From contig NZ_CP063169.1 in assembly GCF_014960965.1 (NCBI RefSeq), forward strand, positions 1,025,581-1,089,580: DNA of 64,000 nt, given 5' to 3'. How positions within the stretch are numbered: the stretch's first letter is position 1; every line of letters begins with the position of its first letter. Positions 1-64,000 of the stretch are shown here, piece by piece. This DNA is from Ruania alkalisoli. GTDB taxonomy: Bacteria > Actinomycetota > Actinomycetes > Actinomycetales > Beutenbergiaceae. Below the pieces are notes generated by a model that saw only the letters and a list, made by a program, of their open reading frames with translations, ran no database searches and was not told where the DNA came from. The translations under genes and the position numbers were made by a program.

Positions 1-1112
1 GTGACGCACAGCGGTGGTGCCAGCCGGATGGTGTGATCGTGGGTCTCCTTCGCGATCACGCCGTTCGCGGCCATCCGTTCGCTGACCTCCCGCCCGGTGC
101 GCGCGAGGACGTCCACACCGAGCCACAGCCCGATCTGGCGTACCGCCCGCACATGCCCGGAACGCAGCAGCTGGTCGGCGCGGGCCGCGAGCACCGGCGC
201 CAGCGCGGCCACCCGCTTCTGGAAGAGCCCCGAACGCAGCAACTCCGCCACGGCGAGACCGACGGCGCACGCCAGCGGGTTCCCCCCGAAGGTCGACCCG
301 TGCGTGCCCGGTGTCAGCCCCCTGAGCACGTCGGCGCGCCCGACCACCGCCGATACTGGGACGATCCCGCCACCGAGCGCCTTGCCCAGCGTCGTCAGAT
401 CGGCTCGGATCCCAGCGAGATCCTGGGTGAGGATGGCTCCGGTACGGCCGAGCCCTGACTGGATCTCGTCGAGAATGAGCAGCACGTCCTGCGCGTTGCA
501 CGTCTCTCGCACCGCCGCCAGGTAGCCCTCCGGGGGCACGATCACGCCTGCCTCGCCCTGCACCGGCTCCAGCAGTACCGCGACCGTCGTCTCGTCGATC
601 GCCGCGGCAAGGGCACCGGCGTCCCCGTACGGCACGATTCGGAAGCCCGGGGTGTATGGACCGAACCCGGTACGCGCCTCCGCATCGGATGACATCGACA
701 CGATCGTGGTGGTGCGCCCGTGGAAGGCGCCCTCTGCGACGACGATGGTTGCGGAGTCGGACGGAACGCTGCGCACGTCGTAACCCCACTTGCGGGCCGC
801 TTTGATCGCCGTCTCCACCGCCTCGGCGCCTGTGTTCATGGGCAGGAGCATCTCGGTGCCGGTCAGGGAGGTCACGGCCTGCGCGAAGGGTTCCAGCAGC
901 TCGTGTCTGACCGCGCGTGAGGTGAGGGTGAGGCGGTCGAGCTGTGCGTGAGCAGCCGCGACCAGGGCCGGATGGCGGTGCCCGAAGTTCAGGGCCGAGT
1001 AGCCGGCCAGGCAGTCCAGGTACCGGATACCTGCAGTGTCGGTCACCCACGCGCCCTCGGCGTGGGCGATCTCGATGTCCAGCGGGTGATAGTTGGGTGC
1101 CAGGGTGGTCAT
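1..1112 (-). CDS. rocD: Ornithine aminotransferase (C-terminus cut by window edge)
   Basis: PLP-dependent class III aminotransferase that moves the delta-amino group of ornithine to 2-oxoglutarate, giving glutamate semialdehyde in arginine/ornithine breakdown. The minus strand reads NYHPLDIEIAHAEG near the start, then LDCLAGYSALNFGHRHP, MNTGAEAVETAIKAARKWGY, LILDEIQSGLGRTG and TLGKALGGG, which contains the PLP lysine. These are signature blocks of RocD. The gene runs off the left edge, so only the last part is missing. The ATG at 1112 is preceded by AGGAGACG. Its ATGA overlaps the stop of the upstream SRPBCC gene by 4 bp, so the two are translationally coupled. Acetylornithine aminotransferase is the main alternative, but the N-terminal blocks fit ornithine aminotransferase better. 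Confidence 0.9.
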   Translation of the reverse strand, partial: MTTLAPNYHPLDIEIAHAEGAWVTDTAGIRYLDCLAGYSALNFGHRHPALVAAAHAQLDRLTLTSRAVRHELLEPFAQAVTSLTGTEMLLPMNTGAEAVETAIKAARKWGYDVRSVPSDSATIVVAEGAFHGRTTTIVSMSSDAEARTGFGPYTPGFRIVPYGDAGALAAAIDETTVAVLLEPVQGEAGVIVPPEGYLAAVRETCNAQDVLLILDEIQSGLGRTGAILTQDLAGIRADLTTLGKALGGGIVPVSAVVGRADVLRGLTPGTHGSTFGGNPLACAVGLAVAELLRSGLFQKRVAALAPVLAARADQLLRSGHVRAVRQIGLWLGVDVLARTGREVSERMAANGVIAKETHDHTIRLAPPLCV

Positions 1113-1561
1113 CGTCTCCTCGTTCCGACGGCGTCCTCGGCCAGCCGCAGCGCTCGAGCGGTCATCAGGTGCAGGGCGGGGGCCAGGAGCGGGTGCAGCA
1201 GGCGCAGCGGTCCAGCCAGGTGAACGTCTTCGGTCCAGTCCACACGGCACGTTCGGGGACCCAGCGGGGTGACCTGGATCGTGGCCGAGCCCAGCAGCAC
1301 CGGCCCGACTTTCTCGAGAGTGGCCACGCCTGGGCGGGGGTGAGGTGCGCCGTCGGGAGGGTCTGCCCGGGTGACCAGCATGACGTCTCGGAACCTCCGG
1401 CCGGTCACGGCCACGATCGTGTCACCGACCTGGGCCGGGCCGGGGCGGGCGGTGATGCGGGTGAACGGGATCAGCGACTCGTGCAGTGGGAGCGTTGTCA
1501 GGCGGTCGAAGACGACGGTCGCGGACCCGGGGAGTACCCGGGAGGCAGTGGTGCAGGTCAC
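1109..1561 (-). CDS. SRPBCC-fold (polyketide cyclase/START-like) protein
   Basis: A 150-aa protein with the length and pattern of a single SRPBCC domain: an N-terminal strand with VLPGSATVVFDRLTTLPLHESLIPFTRI broken by charged turns, a central beta-rich part (TIQVTPLGPRTCRVDWTED), and a C-terminal amphipathic helix (LAPALHLMTARALRLAEDAV). Such proteins bind hydrophobic ligands. The ligand here cannot be told from sequence. No signal peptide or membrane segment is present. It starts with GTG and its TGA overlaps the rocD ATG in an ATGA, which places it first in a two-gene unit with rocD. Whether it has any role in ornithine metabolism is unknown; the coupling may only reflect a shared promoter. 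Confidence 0.7.
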   Translation of the reverse strand: MTCTTASRVLPGSATVVFDRLTTLPLHESLIPFTRITARPGPAQVGDTIVAVTGRRFRDVMLVTRADPPDGAPHPRPGVATLEKVGPVLLGSATIQVTPLGPRTCRVDWTEDVHLAGPLRLLHPLLAPALHLMTARALRLAEDAVGTRRR

Positions 1562-1646
1562 CGGGCTACGGTCCCACGGCCGGCGTCGGACCGCGAGAGC
1601 GAGTTTCGCGCGCTGGCACGCGGGCGAGGTAGGGTTTCGGTGGTCC

Positions 1647-1719
1647 GCCCCCGTAGCTCAGGGGATAGAGCAACCGCCTCCTAAGCGGTAGGTCGCGCGT
1701 TCGAATCGCGCCGGGGGCA
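1647..1719 (+). tRNA. tRNA-Arg (anticodon CCT)
   Basis: Cloverleaf by eye: acceptor GCCCCCG/CGGGGGC, D arm GCTC...GAGC, anticodon stem ACCGC/GCGGT with loop CTCCTAA, and T arm GCGCG/CGCGC with loop TTCGAAT. The discriminator is A, and the next bases are CCG, so CCA is not fully encoded. The anticodon CCT reads AGG. The 3' end is duplicated downstream. Confidence 0.95.
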
Positions 1720-1877
1720 CCGAGGCGCTTGCGCCGTGTGCCCACGCGGGATTCGGGAGGAGCGTAGCGACGGTTCGCGCCGGGGGCACCGAGGCGCTTG
1801 CGCCGTGTGCCCACGCGGGATTCGCCGAGGGGCGTAGCGACGGTTCGCGCCGGGGGCACCGAGGCGCTTGGTGCGGC
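1709..1877 (+). repeat. Tandem 69/70-bp repeats carrying the tRNA-Arg 3' end
   Basis: The last 11 bases of the tRNA plus about 58 bases downstream recur at 1778 and again, truncated, at 1848. The first two units each hold a nested hairpin (GGGCAC/GTGCCC outside, GGCGC/GCGCC inside) at 1715-1743 and 1784-1812. The third is cut so that GCACC pairs with GGTGC just before the DUF2254 start. The hairpins could act as terminator or processing signals for the tRNA, but no T-tract follows. Confidence 0.85.
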
Positions 1878-1888
1878 ATGATGGCCCG

Positions 1889-3223
1889 ATGGCTGGACCA
1901 CGACCCTCCCCGGACGTGCACCGCGTGACGCCGATGGGGGTGCCCGCGATCCGGGCGGCCGGACCCTGGGCCAGGCTGTGGCAACCGTTCTGGGCGGTTC
2001 CGCTCGCGATCTGCCTGGCGGCCGTGCTCCTCGGCGCGGCGATGCCTGAGATCGAGGGCGCGTTCGCAGGTTCTTTGCCGCAGATCTTCGATGGTGGCCC
2101 CGAGGGTGCCCGCAGCGTGCTCAGCACGATCGCCAGCGCGATGATCTCCGTGACTGGTCTGGTGTTCTCGATCACGATGGTGGTGCTGCAGCTGGCGAGC
2201 AGTCAGTTCAGTCCCCGGGTGCTCGGCAACTTCCTGCACAGCAGGGTCACCCAGATCACGCTCGGGGTGTTCGCGGCCTCGTTCATCTTCTCCCTCACGG
2301 TGCTGCGTGCGGTGCGCAACGCTGATGGTGACCAGGAAGCGTTCGTGCCGCAGATCTCCGTAGGTCTGGCGCTGCTGCTGGTGGGGCTGAGCCTGATCTC
2401 GTTGATCGCCTTCATCCGCGAGATCACCACCGCGATCCAGGTCTCACAGGTGATCTCCGATATCGGGGACACCACCGTACGGTTGGTGGAAGGGATGCGG
2501 CCCGAGCCGACGGGGGAGGACCAGCACGTCACCGGCAAGTACGCCGAGCCGGACGAGTCGGTGACCTGGGCGCCCGACCCCGACCAGCCCCGGCACCCGG
2601 TGCACATGGGCTCACGGCACGGCCACCTGGTCTCCATCGACTACGCCATGCTGCTCGCGATTGCGACCGAGTTCGATGTGATCGTGGCGTGCGAGATCGC
2701 CGTGGGTGACTTCCGCGCCGAACAGCAGCCGCTCGCCACCATCTGGGGCAGGTCAGTGGACTCGGCTGGCGGCGATGAGGTCACGGCCGCCGAGAACCGG
2801 GTGCGGTCAGCGTTCGCGTTCGCCACCGAGCGCAGCATGCTCCAGGACCCGGCGTTCGGGATCCGCCAGCTGGTCGACATCGCCGAACGCGCCCTCTCGC
2901 CCGGGATCAACGACCCCACGACGGCCGTTCAGGTGATCGACGAACTTCACCGGATCCTGCGCCCGCTCGTTCAGCAGCCGGACGCCCGCCCGTACATCAC
3001 CGATGGCGACGGCACACTGCGTGTGGTGCACGCGCCTCCTGATGTGGAGACCCTGCTGCGCCTTGCCGTGAGCGAGATCGTCCACTACGGCTCCGGCTCC
3101 GTGCAGGTTCCTACCCGGATGCGCGCCATGCTGGATGACCTGGTGGCCATCTGCCGTGTCGAGCACAGGCCCGCCGTGGAGGATCTCGTTCGACAGCTCG
3201 ACCCCTCTGAGGCGCCCCGGTGA
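1889..3223 (+). CDS. DUF2254 family membrane protein
   Basis: A 444-aa predicted inner-membrane protein of the DUF2254 family, whose function is not established. Four hydrophobic segments lie in the N-terminal half: around FWAVPLAICLAAVLLGAA, VLSTIASAMISVTGLVFSIT, TLGVFAASFIFSLTVL and ISVGLALLLVGLSLISLIAF. A soluble C-terminal half includes the conserved stretch RSMLQDPAFGIRQLVDIAER and SPGINDPTTA. The ATG at 1889 begins MAGPRPSPDV. A TTG 21 bases upstream is in frame but lies inside the tRNA-derived repeat, so it is less likely. The gene stands alone between the tRNA repeats and the helicase-like gene. Confidence 0.88.
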   Translation: MAGPRPSPDVHRVTPMGVPAIRAAGPWARLWQPFWAVPLAICLAAVLLGAAMPEIEGAFAGSLPQIFDGGPEGARSVLSTIASAMISVTGLVFSITMVVLQLASSQFSPRVLGNFLHSRVTQITLGVFAASFIFSLTVLRAVRNADGDQEAFVPQISVGLALLLVGLSLISLIAFIREITTAIQVSQVISDIGDTTVRLVEGMRPEPTGEDQHVTGKYAEPDESVTWAPDPDQPRHPVHMGSRHGHLVSIDYAMLLAIATEFDVIVACEIAVGDFRAEQQPLATIWGRSVDSAGGDEVTAAENRVRSAFAFATERSMLQDPAFGIRQLVDIAERALSPGINDPTTAVQVIDELHRILRPLVQQPDARPYITDGDGTLRVVHAPPDVETLLRLAVSEIVHYGSGSVQVPTRMRAMLDDLVAICRVEHRPAVEDLVRQLDPSEAPR

Positions 3224-3299
3224 CCGGTGCGCATCACGAGATGGGTGTTCAGCGGCGGGTCAGCGCGGAGAACGCACGCATTCTCGTTAGCGTGGGTGC

Positions 3300-6200
3300 G
3301 TGAGGTCCGTCCGCCTGCCCCGACCCGGTGGCACCCGTGCCACCGATGAGCCGACCCCAGACACGGGCCGGCTGGACGCCTCAGAACCGCACGACACCCC
3401 GCGCGAGCGGGAGGTCGCCGCAGCCGTGGCCACCTGGCGTGGCAGGCTCACCGACCTCGTCGGAGGCAGCGCGCTGTGGGATGTCAATGCTCTGGGGGAG
3501 GCGATGGTGGAGCTCACCGCCGCCCACCCCTCCGGTATCGCCCAGCTGTACGCCGGTCGCAGCACCCCGCTGAGCAATCTGGTGCGAGAAGGATCGGCTC
3601 TCACCCAAGCGCGCCGCCGCGCGCGGGTCGTGGTGGCCCGTACCGAGGAACTCGCGCAACGGTTCGGGGTCGCCCCCACCTATGTGGCCATGGGCGTGGC
3701 GACATGGGAGTCGACCACTGCAGGGGAGCCTGCCGGTGCGGATGCACGCCCGTTGGACGCGGACGACCTGGCGCACCATCGCACGGGTGACGACGTCGAT
3801 CTGCTCGATCCTGGTTCGGTGCCCGCGGTCCCGGCGCTGACCGCCGAGCCGGAGGACATCGTCCCGCGGACGGTGCACGCGCCGGTGTTGCTGCGTCCGG
3901 TCCGGGTGCGGGTGCACGGATCCGATGCCGAGATCGACCTGGAGATCGACCCGGCGGTGGAAGTGAACAGCCTCCTCGTGCGGGACCTGCGGGCCGCCGG
4001 TATTGATGTGGATGCCTCCGAAGTTGCGGGATCGACCACGACTGCGCATGGATTCTCCCCACGCCCAGCGCTGGAGCGGATCGCCGAGCTGGGCGCCGCG
4101 CTGCCAGGGTTCCGTCTCGAGCCCCGCATCGTGGTCGGAGCCTTCGTACACCCTGGGCAGGCGCTGGCCGACGATCTGGACACCCAGCAGCGTGAGCTGG
4201 CCACCCACGACGTGGTCGCGGCGCTCGCCGGCGTGGAGGGTGCGCGGGCGGCTGTGGCGACCGATGTGCCCGAGCCCGATCCCCAGGATCGTGATCCGGA
4301 CGACGAAGCCGGGGTAGGCGATCTCGATCCCGGCCAGCAGGACGTGCTCGACGCTGTCGCTGCGGGCGGTCACCTGCTCGTCGACGCTCCGCCGGGGACC
4401 GACAGTGCCGCCACGATGGCCGCCGTCGTCGCACAGGCTGCCGCCGACGGGCGTCGCGTGCTCTACGTGCCCGGGACCCGGCGCGCGGGCCAGGCGCTCC
4501 TGGACGCGATGCGTGGCGCCGGGGTGAGCGACCTGGCGCTGGATCTGAGCAACGACCCACGCTGGCCGAGCACCGCGGCGGCACGCCTGATCGACGGGCT
4601 GAACCCGCCCGAGCCGGAGATCGATACCGAGACCCGTGCTGCCGAGCGTGCCCGGCTGCGCCAGGCGCGACGGGATCTCAGCGACCACTTGACCGCGCTG
4701 CACGCGGCTCGGGCGCCGTGGGATGCCTCCGCCTACGATGCGCTGCAGGCGCTCGCCGAGCTCACCTCCCAGCGTCCCGGCCCGCGCACTCAGGTGCGGG
4801 TGGCCACGCGGGCGGTACGGTCCATGTCCGAGCAGGATCGCCAGCACGCCCGCGAAGAGCTGGCCCGGGCTGCTGCACTCGGCGCGTTCCGCCTGCGTGC
4901 GGCCGACACCGCCTGGTTCGGTGCGCGACTGTCATCCGCGGAGCACGCCACCGCCACCCTCGAGCGTGTGCGCGAGTTGGGTGAGTTGTTGCCCGACCTC
5001 CGCGCCCAGATCGCCCGGACTGCTGCTCAGACCGGGCTCGACGAGGCGACCACCCTGGAGCAGTGGTCCGAACAGTTGCTGCTGCTGGACGGTATCCGTT
5101 CCTCCCTGGACGTCTTCACCCCGCAGGTGTTCGAACGGTCGGCCTCGGACATGGTTGCCGCGACCGGAACACGTTCCTGGCGGGCGCAGCACGATATCGC
5201 CATGGGCTGGGGTGTGCGGCGCCGCCTGAAGAAGCAGGCGCGCGACCTGCTACGCCCCGGCGGGTCCGTCGGCGACCTCCACGCCGAACTCATCGACGTC
5301 CAGGAGCGGCGCGATCTGTGGCGCCGGCACTGTGCAGGTGGCGGATGGCCCCGGCTGCCTGAGGGCATGCCCGAGATCACCCGGACCGAGGCGAAGATTG
5401 CCGGCCTCGTGAACGACCTCGATCCGGTCCTGGGCGCCACGCTCGGCGGACGCACCCTCACCGAGGTGCCGCTGGAGGAACTGGCCACCAGGGTCGCTCG
5501 TCTGGGCGCTGACGACGTCGCGCTGCGGCAGCTTCCCGAACGTGCCGCCGTCTTGGCGCACCTGAGCGACCTGGGCCTGGACGATCTGCTCGCCGACCTC
5601 ACCCAGCGCCGGGTGCCCACCTCGCTCGTGGGTGCGGAGTTCGACCTCGCCTGGTGGTCGAGCGTGCTCGAGGAGATTCTCGCCGAGGACCCGGCATTGG
5701 CAGGACTGGAGACGTCCGTGCTGGAGGAGGCCGCCCTCACCCTGCGGGAGGCCGACCGGCAGCAGACCGTCTCCCTGACGGCGCCTGCGCTCGCGAAGGT
5801 GCGTGAGCGGGTCCGCTCCGCCATCGCTCACGACCGGACACGGGCACAAGAGTTCTACCGCGCTGTGCGGGGCGGAGCCACCGACCTGAAAGACCTGCTG
5901 GAGACCTACGGCGAGGTCGCCTGGGCGCCGCGGCCGGTGTGGGTGGTTCCGCCGATGGTGGTGCCGCAGGTGCTGCCGCCGGAGCGCACCGTCGACCTGG
6001 TGGTCCTCGATGCCGTGCAGCACGTGCCCACCGAGCAGGTGATCTCGGCGATCGCGCGATCTCAGCAGGTTGTCGTGGTCGGTGACTCGCGCCGCGGTGG
6101 TGCCGGTGGCGTGATCCCGCAGCTGTCGTGGCTGCCGACCTTGGCCCTGCACCCCGGCCGCGGCCGGCAGGACCCCGACGTCGCAGCGTTCCTGTCCGCT

Positions 6201-7703
6201 CACGGCTACGACGAGGCCGTCCGTCCACTTCCGACCCCTCCCGGTCACAGTGGCGTGCGTCTCGAACTCGTGGACGGCACCGGGATGCCGGTGCCGGGTG
6301 CCGATGTGGTCGAGAGTGTGCAGGCTGAGGTGGACCGGGTGGTCGACCTGGTGATCGACCATGCACTGAGCCGGCCGGAAGAGTCCCTGGCGGTCGTCGC
6401 ACTCAACACCCGTCACGCGGACCGGGTGCGTGAGTCGGTGCTCTCGGTCGCCGCGGGCAGCGCCAGCATGTCGGCGTTCTTCGACCAGTCCCGCCCGGAG
6501 GCGTTCACCGTGGTGGACGTGGAGTCCGCGGCAGGGATGCGACGTGACGCCATCGTGCTTACGCTCGGGTTCGGCAAGACCCCGCACGGCCGGGTACTGC
6601 ACCGGTTCGGTGCCATCTCCGGTCCCGACGGCGTCGCTTTCCTCGTGGATGCCCTGGACGCCGTCCGTAGCCGGTTGACAGTGGTCAGCTGCCTGGCTCC
6701 GGAGGACCTCGATCCGGAGCGGGTGCGTGCCCCTGGCTCGCAGATGCTCCGGGACCTGCTGCAGATGGCCTCAGCCGGGCAGATGAAGCGCCCGCAGGAG
6801 GACCCTGAGCTCGGGGTGGACCGGCTGCTGCTCGACCTGGCCGAGCGGTTGTGGCGGCGCGGGCTCACGGTAGTGCCGCGCTACGGCATCCCCGGCGGGA
6901 TCCGCATCCCGCTGGCGGTCGGGCACCCAGCGCTGCCCGAGGAGCTGCTGCTGGCCGTGCTCACCGACGATGAGGACTACATGGCTGAGCCCAGTCTGCG
7001 TCGCCGTGACCGGCACTGGGTGGAACGCCTCGTCGATCGCGGGTGGAAGGTGTGCACCGTGTACTCTTCCGCCGTCTTCATGGATCCGCAAGGTGAGGCC
7101 GATAAGATCGCCGACGAGCTCGAGCTGATCGTCTCCGAACGCACCGGGATCCCGCCCGAGGAACGGCCCGCGCCTCCGCTCCGCTGGGACGAGTCCAGCG
7201 ACGAGGGCAGTTCCCCGCTGGCAACCACCTCGGCAGCAGCACCCTCGGTGGCGACCACGTCCGCGGTGACCACCTCGGCCAGGGGTGTGGCGATGGTCGG
7301 CCAGGCCGGAGCGTCAGAGGTGCATGCGCACGTGCAGGCAGGTATTGCCTCCGGAGGATCCGAGCACGCGGACGACAGCGCAGACGAACGTGGTGAACGC
7401 CCCGACGTTCCCGCAGGGCAACCGTTGAGCCGCTATGGCGACGACGAGCTCGACTCCTTGGTGACGTGGATCTCCTCCGACGGGACACCGCGGACGGTTG
7501 AGGAGTTGCGGGAGGAGCTGCGCAGCGAGCTGGGGATCGCCAAGCGCGGCACCCACGTCGATGCCGTGCTCTCGGCGGCGGTGCGCCGATCCGGGCTCGC
7601 CCGGGAGGAGTCAGCCGGTGGCGAGCAGGATGCCGTGGGTGAGCCGGCTCAGGACTCGAAGACCGGCGACGAGTCGGTTCGGCACCGCGAGGGCAAGGAC
7701 TGA
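3300..7703 (+). CDS. DUF4011 / degenerate SF1 helicase / MTES_1575-type endonuclease fusion
   Basis: A 1,467-aa protein with three recognisable parts. Residues about 40-140 resemble DUF4011 (AAHPSGIAQLYAGR, LSNLVREGSALTQARRRARV). Residues about 340-1140 follow an SF1 helicase plan, and residues about 1173-1275 resemble the MTES_1575 PD-(D/E)XK nuclease (ERLWRRGLTVVPRYG, DRHWVERLVDRGWKVCTVYS). A Ser/Thr/Ala-rich linker and a small C-terminal domain follow. The order resembles single-gene Hhe defence proteins (DUF4011-helicase-Vsr). The helicase motifs are eroded. The P-loop reads APPGTDSA at 363-370, with serine where lysine is expected. Motif II reads DAVQ at 904-907 instead of DExQ, and motif VI lacks the arginine-finger pattern. 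ATP hydrolysis therefore looks unlikely, and DNA binding or a scaffold role is possible. The GTG at 3300 has a weak ribosome site. Confidence 0.82.
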   Translation: MRSVRLPRPGGTRATDEPTPDTGRLDASEPHDTPREREVAAAVATWRGRLTDLVGGSALWDVNALGEAMVELTAAHPSGIAQLYAGRSTPLSNLVREGSALTQARRRARVVVARTEELAQRFGVAPTYVAMGVATWESTTAGEPAGADARPLDADDLAHHRTGDDVDLLDPGSVPAVPALTAEPEDIVPRTVHAPVLLRPVRVRVHGSDAEIDLEIDPAVEVNSLLVRDLRAAGIDVDASEVAGSTTTAHGFSPRPALERIAELGAALPGFRLEPRIVVGAFVHPGQALADDLDTQQRELATHDVVAALAGVEGARAAVATDVPEPDPQDRDPDDEAGVGDLDPGQQDVLDAVAAGGHLLVDAPPGTDSAATMAAVVAQAAADGRRVLYVPGTRRAGQALLDAMRGAGVSDLALDLSNDPRWPSTAAARLIDGLNPPEPEIDTETRAAERARLRQARRDLSDHLTALHAARAPWDASAYDALQALAELTSQRPGPRTQVRVATRAVRSMSEQDRQHAREELARAAALGAFRLRAADTAWFGARLSSAEHATATLERVRELGELLPDLRAQIARTAAQTGLDEATTLEQWSEQLLLLDGIRSSLDVFTPQVFERSASDMVAATGTRSWRAQHDIAMGWGVRRRLKKQARDLLRPGGSVGDLHAELIDVQERRDLWRRHCAGGGWPRLPEGMPEITRTEAKIAGLVNDLDPVLGATLGGRTLTEVPLEELATRVARLGADDVALRQLPERAAVLAHLSDLGLDDLLADLTQRRVPTSLVGAEFDLAWWSSVLEEILAEDPALAGLETSVLEEAALTLREADRQQTVSLTAPALAKVRERVRSAIAHDRTRAQEFYRAVRGGATDLKDLLETYGEVAWAPRPVWVVPPMVVPQVLPPERTVDLVVLDAVQHVPTEQVISAIARSQQVVVVGDSRRGGAGGVIPQLSWLPTLALHPGRGRQDPDVAAFLSAHGYDEAVRPLPTPPGHSGVRLELVDGTGMPVPGADVVESVQAEVDRVVDLVIDHALSRPEESLAVVALNTRHADRVRESVLSVAAGSASMSAFFDQSRPEAFTVVDVESAAGMRRDAIVLTLGFGKTPHGRVLHRFGAISGPDGVAFLVDALDAVRSRLTVVSCLAPEDLDPERVRAPGSQMLRDLLQMASAGQMKRPQEDPELGVDRLLLDLAERLWRRGLTVVPRYGIPGGIRIPLAVGHPALPEELLLAVLTDDEDYMAEPSLRRRDRHWVERLVDRGWKVCTVYSSAVFMDPQGEADKIADELELIVSERTGIPPEERPAPPLRWDESSDEGSSPLATTSAAAPSVATTSAVTTSARGVAMVGQAGASEVHAHVQAGIASGGSEHADDSADERGERPDVPAGQPLSRYGDDELDSLVTWISSDGTPRTVEELREELRSELGIAKRGTHVDAVLSAAVRRSGLAREESAGGEQDAVGEPAQDSKTGDESVRHREGKD

Positions 7704-7705
7704 CC

Positions 7706-7936
7706 GTGCCCGAGCGTGAGTGCCCGAACGGGGACGACACTACGAGCGAGCGGCCACGGCGGCGCCATCGCCGCGCAGTTCACCCCGGCACCGGCCCCGA
7801 ACCGCTGGTGGACCGGCGGCTCGTTGAGTCCGGTGAGGACCGCGCCCAGCGCGGCGAAGACGGACACGACGGCGGGACACCGGATCGCTCGGACGACGAG
7901 CGCTTCCTTCGCGACGTCCCGCCGCACTGGTCCTGA
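7706..7936 (+). CDS. Small charged protein ending in a PPHW motif
   Basis: A 76-aa hydrophilic ORF that starts with GTG two bases after the stop of the helicase-like gene, so it is very likely co-translated. Most of it is low complexity and rich in Arg, Asp and Gly. The end, SDDERFLRDVPPHWS, matches a short C-terminal pattern (acidic-ERxLR-x-x-PPHW) that recurs in small actinobacterial hypothetical proteins; this is from memory, not a search. No fold, signal peptide or membrane segment is visible and the function is unknown. The main doubt is that the N-terminal composition could also arise from chance reading of GC-rich DNA. The conserved-looking tail and tight spacing are the case for a real gene. 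Confidence 0.6.
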   Translation: MPERECPNGDDTTSERPRRRHRRAVHPGTGPEPLVDRRLVESGEDRAQRGEDGHDGGTPDRSDDERFLRDVPPHWS

Positions 7937-7955
7937 CCGCCTGTTGCTGTGGGCG

Positions 7956-7973
7956 CCGGGCCAGGATGCCCGG
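7956..7973. terminator. Hairpin between convergent genes
   Basis: CCGGGC and GCCCGG form a 6-bp perfect stem with a 6-base loop, between the stop of the PPHW ORF and the stop of mscL. There is no T-tract, so it is only a candidate bidirectional terminator. Confidence 0.4.
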
Positions 7974-8025
7974 TTCACGAGGCCTGCCTATGGCCCCGTT
8001 CACAAGCCCCCTTCACCAGGTGTGC

Positions 8026-8439
8026 TCAGGAGGTCTTCGTCGCCAGCAGGTCCCGGATCTCGGTGAGGAGCGCGACGTCCTCGGCGGGGGCGACCGGTTC
8101 CGGTTCCTCGCCGCGGGCGCGCCGCTCGGCGAGCTTGTTCATCGGCACCACCACGACGAAGTAGATGGCGGCGGCGACCAGGAGGAAGTTGATCAGTGCC
8201 GTCAGGACGGCACCGATCAGGATCTCGGTCGGTTCAGTGCCGGTCTGCTCCGCCGTGCGCATGGTGATGACCCAGATGCGGTCGAGGTTCGGCTGACCGA
8301 AGATCCCACCAATGAGCGGGTTGAGCACGTTCTCGACGAGCGCCGTGACCACGGCACCGAAAGCGGCACCGATGACCACGCCGACGGCGAGGTCGACGAC
8401 GCTCCCGCGTGAGATGAAGTCCTTGAATCCCTGCAGCAT
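8026..8439 (-). CDS. mscL: Large-conductance mechanosensitive channel
   Basis: A 137-aa MscL subunit; the homopentamer opens under membrane tension on hypoosmotic shock and releases solutes. The start MLQGFKDFISRGSVVDLAVGVVIGAAFGAVV holds the N-terminal helix and TM1 with its Gly/Ala/Val-rich pore face. TM2 lies near LIGAVLTALINFLLVAAAIYFVVVVP. The tail LTEIRDLLATKTS is the cytoplasmic helix bundle. The length is normal for the family. It is preceded on the same strand by the SAF protein, 27 bp away. In mycobacteria mscL also lies near the Ruc, folate cyclo-ligase and galU genes, and the same neighbourhood is kept here. Confidence 0.96.
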   Translation of the reverse strand: MLQGFKDFISRGSVVDLAVGVVIGAAFGAVVTALVENVLNPLIGGIFGQPNLDRIWVITMRTAEQTGTEPTEILIGAVLTALINFLLVAAAIYFVVVVPMNKLAERRARGEEPEPVAPAEDVALLTEIRDLLATKTS

Positions 8440-8466
8440 GGCGAGCTACCAATCTGTTCGGCGTTG

Positions 8467-9138
8467 CTATGGCTGATCCCCCGGTACCACGACCGCTCGC
8501 ACCGGAGCGAGAGCGCTGGCACCGGACAGCACAGTAGCGGCCTCAGGATCGATGGCCACTACAACGACACCAGAGGACTCCGAAGCCGTCATGTCCAGCA
8601 GTCCATTCGCGTCGCCGGTCTCGTCCAGACGAGCCAGGACAAGAGCGTCGTCCGCGACGAGCTCGGTTCCGTGATCGCTGCCCGTGCCATCCGGGAGTTG
8701 GGTCGACTCCTGCCAGGAGGCTGACTGGTAGAGCCGGAGCCTGTCACCGACCCGCACCAGTGCCATCAGCTGTGGATCGGCCAGGGTCACCGGCACCACC
8801 ACTGTTCCTGCGGGGGCGGCATCCACCAGGCCGGGGGAGACCAGCAGGGTCTCGGCCACGGGCATGCCCTCCGGTAGCCCTGCGACCAGTGTGGCACCGA
8901 TGAGCGCCTCGGCCGGCAGCGCGGCCGACGGCGGATCGAGTGCGGGCTCGGATCGCAGGTCGGCCGCGGAGAGCACGGTCCCGGCCGGAAGATCCCGGGC
9001 GGCGACCGTCACCGTGCCCGTCGGCTGCGCGGGCCGGAACTCCGACATCACGAGTAGACCGGCTGCGGTCAGGCAGAGGGCAGCCAGCACGAAGCGGAAG
9101 CGCCACAGCGCTCCGATAAGGCGAGGGGACGTCGTCAT
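8467..9138 (-). CDS. SAF-domain membrane-anchored protein (CpaB/RcpC-like)
   Basis: A 223-aa protein with one N-terminal membrane helix (FVLAALCLTAAGLLVMSEF, residues about 16-34) and then a SAF domain. The pattern VTVAARDLPAGTVLSAADL followed by PEGMPVAETLLVSPGL is that of the CpaB/RcpC/FlgA group. In pilus systems CpaB acts at the outer face of the membrane. No tad or flp genes are nearby, so here the role is open. Actinobacteria often carry such a solitary SAF protein between mscL and the FmdB-type zinc ribbon gene, as seen here. The ATG at 9138 begins MTTSPRLIGALWRFR. Confidence 0.8.
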   Translation of the reverse strand: MTTSPRLIGALWRFRFVLAALCLTAAGLLVMSEFRPAQPTGTVTVAARDLPAGTVLSAADLRSEPALDPPSAALPAEALIGATLVAGLPEGMPVAETLLVSPGLVDAAPAGTVVVPVTLADPQLMALVRVGDRLRLYQSASWQESTQLPDGTGSDHGTELVADDALVLARLDETGDANGLLDMTASESSGVVVVAIDPEAATVLSGASALAPVRAVVVPGDQP

Positions 9139-9218
9139 GGTCCGACGCTAGGACGCCGGAGCAGGCGGTGACGGCCGAAGGCCCCGGGCTGTGGACGGGG
9201 CCGCAGCGGGCCGGCATC

Positions 9219-9240
9219 GGCGAGCGGGCGCCCGCTCGCC
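9219..9240 (-). terminator. Perfect 22-bp palindrome after the zinc-ribbon gene
   Basis: Two 11-base arms (GGCGAGCGGGC and its exact complement) abut with no spacer and directly follow the stop codon of the gene at 9241-9594. A GC-rich hairpin with a 4-base loop would form in the transcript. There is no U-tract. A second hairpin, GGCCCC/GGGGCC, lies at 9180-9202. Confidence 0.55.
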
Positions 9241-9594
9241 TCAGGACGAGGTGGAGGCGGCCTTCGCCGGAGTGGATGAGCTCGAGGACTTCTCGGAACT
9301 TGAGCCCGACGAGCTTGAGCCCGACGAGCTTGAGCCCGACGAGCCGGATTCCGAGGATCCTGACGAACCGGAGCTAGACGAGCTGGACTTCGTGCTCCCC
9401 GACCTCTCACTGCCGGACCGGGAGTCGTTGCGGTAGAAGCCCGACCCCTTGAACACCACGCCGACAGCCGAGAACTGCTTACGCAGGGTCGGCTCATTGC
9501 ACGACGGGCACACGGTCAGCGCGTCATCACTGAACGACTGGTAGATGTCGAAAGCGTGCGAGCAGGACGAGCACGCGTAGGCGTAGGTGGGCAC
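9241..9594 (-). CDS. ruc: FmdB-type zinc ribbon with disordered Ser-rich tail (Ruc-like redox chaperone)
   Basis: A 117-aa protein. Residues 1-50 form an FmdB-like zinc ribbon with C8-x2-C11 and C29-x2-C32, then KQFSAVGVVFKGSGFYRND. Residues about 55-117 are almost entirely Ser, Gly and a few charged residues. This is the architecture of mycobacterial Rv0991c (Ruc), a chaperone activated by oxidation through its zinc-binding cysteines and needing its unstructured tail. The gene position, next to the folate cyclo-ligase and galU region, also matches. The start is the GTG at 9594, which has GGAGG upstream and gives VPTYAYAC; longer readings lack the family start. The tail contains a 15-bp tandem repeat, so its length may vary between strains. 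The Ruc role is inferred from homology and context. Confidence 0.85.
   Translation of the reverse strand: MPTYAYACSSCSHAFDIYQSFSDDALTVCPSCNEPTLRKQFSAVGVVFKGSGFYRNDSRSGSERSGSTKSSSSSSGSSGSSESGSSGSSSSGSSSSGSSSEKSSSSSTPAKAASTSS
9299..9343. repeat. 15-bp tandem repeat, three copies, inside the Ser-rich tail
   Basis: CTTGAGCCCGACGAG occurs three times head to tail with no mismatch. On the coding (minus) strand it encodes repeated Ser-Ser-Gly-Ser-Ser. Being in multiples of three, copy changes keep the frame. Confidence 0.9.
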
Positions 9595-9758
9595 CTGGTC
9601 CTCCGGGACTCGAGCGGGGCCGGCCCAAGATGGCCGACGCCATAGTCTACGCCGAACCCTCACCCGCCCTCGACCGCCGCCCACCAGCGTGCTAGCGGCT
9701 CGCCCTCCGCCCCCGTGCCTCGGCGCGGATCGAGGTTCCGGCGGCTACCCTCGGGAGG

Positions 9759-12437
9759 GTGTCTGGGACAACAGTGCTCCGCCGAGCAGGGCTCGGCCTG
9801 GCAGTCGTGCTCGTGATCGCACTGGTCGTCGCCACGGTGGCCACCTTCACTTTCGTGCGCCGCCCGCTGCCCGACCACGGGGGCACCGCCTCCTTGCCCG
9901 GGCTCGGTGGCGCCGTCGAGGTGATTCGGGATGAACGTGGCATCCCGCACCTGTACGCCGACACCGCGACCGACCTGTTCATGGCCCAGGGCTACGTCCA
10001 CGCTCAGGACCGGTTTTTCGAGATGGACTACCGGCGCCACCTGACGGCAGGGCGCCTGGCCGAGCTCGTGGGACCGGCCGAGAGCGCCATTACCGCCGAT
10101 CAGGTCATCCGCACGATGGGATGGCGGCGGGTGGCCGAGCAGGAATGGGACCTGCTCGAACCCGAGACCCGCACCTACCTGACCGCCTACGCCGACGGGG
10201 TGAACGCCTACCTCGCCGAGCGCTCGCCCAGCAGCCTCGCCCTCGAGTACACCGTGCTCGGTCTCCAGGTCGAGGTTGAGGACATCGCACCATGGCACCC
10301 GGTGGACTCCCTCGCCTGGCTCAAGGCCATGGCCTGGGATCTCGTGGGCAACTACGGTGAGGAACTCGAACGGGCCGCCGCGTACGGGCAGACCGGTGAC
10401 GTGGACATGGTTGCCCAGCTCTTCCCGGAGTATCCAGCCGAACGGAACCTGCCCATCCTGCCGACCGCCGCCGAGATCGAGGCGAATGCTCAACTCGCCG
10501 CGGACGCCGATTCCACAGCGAGTACCGGTACCGACGCCGATGCCTCGGCGCCCGGAGGAGCCACCAGCACCGAGGTGCTCACCACCGACGCCACTGCAGC
10601 GTTGGAGTCCACGCTCTCGGCGCTCGCTGCCGTTCCGCACCCGCTCGGCAGCGGCGACGGTATCGGCTCCAACTCCTGGGTGGTCTCCGGCGAACACACC
10701 GAGTCCGGGCTGCCGCTGCTGGCCAACGACCCGCATCTGAGTCCGTCCGTCCCTGGCATCTGGTACCAGGCTGGGCTGCACTGCCGCAGCACTGGCCCGG
10801 AGTGCCCCTTCGACGTCAGCGGATTCACCTTCGCCGGGATGCCCGGGGTGATCATCGGTCACAACGCGGATCTCTCCTGGGGGCTGACGAACCTGACCGC
10901 CGATAGCAGCGACTTCTTCCTGGAGCGCACCTACCCGGACGGCACCTACCTGTACGACGGTGGGCGTCAGCGCCTCACCGAACGGGTCGAGACCATCGAG
11001 GTCAACGGGGGTGAGCCGATCGAGCTGACGATCCGATCCACCGAGCACGGTCCGATCGTCTCCGACGTGCTCACCTCGACCCGGGAAGCCGGCCAGATGC
11101 CGCTCCCGGAGATCTCACCACCGCCAGGCAGCGGCGGTTTCGCGGTGGCGCTCTCCTGGACGGCGCTGGAACCGGGCCGCACCATGGACGCGGTGTTCGC
11201 GATCAACACCTCCGCTGGTGCCGATGACATCGCCGCCGCGGCCGCCCTGTTCGAGGTGCCGACGCAGAACATCGTGTTCGCCACGACCGCCGGTGACATC
11301 GGCTATCAGGCGCCGGGTCGCATCCCCGTGCGCGAGGAGGTGCAAGACGGCGTGGTGCCCGCCGACGGGTCGTGGCCGCGACCGGGCTGGGATCCGCGTT
11401 ATGACTGGCAGGGGTACCTGGATCCCGCCGATCTGCCCTCCGTGATCAATCCGGACTCGGGCGTGATCGTGGCCGCCAACCAGCCGGTGCTCGCTCCCGA
11501 GCGGTATCCCGACTTCGGAAGCGATTTCGCGTACGGTTACCGGGCGCAGCAGATCTACGACCGGATCTCCGAGATGGTGGAGACCGGTCCCGTGGGCGCC
11601 GAGGAGATGGCGCTCATCCAGGCCGATGAGACCGACCCTGCGGCCGAGATGCTGGTGCCGGTGCTGCGCGACATCGAATTCGCTGACGAGGACTTCGCCG
11701 ATTCCGAGCTCGATGCGGACTTCGTGAACGAGGCGCTGGACCTCTTCGAGGACTGGGACTACGTCAACGACACCGACTCCGCCGCCGCCGCGTACTTCGC
11801 TTCCGTCTGGGCTAACCTCCTGCGGCTGACGTTCTGGGACCAGCTCCCTGCTGACCACCGTCCCAGTGGTGGCAGCCGGTGGATCGAAGCGGTCCGCGGT
11901 CTCCTCGCGGATGAGGACAGCCCGTGGTGGGACGACCGAGCGACGCTGAACGTGGTGGAGCAGCGCGACGAGGTCCTGGGCGAGGCGCTCATCGATGCCC
12001 GGGTCCAGCTGACCGTCTCCCTGGGCAAGGACCCCCAGGACTGGCGCTGGGGCGGGGTCCACACCTTGACCCCCACCCACGAGGTGCTCGGAGGCGATGC
12101 CGCACCCGCGATCGTGGCCGACTACATGAACTTGCCTACTGCCGAACTCGGTGGCGGGCCATCGATCGTCAATGCCAACGGCTGGCGCGCCGACGCCTGG
12201 ACCGAGGGCTACCCGGACTTTGCTGTGACCGCGGTTCCTTCGATGCGGATGGTGGTCGACATGGCGGATCTGGACGCCTCGACGTGGGTGAACCTCACCG
12301 GCAGCTCCGGGCATCGGGCGTCAGGTCACTACGGCGACCAGTACGAGGCCTGGGCAGCTGGGGAGACGTATCCCTGGCCCTTCAGCAGGAGCGCGGTCGA
12401 AGCGGCAGAACAGCAGCGGCTCACGCTGCGACCCTGA
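9759..12437 (+). CDS. Penicillin acylase family Ntn-hydrolase
   Basis: An 892-aa precursor of the penicillin amidase family, which cleaves amides such as beta-lactams or acyl-homoserine lactones after self-processing into two chains. An N-terminal membrane helix or uncleaved signal (LGLAVVLVIALVVATVATFTFV) directs it outside the cell. The alpha-chain pattern VEVIRDERGIPHLYADTATD and AQGYVHAQDRFFEMDYRR is typical. The presumed nucleophile is S304 in GIGSNSW, which would become the N-terminus of the beta chain. Downstream, LLANDPHLSPSVPGIWYQ and NADLSWGLTNLTAD are beta-chain blocks. The acidic linker before S304 would be removed. The substrate is unknown. The GTG at 9759 follows GGGAGG closely. 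The gene separates the Ruc gene from the folate cyclo-ligase, a spot that is compact in mycobacteria. Confidence 0.9.
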   Translation: MSGTTVLRRAGLGLAVVLVIALVVATVATFTFVRRPLPDHGGTASLPGLGGAVEVIRDERGIPHLYADTATDLFMAQGYVHAQDRFFEMDYRRHLTAGRLAELVGPAESAITADQVIRTMGWRRVAEQEWDLLEPETRTYLTAYADGVNAYLAERSPSSLALEYTVLGLQVEVEDIAPWHPVDSLAWLKAMAWDLVGNYGEELERAAAYGQTGDVDMVAQLFPEYPAERNLPILPTAAEIEANAQLAADADSTASTGTDADASAPGGATSTEVLTTDATAALESTLSALAAVPHPLGSGDGIGSNSWVVSGEHTESGLPLLANDPHLSPSVPGIWYQAGLHCRSTGPECPFDVSGFTFAGMPGVIIGHNADLSWGLTNLTADSSDFFLERTYPDGTYLYDGGRQRLTERVETIEVNGGEPIELTIRSTEHGPIVSDVLTSTREAGQMPLPEISPPPGSGGFAVALSWTALEPGRTMDAVFAINTSAGADDIAAAAALFEVPTQNIVFATTAGDIGYQAPGRIPVREEVQDGVVPADGSWPRPGWDPRYDWQGYLDPADLPSVINPDSGVIVAANQPVLAPERYPDFGSDFAYGYRAQQIYDRISEMVETGPVGAEEMALIQADETDPAAEMLVPVLRDIEFADEDFADSELDADFVNEALDLFEDWDYVNDTDSAAAAYFASVWANLLRLTFWDQLPADHRPSGGSRWIEAVRGLLADEDSPWWDDRATLNVVEQRDEVLGEALIDARVQLTVSLGKDPQDWRWGGVHTLTPTHEVLGGDAAPAIVADYMNLPTAELGGGPSIVNANGWRADAWTEGYPDFAVTAVPSMRMVVDMADLDASTWVNLTGSSGHRASGHYGDQYEAWAAGETYPWPFSRSAVEAAEQQRLTLRP

Positions 12438-12489
12438 CGCGCGACTGTACCCGGCGTGATGCGGCTGAGCGTCGGTGCTGCTGAGTACC

Positions 12490-13110
12490 TCAGCGCCGCA
12501 GCCACTCCACACCCGAGGGTGTCAGGACGCCGTCCACGGGCCGATCGTGCGGAGCTGAGGGCAACGGGTCAGAGCACCGTTCATCGTCGAAGACCACCGC
12601 GATCACCGGTGTACCAGGGCGTGCGTGGGTGAGTACGCGGTCGTACCAGCCGCCACCCTGCCCGAGCCGGACTCCACGGTCGTCGACCCCGAGAGCGGGG
12701 GCGAAAATGAGATCCGCCCGCGCGACCGCCGCCTCACCGAGTCCGGGACCGTCCGGCTCCGGCGGACGGCCGGGGGCGCGCTCGGCGAGCGGGTCCCCAA
12801 CCCGGTAGGCGGCCCAGTCCCGGGTCAGTCCCGGGCCGAGGACCGGCAGCAGGATCTCCACACCGGCCTCTCCCAGTACCTCCAGCAACGGCCCCGTGTC
12901 GGGCTCCGCGGGCCGGGCAGCGTAGGCGGCCACGGTCGTGACGCCGTCCAGCAGGGCGTGGGCGTGGACGGCGATGGCGTCCGCAGCTTCCCGGCGCTCG
13001 CGCTCGGGGCGGTCACGACGGTGACGGCGTACCTCCTCCCGGACGAGTTGTTTCGCGTCCTCGAGCTCCAGTCCGGCCGCGTCGGGGAGGCTGGGTGAGA
13101 GGGTCCACAT
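12490..13110 (-). CDS. 5-formyltetrahydrofolate cyclo-ligase
   Basis: A 206-aa enzyme that converts 5-formyl-THF to 5,10-methenyl-THF with ATP. The key C-terminal motif LGQGGGWYDR matches the family GxGGGxYDR pattern that binds ATP and metal, and IFAPALGVDDRGVRLG precedes it. The start was set at the ATG at 13110 (MWTLSPSLPDAAGLELEDAKQLVREEVR) because the open frame continues far upstream only by overlapping galU and glp on the other strand. It is divergent from galU, with about 93 bp between them, and convergent with the acylase gene. A short hairpin (GCTGAG/CTCAGC at 12480-12494) overlaps its stop. Confidence 0.92.
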   Translation of the reverse strand: MWTLSPSLPDAAGLELEDAKQLVREEVRRHRRDRPERERREAADAIAVHAHALLDGVTTVAAYAARPAEPDTGPLLEVLGEAGVEILLPVLGPGLTRDWAAYRVGDPLAERAPGRPPEPDGPGLGEAAVARADLIFAPALGVDDRGVRLGQGGGWYDRVLTHARPGTPVIAVVFDDERCSDPLPSAPHDRPVDGVLTPSGVEWLRR

Positions 13111-13203
13111 GCCTCTACCTTCGCACCCTCGGACCCCGTTCGCCAGGGACCGGTGAGCATGAGGCTGACACATCTCGCCAGACGGACCGATACCGTGGGC
13201 CTC

Positions 13204-14124
13204 ATGAGCGCAGTGACAAAGGCAGTGGTTCCCGTGGCAGGCCTCGGCACCCGGTTCGTGCCGGCGACGAAGGCGATCCCGAAGGTCATGCTGCCGGTGG
13301 TCGATACGCCCTCGATCCAGTACGTGGTGGAGGAAGCCGCGGCCGCCGGACTCACCGATGTGGTGCTCGTGACCGGTCGCGGGCAGTCCTCGGTCGGTGA
13401 CCACTTCGATTCGGCGCCCGAGCTGGAACGGGTGCTCGAAGCCAAGGGGGACCAGGCACGCCTGGAGGCCGTGCGGGCCTCCTCCGAGCTGGCACAGGTG
13501 CATCTCGTGCGCCAGGGCGCCCCGCTCGGGCTCGGCCACGCCGTGCTCACCGCCGCCGCGCATGTCGGCGACGAACCCTTCGCCGTCCAGCTCGGGGATG
13601 ACCTCATCGACGCCCGCGACCCGATCCTGCCGACGATGATCGCCGTCCAGGAAGCCCTCGGCGGGTCGGTGATTGCGCTGATGGAGGTCGAGCCGAGCCA
13701 GATCCATCTGTACGGGTGCGCCGCCGTCGAGCCTGTTCCGGCCGGTGCCCTCACAGGCGACCTCGCCTCCCAGAGCGAGGACATCGTGCGTGTACAGCAC
13801 ATGGTCGAGAAGCCCGACGCTGCCGACGCCCCCTCCAACCTGGCGATGATCGGACGCTACGTCCTCCACCCCGAGGTCTTCGATGTGCTGCGCACCACTG
13901 AACCCGGCCGCGGCGGGGAGATCCAGCTCACCGACGCCCTCGCCGAGCTCGCCGGCCGGCCCGGACCCGGTGGCGGTGTGCACGGAGTGATCTTCCGCGG
14001 ACGGCGCTACGACACCGGTGACCGGCTCGACTACCTCAAGGCTGTCGTCCAGCTGGGCGCCGACCACCAGGATCTGGGTGAGGACTTCCTGAACTGGTTG
14101 CGCGGGTACGTGGCATCGCGATGA
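13204..14124 (+). CDS. galU: UTP-glucose-1-phosphate uridylyltransferase
   Basis: A 306-aa nucleotidyltransferase that makes UDP-glucose for cell-wall and exopolysaccharide precursors. The N-terminus shows GLGTRFVPATKAIPKVMLPVVDTPSIQYVVEEA in pieces: the GxGTR nucleotide loop and the PVVD block. Later blocks are VHLVRQGAPLGLGHAV, FAVQLGDDLID and FRGRRYDTGDRLDYLKA. One residue is unusual: the family has KEMLPV and this copy has KVMLPV. The ATG at 13204 begins MSAVTKAVVPVAG. It starts a plus-strand unit of galU, glp, rimJ and the sepX-like gene, in the same order as mycobacterial Rv0993-Rv0996. Confidence 0.94.
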   Translation: MSAVTKAVVPVAGLGTRFVPATKAIPKVMLPVVDTPSIQYVVEEAAAAGLTDVVLVTGRGQSSVGDHFDSAPELERVLEAKGDQARLEAVRASSELAQVHLVRQGAPLGLGHAVLTAAAHVGDEPFAVQLGDDLIDARDPILPTMIAVQEALGGSVIALMEVEPSQIHLYGCAAVEPVPAGALTGDLASQSEDIVRVQHMVEKPDAADAPSNLAMIGRYVLHPEVFDVLRTTEPGRGGEIQLTDALAELAGRPGPGGGVHGVIFRGRRYDTGDRLDYLKAVVQLGADHQDLGEDFLNWLRGYVASR

Positions 14125-14137
14125 CGACGGCCCAGCG

Positions 14138-15367
14138 ATGAAGACCGTCTCGGAGCACCTCGGTGCGGTGCTGGACCTCCTGCAGCCGCTCCCGCCGCTC
14201 GACGTGGTGCTCCATGACGCCGTGGGATGTGTGCTCGCCGAGGACATCCTTGCCGGTGGCGACCTGCCCGAGCGCGACCTCGCCGGCATCGACGGATACG
14301 CCGTCATCAGCCGGGACGTCGATGGGGCCACACCGCAATCGCAGGTCACCCTGCGGGTGCTCGACGAGATCGTCGCCGGATCGGTGGACGACCACCGCGT
14401 GGTGACGGGATCGGCGTTGAAGGTGGCCTCCGGGGCGCCGCTGCCGGGCGGGGCTGACGCTGTGGTCCCGCTGGAGGACACCGACGGCGGTCGTGCGGCC
14501 GTGCACGTGCGCTCCGGTCCCGCACCGGGCTCCTTCGTGCGCAGGCAAGGGGAAGATCTGCGCACCGGAGAGATCGCGATCGCGGCGGGGGAGCGCATCG
14601 GTGCGCGGCAGATCGCCCTGCTCGCTGCGCTGGGGCGGGCACGGGTTGCCGTCCACCCGCGCCCACGGGTGGTGCTGGTCTCGGTGGGTGACGAGCTCAC
14701 CGAACCGGGACGGCGAGCCAGTGCCGGGCAGGTGTTCGACGCCAACGGCCACGCACTGGCCACCGCCGTGCAGGACGCCGGTGGTGCGACGTTCCGGGTG
14801 GCGGCCGTACCGGACGAACGCACCCGCCTGGCCGAGACGCTGGAGGATCAGCTCGTGCGGGCCGATGTGGTCATCACCACCGGGGGGCTGAGCTACGGCG
14901 GGAACGACACCGTGAAGGAGGTCCTCGCACAGCTGGGGCAGGTGCGCTTCGACAACGTCGCCATCGCGCCGGGTCGGCAGTTCGGCGTGGGGGTGATCGG
15001 TGGCCAGACAAGTGGGACCTCGACTCCGGTGATATGCCTGCCCGGCGACCCTGCGGCCGCTCAGGTCGGATACGAGGTCTTCGTGCGGCCCGCCCTGTTG
15101 GCGATGGCCGGGCACAGCGAGCGGTACCGCCCGACGGTACCGGCCGCCGTCACGCAGGCCTGGGACTCCCCGGCCGGGCGGCGCCAGTTCGTTCCGGTCA
15201 CGGTGCTCGGAAGCCCGGACACCGGCTACCGGGCGACCCCGGTGGGAGTCCCCGGTCGGCTGTCGGTCAGCGCGATGTCGCGGGCGAACGGACTGGCGGT
15301 CGTGCCAGAGGATGTCACGACGGTCGAGGCAGGGGCCCAGCTGCACTGCCTGGTGCTGGAGAGCTGA
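14138..15367 (+). CDS. glp: Gephyrin-like molybdotransferase Glp (MoeA family)
   Basis: A 409-aa protein of the MoeA/gephyrin family, whose classic role is inserting molybdate into molybdopterin. Blocks seen are LPERDLAGIDGYAVI, LPGGADAVVPLEDT, SVGDELTEPG, ITTGGLSYGGNDTVKEVL (MoCF domain) and ICLPGDPAAAQVGYEVFVRPAL. It lies 13 bp after galU and is followed by rimJ and a membrane protein of the SepX/GlpR type. In Corynebacterium the Glp of this locus pairs with the membrane receptor GlpR and binds FtsZ in cell division, so a division role is the better guess than cofactor synthesis. No other molybdenum cofactor genes are in the window. Confidence 0.9.
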   Translation: MKTVSEHLGAVLDLLQPLPPLDVVLHDAVGCVLAEDILAGGDLPERDLAGIDGYAVISRDVDGATPQSQVTLRVLDEIVAGSVDDHRVVTGSALKVASGAPLPGGADAVVPLEDTDGGRAAVHVRSGPAPGSFVRRQGEDLRTGEIAIAAGERIGARQIALLAALGRARVAVHPRPRVVLVSVGDELTEPGRRASAGQVFDANGHALATAVQDAGGATFRVAAVPDERTRLAETLEDQLVRADVVITTGGLSYGGNDTVKEVLAQLGQVRFDNVAIAPGRQFGVGVIGGQTSGTSTPVICLPGDPAAAQVGYEVFVRPALLAMAGHSERYRPTVPAAVTQAWDSPAGRRQFVPVTVLGSPDTGYRATPVGVPGRLSVSAMSRANGLAVVPEDVTTVEAGAQLHCLVLES

Positions 15368-15368
15368 G

Positions 15369-15944
15369 GTGGAGCTGGAACTCGTGGCCCGGGAGCTGCG
15401 ACTCCGGCCACTACGCCGGGCTGACCGGCGCGCATGGGAGGCGCTGCGCCGTCGTAACGCCGCGTGGCTGGCGCCCTGGGAGGCCACCTCCCCGGAGCCA
15501 GCCACCTATCGCCCCACGTTCCGGCAATACGTGCGTGACCAGGCGCGGGCCGCGAAGGAAGGCAGCGGCTACGCCTTCGTCATGGAGTACCGGGGCGAGA
15601 TCGTCGGGCAGGTGACCATCGCCGGGGTGGTGCGGGGCTCGTTGCAGGCGGCCACCATCGGGTACTGGATCTCCGAGCACGTGGCCGGGCGCGGGATCAC
15701 CCCGCTGGCGGTGGCGATGGCCGCGGACTTCTGCTGGTTCCGGCTCGGGCTGCACCGGGTGGAGATCAACATCCGGCCCGAGAACGCCGCCAGTCTGCGA
15801 GTGGTCGCCAAGCTCGGGTTCCGGGAAGAAGGGCTGCGGCCGGGCTACCTGCACATCCAGGGCCGGTGGGCCGACCACCGCAGCTTCGCGCTCAACCGGG
15901 ACGAGGTAGGGGAGGGGTTGGCGGCCCGGTTGCGGGGTCGCTGA
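15369..15944 (+). CDS. rimJ: RimJ-type GNAT N-acetyltransferase
   Basis: A 191-aa acetyltransferase of the RimJ/RimL type, which acetylates N-terminal amines or small molecules with acetyl-CoA. Typical elements are LRLRPLRRADRRAWEALRRRNAAWLAPWE at the start (in segments), GEIVGQVTIAGV, IGYWISEHVAGRGITPLAVAM (acetyl-CoA loop) and HRVEINIRPENAASLRVVAKLGF. The GTG at 15369 is one base after the glp stop, which shows tight coupling; no separate ribosome site is needed. The conserved placement between glp and the sepX-like gene is shared across Actinobacteria, though a functional link to division has not been shown. Confidence 0.88.
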   Translation: MELELVARELRLRPLRRADRRAWEALRRRNAAWLAPWEATSPEPATYRPTFRQYVRDQARAAKEGSGYAFVMEYRGEIVGQVTIAGVVRGSLQAATIGYWISEHVAGRGITPLAVAMAADFCWFRLGLHRVEINIRPENAASLRVVAKLGFREEGLRPGYLHIQGRWADHRSFALNRDEVGEGLAARLRGR

Positions 15945-16001
15945 CCGACACGCCGCGGCTGATCAGCGGATCGGGGCCGCGCTGGACATACCGTTCAGAT
16001 C

Positions 16002-16946
16002 GTGGAGTTCGCCGGATGGGTCGCCCTGGCGATCGCGGTGATGATCTTCGGATACTTGCTTCCGACCGCGATCCGTTCCAGGCAGGTCGTCGTGGACTCG
16101 CGGGTGACCGACAGGTTCTCCGGGGGGCTGCGGGTGCTGGCCCGTACCGGTGAGGCTCCACCCACACCGACACCTATGAGCACGAGCCGCGGATTCCTGC
16201 ACCGCACCGCGGCCGAGGAGGACAGACCGATGCACTCGCCCGTCGCTGCGCGGCCCGCTGCCGCGGATGTGCGCCGTGCGGCTGCAGCCCGCGCCGCGCG
16301 CGCCGCTGCCGCCAGCCGTCGTGCTGCCGCGGCGAAGCGCCGGCTCGTGCTCACCCTCGCGCTGCTCGCCCTGACCGCCGCCGGCTGGACCGTGGTCGGC
16401 CTGACGCCAGTGAACGTGGTGGCCGGGATCGTACCCACGGTCGCGTTCGGTGGCGTGCTCGTCCTCGGACGGCGTGCCGCCGCCCAGGCGAAGATCGCCG
16501 ACGCCCGGTGGGCTGCCGAGATCGAACGAGCCCGGAAGGCCGAGCAGACGCGCGCCGCCCGGCGCCCCAAGCAGCCCGAGGCCAAGCCCTCCAGTCTGCG
16601 GATCGAACTCGATCCCGGTGCGCTGATGGCCGAGCATGCACCTGAAGCCGAGGAGCGTCGGGTAGATATCCCCGCCGGCGAGGGCTGGACCCCTGTGCCC
16701 GTGCCGGCGCCCATGTACACGATGAAGCCGGTCGCACGCCGGCGTGAGCCCGTGGTCGAAGACTTCTCGCAGCCCGGGGCCGGCGCGGAGGCCCCGACGG
16801 CGGAGGGTTCCGTTCCCGCGGAGAGCGCTGGTGCCGAGGTGGGTTCCGGCGGTGGTTCAACTGCAGGTGGGGCCGGCCGGGCCGTGCCTGCGCCGTCGGT
16901 GGACCTGCAGGCCGTGCTGGAGCGGCGACGGGCTGTGGGGCAGTAG
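16002..16946 (+). CDS. sepX: SepX/GlpR-like membrane protein of the divisome
   Basis: A 314-aa protein with an N-terminal membrane helix (FAGWVALAIAVMIFGYLLPTAI), the conserved stretch RSRQVVVDSRVTDRFSGGLRVL, an Ala/Arg-rich segment, two more hydrophobic stretches near 113-148 (LVLTLALLALTAAGWTVVGL, VVAGIVPTVAFGGVLVL), and a long disordered C-terminal half. Position after galU-glp-rimJ and the N-terminal pattern match Rv0996, corynebacterial GlpR and Streptomyces SepX. Those proteins act at septa: SepX stabilises Z-rings and GlpR is the receptor of Glp. The GTG at 16002 sets the membrane helix at residue 3. Assignment rests on synteny plus the short conserved N-terminus; the tail is not alignable by eye. 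Confidence 0.8.
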   Translation: MEFAGWVALAIAVMIFGYLLPTAIRSRQVVVDSRVTDRFSGGLRVLARTGEAPPTPTPMSTSRGFLHRTAAEEDRPMHSPVAARPAAADVRRAAAARAARAAAASRRAAAAKRRLVLTLALLALTAAGWTVVGLTPVNVVAGIVPTVAFGGVLVLGRRAAAQAKIADARWAAEIERARKAEQTRAARRPKQPEAKPSSLRIELDPGALMAEHAPEAEERRVDIPAGEGWTPVPVPAPMYTMKPVARRREPVVEDFSQPGAGAEAPTAEGSVPAESAGAEVGSGGGSTAGGAGRAVPAPSVDLQAVLERRRAVGQ

Positions 16947-16990
16947 GGACGCGAGGAGCGAGTCCCTACCCCTCAGGCGGGGGAGCCTGA
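16943..16990. terminator. Two adjacent hairpins between convergent genes
   Basis: GTAGGGAC at 16943-16950 pairs with GTCCCTAC at 16962-16969 and includes the sepX stop codon. TCAGGC at 16973-16978 pairs with GCCTGA at 16985-16990 and includes the stop of the minus-strand beta-helix gene. Each stem is perfect (8 and 6 bp). Together they fit a bidirectional termination zone, without T-tracts. Confidence 0.5.
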
Positions 16991-18559
16991 AGCATCGCGC
17001 CAGGTGGAGCCATCAGACCACAACGGAGAGTTCGTCGTGGTGTCGAAGATGGACGATCCGGGCGGGAACGCACTCGCGGCGGGCCGAGATGCGCTCGAAT
17101 GCGTTGGTGCTGGAAAGCCCTCGGGAGTTGTCTGCGCGGCACCCTCGATCACGTTCCCGGCGATCATGCCGGTGGATGGCTGGCGAGGAATGATCCCGTA
17201 CGTCATCACGCCGCCACGGCTGTCCGTGATCTGATTCGTCATGATGGTGGTGTTGGTGCTGCTGCCTGCTGCAGGCGCGAACGCACCGATGCCGACGTTG
17301 CGGTAGGTGGCGTCGTCAGGGATGGGCGTGACGCCGTCGATGTAGTACTCGGAGCCGGGGTTGTGGACGCCGTTGCCCAGCACCGTGAGGTGGTCCGTCC
17401 CGTGGAAGAGGATCCCGCATCGCTCCGCGTTCCGGACGAGGTTTCCCACGATCACGTGGCGTTCGGCGAGCTGCTCGTAGTCACCCTGATCTCCGGAGGA
17501 GAAGGACGAGCTGTGGTTGAGTGGCATCCCGGAGATCATGATGCCCACCCCGTACCACGGGCCGTTTCCATCGCTGTTCCAGGTACCGACGCCGCGCAGC
17601 ACACCCTCGACCACATTGCCTTGGACGAGGGTGTCGCACGTGCCACGGGTCAGCTCGATACCGCCGATGCCGGAGTTGCTGACGGTGTTGCCGACAATGG
17701 CGAGATGACTCGGTCCGATGTCGTCGCCGAAGCCGCCTGCGAAGATCCCGGAGAAGAACGATCCGGCAATCGTGTTGCCCGAGCACGTCACCTCGCGACA
17801 ACCGCGTGAGAGTGAGACCCCGTTGTCGGCTGACCACTCGATGCGGTTGTGGTGAAACTGGACCGAGTGACAGAACGTGAACCCGACGTCTTTGCATCGA
17901 CGGAAGTAGGTGTCTCGGACGGCGACGTTGCGGGCACCGTTGACATGCACCGGAAGGTGTTCGAGACCGTAGAACCGGCAGTTCTCGACCGTGATGCCGT
18001 TCACCTCACCGAGGGTAGGACTGGTGGGGGCGTGCGGACCTTGGGCGAAGATGCCGGTGCGCAGGTAGCCGTCCGAGGGGAACGGACGCGGCTGAGCGCC
18101 ATCCCGGGCGTGACCGGAGGGTTCCCCGGTCATGCCACCGTCGAAGCCCAGGTTCCGGAACGTGATGTTGCGGGTGGAGGCGCTGCCGCCGATGAAGAAC
18201 ACCCGGGTCAGGGAGCCGGTCAGCGACGGGTCAGCACGCAAGGTGGTCGTGTCCGCACCCAGGCCTTCGATGGTGACGTTCGAGAGCCCGGTGAGATCGA
18301 TCGGTGCCGTGAAGTCGTAGGTGGGTGCACTGGCGATCAGGTGCGCCCCGCCTGTGAGGGCATGGCACGCTGCCACGGCGTCCTCCCACGCTTGCTGGTC
18401 GGACGCAGTCCGGAAATCCTCGACGAAGAGTCGTCGCGTGAGTGGATCAGCGGCCGCTTCGGCTGGAGTGGCGAGTAGGGCGGCGAGCCCGCCGGTCGCT
18501 GCGAGGCCGGCGACCAGGGACCGGCGGGATGGTGATCGGGGGGTGTCGTCGTGACTCAT
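16973..18559 (-). CDS. Tat-exported right-handed beta-helix protein (polysaccharide lyase/hydrolase-like)
   Basis: A 528-aa secreted protein. The start MSHDDTPRSPSRRSLVAGLAATGG carries a twin-arginine motif (SRRSLVAG) and a hydrophobic stretch ending near ATPAEAAA. The rest is a parallel beta-helix with many repeated turns of the type NITFRNLGFDGG, NGITVENCRFYGL, NVAVRDTYFRRC and HLAIVGNTVSNSGIGGIEL, like pectate lyases and related glycan-cleaving enzymes. No catalytic set could be assigned by eye. The ATG at 18559 has AAGGACGG upstream; an upstream start at 18613 would add 18 residues before the Tat motif. It begins the accessory carbohydrate region and is separated from the rest by tRNA-Ala on the other strand. 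Confidence 0.8.
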   Translation of the reverse strand: MSHDDTPRSPSRRSLVAGLAATGGLAALLATPAEAAADPLTRRLFVEDFRTASDQQAWEDAVAACHALTGGAHLIASAPTYDFTAPIDLTGLSNVTIEGLGADTTTLRADPSLTGSLTRVFFIGGSASTRNITFRNLGFDGGMTGEPSGHARDGAQPRPFPSDGYLRTGIFAQGPHAPTSPTLGEVNGITVENCRFYGLEHLPVHVNGARNVAVRDTYFRRCKDVGFTFCHSVQFHHNRIEWSADNGVSLSRGCREVTCSGNTIAGSFFSGIFAGGFGDDIGPSHLAIVGNTVSNSGIGGIELTRGTCDTLVQGNVVEGVLRGVGTWNSDGNGPWYGVGIMISGMPLNHSSSFSSGDQGDYEQLAERHVIVGNLVRNAERCGILFHGTDHLTVLGNGVHNPGSEYYIDGVTPIPDDATYRNVGIGAFAPAAGSSTNTTIMTNQITDSRGGVMTYGIIPRQPSTGMIAGNVIEGAAQTTPEGFPAPTHSSASRPAASAFPPGSSIFDTTTNSPLWSDGSTWRDASGSPA

Positions 18560-18708
18560 CAGATCCGTCCTTGGTTCTGTGAAGGGTTCCAACAGGGTGA
18601 TGTGATGCCCCACGCTGCACGTCAGCGGGGAGCGCCCAACCCGGGCTCGGGACGACCGTGCGCGATGTGAGCAGGGCGCCCGGGAAGTGCTATTCTGGGC
18701 ACTGCCTT

Positions 18709-18784
18709 GGGGCTATGGCGCAGTTGGTAGCGCGTCTCGTTCGCAATGAGAAGGTCGGGGGTTCGAATCCCCCTAGCTCCACCA
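18709..18784 (+). tRNA. tRNA-Ala (anticodon CGC), CCA encoded
   Basis: Acceptor GGGGCTA/TAGCTCC, D arm GCGC...GCGC, anticodon loop TTCGCAA within a TCTCG/TGAGA-type stem, and T arm GGGGG/CCCCC around TTCGAAT-like loop bases. ACCA follows the acceptor stem. A TATTCT box at 18691-18696 could be the -10 element. It sits between two genes of the carbohydrate locus, so it may mark an integration border, but no duplicated 3' end was found. Confidence 0.93.
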
Positions 18785-18799
18785 GTGGTGGTCGTCGGC

Positions 18800-20116
<1,317 letters not shown>

Positions 20117-23100
20117 TCACGACTCGACCCGACTCAGCTGGACACCGTTCAGGCGATGGTGTCCGGCCTGAGTGCACCGCAGCCGGACGAGGGCGGTTGC
20201 GGGGTCGAGGTCGAAGAACCCGAGTGGCCGCCACGTGTTCGCACGCCACTGCTGGTCGACCTGCACGCGGGTGGTGCTCCCGTCCGCCAGCGTGATCTCG
20301 TAGGTGGCGCCGCGGGTGGTGTTTCCATCGGTGCCGTACCAGACGCTCACCAGATAGCGACCTGTCTCGCCGACCGCTGCCGTCCAGGTGCCGGTACGGT
20401 CGTCAGCGCTGCCATGTGCCCAACGGGAGCGCCGTCCGTCGTGCCCGGGAAGCGAGCTCGAGTACCAAGTACCGACCTCGGCGTAGTTGTCGGAGTGGTT
20501 GTCCCACACCGTTCTGGCCGAATCCGCAGATCCGATCTCGGCGGTGAACGGGTCCGTTCCTCCGGAGACGTTCACAGCACCCTCGTAGAGTGCATCGATG
20601 GTGGCGCCGGCGGGTGGCGTGACGGTGAACTCCACGTCGACACTCTGGCCGAGCTCGGCATCCACGCTGATCTCGGCCGGTTCGGCCGTCCATCCGTCTG
20701 GGAGCGCGACCGTGACGGGCGCGTCAGCTAGCGGTGCATCCACAGCCGTGATGGTCGCGGTCACGGAGGCGGAACTGCTGGCGTCGTCGTGGACCGGAGC
20801 CGATGTGACGTGCACCTGGGGCGGGCCGGCCTCACCGGCCAACGTGAAGCGTGCCGAGTGGGCGCGCGTGTAGAGCCCGGAGATGGCGGTCATGACGACG
20901 GATGCCGGCTGCTCCGGCGCCAAGGAGTAGACACCGAGGCTTCTCCACTGGGTGGCATCCTCCTGTTGATTGACGTGATGCTCGTGGACGCCGTCAGGCG
21001 TCACGACCTCGAACAGCACATCCTCGGAGGTTTGGCTGTTGCTGGGATACCAGACTGAGACGGTGTACTGCCCGGGGGTTGCGATCGTCGGGGACCAGGT
21101 GATCTGCCCGCCGTACAACCCCTCCGGGCTGTAGCGTGAGGACGTGCCGTCCGGGCCGTCAAGGCTGGAGGTGAGCCAGTTCCCCGACTCGCGATAGCCC
21201 GGGTCGTCTGGGCCGATGATCACATCGTTCGGGTTGCCGACGGCGACTGCGATGTTGACTGGCTCCAGGTCCGCGCCTGGGAAAACAGTCACGGTTCCTC
21301 CCGAGCCGGGTTCGGCTCCGGAGGCAGTGACGGTGAAGGTGAACTCCTCCAGGGTGCGGCCGTCGATCGCCCACTCCTGTTCTGCCGGCTCGGCAGTCCA
21401 GCCCGTGGGCAGTCCCAGCGTCGTGGTGCCGGTGAGCTCGAGTGGGCCGCGGTTCATCAACGTCAGCTGCACGGTCGTGCTCGCGCCCGGCCCGAGAAGA
21501 TTGGCCTCACTGATGTCGCACGCGATCATGTCGATCGGGGGGAACACGGTGATCGAGCCAGGCGTCAGCACCTGATCGCCGTCGCCGTTCCAGCGCACGC
21601 GGCCGGTGACGGCGTATTCCCCGGAGGTGGCGTTGGCAGGCGGTCTCACGTGGAATGTTGCGTCGACGACGTCACCTGGGCCGATCTCGCTGGGTGCTGG
21701 CTGAATAGGCTCGACGGCCCAGCCGGTGCGGGCATAGACGAGGACCTCGACGTTCTCGATGACGTCCGCGGTGGTGTTCCGCACACGTGCGGTGACTGTG
21801 AACGGATCGCCTGGTGTGGTGGAAGGGCGCAGCAGCAGATCGCCGCCGACGTTCTGTCCTGCGGGGAGTTCCCCCGTGACGGTGGCAGGCAGGTGCAGAT
21901 GCCGCTCCGGGCGCGCGTCGCCATCGACCGTGGCGCGATAGCTGAAGCTCGACGTCAGGGAGTGCACCGGTACGGTCCATTCGTACGGGTAGACCTTCTC
22001 CGGGACTGCGGTCCAGTCGCCGTCGTCCACGCGGTACTCCAGTTGCACGTCACTGCCGTCGCTGGCGCTGCTCTGGATGTAGACGTCGTATCCGGAGCGG
22101 TCCGGACGCGGCAGTGAGATCGCGCGGACCCGGTCCCTGGTACTGCCACCGCCGCCGTCGAAGTCGTCGAAGTGGTAGCTGACTCCGCTGCGGTCGGGGG
22201 TCTGAGCTTCCTGGTGCCAGGGCTGGAGACGCCCGGCTCCTGGCACCTTGATCGCGGTGATTCCGTGCGCACTGACGCGGACGTTGAGCCTGCCGCGCAC
22301 GATCCGCCCCGGCCGCGGGCGACCATTGTCATGAGTGACTTCGACCTCGTAGTGACGGTTCGGATCGATCCCAGTCAGCTCTGGGTCGAAGGTGACGCGC
22401 CCACCCTGATTGCGATCGCTCTCGTTCGTCAGGCTGAGGTAGAACGCCTCGTCGGAGACGGCCGTGAGCCAGTTCAGTTGTGCGTCGTCAACGTCGACAA
22501 TTCCCTTGGGGAGATAGGGCCACACATTCTCGTCGCCGTAGAACGTGCCGGGCTTGTGACCGTACGTCCGGAGCCGGAAGTACACGAACGTGCACTCGAA
22601 GGCGGACGGGAACTGGATCTGACCGCCGGAGCGGGTCTGGTGCTCACTCAGGAGGTAGTCCAGTGCGAGTCCGAGCTGCGCGGGGGCATGGTGGAAGTAG
22701 ATGCAGCTGGTTCCGGGAGGACCTTCGATCGGGTACTCGGGGCGCATCGGGGCCGTGATGAACTGCCGGTTGTAATACCCGGGGTAGTTGGTGAACCGGC
22801 CGACCACCATGTTGTGGGCCATGTCGCGGATGAAGTCGTCTCCGACGGTCTCAGCCAGGCGGAGCAGGAACGGCGCCCAGATCGGATTCAGAGTGAATCC
22901 GCCGCCCGGGTTGATGAGGAAGGTGCTGAGCTGTTCGAAGGTGAGGCCGGTCGTCGATGCCATCCATGCTTCGACGTTCTCCTCGGTGATCGGCACCTCG
23001 CGGGGATAGTCAGGCAGTCCCGGGCTATCCACCCACTTGTAGTACATGTCGTCGATCGCCTCGCCCACTGGCGAGGTGATCGACGTGTCGGGCACGGGGC

Positions 23101-24844
23101 GGATCTCGAAGAGGCCCATGAACCGCTTGGCTTCACGGTGGGCAGCGTCGAGCAGCTCGGTGTCGCCGGTGAGCTCGTAGATCACGAACAGCTCCAGCCA
23201 GGCCTTCACGTAGCTGTACCCGAAGCTGCGGGTTCCGGCGTACTCGGTGTAAGGCGTCTCGATGTTGCGGCGCGCGTACCACTTGCCGACCTCGACCGCC
23301 TGCGCCAGCCACGCCTCGTCGCGGGTGAGTAGGTACGCCGAGATCGGGATGTTCATCGGCGTACGTCCCTGGAATGGGTACTTCCGGCGCACTGTCTCCA
23401 GCGCGATCGCATGGACGCCTGCCGACTGGCCACGGAGCAGCTCCCACAGCGGCACGATCGTATTGGCATCGCCGACCCAGCCACACAGGGGTGAGTAGTA
23501 GCCGTAGCCGGCCTTCGGCGTGTGGCCGATATCGCGCCGGGAGATGATGTGCTCAAGCAGTGGCCTGGCGCGACGGTTCCAGAAGTCCTCCGCCTCCTCG
23601 GGCCGGGAGGCAAGCAGGTTGGCGCTCAGCACGACGCTTGCTGTCGACGTCCGCACCTGCTGGTCGCCTTCGATGTTGGCGAAGCCCTTACCGCGGTTCC
23701 ACCAGCCGGAGACTGAGGGGACGAAGTCGACGGAATCATCCCCATCCGGCTCGATGGCGATGAGGTCCATGATGTTGTGAACGGTGTCGGTCAGCGACGT
23801 GTCGTAGACGTTCTTGCGGTACCGGTCGAAGCCATACTCGCTGCGCGAGACCGCAACCTGCGTGTCATACAACGATCCTGCCTGAGCGACGATGCCGAAC
23901 GCGTATCCGATCCGGTCTCCGGCGTTCAGAATGGAGCGGTCCCCTCCTGGCGGAGCGTAGGCGATGGTCTGCACAGCCTCGGACTCGTTGCGCAGGCTCA
24001 TGGCGAACGGCTGGTCATGTTCGCCGAGGAACCGGCCGTGCTCGAACTCCAGGACGTCGGCCGGGATGTGCACACCGGTGGTGACCGGCACGTTCTCGCG
24101 TGCTGACTCCAGGAGCGCCATCGGCGCGAACAGCTCCCAGGCCTTGAGTGCCGTTGCCGGGCCGATCGCTCGTGCATGCTGGCGCGATCCGCACAGCACC
24201 TCGGTCACCTCGTCCTCAGCGTGGAGCGGACTCGCCTGATAGCCGACGACGTAGGCGGCGTCCTGGAGCACGTGCAGGGACCATTGCGCCTCGGGGCCGG
24301 TGCTGGTAATCGTCCACCGCACAGTCAGCTCCAGGACGTCCTGGACGCAGGCGGTTAGCTCAGCCGTGGTCTCGTCCAGGAGCTGGAAGGACTCCATGGC
24401 GAGCCAATGCGAGGAACCGGCTGGGTAATAGTTGCCGCCAGCGAGCAGTTCCGGCTCGCCCGCGACCACCACCCACTGGTCGTCGAACCGCTGACTTTCA
24501 CCAGAAGCGGTGATCCAACCACTCTCGCTGCGCACGTCGATGTCGCGGACGATGGCTCCGGGGCGGGTGCCGTCGGGTCCGTCCCATGTGGCCCGGTAGA
24601 AGGTGATCCGGTGGTCCGCTCCCGCGATTGACTCCAAACGTTCGAAGTGCAGGCCGGGCTTGTCGAGGTCCCGCAGTGGCGCATCGAGGTCGAGCTGATC
24701 CAGCGCCCCCACGTCTGCTCGAGCCGACGGCGCGAACGCGACGTCGGCGATCGCCGGCAGTGCTCCCGCCGTGATGAGGAGGCCGATCATCTGCCTGCGG
24801 TTCGGGCCAGTGTGGTCGGGTGAGCGGTCGGTGGTGCTGGTCAT
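20117..24844 (-). CDS. Tat-exported 1,575-aa multidomain carbohydrate-active protein
   Basis: The start MTSTTDRSPDHTGPNRRQMI holds a Tat motif, with cleavage expected near residue 43. Residues about 50-330 are beta-rich. Residues about 330-900 look like an alpha/alpha-toroid enzyme (WWNRGKGFANIEGDQQVRTS, YGYYSPLCGWVGDANTIVPL, GTRSFGYSYVKAWLELFVIY, YFHHAPAQLGLALDYLLSEH). Residues about 980-1195 hold NEW3-type beta domains. Two golvesin/Xly-like carbohydrate-binding domains lie near 1200-1340 and 1440-1575, separated by another NEW3-like module. I could not assign a glycoside hydrolase or lyase family, so specificity is unknown. The ATG at 24844 has GAGAGGAC upstream; the frame opens 29 residues earlier, but only with sequence outside the Tat signal. 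Confidence 0.8.
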   Translation of the reverse strand: MTSTTDRSPDHTGPNRRQMIGLLITAGALPAIADVAFAPSARADVGALDQLDLDAPLRDLDKPGLHFERLESIAGADHRITFYRATWDGPDGTRPGAIVRDIDVRSESGWITASGESQRFDDQWVVVAGEPELLAGGNYYPAGSSHWLAMESFQLLDETTAELTACVQDVLELTVRWTITSTGPEAQWSLHVLQDAAYVVGYQASPLHAEDEVTEVLCGSRQHARAIGPATALKAWELFAPMALLESARENVPVTTGVHIPADVLEFEHGRFLGEHDQPFAMSLRNESEAVQTIAYAPPGGDRSILNAGDRIGYAFGIVAQAGSLYDTQVAVSRSEYGFDRYRKNVYDTSLTDTVHNIMDLIAIEPDGDDSVDFVPSVSGWWNRGKGFANIEGDQQVRTSTASVVLSANLLASRPEEAEDFWNRRARPLLEHIISRRDIGHTPKAGYGYYSPLCGWVGDANTIVPLWELLRGQSAGVHAIALETVRRKYPFQGRTPMNIPISAYLLTRDEAWLAQAVEVGKWYARRNIETPYTEYAGTRSFGYSYVKAWLELFVIYELTGDTELLDAAHREAKRFMGLFEIRPVPDTSITSPVGEAIDDMYYKWVDSPGLPDYPREVPITEENVEAWMASTTGLTFEQLSTFLINPGGGFTLNPIWAPFLLRLAETVGDDFIRDMAHNMVVGRFTNYPGYYNRQFITAPMRPEYPIEGPPGTSCIYFHHAPAQLGLALDYLLSEHQTRSGGQIQFPSAFECTFVYFRLRTYGHKPGTFYGDENVWPYLPKGIVDVDDAQLNWLTAVSDEAFYLSLTNESDRNQGGRVTFDPELTGIDPNRHYEVEVTHDNGRPRPGRIVRGRLNVRVSAHGITAIKVPGAGRLQPWHQEAQTPDRSGVSYHFDDFDGGGGSTRDRVRAISLPRPDRSGYDVYIQSSASDGSDVQLEYRVDDGDWTAVPEKVYPYEWTVPVHSLTSSFSYRATVDGDARPERHLHLPATVTGELPAGQNVGGDLLLRPSTTPGDPFTVTARVRNTTADVIENVEVLVYARTGWAVEPIQPAPSEIGPGDVVDATFHVRPPANATSGEYAVTGRVRWNGDGDQVLTPGSITVFPPIDMIACDISEANLLGPGASTTVQLTLMNRGPLELTGTTTLGLPTGWTAEPAEQEWAIDGRTLEEFTFTVTASGAEPGSGGTVTVFPGADLEPVNIAVAVGNPNDVIIGPDDPGYRESGNWLTSSLDGPDGTSSRYSPEGLYGGQITWSPTIATPGQYTVSVWYPSNSQTSEDVLFEVVTPDGVHEHHVNQQEDATQWRSLGVYSLAPEQPASVVMTAISGLYTRAHSARFTLAGEAGPPQVHVTSAPVHDDASSSASVTATITAVDAPLADAPVTVALPDGWTAEPAEISVDAELGQSVDVEFTVTPPAGATIDALYEGAVNVSGGTDPFTAEIGSADSARTVWDNHSDNYAEVGTWYSSSLPGHDGRRSRWAHGSADDRTGTWTAAVGETGRYLVSVWYGTDGNTTRGATYEITLADGSTTRVQVDQQWRANTWRPLGFFDLDPATALVRLRCTQAGHHRLNGVQLSRVES

Positions 24845-24924
24845 GTCAGTGGTCCTCTCGGTCGTCAGTGACCGTTGCGCCGTCGTAGTGAATGCGGAGT
24901 CAACCGCGCATCCAAGATGCGTGA

Positions 24925-24960
24925 TCCACAATCAGCTATCTAAGCATCATGATGTGGATG
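24925..24960. promoter_or_regulatory. Candidate operator: nested inverted repeats upstream of the exported enzyme
   Basis: ATCCACA at 24925-24931 and TGTGGAT at 24954-24960 are perfect inverted arms. Inside lies the 10-bp palindrome CATCATGATG at 24946-24955. The block is about 80 bp before the exported enzyme start and 165 bp before the divergent IclR gene, so it may be an IclR-family site. Confidence 0.4.
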
Positions 24961-24963
24961 TAG

Positions 24964-24985
24964 CAACCAATCGCGTGTGAACGAT
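24964..24985 (+). promoter_or_regulatory. Motif shared with the transporter operon upstream region (copy A)
   Basis: The block starts CAACCAA and ends GTGTGAACGAT. A closely similar 21-base block lies at 28297-28317 before the solute-binding protein gene, in the same orientation. Both are near IclR-regulated-looking genes. It may be a regulator site or a promoter (ACGAT as part of a -10 box). Confidence 0.35.
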
Positions 24986-25123
24986 TCCGTGGTGACCGGT
25001 AGCGGGCGCCTCGGGACGCGCGTGTCGCCGTGAGCCCAAATGCGAATGGTGAATGCATATGCTGAATGTTCGAACTCAGCGAGTGCTAGCGTGGCTGCGT
25101 ACGCGCGAACGAAGGAGGGCGTG

Positions 25124-25918
25124 ATGGCGAAGACGACTGACCGCGACAAGATGCCAGGGGCTCAGAGCATCGACCGTGCGCTTTCACTGCTCTCGGCCTT
25201 CACCCCGCAGCATCCGCAACAGCGGATCGCGGACTTGGTCGCGAGCAGCGGGCTGGGCCAGTCCACGGTCTCGCGCATGGTGTCGGCGATGCTCAGCCTC
25301 GGCTTCCTCAGCCACGACACCCGGAGCGGTCTCTACTCTCTCGGCCCGCAGGTGGTGAACCTCGCAGCGGTTGCTCTCAACCAGAATGTCGTCCACCATC
25401 AAGCGCGGCCGGTGGCACAAAGGCTGGCGGCCGAACTCGGTCTCGGTGTCAACGTCGCGCAGCGTTACGACGACCGGCTGTTCTACCTGTGCAACTTCGA
25501 GGGGGAGGCAGCGCCGCGATCGGCCACGTTGATCGGCCGAGGTGGCCCGCTGCACGCGACCGCTCTCGGCAAGTGCCTTCTACTCGACGATTCACCTGAA
25601 GAGATCGGCCAGGCGCTCGGCAGCTCGTTCGAGAAGTACACCGCCAGCACGATCACCACGCTCTCGGCTCTGCTCGAGGAACTGGAGCGCGTCCGTGAGC
25701 AGGGGTACTCGGTGGAGCACGAGGAACTCGCGCTTCGACGCGCGTGCGTAGCGGTGCCGATCCGCGACAGGGGAGGGAACGTAGTGGCAGCGATGTCAGT
25801 ATCTGGCCCGCTCTCGGCCATTCGGCTGCCCGAGCGGGCAGATGAGCTCTCCGCGTTGCTGATCGAGCAGGCAGACCACGTGTCGACGGGGTTGGGTTTC
25901 TCAGCGCTCAGCGCCTGA
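25124..25918 (+). CDS. IclR family transcriptional regulator
   Basis: A 264-aa regulator. The N-terminal winged helix (AQSIDRALSLLSAFTPQHPQ, IADLVASSGLGQSTVSRMVSAML) is followed by the effector-binding domain with LFYLCNFEGEAAPRS, RGGPLHATALGKCLL and GYSVEHEELALRRACVAVPI, which are hallmarks of IclR proteins. Such regulators sense small carbon compounds. The ATG at 25124 has AAGGAGG at 25112-25118; the frame opens earlier at 25040 but with no ribosome site. It is divergent from the exported enzyme gene, so the 280-bp gap probably holds its operators. It ends 7 bp from the convergent YesL gene. Confidence 0.92.
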   Translation: MAKTTDRDKMPGAQSIDRALSLLSAFTPQHPQQRIADLVASSGLGQSTVSRMVSAMLSLGFLSHDTRSGLYSLGPQVVNLAAVALNQNVVHHQARPVAQRLAAELGLGVNVAQRYDDRLFYLCNFEGEAAPRSATLIGRGGPLHATALGKCLLLDDSPEEIGQALGSSFEKYTASTITTLSALLEELERVREQGYSVEHEELALRRACVAVPIRDRGGNVVAAMSVSGPLSAIRLPERADELSALLIEQADHVSTGLGFSALSA

Positions 25919-25925
25919 TGCGGCC

Positions 25926-26573
25926 TCAGTGTGTCCGCCCGAGACGCCTCGCACGTTCCATGGCGCGCTGTGCCGCGATACTGGCCAACGTGGCGATGCC
26001 CGCCGGCGCCACGAGCGGAACGACCACGGGCAAGTACCAGATCAGCAGCGCGGTTGCTCCGGCGGCGACAGCGGCCGCAACGAGGCACGGCAGCGCGCCG
26101 ATCGCCACGAGCTGCCATGCCCGGCCCCAGGACGTGGTGACGTGCATCTGCCCGGCGTGAGGGACGCCGTCGGCAATCATCCAGGCAGGCAGCATCATGA
26201 GCCACGCCAGATACACCGCGCTCACGACAGTGACAGGAGCGGCGACCGGAGTGCCAGCGGCCAGCCGGAGATAGAACAGGAGCACCACCACGGTCACCAG
26301 GGGAAGGAGCAGGTGCTTCTGTGCGGCGAGGAAGTGCCTGCGCCAGTAGTGCCACGACCGACGGTAGTAGCCCGGCAGTACCTGATCGTCCAGGCCTAGG
26401 CGCACCTGGTGGTACAGGGTGAGCGTGGCCGGGGCGATCCCGGCGATGACAGCGCCGGCGAGCACCTGGGCAAGCCACGTGAGGCTGAGCGCCACGAGGC
26501 GGCATACCCAGGTCGTGACGAGCTCGATCAGGCCCGGAGACGAACTGCCGCGGCCGTAGTCGCCTGTGGCCAT
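25926..26573 (-). CDS. YesL-like DUF624 membrane protein
   Basis: A 215-aa integral membrane protein of the DUF624/YesL family. About five hydrophobic segments are visible, including LALSLTWLAQVLAGAVIAGI-like, LLPLVTVVVLLFYLRLAAG, VVSAVYLAWLMMLPAWMIAD, and a long C-terminal Ala/Val-rich span. The block YRRSWHYWRRHFLAAQKHLLL is typical. In Bacillus, yesL lies in the rhamnogalacturonan locus next to a sugar ABC transporter, and the family is widely linked to glycan uptake loci, but its mechanism is unknown. The ATG overlaps the SDR stop by one base (TGATG), so it is the last gene of the dapA-like, SDR, yesL operon. Confidence 0.8.
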   Translation of the reverse strand: MATGDYGRGSSSPGLIELVTTWVCRLVALSLTWLAQVLAGAVIAGIAPATLTLYHQVRLGLDDQVLPGYYRRSWHYWRRHFLAAQKHLLLPLVTVVVLLFYLRLAAGTPVAAPVTVVSAVYLAWLMMLPAWMIADGVPHAGQMHVTTSWGRAWQLVAIGALPCLVAAAVAAGATALLIWYLPVVVPLVAPAGIATLASIAAQRAMERARRLGRTH

Positions 26574-27301
26574 CAGTCGTCCTCCAGCCAGCGCGTGCGC
26601 ATCCCCTCCCGCAGGAACGCCGACGGCGAGGCGATCGACAGGCCGGCATCGACGGGGAGAACCACGCCCGTGATGCCCGAAGCGGCCGGCGAGAGGAGGA
26701 AGCAGGTGGCGGCCGCCACCTCTGCTGCGGTGACGATCCGGCCCATCGGGTACCCGGCCGCGACGTCGTCGGGCAGGTTCTCATCCCGTTCGATGAAGGC
26801 CGGTGCCACCACGTTGAACCGGATGCCGCGTGGGGCGTACTCCAGCGCGGCCTGGCGCATCATCGTGGTCACGCCTCCCTTGGCGGTGGCATAGGCCGAG
26901 TTGCCCGGGTGCGCCACCGTAGCGTTCACCGACGAGATGGCGACGACGGAGCTCGACTGTCGTAGGTGGGGGATGGCTGCCTGCAGAGTGAAGAAGGTGG
27001 CGTCCAGCGTCCCCGTACGGACCGCACGCCAGCGTTCCGCGCTCGTCTGGTGGAGTTTGCCTCCACGCTGGAAGGCGAGCCCGGTGACGACGCCGTCGAT
27101 CCCACCGAGGATCCGAGCTGCTTGGGAGAAGGCGTCGACGGCTTGCTCAGGATCTGACATGTCGGCCGTCACCGACGCCGTCAGCGCCGGCCGATCGTAG
27201 GGATCCTTGTTGATGCCGACGACCTGGGCCCCGTTGGCGGCGAGCTGATCGGTGATCTGTTGCGCGGTGTCCGAGCTCGATCCGACGACGACTGCGCGCA
27301 T
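26573..27301 (-). CDS. Short-chain dehydrogenase/reductase
   Basis: A 242-aa SDR. The cofactor loop reads VVGSSSDTAQQI in place of the usual TGxxxGIG, and the NAG motif is replaced by TGLAF. The catalytic set S124 (AISSVNA), Y137 and K141 (YATAK) is intact. The end, GITGVVLPVDAGLSIA, is standard. It most likely oxidises a sugar, sugar acid or ketone with NAD(P). The altered glycine loop may shift cofactor preference. The ATG at 27301 (MRAVVVGSSSD) is 5 bp after the DapA-like stop; a longer upstream reading would overlap that gene. It is the middle gene of a three-gene operon. Confidence 0.88.
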   Translation of the reverse strand: MRAVVVGSSSDTAQQITDQLAANGAQVVGINKDPYDRPALTASVTADMSDPEQAVDAFSQAARILGGIDGVVTGLAFQRGGKLHQTSAERWRAVRTGTLDATFFTLQAAIPHLRQSSSVVAISSVNATVAHPGNSAYATAKGGVTTMMRQAALEYAPRGIRFNVVAPAFIERDENLPDDVAAGYPMGRIVTAAEVAAATCFLLSPAASGITGVVLPVDAGLSIASPSAFLREGMRTRWLEDD

Positions 27302-27306
27302 GGACG

Positions 27307-28221
27307 TTAATTCCTGACTGGTGTGAGGGGGAGCGGGGCGAGGATCTCGTGCAGCAGCGTACGCATCTGTGGGTGCAGTGTGCGTGCCGGCGCACGAACG
27401 GTCGCTGCGCTGATGATCCCGCGCTCGAGGAGCACTTCCTTGTGGATGGCCCAGGCCGGCCCGGACTGGAGCCCCCAGACGATGAGGGGAAGGATGAGGG
27501 CGAAGTGGGACCGTGCTTGTGCACGTTCTCCCTGCGTCCACGCCCGGTAGATCTCGACGAGGAGGTCGGTGAACTCGCATGCCGGCATCGTCCCGGCGGC
27601 ACCGCAGGCGAGTTCGTCGAGGAAGAACTGGGCATTCTGACCGCCCATCACGGTGATCGGTTCGGCGGGCATCGCGCGCTGAACATCGAGCAGCTTCGGC
27701 AGGGTGGGTGATGCCTCGACCTTGACGCTGGTGATGCCGGGTAGTTGGGCCAGGTCGGCGATCAGCTCGGCCGACATGGCGACGCCGGTGGCGCCAGGTG
27801 CGTCCTGAACCATGATCTCGATACCTGCGGCCTGGGCGTCGGTAGCGAGAGCGCCGTAGAAGTCCAGGAGCTGTGTGCTCGAGGGAGTCACCATGAACGG
27901 TGGCAGCACCATGGCCACGTGTGCGCCCTGGTCTGCCACGTCGCGCAGCTGTTCGCGGGCTTGTGACAGGCCGGTCGCGCCTACTCCGGCCACGATCGGG
28001 AGCTCACCAGCGCTCGCGACGACGTCGCTGAGGATCTGCCGGCGCTCGGTCGCCGTCAGCGTGAAGGTCTCGCTGGCCATCCCGAAGGTGGCCACGCCAG
28101 CAGCCCCCGAGTCGACCTGGAACTCGACCAGCCGGTTCAGTGATCGGCGATCCAGGCTGCCATCGGGATGGAAGGGGGTAGCTAGCACCGGGATCACGCC
28201 GGCCATGGACTGAGAGTGCAT
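27307..28221 (-). CDS. Dihydrodipicolinate synthase family lyase/dehydratase
   Basis: A 304-aa TIM-barrel protein of the DapA/NanA family. The Schiff-base lysine is K167 in SVKVEA, and the start GVIPVLATPFHPDGSLD is characteristic. The usual YNxP segment is QDAPGATG (Q139-D140), so the conserved active-site tyrosine is missing; this variant belongs to a catabolic subgroup rather than to lysine synthesis. In this setting it probably cleaves or dehydrates a 2-keto-3-deoxy sugar acid made by the enolase-superfamily enzyme of the facing operon. The ATG at 28221 has GAGGAGACGAG upstream. It is divergent from the solute-binding protein gene, with 159 bp between. Confidence 0.85.
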   Translation of the reverse strand: MHSQSMAGVIPVLATPFHPDGSLDRRSLNRLVEFQVDSGAAGVATFGMASETFTLTATERRQILSDVVASAGELPIVAGVGATGLSQAREQLRDVADQGAHVAMVLPPFMVTPSSTQLLDFYGALATDAQAAGIEIMVQDAPGATGVAMSAELIADLAQLPGITSVKVEASPTLPKLLDVQRAMPAEPITVMGGQNAQFFLDELACGAAGTMPACEFTDLLVEIYRAWTQGERAQARSHFALILPLIVWGLQSGPAWAIHKEVLLERGIISAATVRAPARTLHPQMRTLLHEILAPLPLTPVRN

Positions 28222-28268
28222 CTCGTCTCCTCATTGACGGGAGTATGCGCATCGAAGAACGCTCACTA

Positions 28269-28281
28269 GGTTGTCTCAACC
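28269..28281. promoter_or_regulatory. Perfect palindrome in the divergent promoter region
   Basis: GGTTGTCTCAACC is a 5+3+5 perfect inverted repeat, midway between the DapA-like and solute-binding protein genes. It suits a dimeric regulator such as IclR. A related pair, ACAAC/GTTGT with a 6-base spacer, spans the ribosome site at 28362-28377. Confidence 0.45.
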
Positions 28282-28296
28282 ATATAGTAGATACAC

Positions 28297-28317
28297 CAAC
28301 CAAAGTGTGTGTACGAT
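28297..28317 (+). promoter_or_regulatory. Motif shared with the IclR/exported enzyme region (copy B)
   Basis: Begins CAACCAAA and ends GTGTGTACGAT. It matches copy A at 24964-24985 at nearly all positions with one base gap. TACGAT at 28312-28317 could be a -10 box, 64 bases before the solute-binding protein start. Confidence 0.4.
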
Positions 28318-28380
28318 GATCACAACATCCCGAATTGGGAGCGTCTGAACGTGGACTCGCGACAACAGAGAGGTTGTGTG

Positions 28381-29838
28381 ATGAACAAGAAGCATGGAGC
28401 GGGTGACCTGACTCGGCGCTCGGTTCTCCTGGGAACGGGGGTTGTGGCCACGACGGCAGGCTGCAACCTGATCGGTGGCTCGGATCCGGAGCCCACGTCG
28501 AGCGGCAGCGGCAATGGCGGCTCTGGTGTCGAACTGACGCTCGCCCTGGTTCCGGATCCGCCAGGAGCCTCGGAGTTCTACCGGGCGCAGATGGATCTCT
28601 TCGAAGAAGCCAACCCGGGGATCACGGTGAACGTGATCGAGAACCCGGCCGACCAGCAACTGAACGCGCTGGAGCTGATGTTCCAGCAGGGTGAGGCACC
28701 CGATGTATTCCGCTGCCAGGGCACGCCTGCGCTGACGCGATTTGCTGAGCGTGGCTGGACGGCGCCACTCGATGACCTCGTGACCGACGAGTTCACCTCC
28801 CGGTTCGCGGAGGGTTCACTCGCGCCCGCGTCCTCGGGTCTGCACTACGACGGCCATCTCATGAGCGTGCCGCTCGTGTGGGGTGACTGGGGTCCGACCG
28901 CCCTGTGGATGTACAACGCCGACATCCTCGCCGAGTACGGCTTCGACGCCCCGCCGGCCACCTGGAGTGAGATGGAGGAGATGGCCCGTGCGATCACGGA
29001 GGAGGGCAACGGCCAGGTGTTCGGGCTCCACCCCGATCGCCTGGACCTGATGATGTACGGGTCCGCTCCGTACGGCACGCTGCCCAACCTCGATCTGACG
29101 ACCGGGAGCCCGCACCTGGCCGATGACACGCTGGTGGAGCTGGTGGAGATGTTCCGGCGGTTGCAGTCCGAGGGCGTCATCATCCCGGGCTGGGAGGTCG
29201 AAGGCGCCAGCCCCGCGTTCAGCGACTTCGCCGCGGGGCGGTTCGCCATGTACCCGTCGGCCACCTGGCATGTGGCCGAAGCGCGCAAACTGGCTCCGGA
29301 CATGAACCTCAAACTTGCTCCGATCCCGGTACCGGACAGTGGCCGCCGTGCATACTCGCCTCGGAGTGCGGCCTTCCAGCCCATCTGGAGCATGTCCTCG
29401 GAATCGGCGCACCCGGAGGAGGCATTGCTGCTGATGGACTTCCTGGCCTCCATCGACTTCTACCGCGCCTACTACGAGGAGTTCGGCTCCTTCACCGCAT
29501 CCCAGATCGCCTGGGAGGACCAAGCACGGGAGAACCCCGACCAGGCGGGTATCCTCGACGTGTCCGCCGAGACGCTGAGGACCGTCCCCAACCCGCAGCT
29601 CCTGGCTGAGGGTGCCGAGGACTTCTGGGCGGCGATCACCGGTGACCCCGAGCTCCGGGCGATCGACGTGGCTAAGGACGCGGTCATCAACGACGTCGAC
29701 TTCCGGCCGCTGGCCGAGGGGATCGACCAGCGCGTGGAGGAGCTGCTCGTCGAAGCGGAAGCGGACGTCCCGAACATTCGCGACCTGCTGACCTTCGAGG
29801 ACTACGACCCGCTGGCCGACTGGACCCGGAGCCAATGA
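28381..29838 (+). CDS. ABC transporter sugar-binding lipoprotein
   Basis: A 485-aa extracellular solute-binding protein of the carbohydrate uptake family 1. The start MNKKHGAGDLTRRSVLLGTG has a twin-arginine-like motif, and the lipobox ends at C28 (TTAGC), so it is a lipid-anchored protein facing outside. The mature part shows VELTLALVPDPPGASEFYRA, FEEANPGITVNVIENPA and FQQGEAPDVFRCQG, all usual for sugar-binding proteins, and a late AAFQPIWSMSSESAHPEEAL hinge block. The ATG at 28381 has GAGAGG just upstream. It heads an operon with two permeases, a dehydratase and a pyruvyltransferase-like gene. The ATPase is absent, as is common when a shared MsiK-type ATPase serves several importers. Confidence 0.92.
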   Translation: MNKKHGAGDLTRRSVLLGTGVVATTAGCNLIGGSDPEPTSSGSGNGGSGVELTLALVPDPPGASEFYRAQMDLFEEANPGITVNVIENPADQQLNALELMFQQGEAPDVFRCQGTPALTRFAERGWTAPLDDLVTDEFTSRFAEGSLAPASSGLHYDGHLMSVPLVWGDWGPTALWMYNADILAEYGFDAPPATWSEMEEMARAITEEGNGQVFGLHPDRLDLMMYGSAPYGTLPNLDLTTGSPHLADDTLVELVEMFRRLQSEGVIIPGWEVEGASPAFSDFAAGRFAMYPSATWHVAEARKLAPDMNLKLAPIPVPDSGRRAYSPRSAAFQPIWSMSSESAHPEEALLLMDFLASIDFYRAYYEEFGSFTASQIAWEDQARENPDQAGILDVSAETLRTVPNPQLLAEGAEDFWAAITGDPELRAIDVAKDAVINDVDFRPLAEGIDQRVEELLVEAEADVPNIRDLLTFEDYDPLADWTRSQ

Positions 29839-29851
29839 TCAGGTGCGATCG

Positions 29852-30793
29852 ATGACAGCAGTGCCGGCCCAGCGCACACCGTCGTGGCGGCGCAGACGCC
29901 GCCGCGCGGTGCTGTGGGGGTGGCTGTTCCTCACACCGCTGGTCGTGCTCTTCACTGCCTTCAGCCTGTGGCCCATCGTGGCGTCGTGGTGGTATTCCTT
30001 CTTCGCTTGGGACGGGGTAGGCCCACCCGAGGTGTGGGTTGGCCTGGGGAACTTCGCCGAGGCACTGCAGGCGAGCTCCTTCTGGAACGCCTTCTGGAAC
30101 TCGTTCGTGTTCTCCCTGGGCGCCCTGCTGGTGGAGTTCCCGCTCGCGCTGTGCTTCGCTCTCCTGCTGAACAGCGTGTTGCTACGCGGGCGCAACCTGT
30201 ACCGGTTGGCCCTGTTCCTGCCGGTGGTCGCCACGACGGCGGTGATCGGTCTCGTTCTCGCGATCATGCTCGCGCCGGTCGGGGGCGTGGTGAACGAAGC
30301 GCTGCTGACCCTCGGCATCGTCGATCGACCGATCAACTTCCTGGGTGATCCGGACATCGCCCTGCCCACGCTTGTGGGGATCGACATCTGGAAGGGCTTC
30401 GGGATCACCTTGATCTACTGGCTGGCGGCGATCCAGACCGTGCCGAAGGACCTCTATGAGGCGGCCCGGCTCGACGGTGCGGGCGCGCGGCAACAGCTGG
30501 TCAACGTCACCCTTCCGGTTGTCATGCCGATCGCCGTCGTGATCTTCCTGCTCACCTTCCAGCGCAGCCTGAACACGTTCGAACTGGTCCAAGCGGTCAC
30601 CGGCGGCGGACCGGTGTTCGCCACCGACGTGCTGCCGACCTACATCTACCGCTACGCCTTCGACGCGGAGATGGCGGCACCGCGATACGGCTTCGCCTGT
30701 GCCGTGGGCGTGCTCTTCGGCCTGTTCACGCTGATCATCACCTTGATGCAGAGCCCGGCGCTGGCCGGGCGACTGAGGAGGAGCGCGTCGTGA
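29852..30793 (+). CDS. ABC transporter permease (MalF/UgpA type)
   Basis: A 313-aa permease with six membrane spans. The first is GWLFLTPLVVLFTAFSLWPI, followed by the periplasmic block WWYSFFAWDGVGPPEVWVGL. The EAA loop that meets the ATPase is YEAARLDGAGARQQLVNVTLP. The end carries the last span near FGLFTLIITLMQ. The ATG at 29852 was chosen because AGGTG lies 6 bases upstream; a GTG at 29843 is also in frame. It starts 13 bp after the binding-protein stop and its stop overlaps the next permease start by 4 bp. Confidence 0.93.
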   Translation: MTAVPAQRTPSWRRRRRRAVLWGWLFLTPLVVLFTAFSLWPIVASWWYSFFAWDGVGPPEVWVGLGNFAEALQASSFWNAFWNSFVFSLGALLVEFPLALCFALLLNSVLLRGRNLYRLALFLPVVATTAVIGLVLAIMLAPVGGVVNEALLTLGIVDRPINFLGDPDIALPTLVGIDIWKGFGITLIYWLAAIQTVPKDLYEAARLDGAGARQQLVNVTLPVVMPIAVVIFLLTFQRSLNTFELVQAVTGGGPVFATDVLPTYIYRYAFDAEMAAPRYGFACAVGVLFGLFTLIITLMQSPALAGRLRRSAS

Positions 30794-31695
30794 CCATCGT
30801 GAGTCCTAGCACGACCGTCCGCACCGATCCGACGGCGCCGCCGCCACGACCGAACCGGGGGCGAGCCAGTGGAGACCGGCGCCGGATCCGTTGGTGGCAC
30901 CTGTTCCTCCTGCCGTTCTGTTTCCTGTGGGTCTACCCATTCCTGTGGATGATCTCGGCGTCGTTCAAGTCACGTCAGGAGATGCTCCTCGGCGGTCTCC
31001 ACCTGTGGCCGCAGGACTGGACGTTCGACAATTTCCAGCGGGCCTGGACCATCGGTCGCTTCGGCGAGTACACGGGCAACACGTTCACCTTCGCGATCAC
31101 CGCGTTGGTGATCACCGTCGTCACGGCCTCGCTCGCCGGGTACGCACTCTCCGCCAAGGACCTGCCCGGCCGAAAGATCGTGATGGGAGTGCTAGTGGCC
31201 GCGATGTTCATCCCGCACGGCTACACGATCATCCCGGTCTTTGAGCTGGTCAACGCGCTCGGGCTGCAGAATGGTCTGCTCGGGGCCGCGCTCGCGCAGG
31301 CAGCACCCGGATTAGTGGTGCCCGTCCTGCTGTACGTCGGGTTCTTCGGCGGCGTCCCCAAAGAACTGGGTGAAGCGGCGCGGGTCGACGGCGCAGGGTA
31401 CCTGCGGACGTTCGTCTCCGTGATGGCACCACTGGCCAAGCCGGTGACCGGGACAGTCGTGCTCATGAGCTTCATCGGTTCCTGGAACGCCTTCTTCGTT
31501 CCGCTGGTCTTCACCCTCGGCCGTCCCGACCTGCGTACCCTCGGTGTGGGGATGTACAACTTCTTCGGAACCGACACCACGGACTGGACGGGTCTCGCAG
31601 CAGGTGCCTCGATCAGTGTGATCCCGATCGTGATTCTCTTCCTCTTCTTGCAACGGACGTTCGTCGAAGGGATCGCCGGTGCCGTCAAGAGCTGA
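30790..31695 (+). CDS. ABC transporter permease (MalG/UgpE type)
   Basis: A 301-aa second permease. The N-terminal tail is Pro/Arg-rich, then WHLFLLPFCFLWVYPFLWMISASFKS begins the first span in the usual MalG way. The EAA loop reads LGEAARVDGAGYLRTFVSVMAPLAKP. The C-terminal span is SISVIPIVILFLFLQRTFVEGIAGAVKS, with the family ending. GTG at 30790 overlaps the previous stop (GTGA). Its last 17 bases overlap the dehydratase gene, so all five genes of the operon are physically linked. Together with the lipoprotein it forms the importer core; the sugar is not predictable from sequence. Confidence 0.93.
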   Translation: MTIVSPSTTVRTDPTAPPPRPNRGRASGDRRRIRWWHLFLLPFCFLWVYPFLWMISASFKSRQEMLLGGLHLWPQDWTFDNFQRAWTIGRFGEYTGNTFTFAITALVITVVTASLAGYALSAKDLPGRKIVMGVLVAAMFIPHGYTIIPVFELVNALGLQNGLLGAALAQAAPGLVVPVLLYVGFFGGVPKELGEAARVDGAGYLRTFVSVMAPLAKPVTGTVVLMSFIGSWNAFFVPLVFTLGRPDLRTLGVGMYNFFGTDTTDWTGLAAGASISVIPIVILFLFLQRTFVEGIAGAVKS

Positions 31696-32833
31696 CACGA
31701 TCCGCTCCGTGGAGGCGTTCATCGTCCGCCTACCGAAGGAGGGAGCGCCCCCGGAGCGCTATCGCAGTGCCCCGCATGTGCGCAGCATCTACCCCTCCCA
31801 CGACGAGATCCTGCTCGTGCGGATCGCCACAGACCATGCCGTGGGCTGGGGTGAGGCGCTGACCCCCGTGACGCCTGAGGCGCCCGCGGCCATCGTGACC
31901 GAGCTGCTCGCCGGGATGGTGATCGGCACGGTTGCCGGCCCGCCGGCTCCGCTCACCTTCCGGATGCAGGAGACGATGCGCGAGCGCGGCCACATGTCCG
32001 GCCACCACATGGATGCGGTGGCAGCGGTGGACATCGCGCTGTGGGACCTGTGGGGCCGGACCCTCGGTCAACCTGTGCACGCGCTCCTGGGCGGCGCCTA
32101 TCGTGACGCCGTCCCGGTCTACCTGACCTCCGTGCCCGGTGACAGCCCTGAGGAGAAGGCGAGGGGCGCCGTCATGGGCTATCGCGACGGACACCGGCGG
32201 ATGAAGCTGCACCTGAGCATGGAACCTGCTGGAGTGCTCGCCACGGTGGATGCGGTGCAGGGCGCGCTCGATGGGTCGGTGCAGGTGGCCGTGGACACCC
32301 ACTGGGTGCACGACGTGGCGACGGCGCGGCCGCTGGGCCGTGCGTTCGACGAGCGCGGCGTCTGGTTCTTCGAGGCGCCACTGGCCCCCGAGGACATCGA
32401 CGGGCATCAGTTCCTGGCCGCGGGAATGGCGACGCCGGTGGCGGTCGGGGAGGCGATGCGGAACCGGTTCGAGTTCGCACACTGGGCCACCAGGAACGCC
32501 ATGCAGATCGCTCAGCCCGACATCGGCCGTACCGGGATCAGCGAGGGTGCCTCCATCGCGACAGCGCTGGCGGCGCACCACGTGCCGATCGCCCCCCATC
32601 ACTCAATGGCGACCTCGCTCGCCTACGCTGCAGGGCTGCACGTCGCAGCCAGCGCCGAGCGCGTGCTGGCGATGGAGTTCGGACCGGGGACGGTGGAGAA
32701 GTCCAGGCCGCTGATGGACGCGTGGTTCATGGACGCGCCGGTCACCGATGGGGCGATCGCGCTCTCGGACCGCCCGGGACTCGGGGTCGAGGTCGACGAG
32801 GCTGCTGTGTGGGCGCTGGCCGGGGAGAACTGA
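31679..32833 (+). CDS. Enolase-superfamily sugar-acid dehydratase (mandelate racemase group)
   Basis: A 384-aa enzyme of the mandelate racemase/muconate lactonising group. Metal ligands are D206 (VDTHW), E232 (FFEAPLAPED) and E258 (VGEAM). The acid/base residues fit a sugar-acid dehydratase: H208 in a D-x-H pair, and the H307 or H308 (APHHSM) with D281 (QPDIGRTG) dyad. The KxK position reads K176-L-H178, so the second lysine is absent, as in galactonate dehydratase-like members. It would remove water from a hexonate or similar acid to give a 2-keto-3-deoxy acid, the type of substrate the DapA-like enzyme could use. It starts with GTG inside the permease gene. Confidence 0.85.
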   Translation: MPSRADTIRSVEAFIVRLPKEGAPPERYRSAPHVRSIYPSHDEILLVRIATDHAVGWGEALTPVTPEAPAAIVTELLAGMVIGTVAGPPAPLTFRMQETMRERGHMSGHHMDAVAAVDIALWDLWGRTLGQPVHALLGGAYRDAVPVYLTSVPGDSPEEKARGAVMGYRDGHRRMKLHLSMEPAGVLATVDAVQGALDGSVQVAVDTHWVHDVATARPLGRAFDERGVWFFEAPLAPEDIDGHQFLAAGMATPVAVGEAMRNRFEFAHWATRNAMQIAQPDIGRTGISEGASIATALAAHHVPIAPHHSMATSLAYAAGLHVAASAERVLAMEFGPGTVEKSRPLMDAWFMDAPVTDGAIALSDRPGLGVEVDEAAVWALAGEN

Positions 32834-34074
32834 TGCCGGCGAAGGTCCTGCTCCGTTCGGGATGGCAGACCGTGAACATCGGCGATGTGGCGCACTCACC
32901 CCGGACATTGCGGGCATTCCAGCACGCGGCGCCTGATGCAGAGTTGGTGTTCTGGCCCCGGGTGCTGGGGGAGCGCGAGCGGGAGATGTTCCGCCGGCAC
33001 TTCCCAGATGTGCAGGTGGTGGACGGTGCGCTGGACGAGGCGGGCCGACCGGACACTGCGGAACTGGCCCACGCCTGGGACACAGCTGACGTCCTCGTCC
33101 ACGGGTCGGGACCTGGGCCGGTGTGCCGCGCGGATCTGCGCGCCTGGCAGCGTGAGAGCGAGCGACCGAGTGGGTTCTTCGGAATCACGGTCGATCCGTG
33201 GGAGGCTCCCGAGCCGGCCACGCTGGATGAGCAGGCGGTGATGATCGATACCTTGCCCGAGTCGTATCTGGGTGCCGAGCGCGACGTCTTCGACCACTCG
33301 GCGTTCATGTACTGCCGCGACTCGCTCTCCGCGCGCTTCCTGCGGCGGCAGAACGTCGCGAGCCCGGTGCTGGGATTCGGCCCCGATGCGACGTTGGTGC
33401 ACGATCGCCACGACGAGGACGCGGCCAGTGACGTGAGCGCCGCCTATGGCCTGAGGGAGGGCGACTTCCTCTGTGTCCTTCCGCGGTTGCGGTTCACCCC
33501 GTATCACCGGATCCCGGAGAAGGGTGTCGCGGCGCGTCCGGAGAACTGGCGGCGTGACGCGGTGAATGCACTGCACACCGAAGCCGACATGCTGCCGCTG
33601 CGGGCGGCGATTACCGCATGGGTGCGCGACGGCGGCGGACAGGTACTCATCTGCCCCGAGATGATCCACGAGGTCGAGGTGGGGGAGCGATACCTGGCCC
33701 ACGGCTACCCGCCCGATGTGCAACGCCATGTGCACCACCTCGACCGGTACTGGGAGCTGACCGAAGCGGCAGCTGTCTACGCCCGCGCTGCGGGGGTGCT
33801 GTCGGCAGAGTGCCACTCGCCGCTGCTGGCCGCCGTGTGCGGCACGCCGGCGCTGTACCTGCGCCAGCCCACGGACACGATCAAGGGGCAGATGTATCCC
33901 GACCTCGGCATGCCCATGGTGGAGCTGGAGCGCGACGGCACACCTGCGGTCCTGTCGTGGTTGCGGGAGCTCTGCGAACGTCCCGATGACCTGCGAGCTG
34001 ACACTGTGCGGGCGCAGCAGCGGGCACGGAGCCTCATCGAGGAGATGGCACGCTCGGTCGCGGCTACGGTCTGA
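32833..34074 (+). CDS. Polysaccharide pyruvyl transferase family protein
   Basis: A 413-aa protein of the PF04230 type. The N-terminus VLLRSGWQTVNIGDVAHSPR carries the family Gly-Asp start block, ADVLVHGSGPGPVCRADLRAW is the central glycine motif, and GVLSAECHSPLLAAVCGTPALYLRQPT is the C-terminal block with a conserved His. Family members put pyruvate ketals on cell-wall or exopolysaccharide sugars from PEP; a few have lost that activity. Here its ATG overlaps the dehydratase stop (TGATG), so it sits in a catabolic import operon, not a capsule cluster. It might act on a pyruvylated substrate or be repurposed; this is inference. No signal peptide is present. Confidence 0.8.
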   Translation: MPAKVLLRSGWQTVNIGDVAHSPRTLRAFQHAAPDAELVFWPRVLGEREREMFRRHFPDVQVVDGALDEAGRPDTAELAHAWDTADVLVHGSGPGPVCRADLRAWQRESERPSGFFGITVDPWEAPEPATLDEQAVMIDTLPESYLGAERDVFDHSAFMYCRDSLSARFLRRQNVASPVLGFGPDATLVHDRHDEDAASDVSAAYGLREGDFLCVLPRLRFTPYHRIPEKGVAARPENWRRDAVNALHTEADMLPLRAAITAWVRDGGGQVLICPEMIHEVEVGERYLAHGYPPDVQRHVHHLDRYWELTEAAAVYARAAGVLSAECHSPLLAAVCGTPALYLRQPTDTIKGQMYPDLGMPMVELERDGTPAVLSWLRELCERPDDLRADTVRAQQRARSLIEEMARSVAATV

Positions 34075-34086
34075 GGACGGCGTGCC

Positions 34087-34101
34087 GCCGACGGCGTCGG
34101 C
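34087..34101 (+). terminator. Short hairpin after the transporter operon
   Basis: GCCGAC and GTCGGC form a 6-bp stem around GGC, 12 bases after the pyruvyltransferase-like stop. It is weak and lacks a T-tract. The remaining 146 bases to the convergent gene hold nothing I could identify. Confidence 0.3.
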
Positions 34102-34247
34102 CGCGTCTAGCGTGAGGTTGTCCGGGGTGAGCGCCGTCAACACGCCCACGAAGAACCTCCACGCCGTCTCGCAACCGGGTCGCGTGGCCGATCCTGACGC
34201 CCATCCATAGCGCCGGCCCGTTCCGAAGTCGGCGGCGCCCGCCGTGC

Positions 34248-35636
34248 TCAGGAGTAGGTGAGCTGGACGGTGGCCGTGCAGTCCGTACCTGCGACGAGCC
34301 GCACCCAATGGGCGCTGAATCCGGAGGGGAACACGTGGTTCTCATACCCGCCCGGCGGGACGGTGATGCGAGTGTAGGTGTGCCACTGGCCCGTACCCAT
34401 GAAGTCGATCTCGACGTCGAAGGTGATCGCCTCGTCGGCCCCGTGGCTCAGGTGCATGCACTTGTGCTCGAAACCCGTCATCAGATACGGGTCCGACGGC
34501 GTCCCGGCAGTCACGTGCGTTTCCCACCATGGTCCACCCCACCCCTGCGGCTTCCCGAAGCTCCACAGGTCGTCAGTCTTGCCGAACCAGAGGTTGGCCT
34601 GTGGTTGCCCTGCGTGGGCATTGGCGTCGTGGATTGGTGTTGTCTGGTCGCCCGCGAGCACGAGCAGGCCGTTCCAGGAGCAGAAGTCGCCGACCACGCG
34701 CAGGTGCGAGGCAATCGGGCGGATCCCCCAGACCGCATTCTGGTAGGTGATGGAGGGCAGTTCGTAGAACATGCCGGAGGCGTCCATCAACAGCCGTTCG
34801 GACTCCACTTCACGGATCCGGGGCCACTCGGTCGTGAAGGCGTGGTCCTGGGTGTGGGTGGACTTCGGCAGCCGGTATGCCTGCCATCCTGTCTCGGGGA
34901 GGTGCACGTGCAACAACGCCGATGCCCGGTCCTGCCCGACGGCGAACGTGGCCTCGCCCATACCGTTCGCCGTGGCGAGGGTATTGAACTGAGTTCGTTC
35001 CAGGATCAGCCAAGATTCGCCGTCGAACTCTGCCAGCCGACCGTCGGAGAACCCACGATCAAAGTCATCGTGGAAGTAGGAGTTGTTCACCACTACGACC
35101 CGCCCGTTGTGCGTGATCGCATCCTTGAAGTGCGGGTAGCCATGCACGTCGAGCTCATCGAGCAGATCGAACAGCCGGGTGACGTTGAAGGTGTGCACGT
35201 CGACCTCGAAGAACTCGCCTTCCATGCCCAGTACGTAGACCTTGTTTTCCGGATCCTTCAAGTGACGCGCCGTCGCCGTCAGCCGGTGATCGATCAGTTC
35301 CGGGATGGTGGTGACGTTGCCGTCAACGTCGATGACGTGGGGACCGATGAAGAGCTGGTTCGATTCCTTGTGCACCAGTCGATTGGCGTACGTGCCGACT
35401 ACGCTCGCGGGGTGCTTGAGCAGGGTGAAGCCGTCGTCGAGGCTGAACAGCCCGGTCCCGCCACCGGTTGCTGCTTTGTGCGCGACGTAGGTCACGAACC
35501 ACAGCCGTCCCGCCCACGGCATCAACGCCCCGATGCCGGTCTCGGTTCGCACCGGGAGGTGGTCCGCCTTGACCGCCACCGATGGCACCACACCACTGAT
35601 TGCGAACGGGGTCGTCGTGCTGGTCTTGTCCGGCAT
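34248..35636 (-). CDS. Unknown cytosolic protein, probable beta-propeller with C-terminal beta domain
   Basis: A 462-aa protein that I do not recognise. It has no signal peptide or membrane span. Regular units of the form GRLWFVTYVAHKA, NRLVHKESNQLFIGPHVIDV, GRVVVVNNSYFHDDF and NGLLVLAGDQTTPI suggest a beta-propeller, and the last 90 residues (TGQWHTYTRITVPPGGYENH, HWVRLVAGTDCTATVQLTYS) look like a beta-sandwich. Such folds occur in lactonases and in sugar-binding proteins, but no catalytic set is visible. The ATG at 35636 has AAGGG seven bases upstream. It is convergent with the transporter operon and divergent from the second IclR gene, so it likely belongs to the carbohydrate locus. Confidence 0.75.
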   Translation of the reverse strand: MPDKTSTTTPFAISGVVPSVAVKADHLPVRTETGIGALMPWAGRLWFVTYVAHKAATGGGTGLFSLDDGFTLLKHPASVVGTYANRLVHKESNQLFIGPHVIDVDGNVTTIPELIDHRLTATARHLKDPENKVYVLGMEGEFFEVDVHTFNVTRLFDLLDELDVHGYPHFKDAITHNGRVVVVNNSYFHDDFDRGFSDGRLAEFDGESWLILERTQFNTLATANGMGEATFAVGQDRASALLHVHLPETGWQAYRLPKSTHTQDHAFTTEWPRIREVESERLLMDASGMFYELPSITYQNAVWGIRPIASHLRVVGDFCSWNGLLVLAGDQTTPIHDANAHAGQPQANLWFGKTDDLWSFGKPQGWGGPWWETHVTAGTPSDPYLMTGFEHKCMHLSHGADEAITFDVEIDFMGTGQWHTYTRITVPPGGYENHVFPSGFSAHWVRLVAGTDCTATVQLTYS

Positions 35637-35786
35637 TCATCTGCCCTTCCGTCGTGGGCGTCGCGGCGGCGCCCGTCTCTGTGTGCCGGCCATCTTGCGT
35701 CCGGGCGGATGCGGCCGCTAGTCGGTCTGTGCTCTCTGCAGGTTGGCTGTCAGACTGTGCGCTGGACGCATAGTGAGGTGGTGTAG

Positions 35787-36530
35787 GTGGCGGAATCGAC
35801 CTTGCTCAGAGGGCTTGGCCTGCTACGGCTGCTGGTGCGGGCAGAGGGGCCGGTCTCGGCTAGCGAACTCGCCCGCCTGAGTGGGATGCACCCGACGTCG
35901 ATCTCCCGGACGCTGGCAGGACTGGTTGACGGCGGCTTTGTGCGGCGGGTGTCGTACCGGTCCTATGCGCCTGACTTGGGGCTGCTATCGCTGGGCCTTG
36001 ATGCCGCCAGGCATTGCCCGCTGGCGACCGATCCGCAACTGGTGATGGAGCGCGCAGCTCGGCTGTTCGGCGGCCTGATGCTCTCGCTCTGTCTCGCATG
36101 GCGTGGATCGCTGTTCTACTTCGCTCAGACCGGGTTGAGCCTTGGCACCAAGCCATTCGTCGGGCATGGTTACCCGTTGCACCTGTCTTCGCCCGGACTG
36201 TTGTTTGCGCTGGAGGACAGCCAGGAAGATGCGATCGCGGCGCTTGAGCGCTCCCGACGGACGTTCGGATGGGATCGCCCGACTGCGCAGGTGCCGGCGG
36301 ACCCGGCCATGGTGCTGGCATGGGCGAGGGGCGCTCGTACCGACGATGTGCTAATCCTGCGGAGGTGGGCCGGACCGGACCATGTGAGCGCGGCAATCCG
36401 GCTGCCTGACCACGAGGGGCACGCGATTGCCCTGACAGCGGCCGGCCCCGCCGCCATCCTGGGTGACGGCGAGATCCGCAATCGACTTCACCAGGTCAAG
36501 CACTGGCTGACCTCCGGCGGCATCATCTGA
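35787..36530 (+). CDS. IclR-type transcriptional regulator
   Basis: A 247-aa regulator. The N-terminal HTH is clear (LLRGLGLLRLLVRAEGPVSA, SELARLSGMHPTSISRTLAGLVDGGFVRR). The C-terminal effector domain is shorter and more divergent than in the IclR protein at 25124: LFYFAQTGLSLGTKPFVGHG and YPLHLSSPGLLFALEDSQED replace the usual GRGGPLHATALGKALL block. It is divergent from the propeller-like gene, with about 150 bp between, and closes the carbohydrate locus on the right. The GTG at 35787 starts MAESTLLRGL. The pair of IclR regulators bracketing the locus suggests each controls one half, which is inference. Confidence 0.85.
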   Translation: MAESTLLRGLGLLRLLVRAEGPVSASELARLSGMHPTSISRTLAGLVDGGFVRRVSYRSYAPDLGLLSLGLDAARHCPLATDPQLVMERAARLFGGLMLSLCLAWRGSLFYFAQTGLSLGTKPFVGHGYPLHLSSPGLLFALEDSQEDAIAALERSRRTFGWDRPTAQVPADPAMVLAWARGARTDDVLILRRWAGPDHVSAAIRLPDHEGHAIALTAAGPAAILGDGEIRNRLHQVKHWLTSGGII

Positions 36531-36842
36531 ATGTCTCGTCGGGCTGCCTGTTGCAGCAAGCGGGGTTGACGGAGTGCTGGTCCAGGACAACCCGGACAGG
36601 TGTCTCACGACATGCCGTCCTGGATGTCTCTAGAGATTCCGGACTGAGACGTCTCCCGTGCTGAGCCCGGCGTGGCCCGAACGTGGCAGCTTCCAGCCGG
36701 TGCGTTCACTCGACCGGTGTGTTCACGCGGCGTTTGTGACGCACCCGTTGCTGCGGTTGCGCACGAGTGGTTCGATGGATGTGACGCCGCTCACCCAGTC
36801 GCGTCCACTCCGAACCGATCGACCGAAAGCACCGGTGCCACG
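36531..36842 (+). promoter_or_regulatory. Intergenic stretch with paired palindromes
   Basis: No gene is visible in these 312 bases. Two perfect 10-bp palindromes, TCTCTAGAGA at 36627-36636 and GAGACGTCTC at 36646-36655, lie with centres 19 bases apart. GTCTC at 36626 and GAGAC at 36646 also form outer arms. This spacing, about two helical turns, suits a regulator bound to one face of DNA. The site is 188 bp before the hydrolase gene. Confidence 0.4.
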
Positions 36843-37457
36843 ATGTCCGATCAGCTCACTCTCGACCCCGCCACCACCGCCGTCGTGCTCATCGAGTACC
36901 AGAACGAGTTCACCTCACCCGGCGGCGTGCTGCACGACGCCGTCTCGGCGGTGATGGACAAGACCGAGATGCTCCCGAAGACCACGGCCTTCGTGGACGC
37001 CGCCCGGAAGGCCGGCTGCACGATCATGCACGCCCCGATCACGTTCGCGCCCGGCTACGGCGAGCTGACGAAGCACCCGTACGGGATCCTCGCCGGCGTC
37101 GTCGACGGCAACGCTTTCGTCAAGGGCACCTGGGGCGCCGCGATCGTCGACGACCTCACGCCCGTCGAGGGCGACATCCTGATCGAGGGCAAGCGCGGCC
37201 TCGACACCTTCGCCAGCACCAACCTCGACTTCATCCTGCGTAGCAAGGGCATCACCACGGTGATCCTCGGCGGATTCCTCACCAACTGCTGTGTGGAGTC
37301 GACCATGCGGTCCGCCTACGAGAACGGCTACCGGGTGATCACCCTGACCGACTGCGTCGCGGCTACGTCGGTCGAGGAGCACGACAACGCCATCACCTAC
37401 GACTTCCCGATGTTCTCCCAGCCGATGGAATCGGCGGAGGTGGCCAAGGCGTTCTGA
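36843..37457 (+). CDS. Isochorismatase-family cysteine hydrolase
   Basis: A 204-aa single-domain hydrolase of the isochorismatase superfamily, which cleaves amides or vinyl ethers using an Asp/Glu-Lys-Cys triad. The acidic residue is E18 in VVLIEYQNEF, a known variant of the usual Asp. The lysine is K117 (IEGKRGLDTF) and the nucleophile is C150 in LTNCCVEST. The length is normal. The ATG at 36843 gives MSDQLTLDPATT; the longer open frame upstream has no family similarity. Close relatives are nicotinamidase- and ureidoacrylate-hydrolase-like, so the substrate is open. It is monocistronic and convergent with the desaturase gene, 10 bp apart. Confidence 0.9.
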   Translation: MSDQLTLDPATTAVVLIEYQNEFTSPGGVLHDAVSAVMDKTEMLPKTTAFVDAARKAGCTIMHAPITFAPGYGELTKHPYGILAGVVDGNAFVKGTWGAAIVDDLTPVEGDILIEGKRGLDTFASTNLDFILRSKGITTVILGGFLTNCCVESTMRSAYENGYRVITLTDCVAATSVEEHDNAITYDFPMFSQPMESAEVAKAF

Positions 37458-37467
37458 TCCTCGCTCC

Positions 37468-38568
37468 TCAGAACGGCCGGTACCGCGAGGTCAGCGGACA
37501 CTCGAACGGGTCCGCCTCACCGAGACCGACCCGGTTGAGATACCGGATGACGATCCCATAGGACTCGAACAGACCGGCCTCGGTGTACGGGATGTTCTTC
37601 TCGGCGCAATATTCGCGCACCATCGGCCGCACGAGCGGCAGGTTCACGCTCGGCATCCGCGGGAAGAGGTGGTGCTCGATCTGGTGGTTCAGCCCGCCCA
37701 TGGCCCAGAAGATCGGACGACCTCCGCGGACGTTGCGGGAGGTGAGCACCTGACGGCGCAGGAAGTCGATCGTGTCGCGCTCGGCCAGCAGCGGCATACC
37801 TTTGTGGTTCGGGGCGAAGCTGGCGCCCATGTACACCCCGAAGACCATGAGCTGGACGGCGAGGAACGCCAGTGCCCACCACGGTCCCAGCGTCACGATC
37901 ACCAGGGCCGGGAATCCGAGCAGCCGGATCGCCAGGAACAGCGCCTCGATCCGGCGGTAGCTCAGTTCCCGCTCCTCGACCAACGTGCGGACGGCGCTGA
38001 CATGCAAGTTGAGGCCCTCCAGCGTCAGCATCGGGAAGAACAGCCACCCCTGCCGCCGGGTGATCCACCCGATCATCCCGGTCCGTTCGTGCACGTCCTC
38101 CGGGTTGAAGACCAAGGCCCCGGTCGCGATGTCCCCATCCTTGCCGATCGTGTTGGGCCGGTCGTGGTGCTTGCCGTGCTTGCGGGCCCACCAGCCGTGA
38201 CTGAGCCCGACCACCAGGTTCGCGATGACCCGCGAGAGCCACTCGTTGCGGCTGGAGGAACTGAACACCTGCTGGTGTGCCGCATCGTGGCCGAAGAACG
38301 CTGCCTGAGTCAGCAGCACACCGAACAGCCCGGCCACGGCGAGCTGCCATGGGCTCTGTCCCAGCGTCAGCAGCAGTGCAACGGCGCCAGCGAAGGCCGC
38401 CGCGAGCACTGTGGCTCGCAGGGCATACCAGCCGCGGCGGCGCTGCATCAGACCGGAAGCCTTCACCCGGCGGGACAACTCCAGGAAGTCCTTGGCGGGG
38501 TTCACGCGCGCTGCCCGGCGTGGGGCAGCCTGGGCCGGTGGGGGCGCGAGGGTGTCGATCGTCGTCAT
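37468..38568 (-). CDS. Membrane fatty acid desaturase
   Basis: A 366-aa di-iron membrane desaturase. The three histidine boxes are HDAAH, HGKHH and HQIEHH; the last, with Gln first, is typical of front-end or delta-6/delta-9-like bacterial acyl-lipid desaturases. Hydrophobic spans lie near ATVLAAAFAGAVALLLTLG, LAVAGLFGVLLTQAAFF and ALVIVTLGPWWALAFLAVQL. It introduces a double bond into membrane lipid acyl chains with O2 and an electron donor not encoded here. The ATG at 38568 follows AAGGTG by 6 bases; a GTG 9 bases upstream is in frame. The histidine kinase gene lies just downstream on the same strand region, 93 bp upstream in coordinates of transcription, which might suggest membrane sensing, as in DesKR, but this is only context. 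Confidence 0.92.
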   Translation of the reverse strand: MTTIDTLAPPPAQAAPRRAARVNPAKDFLELSRRVKASGLMQRRRGWYALRATVLAAAFAGAVALLLTLGQSPWQLAVAGLFGVLLTQAAFFGHDAAHQQVFSSSSRNEWLSRVIANLVVGLSHGWWARKHGKHHDRPNTIGKDGDIATGALVFNPEDVHERTGMIGWITRRQGWLFFPMLTLEGLNLHVSAVRTLVEERELSYRRIEALFLAIRLLGFPALVIVTLGPWWALAFLAVQLMVFGVYMGASFAPNHKGMPLLAERDTIDFLRRQVLTSRNVRGGRPIFWAMGGLNHQIEHHLFPRMPSVNLPLVRPMVREYCAEKNIPYTEAGLFESYGIVIRYLNRVGLGEADPFECPLTSRYRPF

Positions 38569-38660
38569 GTCTGGCACCTTAGGAACCGGGTTCGACCCGG
38601 CGCGTCACCCGCACGAGCCATTCTCGTTCCCCTACTCAGGTAGGGGAGCGCGGTGGTCAG

Positions 38661-40529
38661 TCAGCCGCCGTTGACCGGAATCCGTGCATACAGCCGGTAT
38701 CCGCCCTCGGCCCGCGGACCCGCCTCGACCGTGCCGCCCACGGTGGTGACGCGTTCACGGATGCCTGCCAGCCCCAACCCTGAGCCTGGGGCGTTCTCCT
38801 CATCGGAGACTGGCTCCGAGTTCAGCACCTGCACGGTGACGGCGCCCGCCTCGGTCGCCACGGTGACGTCCACCGTGGAACCGGGGGAGTGCCGCAGGGC
38901 GTTGCTCAGCCCCTCCTGGACCACCCGGAACGCCGTTAGCCCGACCGCCGGGGAGACCGCGGTGTCCGGGCCGGAGTAGCTGATCTGTGCACCGGAGGCG
39001 CGGGTGGCCTCGATGAGGTCAGGGATATCAGCCACGGTGGGGACCGGAGCGGTGGGGACCTCGCCGGTGCGCAGCAGGGCCAGGAGGGCGCGCATCTCGT
39101 TCAGGGCCTGGCGAGAGGAATCCGCGATGTCGTCGAATTCCTGCTGGATCTCCGGAGGGATGCCGGGTTTGCGGTACCGCGCCGTCGTGGACTGGACATT
39201 GATGACCGACATGCTGTGTGCGACCACGTCGTGCAGCTCGCGGGCGATCCGGTTGCGTTCCTCGAGATCGCGGCGGCGCTGCAACTCCTCGGCGCTGACA
39301 CGTTCGGCCCGTTCGGCCCGGCCCAGATTCCGCATCCACAGGCGCCCGAGAATCGCCAGCATCCCCAGCCCCGCGCTGACCGAGGCGAGCACGATGCCGT
39401 TGGCCAGTCCGCCGTCGGGGATCTCCCCAGCGATCACCAGGAAGGCTCCCACGGTCAGTACGGCTCCTGCAGACCAGACCGCAGCGGCCCAGAGCCAATG
39501 GTGGCGTAGCGCGATTACCACGATCACCAGGCAATAGGCGATCAAGGTCGTCACCGGCCACGGCCAGGGGCCGTGGGGTGCAACGTCTGCTCCGGTGAGA
39601 TTCGCCGTGGCGAGCATGGTGCCGAGCGCCGACAGCAGGATGACCGAACCCGCGCCACCTGCCCAGCGCACCGCGAGCACGAGGGCGGCGCTCTGGGTCA
39701 GCGCCAGGACCATCGCGATCGCCGGATGAACACCGTGCACGCTGGCCAGCACCGGCCAGTTGACGGCCAGCAGGATCACCGCGGTGAAGCCGGTGCCGAC
39801 CCACGCCCACCCGTTCGCGCCCATCGCCAAGGACGGGGTTGCGTACGGATTGCCCGAGGACCGCCCTGAACTCGCCGCCGATGGTGCTCCGCCCAACATG
39901 GTCTGGGTGATCAGCCCATCCGCCCGGGCGATCCCGCGGACCACCCACGGCAGGCTGATCAGCGCACCCGCGCCGATCAGCAGGTTGATCACCGAATCGA
40001 GGACATACATCCCCAGCGCGGTCTCTGGCGCGAGCTCCGGGGCGATGAGTTCCAGCAGCAGTGGCCAGCCGGTGCCCTCACTCTGCTCGCCGGGAATGAA
40101 GAGCTTCCAGAACCAGGAGGTCAGGCCTCCCAGTGCCACACCCAGCCAGGTCACCGCGAGAACGAAGGTGATCAGCCGCAACGGGAAGGCGATGATCGCT
40201 TCGAACACCAGGTCGAGCCAGCGGCGTGGATCGGTCATCACCCGCATCAGACCGGTCACGCTCTTCTGGGTCGGGCGGTAGCGTGGCCGCGCCACCGGCC
40301 GGCCCCAGTCCCGCAGCCGGCTGCGGGAGAGATCGGCCATGCTGGTGGCGAGCAACAACGTCATCGGCATGAGCAGCGCGCCCAACCAGATCACGAAGGT
40401 GCCGATCGACAGAACGCTCAACGGCACCAAGAGGCCGAAGCTCACCACGGCCAACGGCAGCCCGGGCAGAATGTAGCGGTAGTCGCGGCCAAGCCGCGAG
40501 AGTCGAGTGGGTGGTGCCTGCGCGTCCAT
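38661..40529 (-). CDS. Sensor histidine kinase (NarL-type, HisKA_3)
   Basis: A 622-aa membrane kinase. The N-terminal sensor region has multiple spans starting YILPGLPLAVVSFGLLVPLS, like the actinobacterial Sensor domain of lipid-linked kinases, and a second group of spans before residue 400. The phosphorylated histidine is H433 in RIARELHDVVAHSMSVINVQ. The ATPase part shows VVQEGLSNALRHSPG (N box) and GSGLGLAGIRERV (G box). The ATG at 40529 follows AAGGTG by 6 bases. It is divergent from its response regulator and lies directly upstream of the fatty acid desaturase on the same strand, so membrane fluidity or envelope state is a possible signal. That link is inference. Confidence 0.93.
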   Translation of the reverse strand: MDAQAPPTRLSRLGRDYRYILPGLPLAVVSFGLLVPLSVLSIGTFVIWLGALLMPMTLLLATSMADLSRSRLRDWGRPVARPRYRPTQKSVTGLMRVMTDPRRWLDLVFEAIIAFPLRLITFVLAVTWLGVALGGLTSWFWKLFIPGEQSEGTGWPLLLELIAPELAPETALGMYVLDSVINLLIGAGALISLPWVVRGIARADGLITQTMLGGAPSAASSGRSSGNPYATPSLAMGANGWAWVGTGFTAVILLAVNWPVLASVHGVHPAIAMVLALTQSAALVLAVRWAGGAGSVILLSALGTMLATANLTGADVAPHGPWPWPVTTLIAYCLVIVVIALRHHWLWAAAVWSAGAVLTVGAFLVIAGEIPDGGLANGIVLASVSAGLGMLAILGRLWMRNLGRAERAERVSAEELQRRRDLEERNRIARELHDVVAHSMSVINVQSTTARYRKPGIPPEIQQEFDDIADSSRQALNEMRALLALLRTGEVPTAPVPTVADIPDLIEATRASGAQISYSGPDTAVSPAVGLTAFRVVQEGLSNALRHSPGSTVDVTVATEAGAVTVQVLNSEPVSDEENAPGSGLGLAGIRERVTTVGGTVEAGPRAEGGYRLYARIPVNGG

Positions 40530-40653
40530 TCCCGGCACCTTATGGTCACCTCGTCTCACGTCGCGTCCCTCGTGGGAGCCAATCCGCCCCTACCTGCGAG
40601 GGATTTCTGCTTCGGTCGCCGCACGCCGGCCGGTGCGCCGATAGTTTGGGACC

Positions 40654-41358
40654 ATGCTCCCTCATTCCTCACCCGGCACGTCGGCGGACGAGCAGCGGGA
40701 GATCCGGGTGGCGATCGTTGACGATCAGTCCATGATTCGCGCGGGATTCGCTGCACTGCTCGACGCTCAGCCCGGCATCACCGTGGTCGGCACCGCCGAG
40801 GACGGGCTGGGCATCACGGATCTGGTGCGCCGTACCCAGCCGGACGTGGTGCTGATGGATATCCGCATGCCGAAGGTCAGTGGCCTCGACGCCACCCGTG
40901 CCATTGGTGCCATGCCCGGTACGCCGCCACGCGTGGTCATCCTCACCACCTTCGATGCCGATGAGTACATCTTCTCCGCCCTGCGCGCCGGTGCCAGCGG
41001 CTTCTTGCTCAAGGACTCGCCTCCCGAAGAGCTGATCCACGCGGTGCGAGTGGTCGCCTCAGGCGAGGCACTGCTCTCGCCGAGAGTGACCCGCTCGTTG
41101 ATCGCCGACTATGCGGCCCGGCCGCACCGCCCTTCCGGGCCGGGCCCGGAGCTGAGCGAACTCACCGAGCGTGAGCTCGAGGTGATGGGCGCCGTGGCCC
41201 GCGGCTACTCCAACGCCGAGATCGCGAGTGAGCTTTTCGTCTCCGAACAGACCGTCAAGACCCACGTGAGCCGCATCCTGAGCAAACTGGGGCTGCGCGA
41301 TCGCACCCAGATGGTCATCACCGCCTATGAGTCCGGACTGGTCCGCCCAGACCGGTGA
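40654..41358 (+). CDS. Response regulator (NarL/LuxR type)
   Basis: A 234-aa two-component regulator. The receiver domain has acidic residues D23 and D24, phosphoacceptor D69 (VVLMDIRMPKVSG), and a conserved Lys in LLKDSPPEEL. The LuxR-type DNA-binding domain spans about residues 165-230: LTERELEVMGAVARGYSNAE, then IASELFVSEQTVKTHVSRIL. It is paired with the divergent kinase, whose start lies 124 bp away, so the shared gap probably holds an autoregulated promoter. Its target could include the neighbouring desaturase, but no binding site could be recognised. Confidence 0.94.
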   Translation: MLPHSSPGTSADEQREIRVAIVDDQSMIRAGFAALLDAQPGITVVGTAEDGLGITDLVRRTQPDVVLMDIRMPKVSGLDATRAIGAMPGTPPRVVILTTFDADEYIFSALRAGASGFLLKDSPPEELIHAVRVVASGEALLSPRVTRSLIADYAARPHRPSGPGPELSELTERELEVMGAVARGYSNAEIASELFVSEQTVKTHVSRILSKLGLRDRTQMVITAYESGLVRPDR

Positions 41359-41362
41359 CTCC

Positions 41363-42064
41363 TTACACCCGGGTCCGGAGCGGGGAGAGCTGCCGGCCGC
41401 CGTCGCCGGCATTGCCCGGATCGAGCCACGCCTCGAAACCTGCGCGCACACCGGGCCACTCGCCGTCGGTGAGAGAAAACCATGCCGTGTCCCGGCTACG
41501 TCCCTTCACCACCACCGCCTGCCGGAACGTGCCCTCGTAGCTGAAGCCAAGGCGGGCAGCGGCCCTGCGCGAGGGAGCATTCAGGCTGTCGCACTTCCAC
41601 TCGTAGCGGCGATAGCCGAGGTCGTCGAAGACGTACCGCATGAGGAGGTAGTGCGCCTCGGTGGACGCCCAGGTGCGCTGTAAGGCACGGGAGAAGGTGA
41701 CCCACCCCACTTCGATCACGCCGTTGGCGGGATCGTGGCGCATCAGCGCCAGCGTGCCCAGGGCACGCCCGGTGGAGTTGTCCACGACGGCGTAGTGCCG
41801 GGGGTCCGTGCTGCTCGCCACGCCCTGTGCCCAGTCGTGATAGTCCTCCCGAGCGGTGAATGGGCCGACTCCGAGGTGCGTCCAGTCCCGAGCATCGGGG
41901 GCAGCGGCGTACGCGTCATACAGATCGTCGGCGTGCCGGGCAGGCTCGAGGCGCTCCAGCGTGCAGTACCGGCCGCGGAGTGTTCCGGCCGCCGGGCGGT
42001 GCGCCGGACTCCAATCCCGGACCACGTCGCCGACGGGCTGGCCGAACTCGTTCACCTCGGTCAC
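41363..42064 (-). CDS. GNAT N-acetyltransferase (RimL-like)
   Basis: A 233-aa acetyltransferase of the RimJ/RimL type. The blocks LRGRYCTLERLEPARHADDL, IEVGWVTFSRALQRTWAS, YRRYEWKCDSLNAPSRRAAA and RLGFSYEGTFRQAVVVKGR are typical; this subgroup is common in stand-alone proteins and acetylates small amines or protein N-termini with acetyl-CoA. The GTG at 42064 follows GAGGAG. It is convergent with the response regulator gene (4 bp apart) and divergent from the FrnE-like gene. No pathway can be assigned. Confidence 0.88.
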   Translation of the reverse strand: MTEVNEFGQPVGDVVRDWSPAHRPAAGTLRGRYCTLERLEPARHADDLYDAYAAAPDARDWTHLGVGPFTAREDYHDWAQGVASSTDPRHYAVVDNSTGRALGTLALMRHDPANGVIEVGWVTFSRALQRTWASTEAHYLLMRYVFDDLGYRRYEWKCDSLNAPSRRAAARLGFSYEGTFRQAVVVKGRSRDTAWFSLTDGEWPGVRAGFEAWLDPGNAGDGGRQLSPLRTRV

Positions 42065-42148
42065 GCTGCTCCTCTCCTGCCTGCCATGTACGCCGGTGGC
42101 GGACCGATCATGTCAGAGTGGCGTCATGACTCGAGGAAGGCGGGGCAG

Positions 42149-42841
42149 ATGAGCGCGGGAGATGATCACGGCCCGACGGGCGGCTTCACAGTGGACGTGT
42201 GGAGTGACGTCATGTGCCCGTTCTGCTACATGGGCGATGCGCTGCTCACGCAGGCGCTGGAGCACTTCGGCCGGCCGGTCGAGGTGCGGTATCACAGCTT
42301 CCTCCTCATGCCCGACCTGACCAGCGACGTCCCGGTCTCCGTCGACGAGCTGCTCTCCAGCAAGCACGGCATCCCCCGCGAGCAGGCGGCCGCGATGAAC
42401 GAGCAGGTGGCAGCGCGGGGGCGGGAGCTCGGACTCGACTACCGCTTCGACCGGGCGGCGGCGGTCACCACCCGGAAGGCGCACGAACTCAGCCATCATG
42501 CCGCCGCCCACGGCAGGCAGCGCGAGATGATCCAGCGCCTGTTCCGGGCCTACTTCACCGACGGGCTCAACATCGCCGACCCGCAGGTGCTCGGCGACCT
42601 CGCCGCCGAGACCGGGCTCGACCGGGAGTCCGCACTCGCGGCCCTGGCCAGCGGCGAGCATGCCGATGCCGTCGAGGCGGACCGGCGGCAGGCGCAGGAA
42701 ATCGGCGTCACGGGCGTGCCGTTCTTCGTCTTCGCCGGCCGGTACGCAGTCTCGGGTGCCCAGCCGCTGGAGGTCTTCGTGCAGGCGCTGCAGACGAGCT
42801 GGGACGAGACCCGCGCCGCCGGCGCACAGGCCGGGTCCTAG
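42149..42841 (+). CDS. FrnE-like DsbA family thiol oxidoreductase
   Basis: A 230-aa thioredoxin-fold protein of the DsbA/FrnE group. The redox pair is C23-P-F-C26 (VWSDVMCPFCYMGD). The body has an alpha-helical insertion and the block EIGVTGVPFFVFAGRYAVSGAQPLEVF, where TGVP carries the cis-proline. Unlike periplasmic DsbA it has no signal peptide, so it acts in the cytosol, as FrnE does in Deinococcus and Streptomyces. The ATG at 42149 follows AGGAAGG. It is 9 bp before the phosphatase gene and may share its transcript. Confidence 0.92.
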   Translation: MSAGDDHGPTGGFTVDVWSDVMCPFCYMGDALLTQALEHFGRPVEVRYHSFLLMPDLTSDVPVSVDELLSSKHGIPREQAAAMNEQVAARGRELGLDYRFDRAAAVTTRKAHELSHHAAAHGRQREMIQRLFRAYFTDGLNIADPQVLGDLAAETGLDRESALAALASGEHADAVEADRRQAQEIGVTGVPFFVFAGRYAVSGAQPLEVFVQALQTSWDETRAAGAQAGS

Positions 42842-42850
42842 GCTGCACCC

Positions 42851-43582
42851 ATGGCCACCGTCATCCTCGTCCGGCATGGACGTTCGACCGCTAACGTCGA
42901 CGGCGTCCTCGCCGGTCGCACGCCAGGTGTACTTCTCGACGACCTCGGCCGGGAGCAAGCCGAGCGCACCGCGCAGCGGCTCGCCGTGGTTCCCCTGGTG
43001 GAGGTCGTCTCCAGTCCGATCGAGCGGTGCGTGCAGACCGCCCGGACTCTCCTGGAGCAGCAGGACGATCTCGAGTTGAGCCTGGACGAAGCCCTCACCG
43101 AGTGCGACTACGGGCGCTGGCAGGGCCTGTCGCTGGGCGACCTCGTCAAGGAGCCGCTGTGGCCGGTGGTCCAGAGTCAGCCCTCCGCCGTCGTCTTCCC
43201 CGGGGGCGAGTCACTGGCGGCGATGCAGGCCCGCGCGGTGGGCGCCATCCGGCGCCGCGATGCTGAGATCGAGGCGAAGCACGGCGCAGGTGCGGTCTGG
43301 GCCGTGGTCAGCCACGGTGACATCATCAAGTCCGTCCTCGCCGATGCGCTGGGTATGCACCTCGACCTCTTCCAACGCCTCAATGTGGGGCCGGCGTCCA
43401 TCTCCGTGGTCCGCTACGGCGCCGCCCGGCCGGATGTGGTCTCGACCAACACCGAGTTCGGTGACCTGACGTGGTTGCGTTCGGCCGCACCTGTGGCAGA
43501 TGCGCCGGTCGGGGGCGGGGCCGGGCGCGAGGCGGGGCGCGAGAGCGCAGGCCTTCACGACGGCGCAAGCTCCGCCTCGTAG
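42851..43582 (+). CDS. MSMEG_4193 family histidine phosphatase
   Basis: A 243-aa member of the phosphoglycerate mutase-like histidine phosphatases. The catalytic RHG is R8-H9-G10 (ILVRHGRSTAN) and the second histidine is H155 (VVSHGDIIKS). The block ECDYGRWQGLSLGDLVKEPLW and TNTEFGDLTWL near the end mark the actinobacterial MSMEG_4193 subfamily rather than glycolytic mutases. The last 40 residues are disordered. It is followed by DUF3090 and the SCO1664 family gene; the three are a fixed trio in Actinobacteria, near mshC in mycobacteria, and are thought to act together, though their reaction is unknown. Confidence 0.92.
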   Translation: MATVILVRHGRSTANVDGVLAGRTPGVLLDDLGREQAERTAQRLAVVPLVEVVSSPIERCVQTARTLLEQQDDLELSLDEALTECDYGRWQGLSLGDLVKEPLWPVVQSQPSAVVFPGGESLAAMQARAVGAIRRRDAEIEAKHGAGAVWAVVSHGDIIKSVLADALGMHLDLFQRLNVGPASISVVRYGAARPDVVSTNTEFGDLTWLRSAAPVADAPVGGGAGREAGRESAGLHDGASSAS

Positions 43583-43592
43583 ACTGGTCGCC

Positions 43593-44150
43593 ATGCCGAC
43601 TCTCGTCCATGAGTACGACTGGCCCGATCGCGTCGTCGTCGGGACCGTCGGTCGCCCCGGTGAACGCACCTTCTACCTGCAGGTCCGACACGGCGCCCGC
43701 TCCACCAGCGTGGCGCTCGAGAAGGAGCAGTCCGTCCTGCTCGCCGAGAAGATGGACGAGTTGCTCGACGAGGTGTCGCAGAATCCTGACCACCCCGCCA
43801 CCGCCCCGAAGGACGTGCCGGCCGAACTGGTCGACTCCGACCCCCTGGAGCAGCCCGTCGAGGAAGATTTCCGCTCCGGAGCGCTGGGTTTGGGCTGGGA
43901 CCCCCGGACGGCGCAGATCGTCATCGAGGCGTTCGCCTTGGAGGTCTCGGACGAGGGTGACGTGGACTCGGATGAGGACGCAGCGTACGAGCCGAGCGAG
44001 GTGCTCCGCGTGCGGATCCCGGTCGGCACCGCGCGAGCGTTCGCGCAGCGCACGCGCGAGGTCGCGCTCGCCGGGCGCCCCATCTGCCCGCTCTGCGCTC
44101 GCCCGGTCGACCCGGACGGACACGTCTGCAACCTGCTCGATGACCGGTGA
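43593..44150 (+). CDS. DUF3090 family protein
   Basis: A 185-aa protein of the DUF3090 family. Recognisable blocks are VHEYDWPDRVVVGTVGRPGER, TFYLQVRHGARSTSVALEKEQ (shortened), LGLGWDPRTAQIVIEAFA and the cysteine-bearing end CPLCARPVDPDGHVCNLLDD, which looks like a small metal-binding knuckle with CxxC and a later Cys. The function is not known. The ATG at 43593 gives MPTLVHEYDW; it lies 10 bp after the phosphatase stop and its own end overlaps the next gene by 11 bp, so the three are coupled. The family nearly always occurs with the MSMEG_4193 and SCO1664 proteins. Confidence 0.92.
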   Translation: MPTLVHEYDWPDRVVVGTVGRPGERTFYLQVRHGARSTSVALEKEQSVLLAEKMDELLDEVSQNPDHPATAPKDVPAELVDSDPLEQPVEEDFRSGALGLGWDPRTAQIVIEAFALEVSDEGDVDSDEDAAYEPSEVLRVRIPVGTARAFAQRTREVALAGRPICPLCARPVDPDGHVCNLLDDR

Positions 44151-44928
44151 GAGCCCGATCGCACTCGACGAGCAGGACCTGCAGGCCGGGGAGCTGACGC
44201 TTGAGGGGCGGATCACCGTCGCCTCCAACGCGACGTTCGTCGGCAGGATCGGTGACGTCCGCGTGGTCTACAAGCCGGTCGCCGGCGAGCGGCCACTGTG
44301 GGATTTCCCGGACCAGACCCTCGCCTCCCGTGAAGTAGCGGCCTACCTCGTCTCCGAGGTCCTTCAGTGGCGGATTGTCCCCCGCACGTGGGTGCGTGAC
44401 GGACCGCTCGGGCCCGGCATGGTGCAACTGTGGCAGGAGCCGGATGCGGAGCAGGATCCGGTGGACGTCGTCGCCTCGGCCGCGGTGCCGCAGGGCTGGC
44501 GTACCGTGCTCGAAGGCAGCGACGAGAGCGGGCAGAGCGTCGCCGTCATCCACGAGAACTCTCCCGCACTGCGCCGGATCGCCGTCTTCGACGTGCTCGT
44601 CAACAATGCCGATCGCAAGGGCAGCCACATCCTGCCGGCTACCGACGGTCACCGGCACGGCGTGGACCACGGGGTCAGCTTCCACACCGAGCCCAAGCTG
44701 CGGACGGTGCTGTGGGGATGGATCGGCGAAGCCCTCGATTCCGGCGAGATCGCCGGGGTGGAGCGGGTGGTCTCGGGGCTGAGCGGCGATCTCGGGCAGC
44801 CGCTCCGTGCCTTGCTGAGCGGGCCGGAGCTCGAGGCCCTCGCCGCGCGATGCGAGCGACTGCTTGCCACCGGCACGTTCCCACCCCCGGAAGGGGACGC
44901 GCCTGCGGTCCCGTGGCCGCTGTTTTGA
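44140..44928 (+). CDS. SCO1664 family kinase-like protein
   Basis: A 262-aa protein of the SCO1664 family, distantly related to PI3/PI4-type or HipA-like kinases. It shows VVYKPVAGERPLWDFPDQTL (a nucleotide-binding lysine context), REVAAYLVSEVLQWRIVPRT, the catalytic-like FDVLVNNADRKGSHIL with an NNADRK loop, and GVDHGVSFHTEPKLRTVLWG, which resembles the metal-binding DHG segment. These are the usual kinase-loop elements for the family, so phosphotransfer activity is plausible but unproven. The ATG at 44140 lies within the end of DUF3090. It completes the phosphatase, DUF3090, kinase-like trio. Confidence 0.9.
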   Translation: MTGESPIALDEQDLQAGELTLEGRITVASNATFVGRIGDVRVVYKPVAGERPLWDFPDQTLASREVAAYLVSEVLQWRIVPRTWVRDGPLGPGMVQLWQEPDAEQDPVDVVASAAVPQGWRTVLEGSDESGQSVAVIHENSPALRRIAVFDVLVNNADRKGSHILPATDGHRHGVDHGVSFHTEPKLRTVLWGWIGEALDSGEIAGVERVVSGLSGDLGQPLRALLSGPELEALAARCERLLATGTFPPPEGDAPAVPWPLF

Positions 44929-44989
44929 CGAGCGGTGAGCACCTACGGCTGGTGCGCTCACACGAGTGGGAGGGGCCGCCGTCGCCGGC

Positions 44990-45931
44990 TCATGAGGGGA
45001 AGCTGACGCCCGCCAGCTCAGCGGACACCTGCCAGATCCGCGCCGCGTCCTGTTCGCTGCGCAACGGGGCGTACAACGACTGCTGTGTGGGCGCGCCGCC
45101 GATGTGGCCGGGGCCGTCGGGTCCGTACAGCAGCCCGCCCCCGGCCTTCGGCGAGGTGGCCGCCAGCAGTGCGGGCAGGGCGGCCGACTCCGGTGTGCCG
45201 GCCAGGATGCCGCGGGCGGAGAGCCACCGGATGAGACGCACCGCCGTGGTGTCGGTGCTGCGGCCGATCTCCGGCCGCGCGGCCAGCAGGTTCGTCGGAG
45301 CCACCCCCGGGTGGGAAAGGTTGCTCGTGATGCCCCATCCGCCTGCCTGACTGCGTCGTTGCAGTTCGAGACCGAACAGGCCGAAGGCGATCTTCGACTG
45401 GCTGTATGCCTTCCGTCCGTCGTAGCTGCGGGCGAACTGCAGGTCGTCCCAGTTCACCGTCCCGCGACGGGCGGCGATGCTCACCTGTGAGGTGACCCGG
45501 GCCCGGCCCGCTCTCAGCAGTGGAAGGATCTGCCCGACGAGGGCCACATGTCCGAGGTGATTCGTGCCGAGCTGCAGCTCGAATCCGTCGGCGGTGAGTT
45601 GCCTGTCCGGCGGGGTCATCAGGCCGGCGTTGTTGATCAGCAGGTGGATCGGCTCGCCTTCGGCGAGGAGCGTCTGACCGAGTGCCCTCACCGAGTCCAG
45701 GCTGGACAGGTCGAGCGTGCGGAGCGAGACTCTCGCTCCAGGCACCTGGTCTCGGATGTGTGCCGCGGCGGCGTCCCCCTTGCGCGGGTTTCGTACCGGC
45801 ATGATCACCTCGGCGCCGGCTGCGGCGAGCCGTCTCGCCATGATCATGCCCATCCCGTCGCTGGCGCCCGTGATGAGGGCTCGTTTGCCGGTCAGGTCAG
45901 GGATCGTGATGTCGACGGTTCGCCGTGCCAT
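44990..45931 (-). CDS. SDR family oxidoreductase (retinol dehydrogenase-like)
   Basis: A 313-aa classical-like SDR. The cofactor loop is TGASDGMG at 21-28 after KRALI, NNAG is at 100-103, S151 and Y176/K180 (YSQSK) form the catalytic set, and the extra C-terminal tail places it with retinol dehydrogenase or protochlorophyllide reductase-like SDRs. [12 protein letters not shown] after the second strand suggests NADP preference (Arg after beta2). The ATG at 45931 follows GAGGAG; the open frame extends 117 codons further only through the shared promoter and regulator gene. It is divergent from the MmyB-type regulator, a common regulator-target pair in Actinobacteria. Confidence 0.92.
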
Positions 45932-46096
45932 GGGTGCTCCTCGTTCGCGGATCGATGCGATTGATCCTCGCCGGGTCGTCCGGGTGTATCCACGGCCTGG
46001 TGATCCCAGGCTGGCGGGGGGAGGGGGATCGGTGATCCGTGGCTGCGGGAGCCCGGTTCGCGGTACAAACATCAGGACGCACCCGAAGGAGTCACC

Positions 46097-46936
46097 ATGA
46101 TCGACCGCACAGGCCTCGCGGAGTTCCTCCGTCGGCGCCGCGAGGCGCTGCAACCTGAGGATGTCGGCCTGCCGCGTGGCCCGCGACGCAGGACCAGCGG
46201 ACTCCGGCGCGAGGAAGTCGCGGCCCTGTGCCACATGTCGACGGACTACTACTCGCGGCTGGAACGTCAGCGGGGTCCGCACCCGTCACCGCAGATGCTC
46301 GCCGCGATCGCTCAGGGCCTGCACCTGTCGCTGTCCGAACGCGACCACCTGTTCCGGCTCGCCGGTCAGAACGCGCCCTCGCGGGAGGGTCCCAGCGAGC
46401 ACGTCACCCCGGGGGTGTTGCGGATCCTCGATCGCCTCACCGACACTCCGGCCGAGGTGGCCACCGAACTGGGGGAGACGCTCCGCCAGACACCTGCGAG
46501 CGTGGCCCTGGTCGGCGACAACACGCGGTTCACCGGTCCCGAGCGGAGTCTCGGCTACCGGTGGTTCACCACCTCGGGGGCTCGGTCGATCTATGCCCCC
46601 GAGGATCACGACTTCCTCAGCCGCATGTACTGCTCCGGCCTGCGTGAGCTCGCCACCCTGCGAGGGCCCGGCTCTCGCGCCGCTCACTTCGTGGATCTGC
46701 TGCTTGCGAGCAGTGAGGAGTTCCGGAACGTGTGGGACCGGCACGAGGTCGGCATCCGTCCCCGCGAGATCAAGCGATTCGTACACCCGGAGGTGGGCTC
46801 GCTGGAACTGATCTGCCAACGGTTGCTCGATCCGGACCAGTCGCACGGGGTGCTTGTCTACACCGCAGTGCCTGGCAGCGAGAGCCACGAGAAGTTGCAG
46901 CTGCTCTCGGTGATCGGCGCGCAGACGTTGAGGTGA
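46097..46936 (+). CDS. XRE-family regulator with MmyB ligand-binding domain
   Basis: A 279-aa regulator. The N-terminal XRE-type HTH starts [20 protein letters not shown] and includes the diagnostic [30 protein letters not shown] in two pieces. Residues about 105-275 are the MmyB-like ligand-binding domain ([60 protein letters not shown]). This PAS-like domain is thought to bind fatty-acid-like ligands. It is divergent from the SDR gene and most likely controls it. The ATG at 46097 follows AAGGAGTCACC, a good ribosome site. Confidence 0.93.
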
Positions 46937-46943
46937 TCGCGGG

Positions 46944-47696
46944 CTACCGCAGGTACGGCTCCACCCAGGCCGACGCGATCCGCGCCGCGCGCTGAGCCTG
47001 CCCGGGCTCGGTCAGCAGGTGATCGGCCCCCTCCAGAGAGACGAAACTGCGCGGATGGCGGGCCATCCGGAAGATCTCGCTGGCGTTGTCGATGCCGACG
47101 GTGTTGTCGATGGGGGAGTGCATGATGAGCAGTGGCCGGTCCAGGGTGCTGACCTTGTCCGTCAGGTCCGCGCTCCGCACATCCTCCACGAAGGCACGCT
47201 TGAGGGTCAGTGCCCGCCCTCCGATGAGCCACTCGGCGCTGCCGTCCTGGCAGGCGCGGCCCACCACTGCGTCGTAGTGACGTTCCACATTGCTCGGGTC
47301 CGAGGGCGCCCCGATGCTGACGACGGCGCCCACGTCGGCATCCCGGCCGGCGGCGATTGCGGCCGCACCACCCCAGGAGTGGCCCACCAGCACCGAGACC
47401 GGCGTGCCACGCTCGGCCATGAATCGCGCGGCCGCCACCGTGTCGTGAACCTTCACCGTGAACGATCCGTCGCCCCAGTCGCCCTCGGAGTCGGAGAGCC
47501 CCAGGGCGTCGAAGCGGAGCATCCCGATGCCCTCGGCGGCGAGTTGCCTGCAGATTCGCACGGCCGCGGGGGAGTCCTTACCGAGGGTGAAGCCGTGCAC
47601 GAAGATCCCCCATCCTCGCGCCTCGCCCTCGGGCACGTCGAGCACACCCGCGAGTGTCGGTCCCGTCGAGCTCGGGAAGCGCACCCGCTCGGCCAT
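46944..47696 (-). CDS. Alpha/beta hydrolase (hydrolase half of the OsmC-fusion type)
   Basis: A 250-aa alpha/beta hydrolase. The nucleophile elbow is GHSWGG, the oxyanion block is GIFVHGFTLGKDSPAAVRIC, and the acid and histidine lie in LLIMHSPIDNTVGIDNA and LEGADHLLTEP. The start RVRFPSSTGPTLAGVLDVPEG resembles the N-terminal half of bifunctional hydrolase/OsmC proteins; the OsmC half is absent here, so it is a stand-alone form. The ATG at 47696 follows GGAAGGA by 6 bases, preferred over two upstream in-frame starts. It is convergent with the MmyB-type regulator gene, 7 bp apart. The substrate is unknown. Confidence 0.88.
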   Translation of the reverse strand: MAERVRFPSSTGPTLAGVLDVPEGEARGWGIFVHGFTLGKDSPAAVRICRQLAAEGIGMLRFDALGLSDSEGDWGDGSFTVKVHDTVAAARFMAERGTPVSVLVGHSWGGAAAIAAGRDADVGAVVSIGAPSDPSNVERHYDAVVGRACQDGSAEWLIGGRALTLKRAFVEDVRSADLTDKVSTLDRPLLIMHSPIDNTVGIDNASEIFRMARHPRSFVSLEGADHLLTEPGQAQRAARIASAWVEPYLR

Positions 47697-47879
47697 TCGT
47701 AGTCCTTCCAGCATGAGTCCTCGGACGGACACCGTACCGCCTGCCACCGCGCCGACCCGGTGGTGGCCTGACGTAGCTCAGAAGCCGAGATGAGCGGTCG
47801 CAGATGCGCGAATCCGCAGTCGCGCTAGGCTGCATATGAGGGTCTGGGTGCACCCAGGCCCGGCTGCAAGGAGCAGGCC

Positions 47880-49253
47880 ATGGGCAAGGTGGACAGCGAC
47901 TACCTGGTCGTTGGCGCCGGCGCCGCGGGTATGGCATTCACCGATGCGCTGATCGATCACAGTGACGCGAGCGTCACGCTGGTGGACCGACGCCCCGGCC
48001 CCGGCGGGCACTGGTTGGACGCCTACCCGTTCGTACGCCTGCATCAGGCCTCCTCGTTCTACGGGGTGGCCTCGACACTCCTCGGTGAGGGACGCCGTCA
48101 GACCCAGGGCCCCGAAACGGGACTGCACGAACGGGCAGACCGTGAGCAGATCTGCGCCTACTACCAGTCAGTACTGAACGATCGCTTCGTCGCGTCCGGA
48201 CAGGTGCGGTTCATTCCCCGTAGCCACTACGACTGGGACCGGCGCGTACTCACGTGCGACGGCACCCGGTACGAGGTGTCGCAGCGTTGCCGGATCGTAG
48301 ACGCACGGTATCTCGCCCCCGAGATCCCAGCGACGACCCCGCCGCCCTTCGAGGTCGCCGACCAGGTTCGCGTCGTGGCCGTCAACGATCTCCCGCGAGT
48401 GGACGACGCTCCGAGCCAGTACGTCATCGTGGGGTCGGGGAAGACGGCCACCGATGCCGTGATCTGGTTGCTCGGCCAAGGCGTCGACCCGGAGGCGATC
48501 TGCTGGGTGCGGCCGCGTGAACCGTGGATGCTCAATCGCGCCAAGGTGCAGCCAGATCCGGACGTGTTCCTGGGTATGGCGGCCGACATCTTCGAGAGTG
48601 CGGTGGCCGCGCGGTCGGTCGACGACCTGTTCCTCCGACTCGAAGAGGCCGGCGTGATGATGCCCATCAACCGGGCACTCACGCCCACGATGGCGCGGGC
48701 TCCCACACTGGCCACGTGGGAGCTGGACCTGCTGCGCAGTATCGAGAACGTGGTCCGGCGCGGGCGCCTGCGGCGCGTGGAGCGAGGGCGGCTGAACTTC
48801 GACGGCGGCGCTGTAGACGTCCACGATGACGCTCTGGTCGTGCACTGCGCAGCGCACGGGCTACGCCATGAATCGTCGATGCCGATCTGGGGGCGCGATG
48901 CGATCACTGTTCAGCCGACCCGGGCCGGGTTCCCGTGCTTCGGAGCGGCGCTCATCGGCTACATCGAAGCCACCCGGGTCGGCGACGATGCGAAGAACCA
49001 GGTGTGCCCCTCCTCGCCCTACCCGAGCACACCGGCGGACTGGGTGAGAACGAACATTCATGGAACGAGATCGGCGATGGCGTTCGGTGCGGAGCCGGAC
49101 ATTGCCGCCTGGGCGCACACCGTGGCACTGAACCCAGCCCGCGTACCCGCTGGACTCAGCTCGCCGGCGTTGCAGGCCGTGCAGCACAGACTGGCCACAC
49201 AGACCGGTCCGGGCCTGGCTGCGCTCGTCCGGCTCCATGAGCGAGAGGTGTGA
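47880..49253 (+). CDS. NAD(P)/FAD-binding flavoprotein (monooxygenase-like)
   Basis: A 457-aa flavoprotein. The first dinucleotide loop is YLVVGAGAAGMAFTDALIDH and the second, for NAD(P), is QYVIVGSGKTATDAVIWLL. The block RPGPGGHWLDAYPFVRLHQA is shared with a group of uncharacterised actinobacterial FAD proteins near the flavin monooxygenases. A second half (AICWVRPREPWMLNRAKVQP) is typical of the same group. No membrane segment or signal peptide. The ATG at 47880 follows AAGGAGCAGG. It stands alone and its substrate cannot be inferred; a ferredoxin reductase or Baeyer-Villiger-like reaction are both possible. Confidence 0.8.
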   Translation: MGKVDSDYLVVGAGAAGMAFTDALIDHSDASVTLVDRRPGPGGHWLDAYPFVRLHQASSFYGVASTLLGEGRRQTQGPETGLHERADREQICAYYQSVLNDRFVASGQVRFIPRSHYDWDRRVLTCDGTRYEVSQRCRIVDARYLAPEIPATTPPPFEVADQVRVVAVNDLPRVDDAPSQYVIVGSGKTATDAVIWLLGQGVDPEAICWVRPREPWMLNRAKVQPDPDVFLGMAADIFESAVAARSVDDLFLRLEEAGVMMPINRALTPTMARAPTLATWELDLLRSIENVVRRGRLRRVERGRLNFDGGAVDVHDDALVVHCAAHGLRHESSMPIWGRDAITVQPTRAGFPCFGAALIGYIEATRVGDDAKNQVCPSSPYPSTPADWVRTNIHGTRSAMAFGAEPDIAAWAHTVALNPARVPAGLSSPALQAVQHRLATQTGPGLAALVRLHEREV

Positions 49254-49314
49254 GGCTCGCAGAGCGCACAGGATGCTGGCCGAGGAGTCGATCAGATCTG
49301 CTAGCCTGCGGGAA

Positions 49315-49348
49315 GCCCAGCCTCCTTCGACCCGAAGAGATCCTGGGC
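49315..49348 (+). promoter_or_regulatory. Nested hairpin in the 5' region of the acetolactate synthase gene
   Basis: GCCCAG at 49315-49320 pairs with CTGGGC at 49343-49348, and inside CTTCG at 49325-49329 pairs with CGAAG at 49333-49337. It lies 166 bases before the gene start in a 260-base gap. It could be part of a leader that controls transcription. No leader peptide rich in Ile, Leu or Val codons was found. Confidence 0.35.
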
Positions 49349-49513
49349 AGACGCAACCGCGTCGGGCGTGTGGACGGACTTCGTTTCCGAGTCGTGCGCC
49401 AGCGGTGAGGGCCGTTCCTATCCGGATCACTCTGAGCCCAGCGACCGTCCCATGGTCTCGTGCGGACTCCGTGCCAGCGCGAGACGTGTGTCTCTCGTGT
49501 CCAGGAGTGTTTC

Positions 49514-51322
49514 GTGTCTGTGCCCCTGTCTGCATCCTTGCGCTCGTCCCGGCGTCGGCCGGTCCACCTACCTCCTGCCGTCCCCGACGGGACGATGATG
49601 ACAGGCGCCGAAGCGGTCGTGCGCTCCCTGGAGCGACTCGGGGTGCGCGACGTCTTCGGGATTCCCGGCGGATCCATCCTCCCCACCTACGACGCGCTGC
49701 TCTCCTCGAGCCGGATCCGGCACGTGCTCGTCCGCCACGAGCAGGGTGCCGGGCATGCGGCCGAAGGCTACGCATGCACCACCGGTCAGGTCGGTGTCGC
49801 GATGGCAACCAGCGGCCCCGGCGCGACGAATCTCGTCACGGCACTCATGGACGCCCAGCTGGACTCGGTGCCACTGCTGGTGATCACCGGTCAGGTCTCC
49901 TCCCATGTGCTCGGAACAGACGCCTTTCAGGAAGCCGATATCGTCGGCATGACACTCTCGGTGACCAAGCACTCCTTCCTGGTCACCGATGCTGCGGACA
50001 TCCCCACTGTTCTCGCGCACGCACACTCGCTGGCCACCGCCGGCCGGCCCGGGCCGGTGCTCGTCGACATCACCAAGGATGCGCAGCAGGAGACTGCGCC
50101 GTTCGCGTGGCCGACGTCAAACCCTCCCGACCATCCCGAGCGCGGTCGCGTCCGCCACTCCCAGGTGCGACGGGCTGCGGAGGAGATTGCCGGAGCGCAC
50201 CGGCCCGTACTGTACGTGGGCGGGGGTGTCGTCCGCGGACGGGCCGCAGACGAGCTGCGCGAGCTGGCCGAGGTAGTGGGTGCCCCGGTGGTGACGACGC
50301 TCAATGCCCGTGGCGCCTTCCCCGATTCCCATCCGCTCGCACTGGGAATGCCCGGCATGCACGGAACGGTCCCCGCCGTGCTGGGAATGCAACGCGCCGA
50401 CCTGCTGATCGCCGTCGGTGCACGATTCGACGAGCGGGTCACCGGCGTCCGGAGCAGTTTCGCACCGCAGGCGCGCGTGGTCCATCTGGACGTCGACCCC
50501 GCCGAGATCTCCAAGGTTCGCCATGCCGATACCCCCATCGTTGCTCACGTGCGCTCGGCACTGCCTCAACTGGCACAGGCTGTTCGGAGCATCGAACCGG
50601 CCGACCGAGCCAGCCTGGTGCCGTGGTGGGACGAGTTGAACCGGCTCCGTCGTGACTTTCCGCTCGGCTACCCGCCTGCCAGTGACGGACGGATCCCGGC
50701 CCAGCAGGTGATCCAGCAGCTCGGCCACCTCACCGGTCCCGAGGCCATCTACGCGACCGGCGTCGGGCAGCACCAGATGTGGGCCGCGCAATTCCTGCCG
50801 TTCGAGCGCCCCTATGCGTGGCTCAGTTCAGGTGGCGCCGGGACGATGGGCTATGCCATCCCCGCGGCCATGGGTGCGAAGGTCGCCGCGCCGGGGCGGG
50901 TGGTGTGGGCCATCGACGGTGACGGGTCGTTCCAGATGACGAACCAGGAACTGGCGACCTGCGCCATCGAAGGCATCCCCCTCAAGGTTGCCGTGATCAA
51001 CAACTCCTCGCTCGGGATGATCCGGCAGTGGCAGACGTTGTTCTACGGGCAGCGGTACTCCCACAGTGACCTGGGACCTGAGCGGCAGGCTCCGATCCCG
51101 GACGTCGTGGGTCTGGCCGAAGCGTACGGGTGCGTGGGGTTGCGGGTGGAGCGCGAGGCCCAGATCGACGCCGCGATCGAGACGGCACTCGGGATCCATG
51201 ATCGGCCGGTGGTGATCGACTTCGTGGTCAGTCGCGATTCGATGGTGTGGCCGATGGTGCCGCAGGGCGTCAGCAACGATCAGATTCGCTACGCGCACGA
51301 GCGTTCGTTCGGCGAGGAGTGA
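49514..51322 (+). CDS. ilvB: Acetolactate synthase large subunit (orphan)
   Basis: A 602-aa ThDP enzyme that joins two pyruvates or pyruvate and 2-oxobutyrate in branched-chain amino acid synthesis. The catalytic glutamate is in [17 protein letters not shown], the ThDP-binding block is [20 protein letters not shown] followed by [20 protein letters not shown], which includes the herbicide-binding tryptophan region of true AHAS. The start is the GTG at 49514 with AGGAG six bases upstream ([16 protein letters not shown]), leaving a 30-residue tail before [15 protein letters not shown]. Actinobacterial ilvB is usually followed by ilvN and ilvC; here the next gene is convergent, so this copy has no adjacent regulatory subunit. 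Confidence 0.92.
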
Positions 51323-51347
51323 CGGCGCCTCAGGCAGACACTCTGTG

Positions 51348-52430
51348 TCACGCCCGGGTCTCGTGTGGCCATTGCTCGACCGCCACATCGATCTTCGCCC
51401 GGGTGCCCCGGTTGACCTTCTCCACCAGCTCCAGAACCGCACCACCCGACTTCCGAGGCGGCTTCCAGGTGCCCACCACGACGCCGTCGACGAGCACCGC
51501 CGGCCGGAACACCCCGTTGCCGCCCGGCACGAGCGCACGCAGCGCTTCCGGGCTCGCGACCAGGGACCGGTCGGCGTAGCCGAGGATCCACTCGTCGAAA
51601 CCGGGGACCAGGTCGACCTGCGGAGTAGCGTCGTCGCCCGGGTCGCAGGCGTGTGCCTCATGGCCTGGCTCCTGATCATCGGCGAGCATCCAGGAGGCGG
51701 TGCCGTCCACGCTCACCTCCATCAGGTCCTCGACCGTGGCCGCGGCCTTCCGCAGCTGTGTCTTCGGCAGTTTGGTCCACCACGCGAGGTCGGCGAGCGT
51801 CACCGGCCCGCGGGCGGCGACGTAGCCTCGGATCACCTGGGCCAGTGCCGCGTCCGGATCCGCTTCCCGGGAGGTGGTGGTGAGTTCGAGTAGCTGGTGG
51901 CCGGTCTCGGCGAATCGGCCCCAGTGGATCAGTGCGTCGACCGCCAGGTGCATCAGCAGGTGGTAGCCGCGCCCGTTCGCGGTAGCGATTCCCGCCGTGT
52001 CCCACAGCTCCATCGCCTCGCCACGGGTGCGTGGGCGCTCGTGCAGCGCCTCGGCCAGCAGGTCGCGTGCCCGACCGATCGTGTGATCGTCCAGGCCGAG
52101 CTGTTCCCGACGGCGGGTGGTCGCCCTGTGCGTTCGCTCCGCCGTGAGGGACAGCAGGGTGGCGAGGTGCCCCGGTGTGGTGGCGAACAGCGTGCCTCGC
52201 ATCGGCCAGGACCGCACCAGGTAACCGGAATCGAAAGCCTGCCGGACGTCGTCGACGGTGGTGCCCGGGCGCGAGCGGATCGCGATAGCCCGCAGCACGG
52301 CGGGCAGATCCTGACCCTGGAGCGCGACAGCGCGCTCGACCACCTCGGCCGGGCTCAGAGGGGATCCGCCCAGCAACTGCCGCTGCCGGCGTCGTCCGCG
52401 CGCCAGCTGTACCGGGATCTCACGGTTCAT
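51348..52430 (-). CDS. AlkZ-like HTH_42 DNA glycosylase
   Basis: A 360-aa protein of the HTH_42 (winged-helix, AlkZ/YcaQ) family. The catalytic-type motif is Q38-G-Q40 in AVALQGQDLPAV, matching the Q-x-Q pattern of AlkZ-type glycosylases that remove bulky or crosslinked alkylated bases, rather than the Q-x-D of YcaQ. Other family blocks are LVRSWPMRGTLFATTPGHLA, NGRGYHLLMHLAVDALIHWG and VPGFDEWILGYADRSLVASP. The ATG at 52430 follows GGAGG. Its start overlaps the end of the upstream GNAT gene by 11 bp. In Streptomyces, AlkZ gives self-resistance to azinomycin, but no such pathway is visible here. Confidence 0.88.
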   Translation of the reverse strand: MNREIPVQLARGRRRQRQLLGGSPLSPAEVVERAVALQGQDLPAVLRAIAIRSRPGTTVDDVRQAFDSGYLVRSWPMRGTLFATTPGHLATLLSLTAERTHRATTRRREQLGLDDHTIGRARDLLAEALHERPRTRGEAMELWDTAGIATANGRGYHLLMHLAVDALIHWGRFAETGHQLLELTTTSREADPDAALAQVIRGYVAARGPVTLADLAWWTKLPKTQLRKAAATVEDLMEVSVDGTASWMLADDQEPGHEAHACDPGDDATPQVDLVPGFDEWILGYADRSLVASPEALRALVPGGNGVFRPAVLVDGVVVGTWKPPRKSGGAVLELVEKVNRGTRAKIDVAVEQWPHETRA

Positions 52431-52968
52431 GGTGCATCCTCCGGCGGACCATGATGCGGTGCCGCCTGTCGTCGATGGGATTGTCCGGGTCGAGCTCACC
52501 GTCCGCAGCGTGACTGAACCCGGCCTTCTCCAACGCCCGCCAGGAGCGCGTGTTATCGGCATGGACTGCCACGACGACGTCACCGGCATCATCGTGCACC
52601 GCCCACTGCTGACGCACGAGCCGGTCGATCATCTCCGGCCCGACGCCGCGACCGAGCGCCGACTCCTCCCCGATGAGGTAGTCGATGGACACGGCGTCCC
52701 CGGGTACAGGAACGATCTGCCGCATCTGGGTGAGGTACTCGCGCTCATCGGAGTAGCGATACCACTGGATGAGCCCGATCGGCCGGTTGTCGAGGTGCAC
52801 GATCCAGGTGGGGACGCGATCGCGGCCGTCGATGCGAGGGCCGTACTCACGCTCAAGAGCAGCGGGATCGGACGGATCGGCCCACCAACGTGCGACCGCT
52901 GGCACCGTGAGCCACCGGCCCAGCAACGGCAGGTCGGCCCGCGTCAGCGCGGTGAAGGTGAGGTTCAT
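52420..52968 (-). CDS. GNAT acetyltransferase (aminoglycoside 6'-acetyltransferase-like)
   Basis: A 182-aa acetyltransferase of the AAC(6')/GNAT_8 type. The start LTFTALTRADLPLLGRWLTV and the middle IDYLIGEESALGRGVGPEMI (acetyl-CoA loop) and VVVAVHADNTRSWRALEKAG are standard. This subgroup includes aminoglycoside acetyltransferases and siderophore enzymes, and the match is not specific enough to claim resistance. The ATG at 52968 was chosen by alignment with the family start; the ribosome site is weak, so it may depend on the AlkD-like gene 11 bp upstream. It is the middle gene of an AlkD-like, GNAT, AlkZ-like operon. Confidence 0.86.
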   Translation of the reverse strand: MNLTFTALTRADLPLLGRWLTVPAVARWWADPSDPAALEREYGPRIDGRDRVPTWIVHLDNRPIGLIQWYRYSDEREYLTQMRQIVPVPGDAVSIDYLIGEESALGRGVGPEMIDRLVRQQWAVHDDAGDVVVAVHADNTRSWRALEKAGFSHAADGELDPDNPIDDRRHRIMVRRRMHHEP

Positions 52969-52979
52969 GAGAACAAAAC

Positions 52980-53666
52980 CTACGACGCGTCCTGGCGTCG
53001 CACCATCTCGGCGATCCACACCGGCGCATACGGGGAGGTGCACCCGGGGGAGGTGGGGTAGTCCTCCAGCACCCGCAGCCGCTCACCGATCGCGATTGCC
53101 CGGTTCCGATGGCCGGGATGAGTGATCCCGATCTGCGCCAGGCACGTGTTCATCGCCCACTGCAGGCGGTCCGGGGCCTGCGCCATCTCCACCTCGATCA
53201 CTCCCAGCAGGTGGTCCAGATCGAGTCCCTCCGGCTGCTTCACCACCCGGTCCGCAGTGAGCGCCCACCCGGCGCTGGCAACCACCGGGTCGGAGTCGGC
53301 CATCCACACCTGCCGCAGCGTTTCCAAGTGCGGGCTCTTCTTCACCACGTAGTTCACGAGCCAGTCATGCACCTTCGGTGGGCGAGCCTGCCGGAGCATC
53401 GCATCGAGCTGCTCGCGCTCGAACGCCTTCGGGCGGCAGATCAGCAGGGCGAGTAGCCGCGCCGCAGCGTCAGCGGTGTCCCACAGCGCGAGTGCGAGGT
53501 CCTGCTGGGTCTTGAGTCGCTTCGCGATGGCGCGGAGTCTGCTGAGATTCACCCCGTGATCGTCGCCGCGGGCCTCGTTGGCCTCCCGCATCGTCGGGTC
53601 CTCAAGTGCGGCAAGCTCGGCGAGCACGGCGTCCAGGTGCTCGTGCTGGTGTGCTGGCTCAGTCAT
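52980..53666 (-). CDS. AlkD/HEAT-like alkylation repair protein
   Basis: A 228-aa all-helical protein of the AlkD family. AlkD-type enzymes remove positively charged 3-methyl- or 7-methylpurines without base flipping. Blocks seen are EARGDDHGVNLSRLRAIAKR, LALALWDTADAAARLLALLI, VHDWLVNYVVKKSPHLETLR and WALTADRVVKQPEGLDLDHL, which correspond to successive HEAT-like repeats. The KVHDWLVNYVV segment is the usual location of the catalytic Trp/Asp pair, and both residues are present. The ATG at 53666 follows GGAGGTG by 6 bases. It is the first gene of the operon with the GNAT and AlkZ-like genes, so two repair enzymes are co-expressed. Confidence 0.88.
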   Translation of the reverse strand: MTEPAHQHEHLDAVLAELAALEDPTMREANEARGDDHGVNLSRLRAIAKRLKTQQDLALALWDTADAAARLLALLICRPKAFEREQLDAMLRQARPPKVHDWLVNYVVKKSPHLETLRQVWMADSDPVVASAGWALTADRVVKQPEGLDLDHLLGVIEVEMAQAPDRLQWAMNTCLAQIGITHPGHRNRAIAIGERLRVLEDYPTSPGCTSPYAPVWIAEMVRRQDAS

Positions 53667-53831
53667 CTCATGCACCTCCGGGTTTCCTGCTCAGCCTAGG
53701 ACGGCCTGTGCTGCAACCGGACGAAAACGACGGGAATACAGCCACCTGGGCCTGCATACGCAACACATGGCAGTATGTCCGTCGATTTCATCCCGGTCCG
53801 TCCGGTTCTGGTCAGCCCTACACTCTCGGGC

Positions 53832-54587
53832 ATGACGACACGCCTCGCCGTCCACTCCTGGGGAACCACCGATCGCCCGGCCCTCGTGCTCCTGCACGGG
53901 ATTACGGATTCCGGCCTGTGCTGGGCAGATGCGGTCGCCCGGTGGGAGCGCGACTACCGGGTGGTGGCCCCGGATGCTCTCGGGCACGGGGATTCAGACC
54001 GGTTCCGGCCCGACGAGCTCGACATCGGGCCGGTGGACGCGATGGCTGATGAGGTGATCGCCCTGCTGGAGACTCTGGTCTATCCGGTCGTGCTGATCGG
54101 CCACTCCATGGGTGGTGCCACCGCCGCGGCAGTGGCGTTCCGCCGTCCGGACCTCGTCGGATCGCTCGTGCTCGAAGACCCGGCCTGGCGGGACCTGACC
54201 GGCGCCGAGGAGCGTGAACGCGGCCAGACCTTCCTCGCCGGCAGAGGAGAACCGAACCCGGTCTGGCCCGCTGCCGAGATCGCACCCTGGCAGGAGGCTC
54301 ACGCCAAGACAGACCGTGACTTCCTCGCGCTCGGGCGAGTGGCGCCGTCGGAACCCTGGCGAGAGCTGGTGGCCGGGTTGGCCATGCCGACCCTGATCGT
54401 CACCGGGACCGAGGGGGTCATCATCGACCACTCGCAGATGGCCGAGATCGAATCGATCGGCAACCCGCGGGTGCAGATCGAGGTGATCGAGGGTGCTGGG
54501 CACTGCGTGCGCCGGGACCGGACGGAGGCCTTCCACGCGCTGGTGGACACGTGGATCAGCCAGCGGCTCGCGTCACGCCCCTCGTGA
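53832..54587 (+). CDS. Alpha/beta hydrolase
   Basis: A 251-aa alpha/beta hydrolase. The oxyanion block is LVLLHGITDSGLCW, the nucleophile elbow is LIGHSMGGATA, the acid is likely in TLIVTGTEGVI, and the histidine is in IEGAGHCVRRDR. The overall pattern fits esterases or lactonases of the MhpC type, and no substrate can be named. The ATG at 53832 was chosen because it starts MTTRLAVHSWG; the frame runs 19 codons further upstream with no family similarity. Its last 15 bases overlap the end of the convergent STAND gene. Confidence 0.9.
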   Translation: MTTRLAVHSWGTTDRPALVLLHGITDSGLCWADAVARWERDYRVVAPDALGHGDSDRFRPDELDIGPVDAMADEVIALLETLVYPVVLIGHSMGGATAAAVAFRRPDLVGSLVLEDPAWRDLTGAEERERGQTFLAGRGEPNPVWPAAEIAPWQEAHAKTDRDFLALGRVAPSEPWRELVAGLAMPTLIVTGTEGVIIDHSQMAEIESIGNPRVQIEVIEGAGHCVRRDRTEAFHALVDTWISQRLASRPS

Positions 54588-57584
54588 GTCCAGCTCGGCT
54601 CGGACCTCCGCCAGCGTCTGTTCCAGGTACCCGGTGATCTCCGGATCGACTCCGTGGCCGGTGAGGTCACCCGCGATCTGTTCCCACTCGTGCAGCGCCT
54701 CGGCGAGGCGGCCCGCCGCACGGAGCACGCGGGCAACATCGTCACGAGCGTCGATCGTGCGCGGGTCCGTGGCTCCCCAGCGGGTGATCGCGATCTGCGC
54801 GCAGGCGCGCAGGTGCTCCTGTGCAGCGCCCAGGTCTGTCTCCGCCCGCAGGCGCCCGAGCAACTGGCGGGCGTGGAACATCTGCTCAGAGCCAGGTTCG
54901 GTGAGAGTGTGCAGAGCACGGACGACGTCCTCGAGTAGCGGCGTCGCCTCGGCGGCCCGGTCGGTGTGGGTGAGCGCCGCCGCCAGTTTCGCTTGTGCCG
55001 TGCGCAGCGGGAGCGAGTCAGCGCCGAAGATGCGCTCGCAGTCCTGCACGTGCCGCTCCAGCAGCCGGACGGCGGTGGCGGCGTCACCGGTTCGGAGTGC
55101 GATCTCGGCGACGAGCCGCCGGGTCGATTGCACGTCGGGGTGATCCCACCCGAGCACCTCCACCTCCCGGGCGTGCAAGGCCGTCAGCACGTCGACACCT
55201 TCCTGGGGGTCTGAACCCTCTGCCAGCGCGCTTCCGAGCTGGCGGCGCAGCAGGAAGGTGCTGGGGTGGTCAGGTCCGAGGGCCTGGTGGTGGATCACCA
55301 GTAGCGCACGCTGCAGTTCCACTGCCTCCTCGTGCTGACCGGCCATGTGCAGACCGGCGGCCCGGTTGCGCCGCACCGTGAGGGTACGGGGGTGCTCGGG
55401 ACCGAGGGCTCGTACGCAGTCCGCTTCGAGGGCGGTCAGGAGCGAGAGTGCCTCCTCGGTATGCCCGTGGTCACCGAGGAGGGCAGCGAGGGTTCCGCGC
55501 ATCCCGAGGAGGAGGCCGTCATCGCCGGTGAGATGCTGCGTGCCGAGCGCGACGGTCCGCCGGATCAGCTCCACGGCTTCCTCGCCGCGCCCCGCTTGCG
55601 AGAGGGCGCTCGCCAACGTCGCATGGGTGGCGAGGGTGTCCGGATGCGCGGCACCGCGTACCTGCTCCATGCGCGCGGCCAGTTTCTGGTGGGCGCGGAC
55701 CGCATCGTCGGTGCGGTACAACCCGGTCAGCACCTGGGCCCGCAGGTTCAGCACCTCCAGGTCGAACAACTCCGGAGCGCCAGGCGCGTGCGCCGCTGCC
55801 TCGGCGTCCGCCAGCGCCTCGACGAGCCGGCCGCTGAGCTGGAAGGCATGCCCGCGCAGCAGATGGGCGCGGGCCAGCCGGTCCGGAGATGGGCCGGCCT
55901 CGATCACCCGCGTCAGGAGCCGAAGATATCGCGGAAGGTCGCGCTGATCGTCCCAGCTCAGTTCCGCGGCCGGGCGGATGGCGTCGGCCAGTACGTCCGG
56001 ATCGCGCAGGAACCCCTCAGCGTGCAGCACCGCAGCGAGATCGGCGAGATGGTGCCGTTCGGCGACCTCCAGTCCGGTGAGATGCTCGGTCAGGAACGCT
56101 CCCAGCGCCGCCCCGATCGCGGTACGCACCTCGGTACGGTCCTCGTCGAACAGGAACGTGTCGTCCTCGGCAGCGATCTCGCGTTGGTCCCGCTCGGTGA
56201 AGGTGTGCAGCATGGTGCTCACCGACCTGGCCCAGGAGTAGGCGTCGCTGCCGGTGTGCAGCGCCTCGGCGATCTCCGGCAGTGACGGCCAGTCCAGCTC
56301 GCGTAGCGCGGCGAGCAGCAGGTCGGTGTTCCACTCGCCGGCTCCGGTGGTGGCGTCCAGGAGTACTGGGATACCCAGGGTCGCCAGGCTGAGCGCCTCC
56401 CGCACCGTCTCCGGCAGCTCGCGCCACAGTTCGGCGTACAGTCCGCGGATCTCTGCTGGCGCCTCGGCGATCGTCGCCGCGTCGAGCCGCAGCTCGCCCG
56501 ACCGGCCACGGCGGCGCACCCGCGGCAACTGGCAGAACAGTTCGAGGGCAAGTGGGTTCGGGTAGCGTCCGGCGATGTGCGCCGCTGTCCGCTGCTCCAC
56601 CTGCGGGTAGTGGCTGCGCACGATCGCCTCGAGCGCCGCCGGGTCCAGCGCGGCGAGCGAGGCATCGACTCCGAACGGCTGCGGTGCCCGCTCACTCCGG
56701 TGGTCCAGGCGCACCACCCGGTCTCCCGCAGCGGTCAGGGCGCGCCGGACGTGCTCGTTATCCTCGGTGCGCCCCGGCCACGAAGTGGAGATCACCAGCA
56801 CCGATGCGGTCCCGCTCACCAGCGATCCGAGCAGGTCGGCCAGGCCCGCGTCGGCGTCATGCAGGTCCTCGACGACGATCACCACGGGCAGCTCCGGTAC
56901 GGCGAGCCGGTCAACCATTGCCGCGGTCTCGGCCACGAGATCACTGGCGGCGATTCGTTCGCTGGAGTCGAGCCGCTCCCGTCGCTCGGCCGCCGCTCGC
57001 ACCCCTGCCACTCCGCGCTCGCCCAGCCACCGCACCAGCCCCAGACCCGGGATCGCTGCCCCCACCACCGCCTCGACCGCCGTGCCAGCCACCTCCATCG
57101 CCGCCTCGTCCGCCGCCGCGAAACCGAGATCCTTCAGGCCCGATCGCCATCGCCCGTGCCTGGGTGCGACGTGGCGCCAGGCGTCCTCCAGGTAGTCAGC
57201 GTGCGCCTGCAGCTGTGCGAGGTCGTGCCGCAGCGAGGCCGAGGAGACTCCACCCCGCAGTGAGCAGGCGATCCCCCACCACATGAAGGCCGGGAGGCTG
57301 CCGGGGGTGTGCTCGACCTCCGGGACGAGACGTTTGCGCCGCGCGCCCACCTCCTCGGGAACTTCCGCGCCGAAGAGATCGCCCGGCCAGTAGTGCGGCT
57401 CCGGCTGCCGATGCGCCGCCAGCTGGCGGTAGAGCTCGCGCAGCAGACGCGTCTTGCCCCAGCCAGAGGGCGCCTCGAGCGCGATCCACTGCGCCGGTTC
57501 GCCCGCCCGGATCCGGTCGTAGGCCTCGAGCAAGCCCGTCACGACGGCGGAGCGTCCTTCCCCCACGAACGCTGGCTCGGGCAC
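54573..57584 (-). CDS. STAND-type ATPase with TPR repeats
   Basis: A 1,003-aa protein of the STAND NTPase plan. Residues about 5-350 form the NTPase with Walker A at 38-45 (APSGWGKT) and Walker B in VVIVVEDLHDADAGL near 240. A helical arm follows. Residues about 575-1000 are tetratricopeptide repeats of the kinesin light-chain type, with recurring units such as HPDTLATHATLASALSQAGR, HPRTLTVRRNRAAGLHMAGQ and HPSTFLLRRQLGSALAEGSD, about 42 residues apart. There is no recognisable effector domain (no TIR, nuclease, caspase or HTH), so it may be a scaffold, or it may act through a partner. It is divergent from the AlkD-like gene at 57811. Confidence 0.85.
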   Translation of the reverse strand: MPEPAFVGEGRSAVVTGLLEAYDRIRAGEPAQWIALEAPSGWGKTRLLRELYRQLAAHRQPEPHYWPGDLFGAEVPEEVGARRKRLVPEVEHTPGSLPAFMWWGIACSLRGGVSSASLRHDLAQLQAHADYLEDAWRHVAPRHGRWRSGLKDLGFAAADEAAMEVAGTAVEAVVGAAIPGLGLVRWLGERGVAGVRAAAERRERLDSSERIAASDLVAETAAMVDRLAVPELPVVIVVEDLHDADAGLADLLGSLVSGTASVLVISTSWPGRTEDNEHVRRALTAAGDRVVRLDHRSERAPQPFGVDASLAALDPAALEAIVRSHYPQVEQRTAAHIAGRYPNPLALELFCQLPRVRRRGRSGELRLDAATIAEAPAEIRGLYAELWRELPETVREALSLATLGIPVLLDATTGAGEWNTDLLLAALRELDWPSLPEIAEALHTGSDAYSWARSVSTMLHTFTERDQREIAAEDDTFLFDEDRTEVRTAIGAALGAFLTEHLTGLEVAERHHLADLAAVLHAEGFLRDPDVLADAIRPAAELSWDDQRDLPRYLRLLTRVIEAGPSPDRLARAHLLRGHAFQLSGRLVEALADAEAAAHAPGAPELFDLEVLNLRAQVLTGLYRTDDAVRAHQKLAARMEQVRGAAHPDTLATHATLASALSQAGRGEEAVELIRRTVALGTQHLTGDDGLLLGMRGTLAALLGDHGHTEEALSLLTALEADCVRALGPEHPRTLTVRRNRAAGLHMAGQHEEAVELQRALLVIHHQALGPDHPSTFLLRRQLGSALAEGSDPQEGVDVLTALHAREVEVLGWDHPDVQSTRRLVAEIALRTGDAATAVRLLERHVQDCERIFGADSLPLRTAQAKLAAALTHTDRAAEATPLLEDVVRALHTLTEPGSEQMFHARQLLGRLRAETDLGAAQEHLRACAQIAITRWGATDPRTIDARDDVARVLRAAGRLAEALHEWEQIAGDLTGHGVDPEITGYLEQTLAEVRAELDSRGA

Positions 57585-57810
57585 GGCTCACCTCTCGATC
57601 GACCCGGGCGGTGTGCCGGGTGGCTGCCTCCTATCCTGGCCGGATCCTCGGTTGCTGTCACCGCACGGTCCACCAGGTGCGGCTAGCACCGGACGGAGCT
57701 CGAGCCTCGACTGGCTCGGCGGTGGCCCTCGAGGGTTCGCCAGCAGGTGCTGCCGCGCAACAGGCATCGCCCTCCTGGCGGCCTCTTACACTCTGCGCAA
57801 GGAGGTGCGG

Positions 57811-58503
57811 ATGTCGGAGCGAGTACCGGACGAGATCGTCGCGCTCTTGTCTGCCCACGCCGAGGAGAATGAGCAGGAGAAGATCGCCCGCCGGCTGCGC
57901 GGGAGCAGTCGCCCGCTCGGGGTGCGGATGAAGACGGTCTTCGACCTCGCCAAGACCTACCGCGACATCGACCTGGGTGACGTGCCGCGGTTGCTGCGAG
58001 CCCCCTGGTACGAGGTGCGGATGGTCGGCGTGAGCATCCTGGACTTCCGCGCCCGCCTGCGCCTGACCGACGACCAGCGAGCCGAGCTTGCGCGGCTTTA
58101 TCTCGACCATCACGACATGCTCGACACCTGGGACTTCGTCGACCGGGCAGCGCCCCGGGTGATCGGCGGCTGGCTGCTCACCCGCTCCGATCGCAGCATC
58201 CTCGACACCCTCGCCGCATCGCCCCACACCTACGAACGACGCTCGGCGATCACTGCGACGTTCTGGCTCGTCCGGCACGGCGAGGTCGCCGACGCTTTGC
58301 GCATCGCCGAGACTCTCGCCCGTGATCTGGAGCCGGATGTCACATCGTCGGTGGGTGTGGCGCTTCGCGAGGTGAGCGTGCAGGACGAGGCCGCCGTCGT
58401 GGCGTTCCTGCGCCGGTGCCGAGGTGACCTTCCTCGGCCGGCGCTACGCACCGCCGTCGGGAAACTGGACGCGACGCTGAAGGCTGAACTCACCGCACGG
58501 TGA
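57811..58503 (+). CDS. Second AlkD/HEAT-like alkylation repair protein
   Basis: A 230-aa all-helical protein of the DNA alkylation repair (AlkD-like) family. Blocks are YRDIDLGDVPRLLRAPWYEV, RMVGVSILDFRARLRLTDDQ, LDTWDFVDRAAPRVIGGWLL and RRSAITATFWLVRHGEVADA. The TWDFVD segment is where AlkD places its key Trp and Asp residues. It is unlike the first AlkD-like protein at 52980 in sequence, so the two are not recent duplicates. The ATG at 57811 follows AAGGAGG by 5 bases. It is divergent from the STAND gene, with 226 bp between, and convergent with the YeiH gene. Confidence 0.88.
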   Translation: MSERVPDEIVALLSAHAEENEQEKIARRLRGSSRPLGVRMKTVFDLAKTYRDIDLGDVPRLLRAPWYEVRMVGVSILDFRARLRLTDDQRAELARLYLDHHDMLDTWDFVDRAAPRVIGGWLLTRSDRSILDTLAASPHTYERRSAITATFWLVRHGEVADALRIAETLARDLEPDVTSSVGVALREVSVQDEAAVVAFLRRCRGDLPRPALRTAVGKLDATLKAELTAR

Positions 58504-58516
58504 TCAGACGCGGTGA

Positions 58517-59617
58517 TCAGAACAATGCCTGCAACCCCAGGCTCGCACCCGTGACCACCAGCCACAGCACGCCGCCGAGCACCAGCGGCGTCGGGCCGGT
58601 GCGGCGCAGCGCGGGCAGGTCGGTCGCCAGCCCGATCGCGGCCAGAGCTGCCGTGATCAGCACAGTGGAGGTCTGTGCACTCGCGGCCTGGATGTCAGTA
58701 GGGATCAGGCCCAGCGTATTCAGCGCCGCCACGGCGACGAATCCGACCAGGAACCACGGCACTAACCGCCACACCGGGCGCCTCGCAGCGGTGGGGGAAT
58801 CACGGCGGGCGACCACGGCGGCCAGTACGAGGCATATCGGGATGATGGCCAGCGTCCGGCTGAGCTTGACGACCACCGCGGTGTGCGCAGCCTCGGGGGA
58901 GTAGCTGCCCGCCGCAGCGACCACTGAGGACATGTCGTTCACGGCCGTGCCCGCGAGCACCCCGAACGCCTCGTCGCTTAGTCCCAACGCGTGCCCGAGT
59001 GCGGGGAAGGCCAGCACGGCGGCGATATTGAACACGAACACGGTGCTCAGCGCGTACGCCACCGTGGCCCCGGCCGGGCGCAGCACGGGCGTGACTGCAG
59101 CGATCGCCGAGGCTCCGCAGACCGCGGTACCCACCCCGATCAGCGTGCGCAGGTCCCGGTCCACACCCAGCAGGCGCCCCAGCCCGACGGCGGCCCCCAG
59201 GCAGATCAGCAACGTTCCGATGGTCACGGGCAGGGCCTGGCTCCCGACGGCGGCTACCTCACCGAGGGAGAGGTGTACCCCGAGCAGGACGACGGCGGCC
59301 TGAAGCCCCCACCGGCTCGCGACCGGGAGTGCGGGCGCCCAGGCGTGCCGGCGGCGAGGCCCCGCCGCGGTGGCGACGATGGCGCCCGCGACCACGGCGA
59401 GCACTGGTGCACCGACCAGCGGGACCGCCCGGCCCGCCAGGGTGGCGGCAGCAGTGAGCACGGCGCAGAGGAGGACTGCGGTGAGCACCGGCCCCCTGCC
59501 CGCCCGGCCCACTATCCCCGCCGTCCCCGCCGGCCGAACGTTGAGTTGCTCGGCGTCGCGCGCCTGAACGCCGAGCAACTCAGCGTTCGCGCCAGGTGGT
59601 GGGGTCGGTGGTGCCAT
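58517..59617 (-). CDS. YeiH/UPF0324 family putative sulfate exporter
   Basis: A 366-aa membrane protein of the UPF0324/YeiH family, with about ten spans. Typical blocks are WGLQAAVVLLGVHLSLGEVA, GTAVCGASAIAAVTPVLR (in which the GxCGASAIAA loop is diagnostic) and GTAVNDMSSVVAAAGSYSPE. Members are proposed to export sulfite or sulfate. The start is uncertain: ATG at 59647 or 59617, or a GTG at 59512. The family usually has about 330-350 residues, and codons between 59512 and 59617 lie on a long palindrome, so a start at 59512 (331 aa) is also plausible. It is divergent from a LysR gene, the usual YeiH-LysR arrangement. Confidence 0.86.
   Translation of the reverse strand: MAPPTPPPGANAELLGVQARDAEQLNVRPAGTAGIVGRAGRGPVLTAVLLCAVLTAAATLAGRAVPLVGAPVLAVVAGAIVATAAGPRRRHAWAPALPVASRWGLQAAVVLLGVHLSLGEVAAVGSQALPVTIGTLLICLGAAVGLGRLLGVDRDLRTLIGVGTAVCGASAIAAVTPVLRPAGATVAYALSTVFVFNIAAVLAFPALGHALGLSDEAFGVLAGTAVNDMSSVVAAAGSYSPEAAHTAVVVKLSRTLAIIPICLVLAAVVARRDSPTAARRPVWRLVPWFLVGFVAVAALNTLGLIPTDIQAASAQTSTVLITAALAAIGLATDLPALRRTGPTPLVLGGVLWLVVTGASLGLQALF
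59535..59589. repeat. Long near-perfect palindrome at the 5' end of the YeiH gene
   Basis: Arms at 59535-59556 and 59568-59589 are complementary over 22 positions with one mismatch (a G-U pair on one strand), around an 11-base spacer. The core reads GAGTTGCTCGGCGT on one side. It either encodes a hydrophilic N-terminal extension of YeiH or lies in the promoter gap if the start is at 59512. It resembles a dispersed palindromic element. Confidence 0.8.
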
Positions 59618-59661
59618 GCTCTCGATGCTGCCGGTGCCAACGCGCATCCACTACCTACCGG

Positions 59662-59688
59662 ATCCCTAGATGGATATAGGCTGAAGCT
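59662..59688. promoter_or_regulatory. LysR-box-like site and promoter of the LysR gene
   Basis: ATCC at 59662-59665 and GGAT at 59672-59675 are inverted around 6 bases, within a T-N11-A-like frame. TATAGG at 59675-59680 could be the -10 box of the LysR gene, leaving 8 bases before the ATG at 59689, so its mRNA may be leaderless or nearly so. Confidence 0.45.
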
Positions 59689-60579
59689 ATGCCGGCGCCG
59701 CACGATGTCACCCTCGACATGCTGCGCCTGCTCGTCGCGGTGGCAGATCGTGGCAGCATCTCGGCCGCTGCACGCGCCGCCGGGGTGAGTCAGCCCTCGG
59801 CCAGCGCGCGGATCAAGGACCTGGAGCGGCGCCTCGGGCTGGAGCTGGTGGAACGCCGCAGCCGGGGTGCTGAACTCACACCCGACGGAAGGGCTGTCAC
59901 CGACTGGGCGCGAGCCGTCGTCGAGTCCGCTGACGTGCTGGTCACCGGAGCCCGGGCGCTCGCCTCCCAGCACGACGCGCAGCTGGTGGTCGCGGCGAGC
60001 CAGACCGTGGGGGAGTACCTCATGCCCGCGTGGTTGGCCGCCTACCGGCGCCGCAGCGAGGGGCGGCCGGTGCGGCTGCGGGTGATGAACTCCGCGGATG
60101 TCGTCGCGGCGCTGCGCTCGCGGGAGATCGACTTGGGATTCATCGAATCGCCCGCCGTGCCCTCGGACCTGGCCCGGCGGCGGGTAGGGACCGACCGGCT
60201 GGCGCTCGTGGTCGGTCCGGAGCACCCGCTGGCCCGGCGGCGCCGCCCGCTCACCCGCGACCAACTCGTCGGGATGGCGCTGGCCTCACGCGAGGACGGG
60301 TCGGGAACCAGGGATGCGCTCACGCGGGCGCTGGGGGAGCCGGTTCAGCCGGTACTCGAGCTCGACTCGAACGCCGCGGTGAAGGTGGAAGTTGCCTCGG
60401 GCGGGTATCCCGCGGTGCTCTCGGCGCTCGCGGTGGGGGCCGAGCTCGGCGACGGTCGCCTCGTGGAGATCGACGTGCCGGACGTGGATCTGCGACGGCA
60501 CCTGCACGCGGTCTGGCGGCGCGGTGCCCGGCTTCCCGCGGCGGCCGAGGACTTCCTGCGGGGCGTGCTCGGCCGCTGA
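59689..60579 (+). CDS. LysR-type regulator (YeiE/CysB-like)
   Basis: A 296-aa LysR-type regulator. The winged helix spans about residues 5-65: VTLDMLRLLVAVADRGSISA, then ARAAGVSQPSASARIKDLER. The ligand-binding part has AAAGRP-like strands: QLVVAASQTVGEYLMPAWLA, RVMNSADVVAALRSREIDLG and LVVGPEHPLARRRRPLTRDQ. It is divergent from yeiH, and LysR proteins of this position (YeiE type) are thought to sense sulfite and control the transporter. The ATG at 59689 lies 8 bases after a TATAGG box. A CTGCC/GGCAG hairpin at 60583-60597 follows the stop. Confidence 0.92.
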   Translation: MPAPHDVTLDMLRLLVAVADRGSISAAARAAGVSQPSASARIKDLERRLGLELVERRSRGAELTPDGRAVTDWARAVVESADVLVTGARALASQHDAQLVVAASQTVGEYLMPAWLAAYRRRSEGRPVRLRVMNSADVVAALRSREIDLGFIESPAVPSDLARRRVGTDRLALVVGPEHPLARRRRPLTRDQLVGMALASREDGSGTRDALTRALGEPVQPVLELDSNAAVKVEVASGGYPAVLSALAVGAELGDGRLVEIDVPDVDLRRHLHAVWRRGARLPAAAEDFLRGVLGR

Positions 60580-60609
60580 GCCCTGCCTGTTCGGCAGCGG
60601 GGCCTGTCT

Positions 60610-60659
60610 GTTTGGCTGCAGATTCTCCGCCCGCCGGTTCGGCCGCAGAGTCTCCGCCC
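60610..60659. repeat. Two degenerate 27-bp direct repeats
   Basis: GTTTGGCTGCAGATTC at 60610 and GTTCGGCCGCAGAGTC at 60637 begin two copies that agree at 20 of 23 positions and continue into TCTCCGCCC. A partial third copy, GTTCGGCAGC, lies at 60589. No coding function is visible. Confidence 0.7.
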
Positions 60660-60679
60660 CGAAACGGGACCGCCCTCTG

Positions 60680-60838
60680 GAATCGATCGTCGATCTGGCG
60701 GCAGGCCCACCCCCTCACGAAATCCGTCGTCGATCTGGTTGTCGGGAGGCGACAACCAGAACGACGAGCGATTCCTCGAGCGAGAATCAATCGTCGATCT
60801 GGCTGGCCATCAGTAGCCAGATCGACGTTTGATTTTCG
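60680..60838. repeat. Cluster of palindromic repeats with a common TCGTCGATCTGG core
   Basis: Three copies of the core ATCNNTCGTCGATCTGG start at 60682, 60722 and 60786. The first is a lone half-arm. The second is a hairpin with an 18-position stem (60727-60744 with 60750-60767, one mismatch). The third has a 24-position stem (60781-60804 with 60815-60838, one mismatch and one G-T) and a 10-base loop. The structure is like REP/BIME elements. Confidence 0.85.
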
Positions 60839-60848
60839 AGAGGGGCGG

Positions 60849-60884
60849 CGTCACCGTCGCCGTCACCGTCGCCGTCACCGTCGT
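60849..60884. repeat. 12-bp tandem repeat, three copies
   Basis: CGTCACCGTCGC recurs three times, with one base change in the last. It lies just before the methyltransferase remnant, in the decayed region. Confidence 0.85.
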
Positions 60885-60889
60885 CGGCG

Positions 60890-61007
60890 CCCGACAAGGC
60901 GGCGGTCTTCGCCGAAGTGGCCCGGGTGCTGTGCCCCGGGGGCCGGCTCGCCCTGGGCCACGCAGACGTATGGCGTCAAGAGCGTGAGCCTGCTGGCCAC
61001 GAAATGA
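60890..61007 (+). pseudogene. Class I methyltransferase remnant (frameshifted, internally deleted)
   Basis: One frame reads KAAVFAEVARVLCPGGRLAL, the post-motif block of SAM-dependent methyltransferases (usually EVARVLRPGGRLALS). The end is in another frame, TYGVKSVSLLATK then a stop at 61005-61007, which matches the usual C-terminus of the same family. The 5' two-thirds and the part between are missing. No start codon or ribosome site is present. It shows that this intergenic stretch once held a methyltransferase gene that has decayed, next to the palindromes. Confidence 0.7.
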
Positions 61008-61043
61008 GTGCTGGCCCGGGAAGGGCCAGAGTGGTGATCGACG

Positions 61044-61367
61044 TCAGCGAGCCATCCCGAGGAACGCCATCAGCGCTCGTTCGATCTCGACCAGGCGCTC
61101 GGTGCTCACGCGGCCCACGCGTGTGCCGACGCTGGATCGCCGCACCGTGGTGAGTTTGTCGATCATGATGTCGCTGTGCCGGGTGAGGCCCGCCTCGCCG
61201 GATCGCAACCGGAGCCGCAGCAATGGTGCATCGGTCAGGGACGTCGTTAATGGCAACACCGTCACCGAGCCGGTCTGGGCGAACGCGTCGTCCTGAACAA
61301 TGAGGGCCGGCCTCGGCTTGCTCGCATACACGCCGCCCGCCACGGTCCAGATCTCGCCGCGGTTCAC
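61044..61367 (-). CDS. mazF: MazF/PemK-type endoribonuclease toxin
   Basis: A 107-aa protein with the PemK/MazF beta-barrel fold. The start MNRGEIWTVAGG and KPRPALIVQDDAF carry the strands and the conserved Arg used for mRNA cleavage, VLPLTTSLTDAPLLRLRL follows, and SDIMIDKLTTVRRSSVGTRV holds the conserved Ser/Thr-rich strand. Its ATGA overlaps the antitoxin stop by 4 bp, the usual order of antitoxin first. Cleavage sequence cannot be predicted by eye. It is the second gene of a type II toxin-antitoxin operon. Confidence 0.9.
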   Translation of the reverse strand: MNRGEIWTVAGGVYASKPRPALIVQDDAFAQTGSVTVLPLTTSLTDAPLLRLRLRSGEAGLTRHSDIMIDKLTTVRRSSVGTRVGRVSTERLVEIERALMAFLGMAR

Positions 61368-61570
61368 TCCTCGTCCCAGTCGACCGAGACCTGTTCGATG
61401 AACTCCTGATCGTCGGTGTGAGCATCTGCCTGGGCGACGAGGGCCGACTGGCGTGCTGCCTCGGCTGCGAACACCTCGCTGCGGACGTCTGGCACCCAGA
61501 TCTGCACCGGCCGGTAGCCGCGCTCCCGCATGCGGCGCCGGTACTCGGACACGCGCTCCCTGACTGCCAT
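61364..61570 (-). CDS. mazE: MazE-family antitoxin
   Basis: A 68-aa antitoxin. The N-terminal VREVRRRM-like helix (MAVRERVSEYRRRMRERGYR) followed by PVQIWVPDVRSEVFAAEAAR matches the short antitoxin MazE family of Actinobacteria, with a DNA-binding N-terminus and an acidic tail (DAHTDDQEFIEQVSVDWDEE) that would fill the toxin's RNA groove. It overlaps the toxin start by 4 bp. The ATG at 61570 has GAAGG just upstream and a possible -10 box 6 bases before it. Confidence 0.88.
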   Translation of the reverse strand: MAVRERVSEYRRRMRERGYRPVQIWVPDVRSEVFAAEAARQSALVAQADAHTDDQEFIEQVSVDWDEE

Positions 61571-61576
61571 CCTTCG

Positions 61577-61591
61577 ATGTTACATGTTACG
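61577..61591 (-). promoter_or_regulatory. Promoter and candidate operator of the mazEF operon
   Basis: On the plus strand two 7-base units, TGTTACA and TGTTACG, adjoin at 61578-61591. On the minus strand this gives TAACAT at 61582-61577, a fair -10 box, 6 bases before the mazE ATG. The antitoxin could bind these direct repeats to repress its own operon. Confidence 0.45.
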
Positions 61592-61752
61592 ACCCGGGCT
61601 GGACAGTGGTTCCGTGCCCGACGGGTGCGAACGCTGGTTGTTTGCGGCACTTGGAGGCGGATGCCGCAGAACCCAGCGTCCACCCGTGGAGGCGCGCCCG
61701 GGCGTCGGGGAGGCCTGCTGCGAGGCGACGGACCGGCAACGTGAAAGAACTA

Positions 61753-61787
61753 TTGCGAAAGATATGTTGCACGTCTACAGTCGGGGT
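61753..61787 (+). promoter_or_regulatory. Promoter of the ArsR-MFS operon, probably leaderless
   Basis: TTGCGA at 61753-61758 and TACAGT at 61776-61781 are separated by 17 bases. The ATG at 61788 is 6 bases after the -10 box, so transcription would begin at or next to the start codon. No ribosome site is present between them. Confidence 0.6.
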
Positions 61788-62393
61788 ATGCGGATCAACG
61801 ACCCCGGTGCCATGCGCGCCCTCGCCCACCCCCTGAGGATCGAGCTGTTCGAGCGGCTCGCGATCGAGGGCACCGCCACGGCCAGCGAGCTCGCGGAGCT
61901 GGTTGGCTCCACGCCGGCGAACTGCTCCTTCCACTTGCGTACCCTGGCCAAGCACGGCTACATCGAGCGGGTCGAAGGTGTGACCGGCCGGGATCGCCCG
62001 TGGCGTGTGATCGATATCGAGCAGTCCTGGTCGGCGGGCGAGCGCGACGGCTCCGAACGTGACCTCGCCGGGCGCGCCCTGGAGTCCTCCTTCCTGGAGT
62101 GGGAGACCGAACGGTTGCGGCGTGCGGCCGGGCGAGCTGCGCCGTCGGGGTGGAAGAACGCATTGAGCACGACGGGTGCCACGCTCTTCCTCACTCCCGA
62201 GGAGGCCGCGCAGATCTCCGAGCGGATCGGCGAGATCGTGAACGAGTACGTGCCCCGCTGGGACCAGCCCGAACTGCGCCCCGACGGCGGCCGCCCGGTC
62301 CGCCTGTTCACGGCCACCTACCTGGTGGAACCCGCCCAGGTGGCCGAAGGCGTTGTGCCCGAAGGCGACACGACCGACAAGGACGACCAATGA
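61788..62393 (+). CDS. ArsR-type helix-turn-helix regulator
   Basis: A 201-aa regulator. The N-terminal winged helix is plain (MRALAHPLRIELFERLAIEG, TASELAELVGSTPANCSFHL, RTLAKHGYIERVEGVTGRDR). A longer C-terminal part with an amphipathic helix (SSFLEWETERLRRAAGRAAP) and a second globular block is typical of the HTH_20 group that controls adjacent MFS exporters. The ATG at 61788 fits a leaderless mRNA; a start 86 codons upstream is in frame but out of family. Its ATGA overlaps the MFS gene by 4 bp, so the two are one operon, and the regulator most likely represses it until a drug or metabolite is bound. Confidence 0.92.
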   Translation: MRINDPGAMRALAHPLRIELFERLAIEGTATASELAELVGSTPANCSFHLRTLAKHGYIERVEGVTGRDRPWRVIDIEQSWSAGERDGSERDLAGRALESSFLEWETERLRRAAGRAAPSGWKNALSTTGATLFLTPEEAAQISERIGEIVNEYVPRWDQPELRPDGGRPVRLFTATYLVEPAQVAEGVVPEGDTTDKDDQ

Positions 62394-63670
62394 AGACGCT
62401 CTTGCAGCACCGCCTCTTCCGCCGCCTGCTTGGCGGCTGGACCGTCGGCAACCTCGCCGACAGCGCCCTGTTCCTGACCCTGGCCGTGTGGGCGAAGGAT
62501 CTCACCGGATCCTCCAGTGCGGCGGGACTGGTGTTCTTCGCCCTCGCGCTTCCCTCGCTGCTGGCGCCGCTGCTCGGGCTGCTCGTGGACCGGGTCCGCC
62601 GCAAGCCGCTGATCGTGACGGCGAACCTCGTGGCCGCCGGCGGCGCCGCCTCGCTGGTGCTGATCGACGGCCCGGGGATGCTGTGGCTGCTTTACGCCGT
62701 CACGCTGCTCTACGGCGCGCTCGGCGTGCTCAACGGCGCCGCCCAGTCGGGGCTGCTGCGTGACCTGCTGCCCGATGATCAGCTCGACTCGGCCAATGCG
62801 ATGCTCTCTACGGTCGACAACGGTCTACGCATCCTCACCCCGGCGATCGGAGCCGGACTGTACGTGCTCTGGGGCGGCCCTGCGCTGGGCCTCGGGGTGG
62901 CCGCTCTGCTGGTGATCACCGCCGCACTGATCGCCTCGGTTCCGGTGGTCGAGTCAGATCCCGACAGCGAGCGGAGCACCTTCTGGGCGGACGCCGTCGC
63001 TGGCTTCAAGCACCTGCGCTCGGTGCCGCTGCTGCTGCGGATGGTGATCGTGGTGGCCGCCGCATTCGGGGTGATCGGGCTCTTCGACACCGTGCTGTTC
63101 GAAGTGGTCGAGCACGGGCTGGGCATGGATCCGGCGTTCTTCGGGGTGCTGATGAGCCTGCAGGGGGCCGGTGCGATCCTCGGCGGTGTGACGTCGGCGA
63201 TGGTGCTGCGGCGGTGGGGCCCGGCCCGGACCGTCGGTACATCGCTGGCGGTCGTCGGGCTGGCATCGGTGGCATTCACGGTCGACGTCGTGGGACTACC
63301 CCTGCTGCCCGTGGCCGTCGTCGCGATCCTCGTGGCCGGGGCAGTGATCCCGTGGATGATGGTCGCCATGATCACCACGCGGCAGCGACTCACGCCGCCT
63401 CGGTTGCAGGGCCGCACCGCGGCGGCGACCAACATCTCGATGACGCTGCCACAGATCCTCTCGATCGCCGCCGGTGCGGCGTTGGTGACCGTGGTGGACT
63501 ACCGGGTGCTGCTCATCGTCGCGGGTGTGGTGCTCGGGGCATGCTCGGTGGTGCTGCTGGCCGGGCGGGTACAGTCGACGCCAGCGGAGTCCGCCGAGGA
63601 GGAGGCGGATCCTGCTCAGAAGCCTGCGGAGCCCGCCGAGGAGTCCGATGCCACGCAAGCAGCCACCTGA
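62390..63670 (+). CDS. MFS exporter
   Basis: A 426-aa major facilitator transporter with twelve expected spans. The block LLGLLVDRVRRKPLIVTANL is the usual loop 2-3 motif with conserved Asp and Arg, and NGAAQSGLLRDLLPDDQLDS is typical of the enterobactin exporter (EntS) subgroup. The C-terminal 30 residues are acidic and disordered (SAEEEADPAQKPAEPAEESD). It is translated with the ArsR-type regulator through a 4-bp overlap. The substrate, a drug or small metabolite, is unknown. The last 23 bases overlap the next gene. Confidence 0.92.
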   Translation: MKTLLQHRLFRRLLGGWTVGNLADSALFLTLAVWAKDLTGSSSAAGLVFFALALPSLLAPLLGLLVDRVRRKPLIVTANLVAAGGAASLVLIDGPGMLWLLYAVTLLYGALGVLNGAAQSGLLRDLLPDDQLDSANAMLSTVDNGLRILTPAIGAGLYVLWGGPALGLGVAALLVITAALIASVPVVESDPDSERSTFWADAVAGFKHLRSVPLLLRMVIVVAAAFGVIGLFDTVLFEVVEHGLGMDPAFFGVLMSLQGAGAILGGVTSAMVLRRWGPARTVGTSLAVVGLASVAFTVDVVGLPLLPVAVVAILVAGAVIPWMMVAMITTRQRLTPPRLQGRTAAATNISMTLPQILSIAAGAALVTVVDYRVLLIVAGVVLGACSVVLLAGRVQSTPAESAEEEADPAQKPAEPAEESDATQAAT

Positions 63671-64000
63671 GTTGGGACCAGACAGTACCGGCGCCGATGA
63701 ACCGAGCGCAGACCCGCGGCCCGGCGCGCGGTTCGCCGGAGCGGGTCTGGATGACTTCGAGGCGCTCGCGGACCACGTCACTGAGGTCACGCGCGGTGTG
63801 ATGATGGGCCGGCCGATGCTGCGCTTCGAGGGCACGATGATCGCCTGCCTGGACGACGGCATGCTCGGCATCCGGCTCGGCCAGGGGAGTGCGGCGTTCG
63901 CTGAGGCGATGGAACTGCCGGGTGCCACCCGCTTCGCTCCGGGGCGAGGGTCGAAGGAGTTCAAGGATTGGGCCGCCATCCCGGCCGCTCTCAGCGGCGA
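63648..64000 (+). CDS. TfoX N-terminal-like protein (C-terminus cut by window edge)
   Basis: At least 117 residues are visible before the right edge. The segment EVTRGVMMGRPMLRFEGTMI followed by ACLDDGMLGIRLGQ and the later KDWAAIP resembles the TfoX_N fold found in small actinobacterial proteins. The first 40 residues are Pro/Gly-rich and not conserved. The ATG at 63648 overlaps the MFS gene by 23 bp, so it probably belongs to the same operon. A competence role should not be assumed from the name, since most TfoX-like proteins have other or unknown roles. Confidence 0.65.
   Translation, partial: MPRKQPPELGPDSTGADEPSADPRPGARFAGAGLDDFEALADHVTEVTRGVMMGRPMLRFEGTMIACLDDGMLGIRLGQGSAAFAEAMELPGATRFAPGRGSKEFKDWAAIPAALSG

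Follow-up and report, generated by a model that had tools for sequence, protein, structure and literature searches.

A putative helicase–nuclease double pseudoenzyme in Ruania alkalisoli and its relatives across one bacterial order

The gene, its defence-family relatives, and its locus

The window analysed here is a stretch of 64,000 nucleotides from Ruania alkalisoli (NZ_CP063169.1). An open reading frame at positions 3300–7703 of its plus strand, called with a GTG start, encodes a protein of 1467 amino acids that consists of a DUF4011-like head, an SF1 helicase region with dead catalytic motifs, a probably dead MTES_1575 domain, and a C-terminal segment. The MTES_1575 domain (PF18741; Vsr-like nuclease) occupies residues 1180–1274 (6837–7121) and is the sole Pfam family above its gathering score (45.4 versus 38.2 bits), in agreement with the C-terminal domain of this type proposed by a first-pass annotation made from the sequence letters. 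AAA_30 (19.6 versus 27) and AAA_19 (17.4 versus 25.1) lie under their Pfam cut-offs, and no PDB chain matches the protein by sequence at E up to 1. The first RecA-like domain (residues 342–470; 4323–4709) is placed by the structure model and its Dna2 and UPF1 matches, and the second (residues 1000–1135; 6297–6704) by alignment, model, and structure matches. DUF4011 (PF13195) gives no Pfam match in the window protein at E up to 1; the segment at residues 37–145 (3408–3734) is termed DUF4011-like from the orthologues L032 (29.3 bits) and L029 (42.0 bits), in which the family is detected above its gathering score of 22.2. The genome holds a single match to the 1467-residue protein, and a PF18741 search finds, besides this gene, three places in frames of 335–414 residues, one of them above the cut-off.

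The descent of the lineage from DUF4011–helicase–nuclease proteins is supported by sequence comparison. The window protein scores 336.1 bits against the PADLOC candidate model PDC-S37, 305.6 bits against ProA (NF058533; NCBIfam curated cut-off 1500), and 153.7 bits against Hhe (NF042953; cut-off 2000). Against the ProA profile, the intact orthologue L032 scores 777.5 bits, the paralogue L041 from the same genus 1394.6 bits, just as the window protein below the cut-off, and the paralogue L040 1656.4 bits, above it. The DUF4011, SF1 helicase, and MTES_1575 order of ProA and PDC-S37 is found in L032, L040, and L041; unlike these families, the window protein is shorter, has lost the helicase motifs and the nuclease Asp, lies in a core locus, and scores far under 1500. 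With Hhe it shares a DUF4011–helicase–nuclease ancestry, but it misses the Hhe cut-off and its ATP site is dead. As PDC-S37 matches the protein despite the lost helicase motifs, surveys of defence systems may wrongly include it, which constitutes an annotation trap. ProA-type paralogues (L040–L046; 1999–2336 residues) with intact helicase motifs are present in related genomes. The MTES_1575 protein of Microbacterium testaceum is described, in PMC3710099, as a HEPN domain fused with a transglutaminase, an SF-I helicase, a Vsr REase, and two wHTH domains. A core DUF4011 protein has a precedent in Pseudomonas aeruginosa, in which a DUF4011 gene that flanks a defence hotspot is present in every isolate, according to PMC10250203.

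The neighbourhood was compared across 33 loci, comprising the window and 32 others. The convergent neighbour mscL (8026–8439, minus strand) belongs to a cluster found in 24 of the 33, and the SAF cluster and the cluster of what we take to be 5-formyltetrahydrofolate cyclo-ligase each occur in 22. The mscL, SAF, acylase, and moeA neighbours are named by Pfam, and the name galU, like that of the cyclo-ligase, is presumed from the sequence. The intact orthologue L032 adjoins the mscL cluster as well (L072), so the position of the locus seems to be older than the decay described below. No constant co-transcribed partner is seen among the 33 neighbourhoods, as mscL is convergent and the genes upstream vary more. 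The gene that immediately precedes the 1467-residue frame on its strand encodes a DUF2254 membrane protein (1868–3223); among the 33, its cluster is labelled only in the window and in L050, so that this protein is not a general partner. Seven of the nine neighbours scanned with Pfam match non-defence families and two match nothing, with no defence-island features among them, and the locus is a conserved housekeeping one. A promoter and terminator scan found none of either, with 0.2 and 0.5 expected, and carries no information about this locus.

Helicase motifs, fold, and nuclease-like domain

The window protein lacks the catalytic motifs I, II, III, and VI of UPF1/Dna2-like SF1 helicases. In the alignment, the former Walker A reads APPGTDSA (residues 363–370; 4386–4409), motif II reads DAVQ (residues 904–907; 6009–6020), motif III reads GDSRR with the Gln lost (residues 928–932; 6081–6095), and motif VI reads VDALDAVRSR in place of a TRAR-containing stretch (residues 1116–1125; 6645–6674). 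These positions were followed through 81 rows, namely the window protein and the best 80 of 257 confirmed loci from named genomes, a set that is biased towards near relatives and partly drawn from the same genomes as the numbered sample genomes discussed below. The relatives come from Ruania, Occultella, Georgenia, Cellulomonas, Actinomyces, Oerskovia, Sanguibacter, Isoptericola, and other genera, and the nearest named one among the matches listed is Ruania rhizosphaerae (94% in the best segment). The P-loop Lys is absent in 81/81 rows, where the aligned position reads V, S, A, T, P, E, or I, and is directly preceded by Asp in 79/81; the motif II Glu is absent in 81/81 (A, S, or G), as is the first Arg of motif VI (A, S, V, or G). 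Two residues of Hhe- and ProA-type enzymes, the Lys of Walker A and the Glu of motif II, are thus missing from the window protein and from all 80 named relatives, so that neither a sequencing error nor a mutation confined to the window can account for the change. The Walker B Asp is retained in 78/81 rows, the motif III Asp in 81/81, and the PPG loop in most, and the second Arg of the TRAR stretch (R1123) is invariant in 15/15 rows.

The first-pass annotation had reported a P-loop without Lys, a motif II without Glu, and a motif VI without the Arg-finger pattern, and had proposed a pseudo-helicase lineage. These observations hold, with the refinement that motif VI has lost its first Arg and kept its second, and the substitutions are fixed throughout the aligned relatives. 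Homologues with intact GKT and DExQ motifs, which would have pointed to a local change, are found only in families other than that of the window, and neither among the 80 named relatives nor among the aligned loci of the same family.

The helicase fold itself is kept despite the lost motifs, as indicated by a confident model and its structural matches. The AlphaFold2 model of residues 186–1292, built from 52 sequences, has a pLDDT of 87.3 and a pTM of 0.72, and contains the two RecA-like lobes of the UPF1/Dna2-like SF1 fold. The best second-look PDB match is Dna2 (5ean; Z 18.0, rmsd 4.1, 412 residues aligned), tied with UPF1 (2xzo; Z 17.8, rmsd 4.1, 410 aligned) and IGHMBP2 (4b3g; Z 17.5, rmsd 3.8, 395 aligned), and the top Foldseek rows are chains of spliceosomal Aquarius. 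UPF1, Dna2, and IGHMBP2 are active ATPases of SF1; the window protein shares their fold, but is only 14–15% identical to them and has lost the motifs. The structural matches span model residues 7–977 and barely reach the nuclease-like domain, the fold of which is predicted from the Pfam match and the confidence of the model. A separate model of the head (residues 30–345) has a pLDDT of 83.5 and finds no match at E ≤ 0.001 in the PDB (best second-look Z 4.1) or in BFVD (top hit at E 0.032, a myovirus protein with an AAA domain), an absence of matches that does not demonstrate a new fold. Behind motif V, a loop reading GFGKTPHGR (residues 1090–1098; 6567–6593) within the second RecA-like domain is well conserved in dead copies and reads GFGRTPHGR in the intact orthologue L032; it is possibly a nucleic-acid contact.

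The nuclease-like domain has changed at the acidic positions of the intact orthologues as well. The first former nuclease acid lies in RIPLAVGH (6903–6926), where L032 reads RIDLAVG, and the second in LAVLTDD (6951–6971), where L032 reads VAVESDG; the Asp of the intact orthologues is Pro (P1204) in 81/81 rows and their Glu is Leu (L1221) in 81/81, which rules out a nuclease that uses these two residues. The ProA-type paralogues L040–L046 also have Leu at the Glu position in 7/7 cases, yet keep the nuclease Asp and the helicase motifs. As the Leu is common to otherwise intact paralogues, this change alone is no proof of a dead nuclease, and the Asp-to-Pro substitution is the stronger sign. From these replacements, the MTES_1575 domain of the window protein is probably catalytically dead. 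Of the overall interpretation in the first-pass annotation, the pseudo-helicase with fixed substitutions stands, whereas its suggestion that nuclease function perhaps persists is probably wrong, with the reservation imposed by the Leu of the paralogues; its observation was right but understated, as the nuclease acids of the intact orthologues are gone too.

Orthologues, order of loss, and selection

The orthologue L032, from the sampled genome G027, carries the full motif set and exceeds the Pfam cut-offs for DUF4011, AAA_11, AAA_12, and MTES_1575. Motif states were scored in 107 aligned orthologue rows, a few of them partial, that comprise 35 representatives (27 from sampled genomes and the window, 8 from named genomes), 65 matched loci or regions, drawn from part of the matching genomes, and 7 rows from the class; left out beforehand were 5 duplicates, a single short fragment, and 7 rows that are ProA-type or partial (L040–L043 and L244–L246). 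The P-loop Lys is kept in 6 of the 107 rows, five from within the order (L032, L165, L166, L167, and L174) and one from outside it (L234). In all six, the motif II Glu and the Arg of motifs IV and VI are kept and both nuclease positions hold an acid; one of the six lacks the motif III Gln. Among the 101 rows without Lys, the motif VI Arg is kept in 45, the motif IV Arg in 43, the Gln in 3, and the motif II Glu in 2, with an acid at the nuclease Glu position in 37 and at the nuclease Asp position in 24; 48 retain none of the scored residues, where gaps count as loss and all 48 have a gap where the motif III Gln would stand. Since several families without the Lys still keep motif VI and the nuclease acids, the decay was stepwise, and the alignment shows that the ATP site was lost first and motif VI and the nuclease acids later.

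The gene trees are compatible with between one and four origins of this decay. In the FastTree tree of 100 rows, the fully eroded families f1, f3, f4, f9, f10, and f20 form one clade with a support of 1.0 and family f8 is not a single clade; the Lys-less rows of f17 are placed differently by the trees without and with the class rows, both of which left out 4 fragment rows. The IQ-TREE tree of 41 chosen rows, from which the motif columns were left out, separates f5 and f17 (5 rows with Lys, 3 without; support 98) from 25 rows drawn from the remaining sampled families, none of which has the Lys (support 99). This tree needs 4 state changes of the Lys, of which the starred branches force 2, and the AU test does not reject one origin of the Lys loss, with p 0.295 when all 32 Lys-less rows are taken and 0.329 when only the 28 from within the order are. 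Among 92 genomes of the class beyond the order, 9 match at E ≤ 1e-70, and 7 of the matches are full-length (five from f38 and one each from f25 and f45). The f38 and f25 orthologues L235–L240 (G201, G120, G133, G171, G154, and G187) read Arg at the P-loop Lys (GTGRT or GTGRS) and keep the nuclease Glu, which perhaps represents a separate loss of the ATP site. The f45 orthologue L234 (G158) has intact ATP motifs and an in-frame TGA within the match.

Within the order, the L032 query finds a match, defined as any match at E ≤ 1e-30, in 97 of 99 genomes; the sole match listed for G052 lies in a frame of 2106 residues, as long as a ProA-type paralogue, which may make 96 the fairer count. No match was found in G076 (62% complete) or G089 (92% complete). 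Nine listed matches contain a stop inside the matched stretch. In seven of those genomes (L020, L186, L187, L197, L224, L230, and L232), the open reading frame piece runs through the nuclease segment, which places the stop behind it; the remaining two are G038 and G044. The 0.8-Mb genome G073, which is 99% complete, keeps a fully eroded copy of 1205 residues (L222). The gene is best explained as a mainly vertically inherited core gene of its order.

As judged from substitution rates, the protein is held under purifying selection. Whole-gene dN/dS values in five same-genus pairs are 0.104, 0.129, 0.167, 0.142, and 0.212, and the neighbour genes in three of those genomes range over 0.080–0.381, with MoeA, GalU, and the acylase at 0.080–0.173. 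The DUF4011-like head (pN/pS 0.01–0.29 in the five pairs) and the second RecA-like lobe (0.04–0.21) are among the tightest segments. All 80 named loci consist of a single open reading frame piece, counted as pieces of at least 150 residues matching at E ≤ 1e-20. A young pseudogene was rejected on these single pieces and on the low whole-gene dN/dS. The same-genus copy L047 in G003 is frameshifted by one extra base in a G run and falls into the pieces 1492–3753 and 3542–6082. As both halves stay conserved, the frameshift is either recent or an assembly error; it counts against strict essentiality, and may be such an error.

A proposed RecC-like scaffold and its alternatives

Near-universal retention under strong selection points to a core role independent of catalysis. 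The reading that we favour, and hold to be somewhat probable, is that of an ancient double pseudoenzyme, a core gene product of its order that would work in a RecC-like manner as an ATP-independent scaffold for nucleic acid or protein. The helicase domains of RecC are inactive as well. Its nuclease-like domain, devoid of catalytic features, forms a hoop for single-stranded DNA, as described in PMC1185551. The window protein likewise carries, on a single chain, a helicase region and a nuclease domain that both lack catalytic residues, the nuclease domain being identified by Pfam only; unlike it, RecC sits in the RecBCD complex, and no operon partner is seen for the window gene. The likeness concerns the way of working, and no homology is claimed. 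Function and partner are inferred. A dead SF1 helicase combined with a dead MTES_1575 domain would bind DNA (or RNA) and a partner without ATP. From fold and analogy, the two RecA-like lobes are predicted to build a channel or clamp together with the nuclease-like domain, and contact with the partner would fall to the conserved DUF4011-like head, in a manner much like that of RecC within RecBCD. The task would likely be a housekeeping nucleic-acid transaction, such as repair, replication, or transcription, rather than ATP-driven phage restriction.

In a second bacterial precedent, PriA of Deinococcus radiodurans, ATP hydrolysis and unwinding are lost, DNA binding is kept, and there is evidence for contact with DnaB, according to PMC4504706. 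It is a candidate parallel to the window protein as a bacterial helicase that went on without ATP hydrolysis, and differs in belonging to the PriA lineage. For the dead nuclease domain, we know of no counterpart in D. radiodurans PriA. A more far-reaching version of the scaffold reading is put forward tentatively. The protein would be a core, perhaps essential, nucleic-acid machine of the whole order, a domesticated defence enzyme from the ProA/Hhe side (about 1200–1700 residues) turned into a RecC-like scaffold, which lost both centres stepwise, the ATP site first and possibly in parallel, with intact, half-dead, and dead orthologues persisting side by side.

Pseudohelicases and RecC-like dead pairs are already known. 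What would be new is a double pseudoenzyme of ProA/Hhe descent that is core to an entire order and has left its series of decay stages intact, a lineage for which no prior description was found in the open literature searched. The coexistence of intact, half-dead, and fully dead orthologues in one order makes the order of loss readable and biochemically testable, and the near-universal presence of a protein of about 1400 residues, for which the searches found no assigned function in this order, marks a real knowledge gap.

The alternative that survives best is a working defence protein, in which the pseudoenzyme serves as a phage sensor or as a scaffold that recruits a nuclease or ATPase in trans. 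The ancestry among anti-phage families, visible in the PDC-S37, ProA, and Hhe scores given above, and the presence of the ProA-type paralogue L041 in the same genus speak for it. However, the gene is retained almost throughout the order and even in a 0.8-Mb genome, its locus is a conserved housekeeping one with non-defence or unmatched Pfam-scanned neighbours, and its dN/dS falls within the range of neighbouring genes, unlike what an accessory defence gene would show in its distribution; such a role is thus considered unlikely, and the Hhe phage-defence framing of the first-pass annotation, with a score far below the curated cut-off, is not supported.

A nuclease-like domain that still cuts through a moved or divergent centre, next to a dead ATP site, is rather improbable. 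The domain has the highest mean conservation of all segments (0.71), and G1208, H1209, P1210, D1223, D1224, and R1234/R1236/R1238 are at least 98% fixed among the 81 rows, with D1223 fixed in 81/81; the newly fixed D1223, H1209, and D1224 could make up a moved active site. The Leu shared with the ProA-type paralogues, including L040, which exceeds the ProA cut-off, raises this alternative and lowers the double-pseudoenzyme reading. Against it, the Asp common to the intact orthologues and the ProA-type paralogues is Pro in every row, and part of the same-family copies read TDT rather than TDD.

A gene decaying towards loss under relaxed selection would fit the stepwise erosion, the frameshifted G003 copy, and the loosening of the former II–III segment, where pN/pS rises from 0.08 and 0.20 in the two closest pairs to 0.36–0.51 in the other three, but the low whole-gene dN/dS, the unbroken named loci, and the order-wide matches already disfavour it and leave it very improbable. 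An atypical working ATPase, in which other residues have taken over the roles of the Lys and Glu, is scarcely credible even with the remaining PPG loop, Walker B Asp, motif III Asp, and R1123, since the Lys, the Glu, and the first Arg of motif VI are all gone together and the acidic P-loop Asp in 79/81 rows should repel phosphate. For the double pseudoenzyme, the mostly kept PPG loop and Walker B Asp make nucleotide binding without hydrolysis possible.
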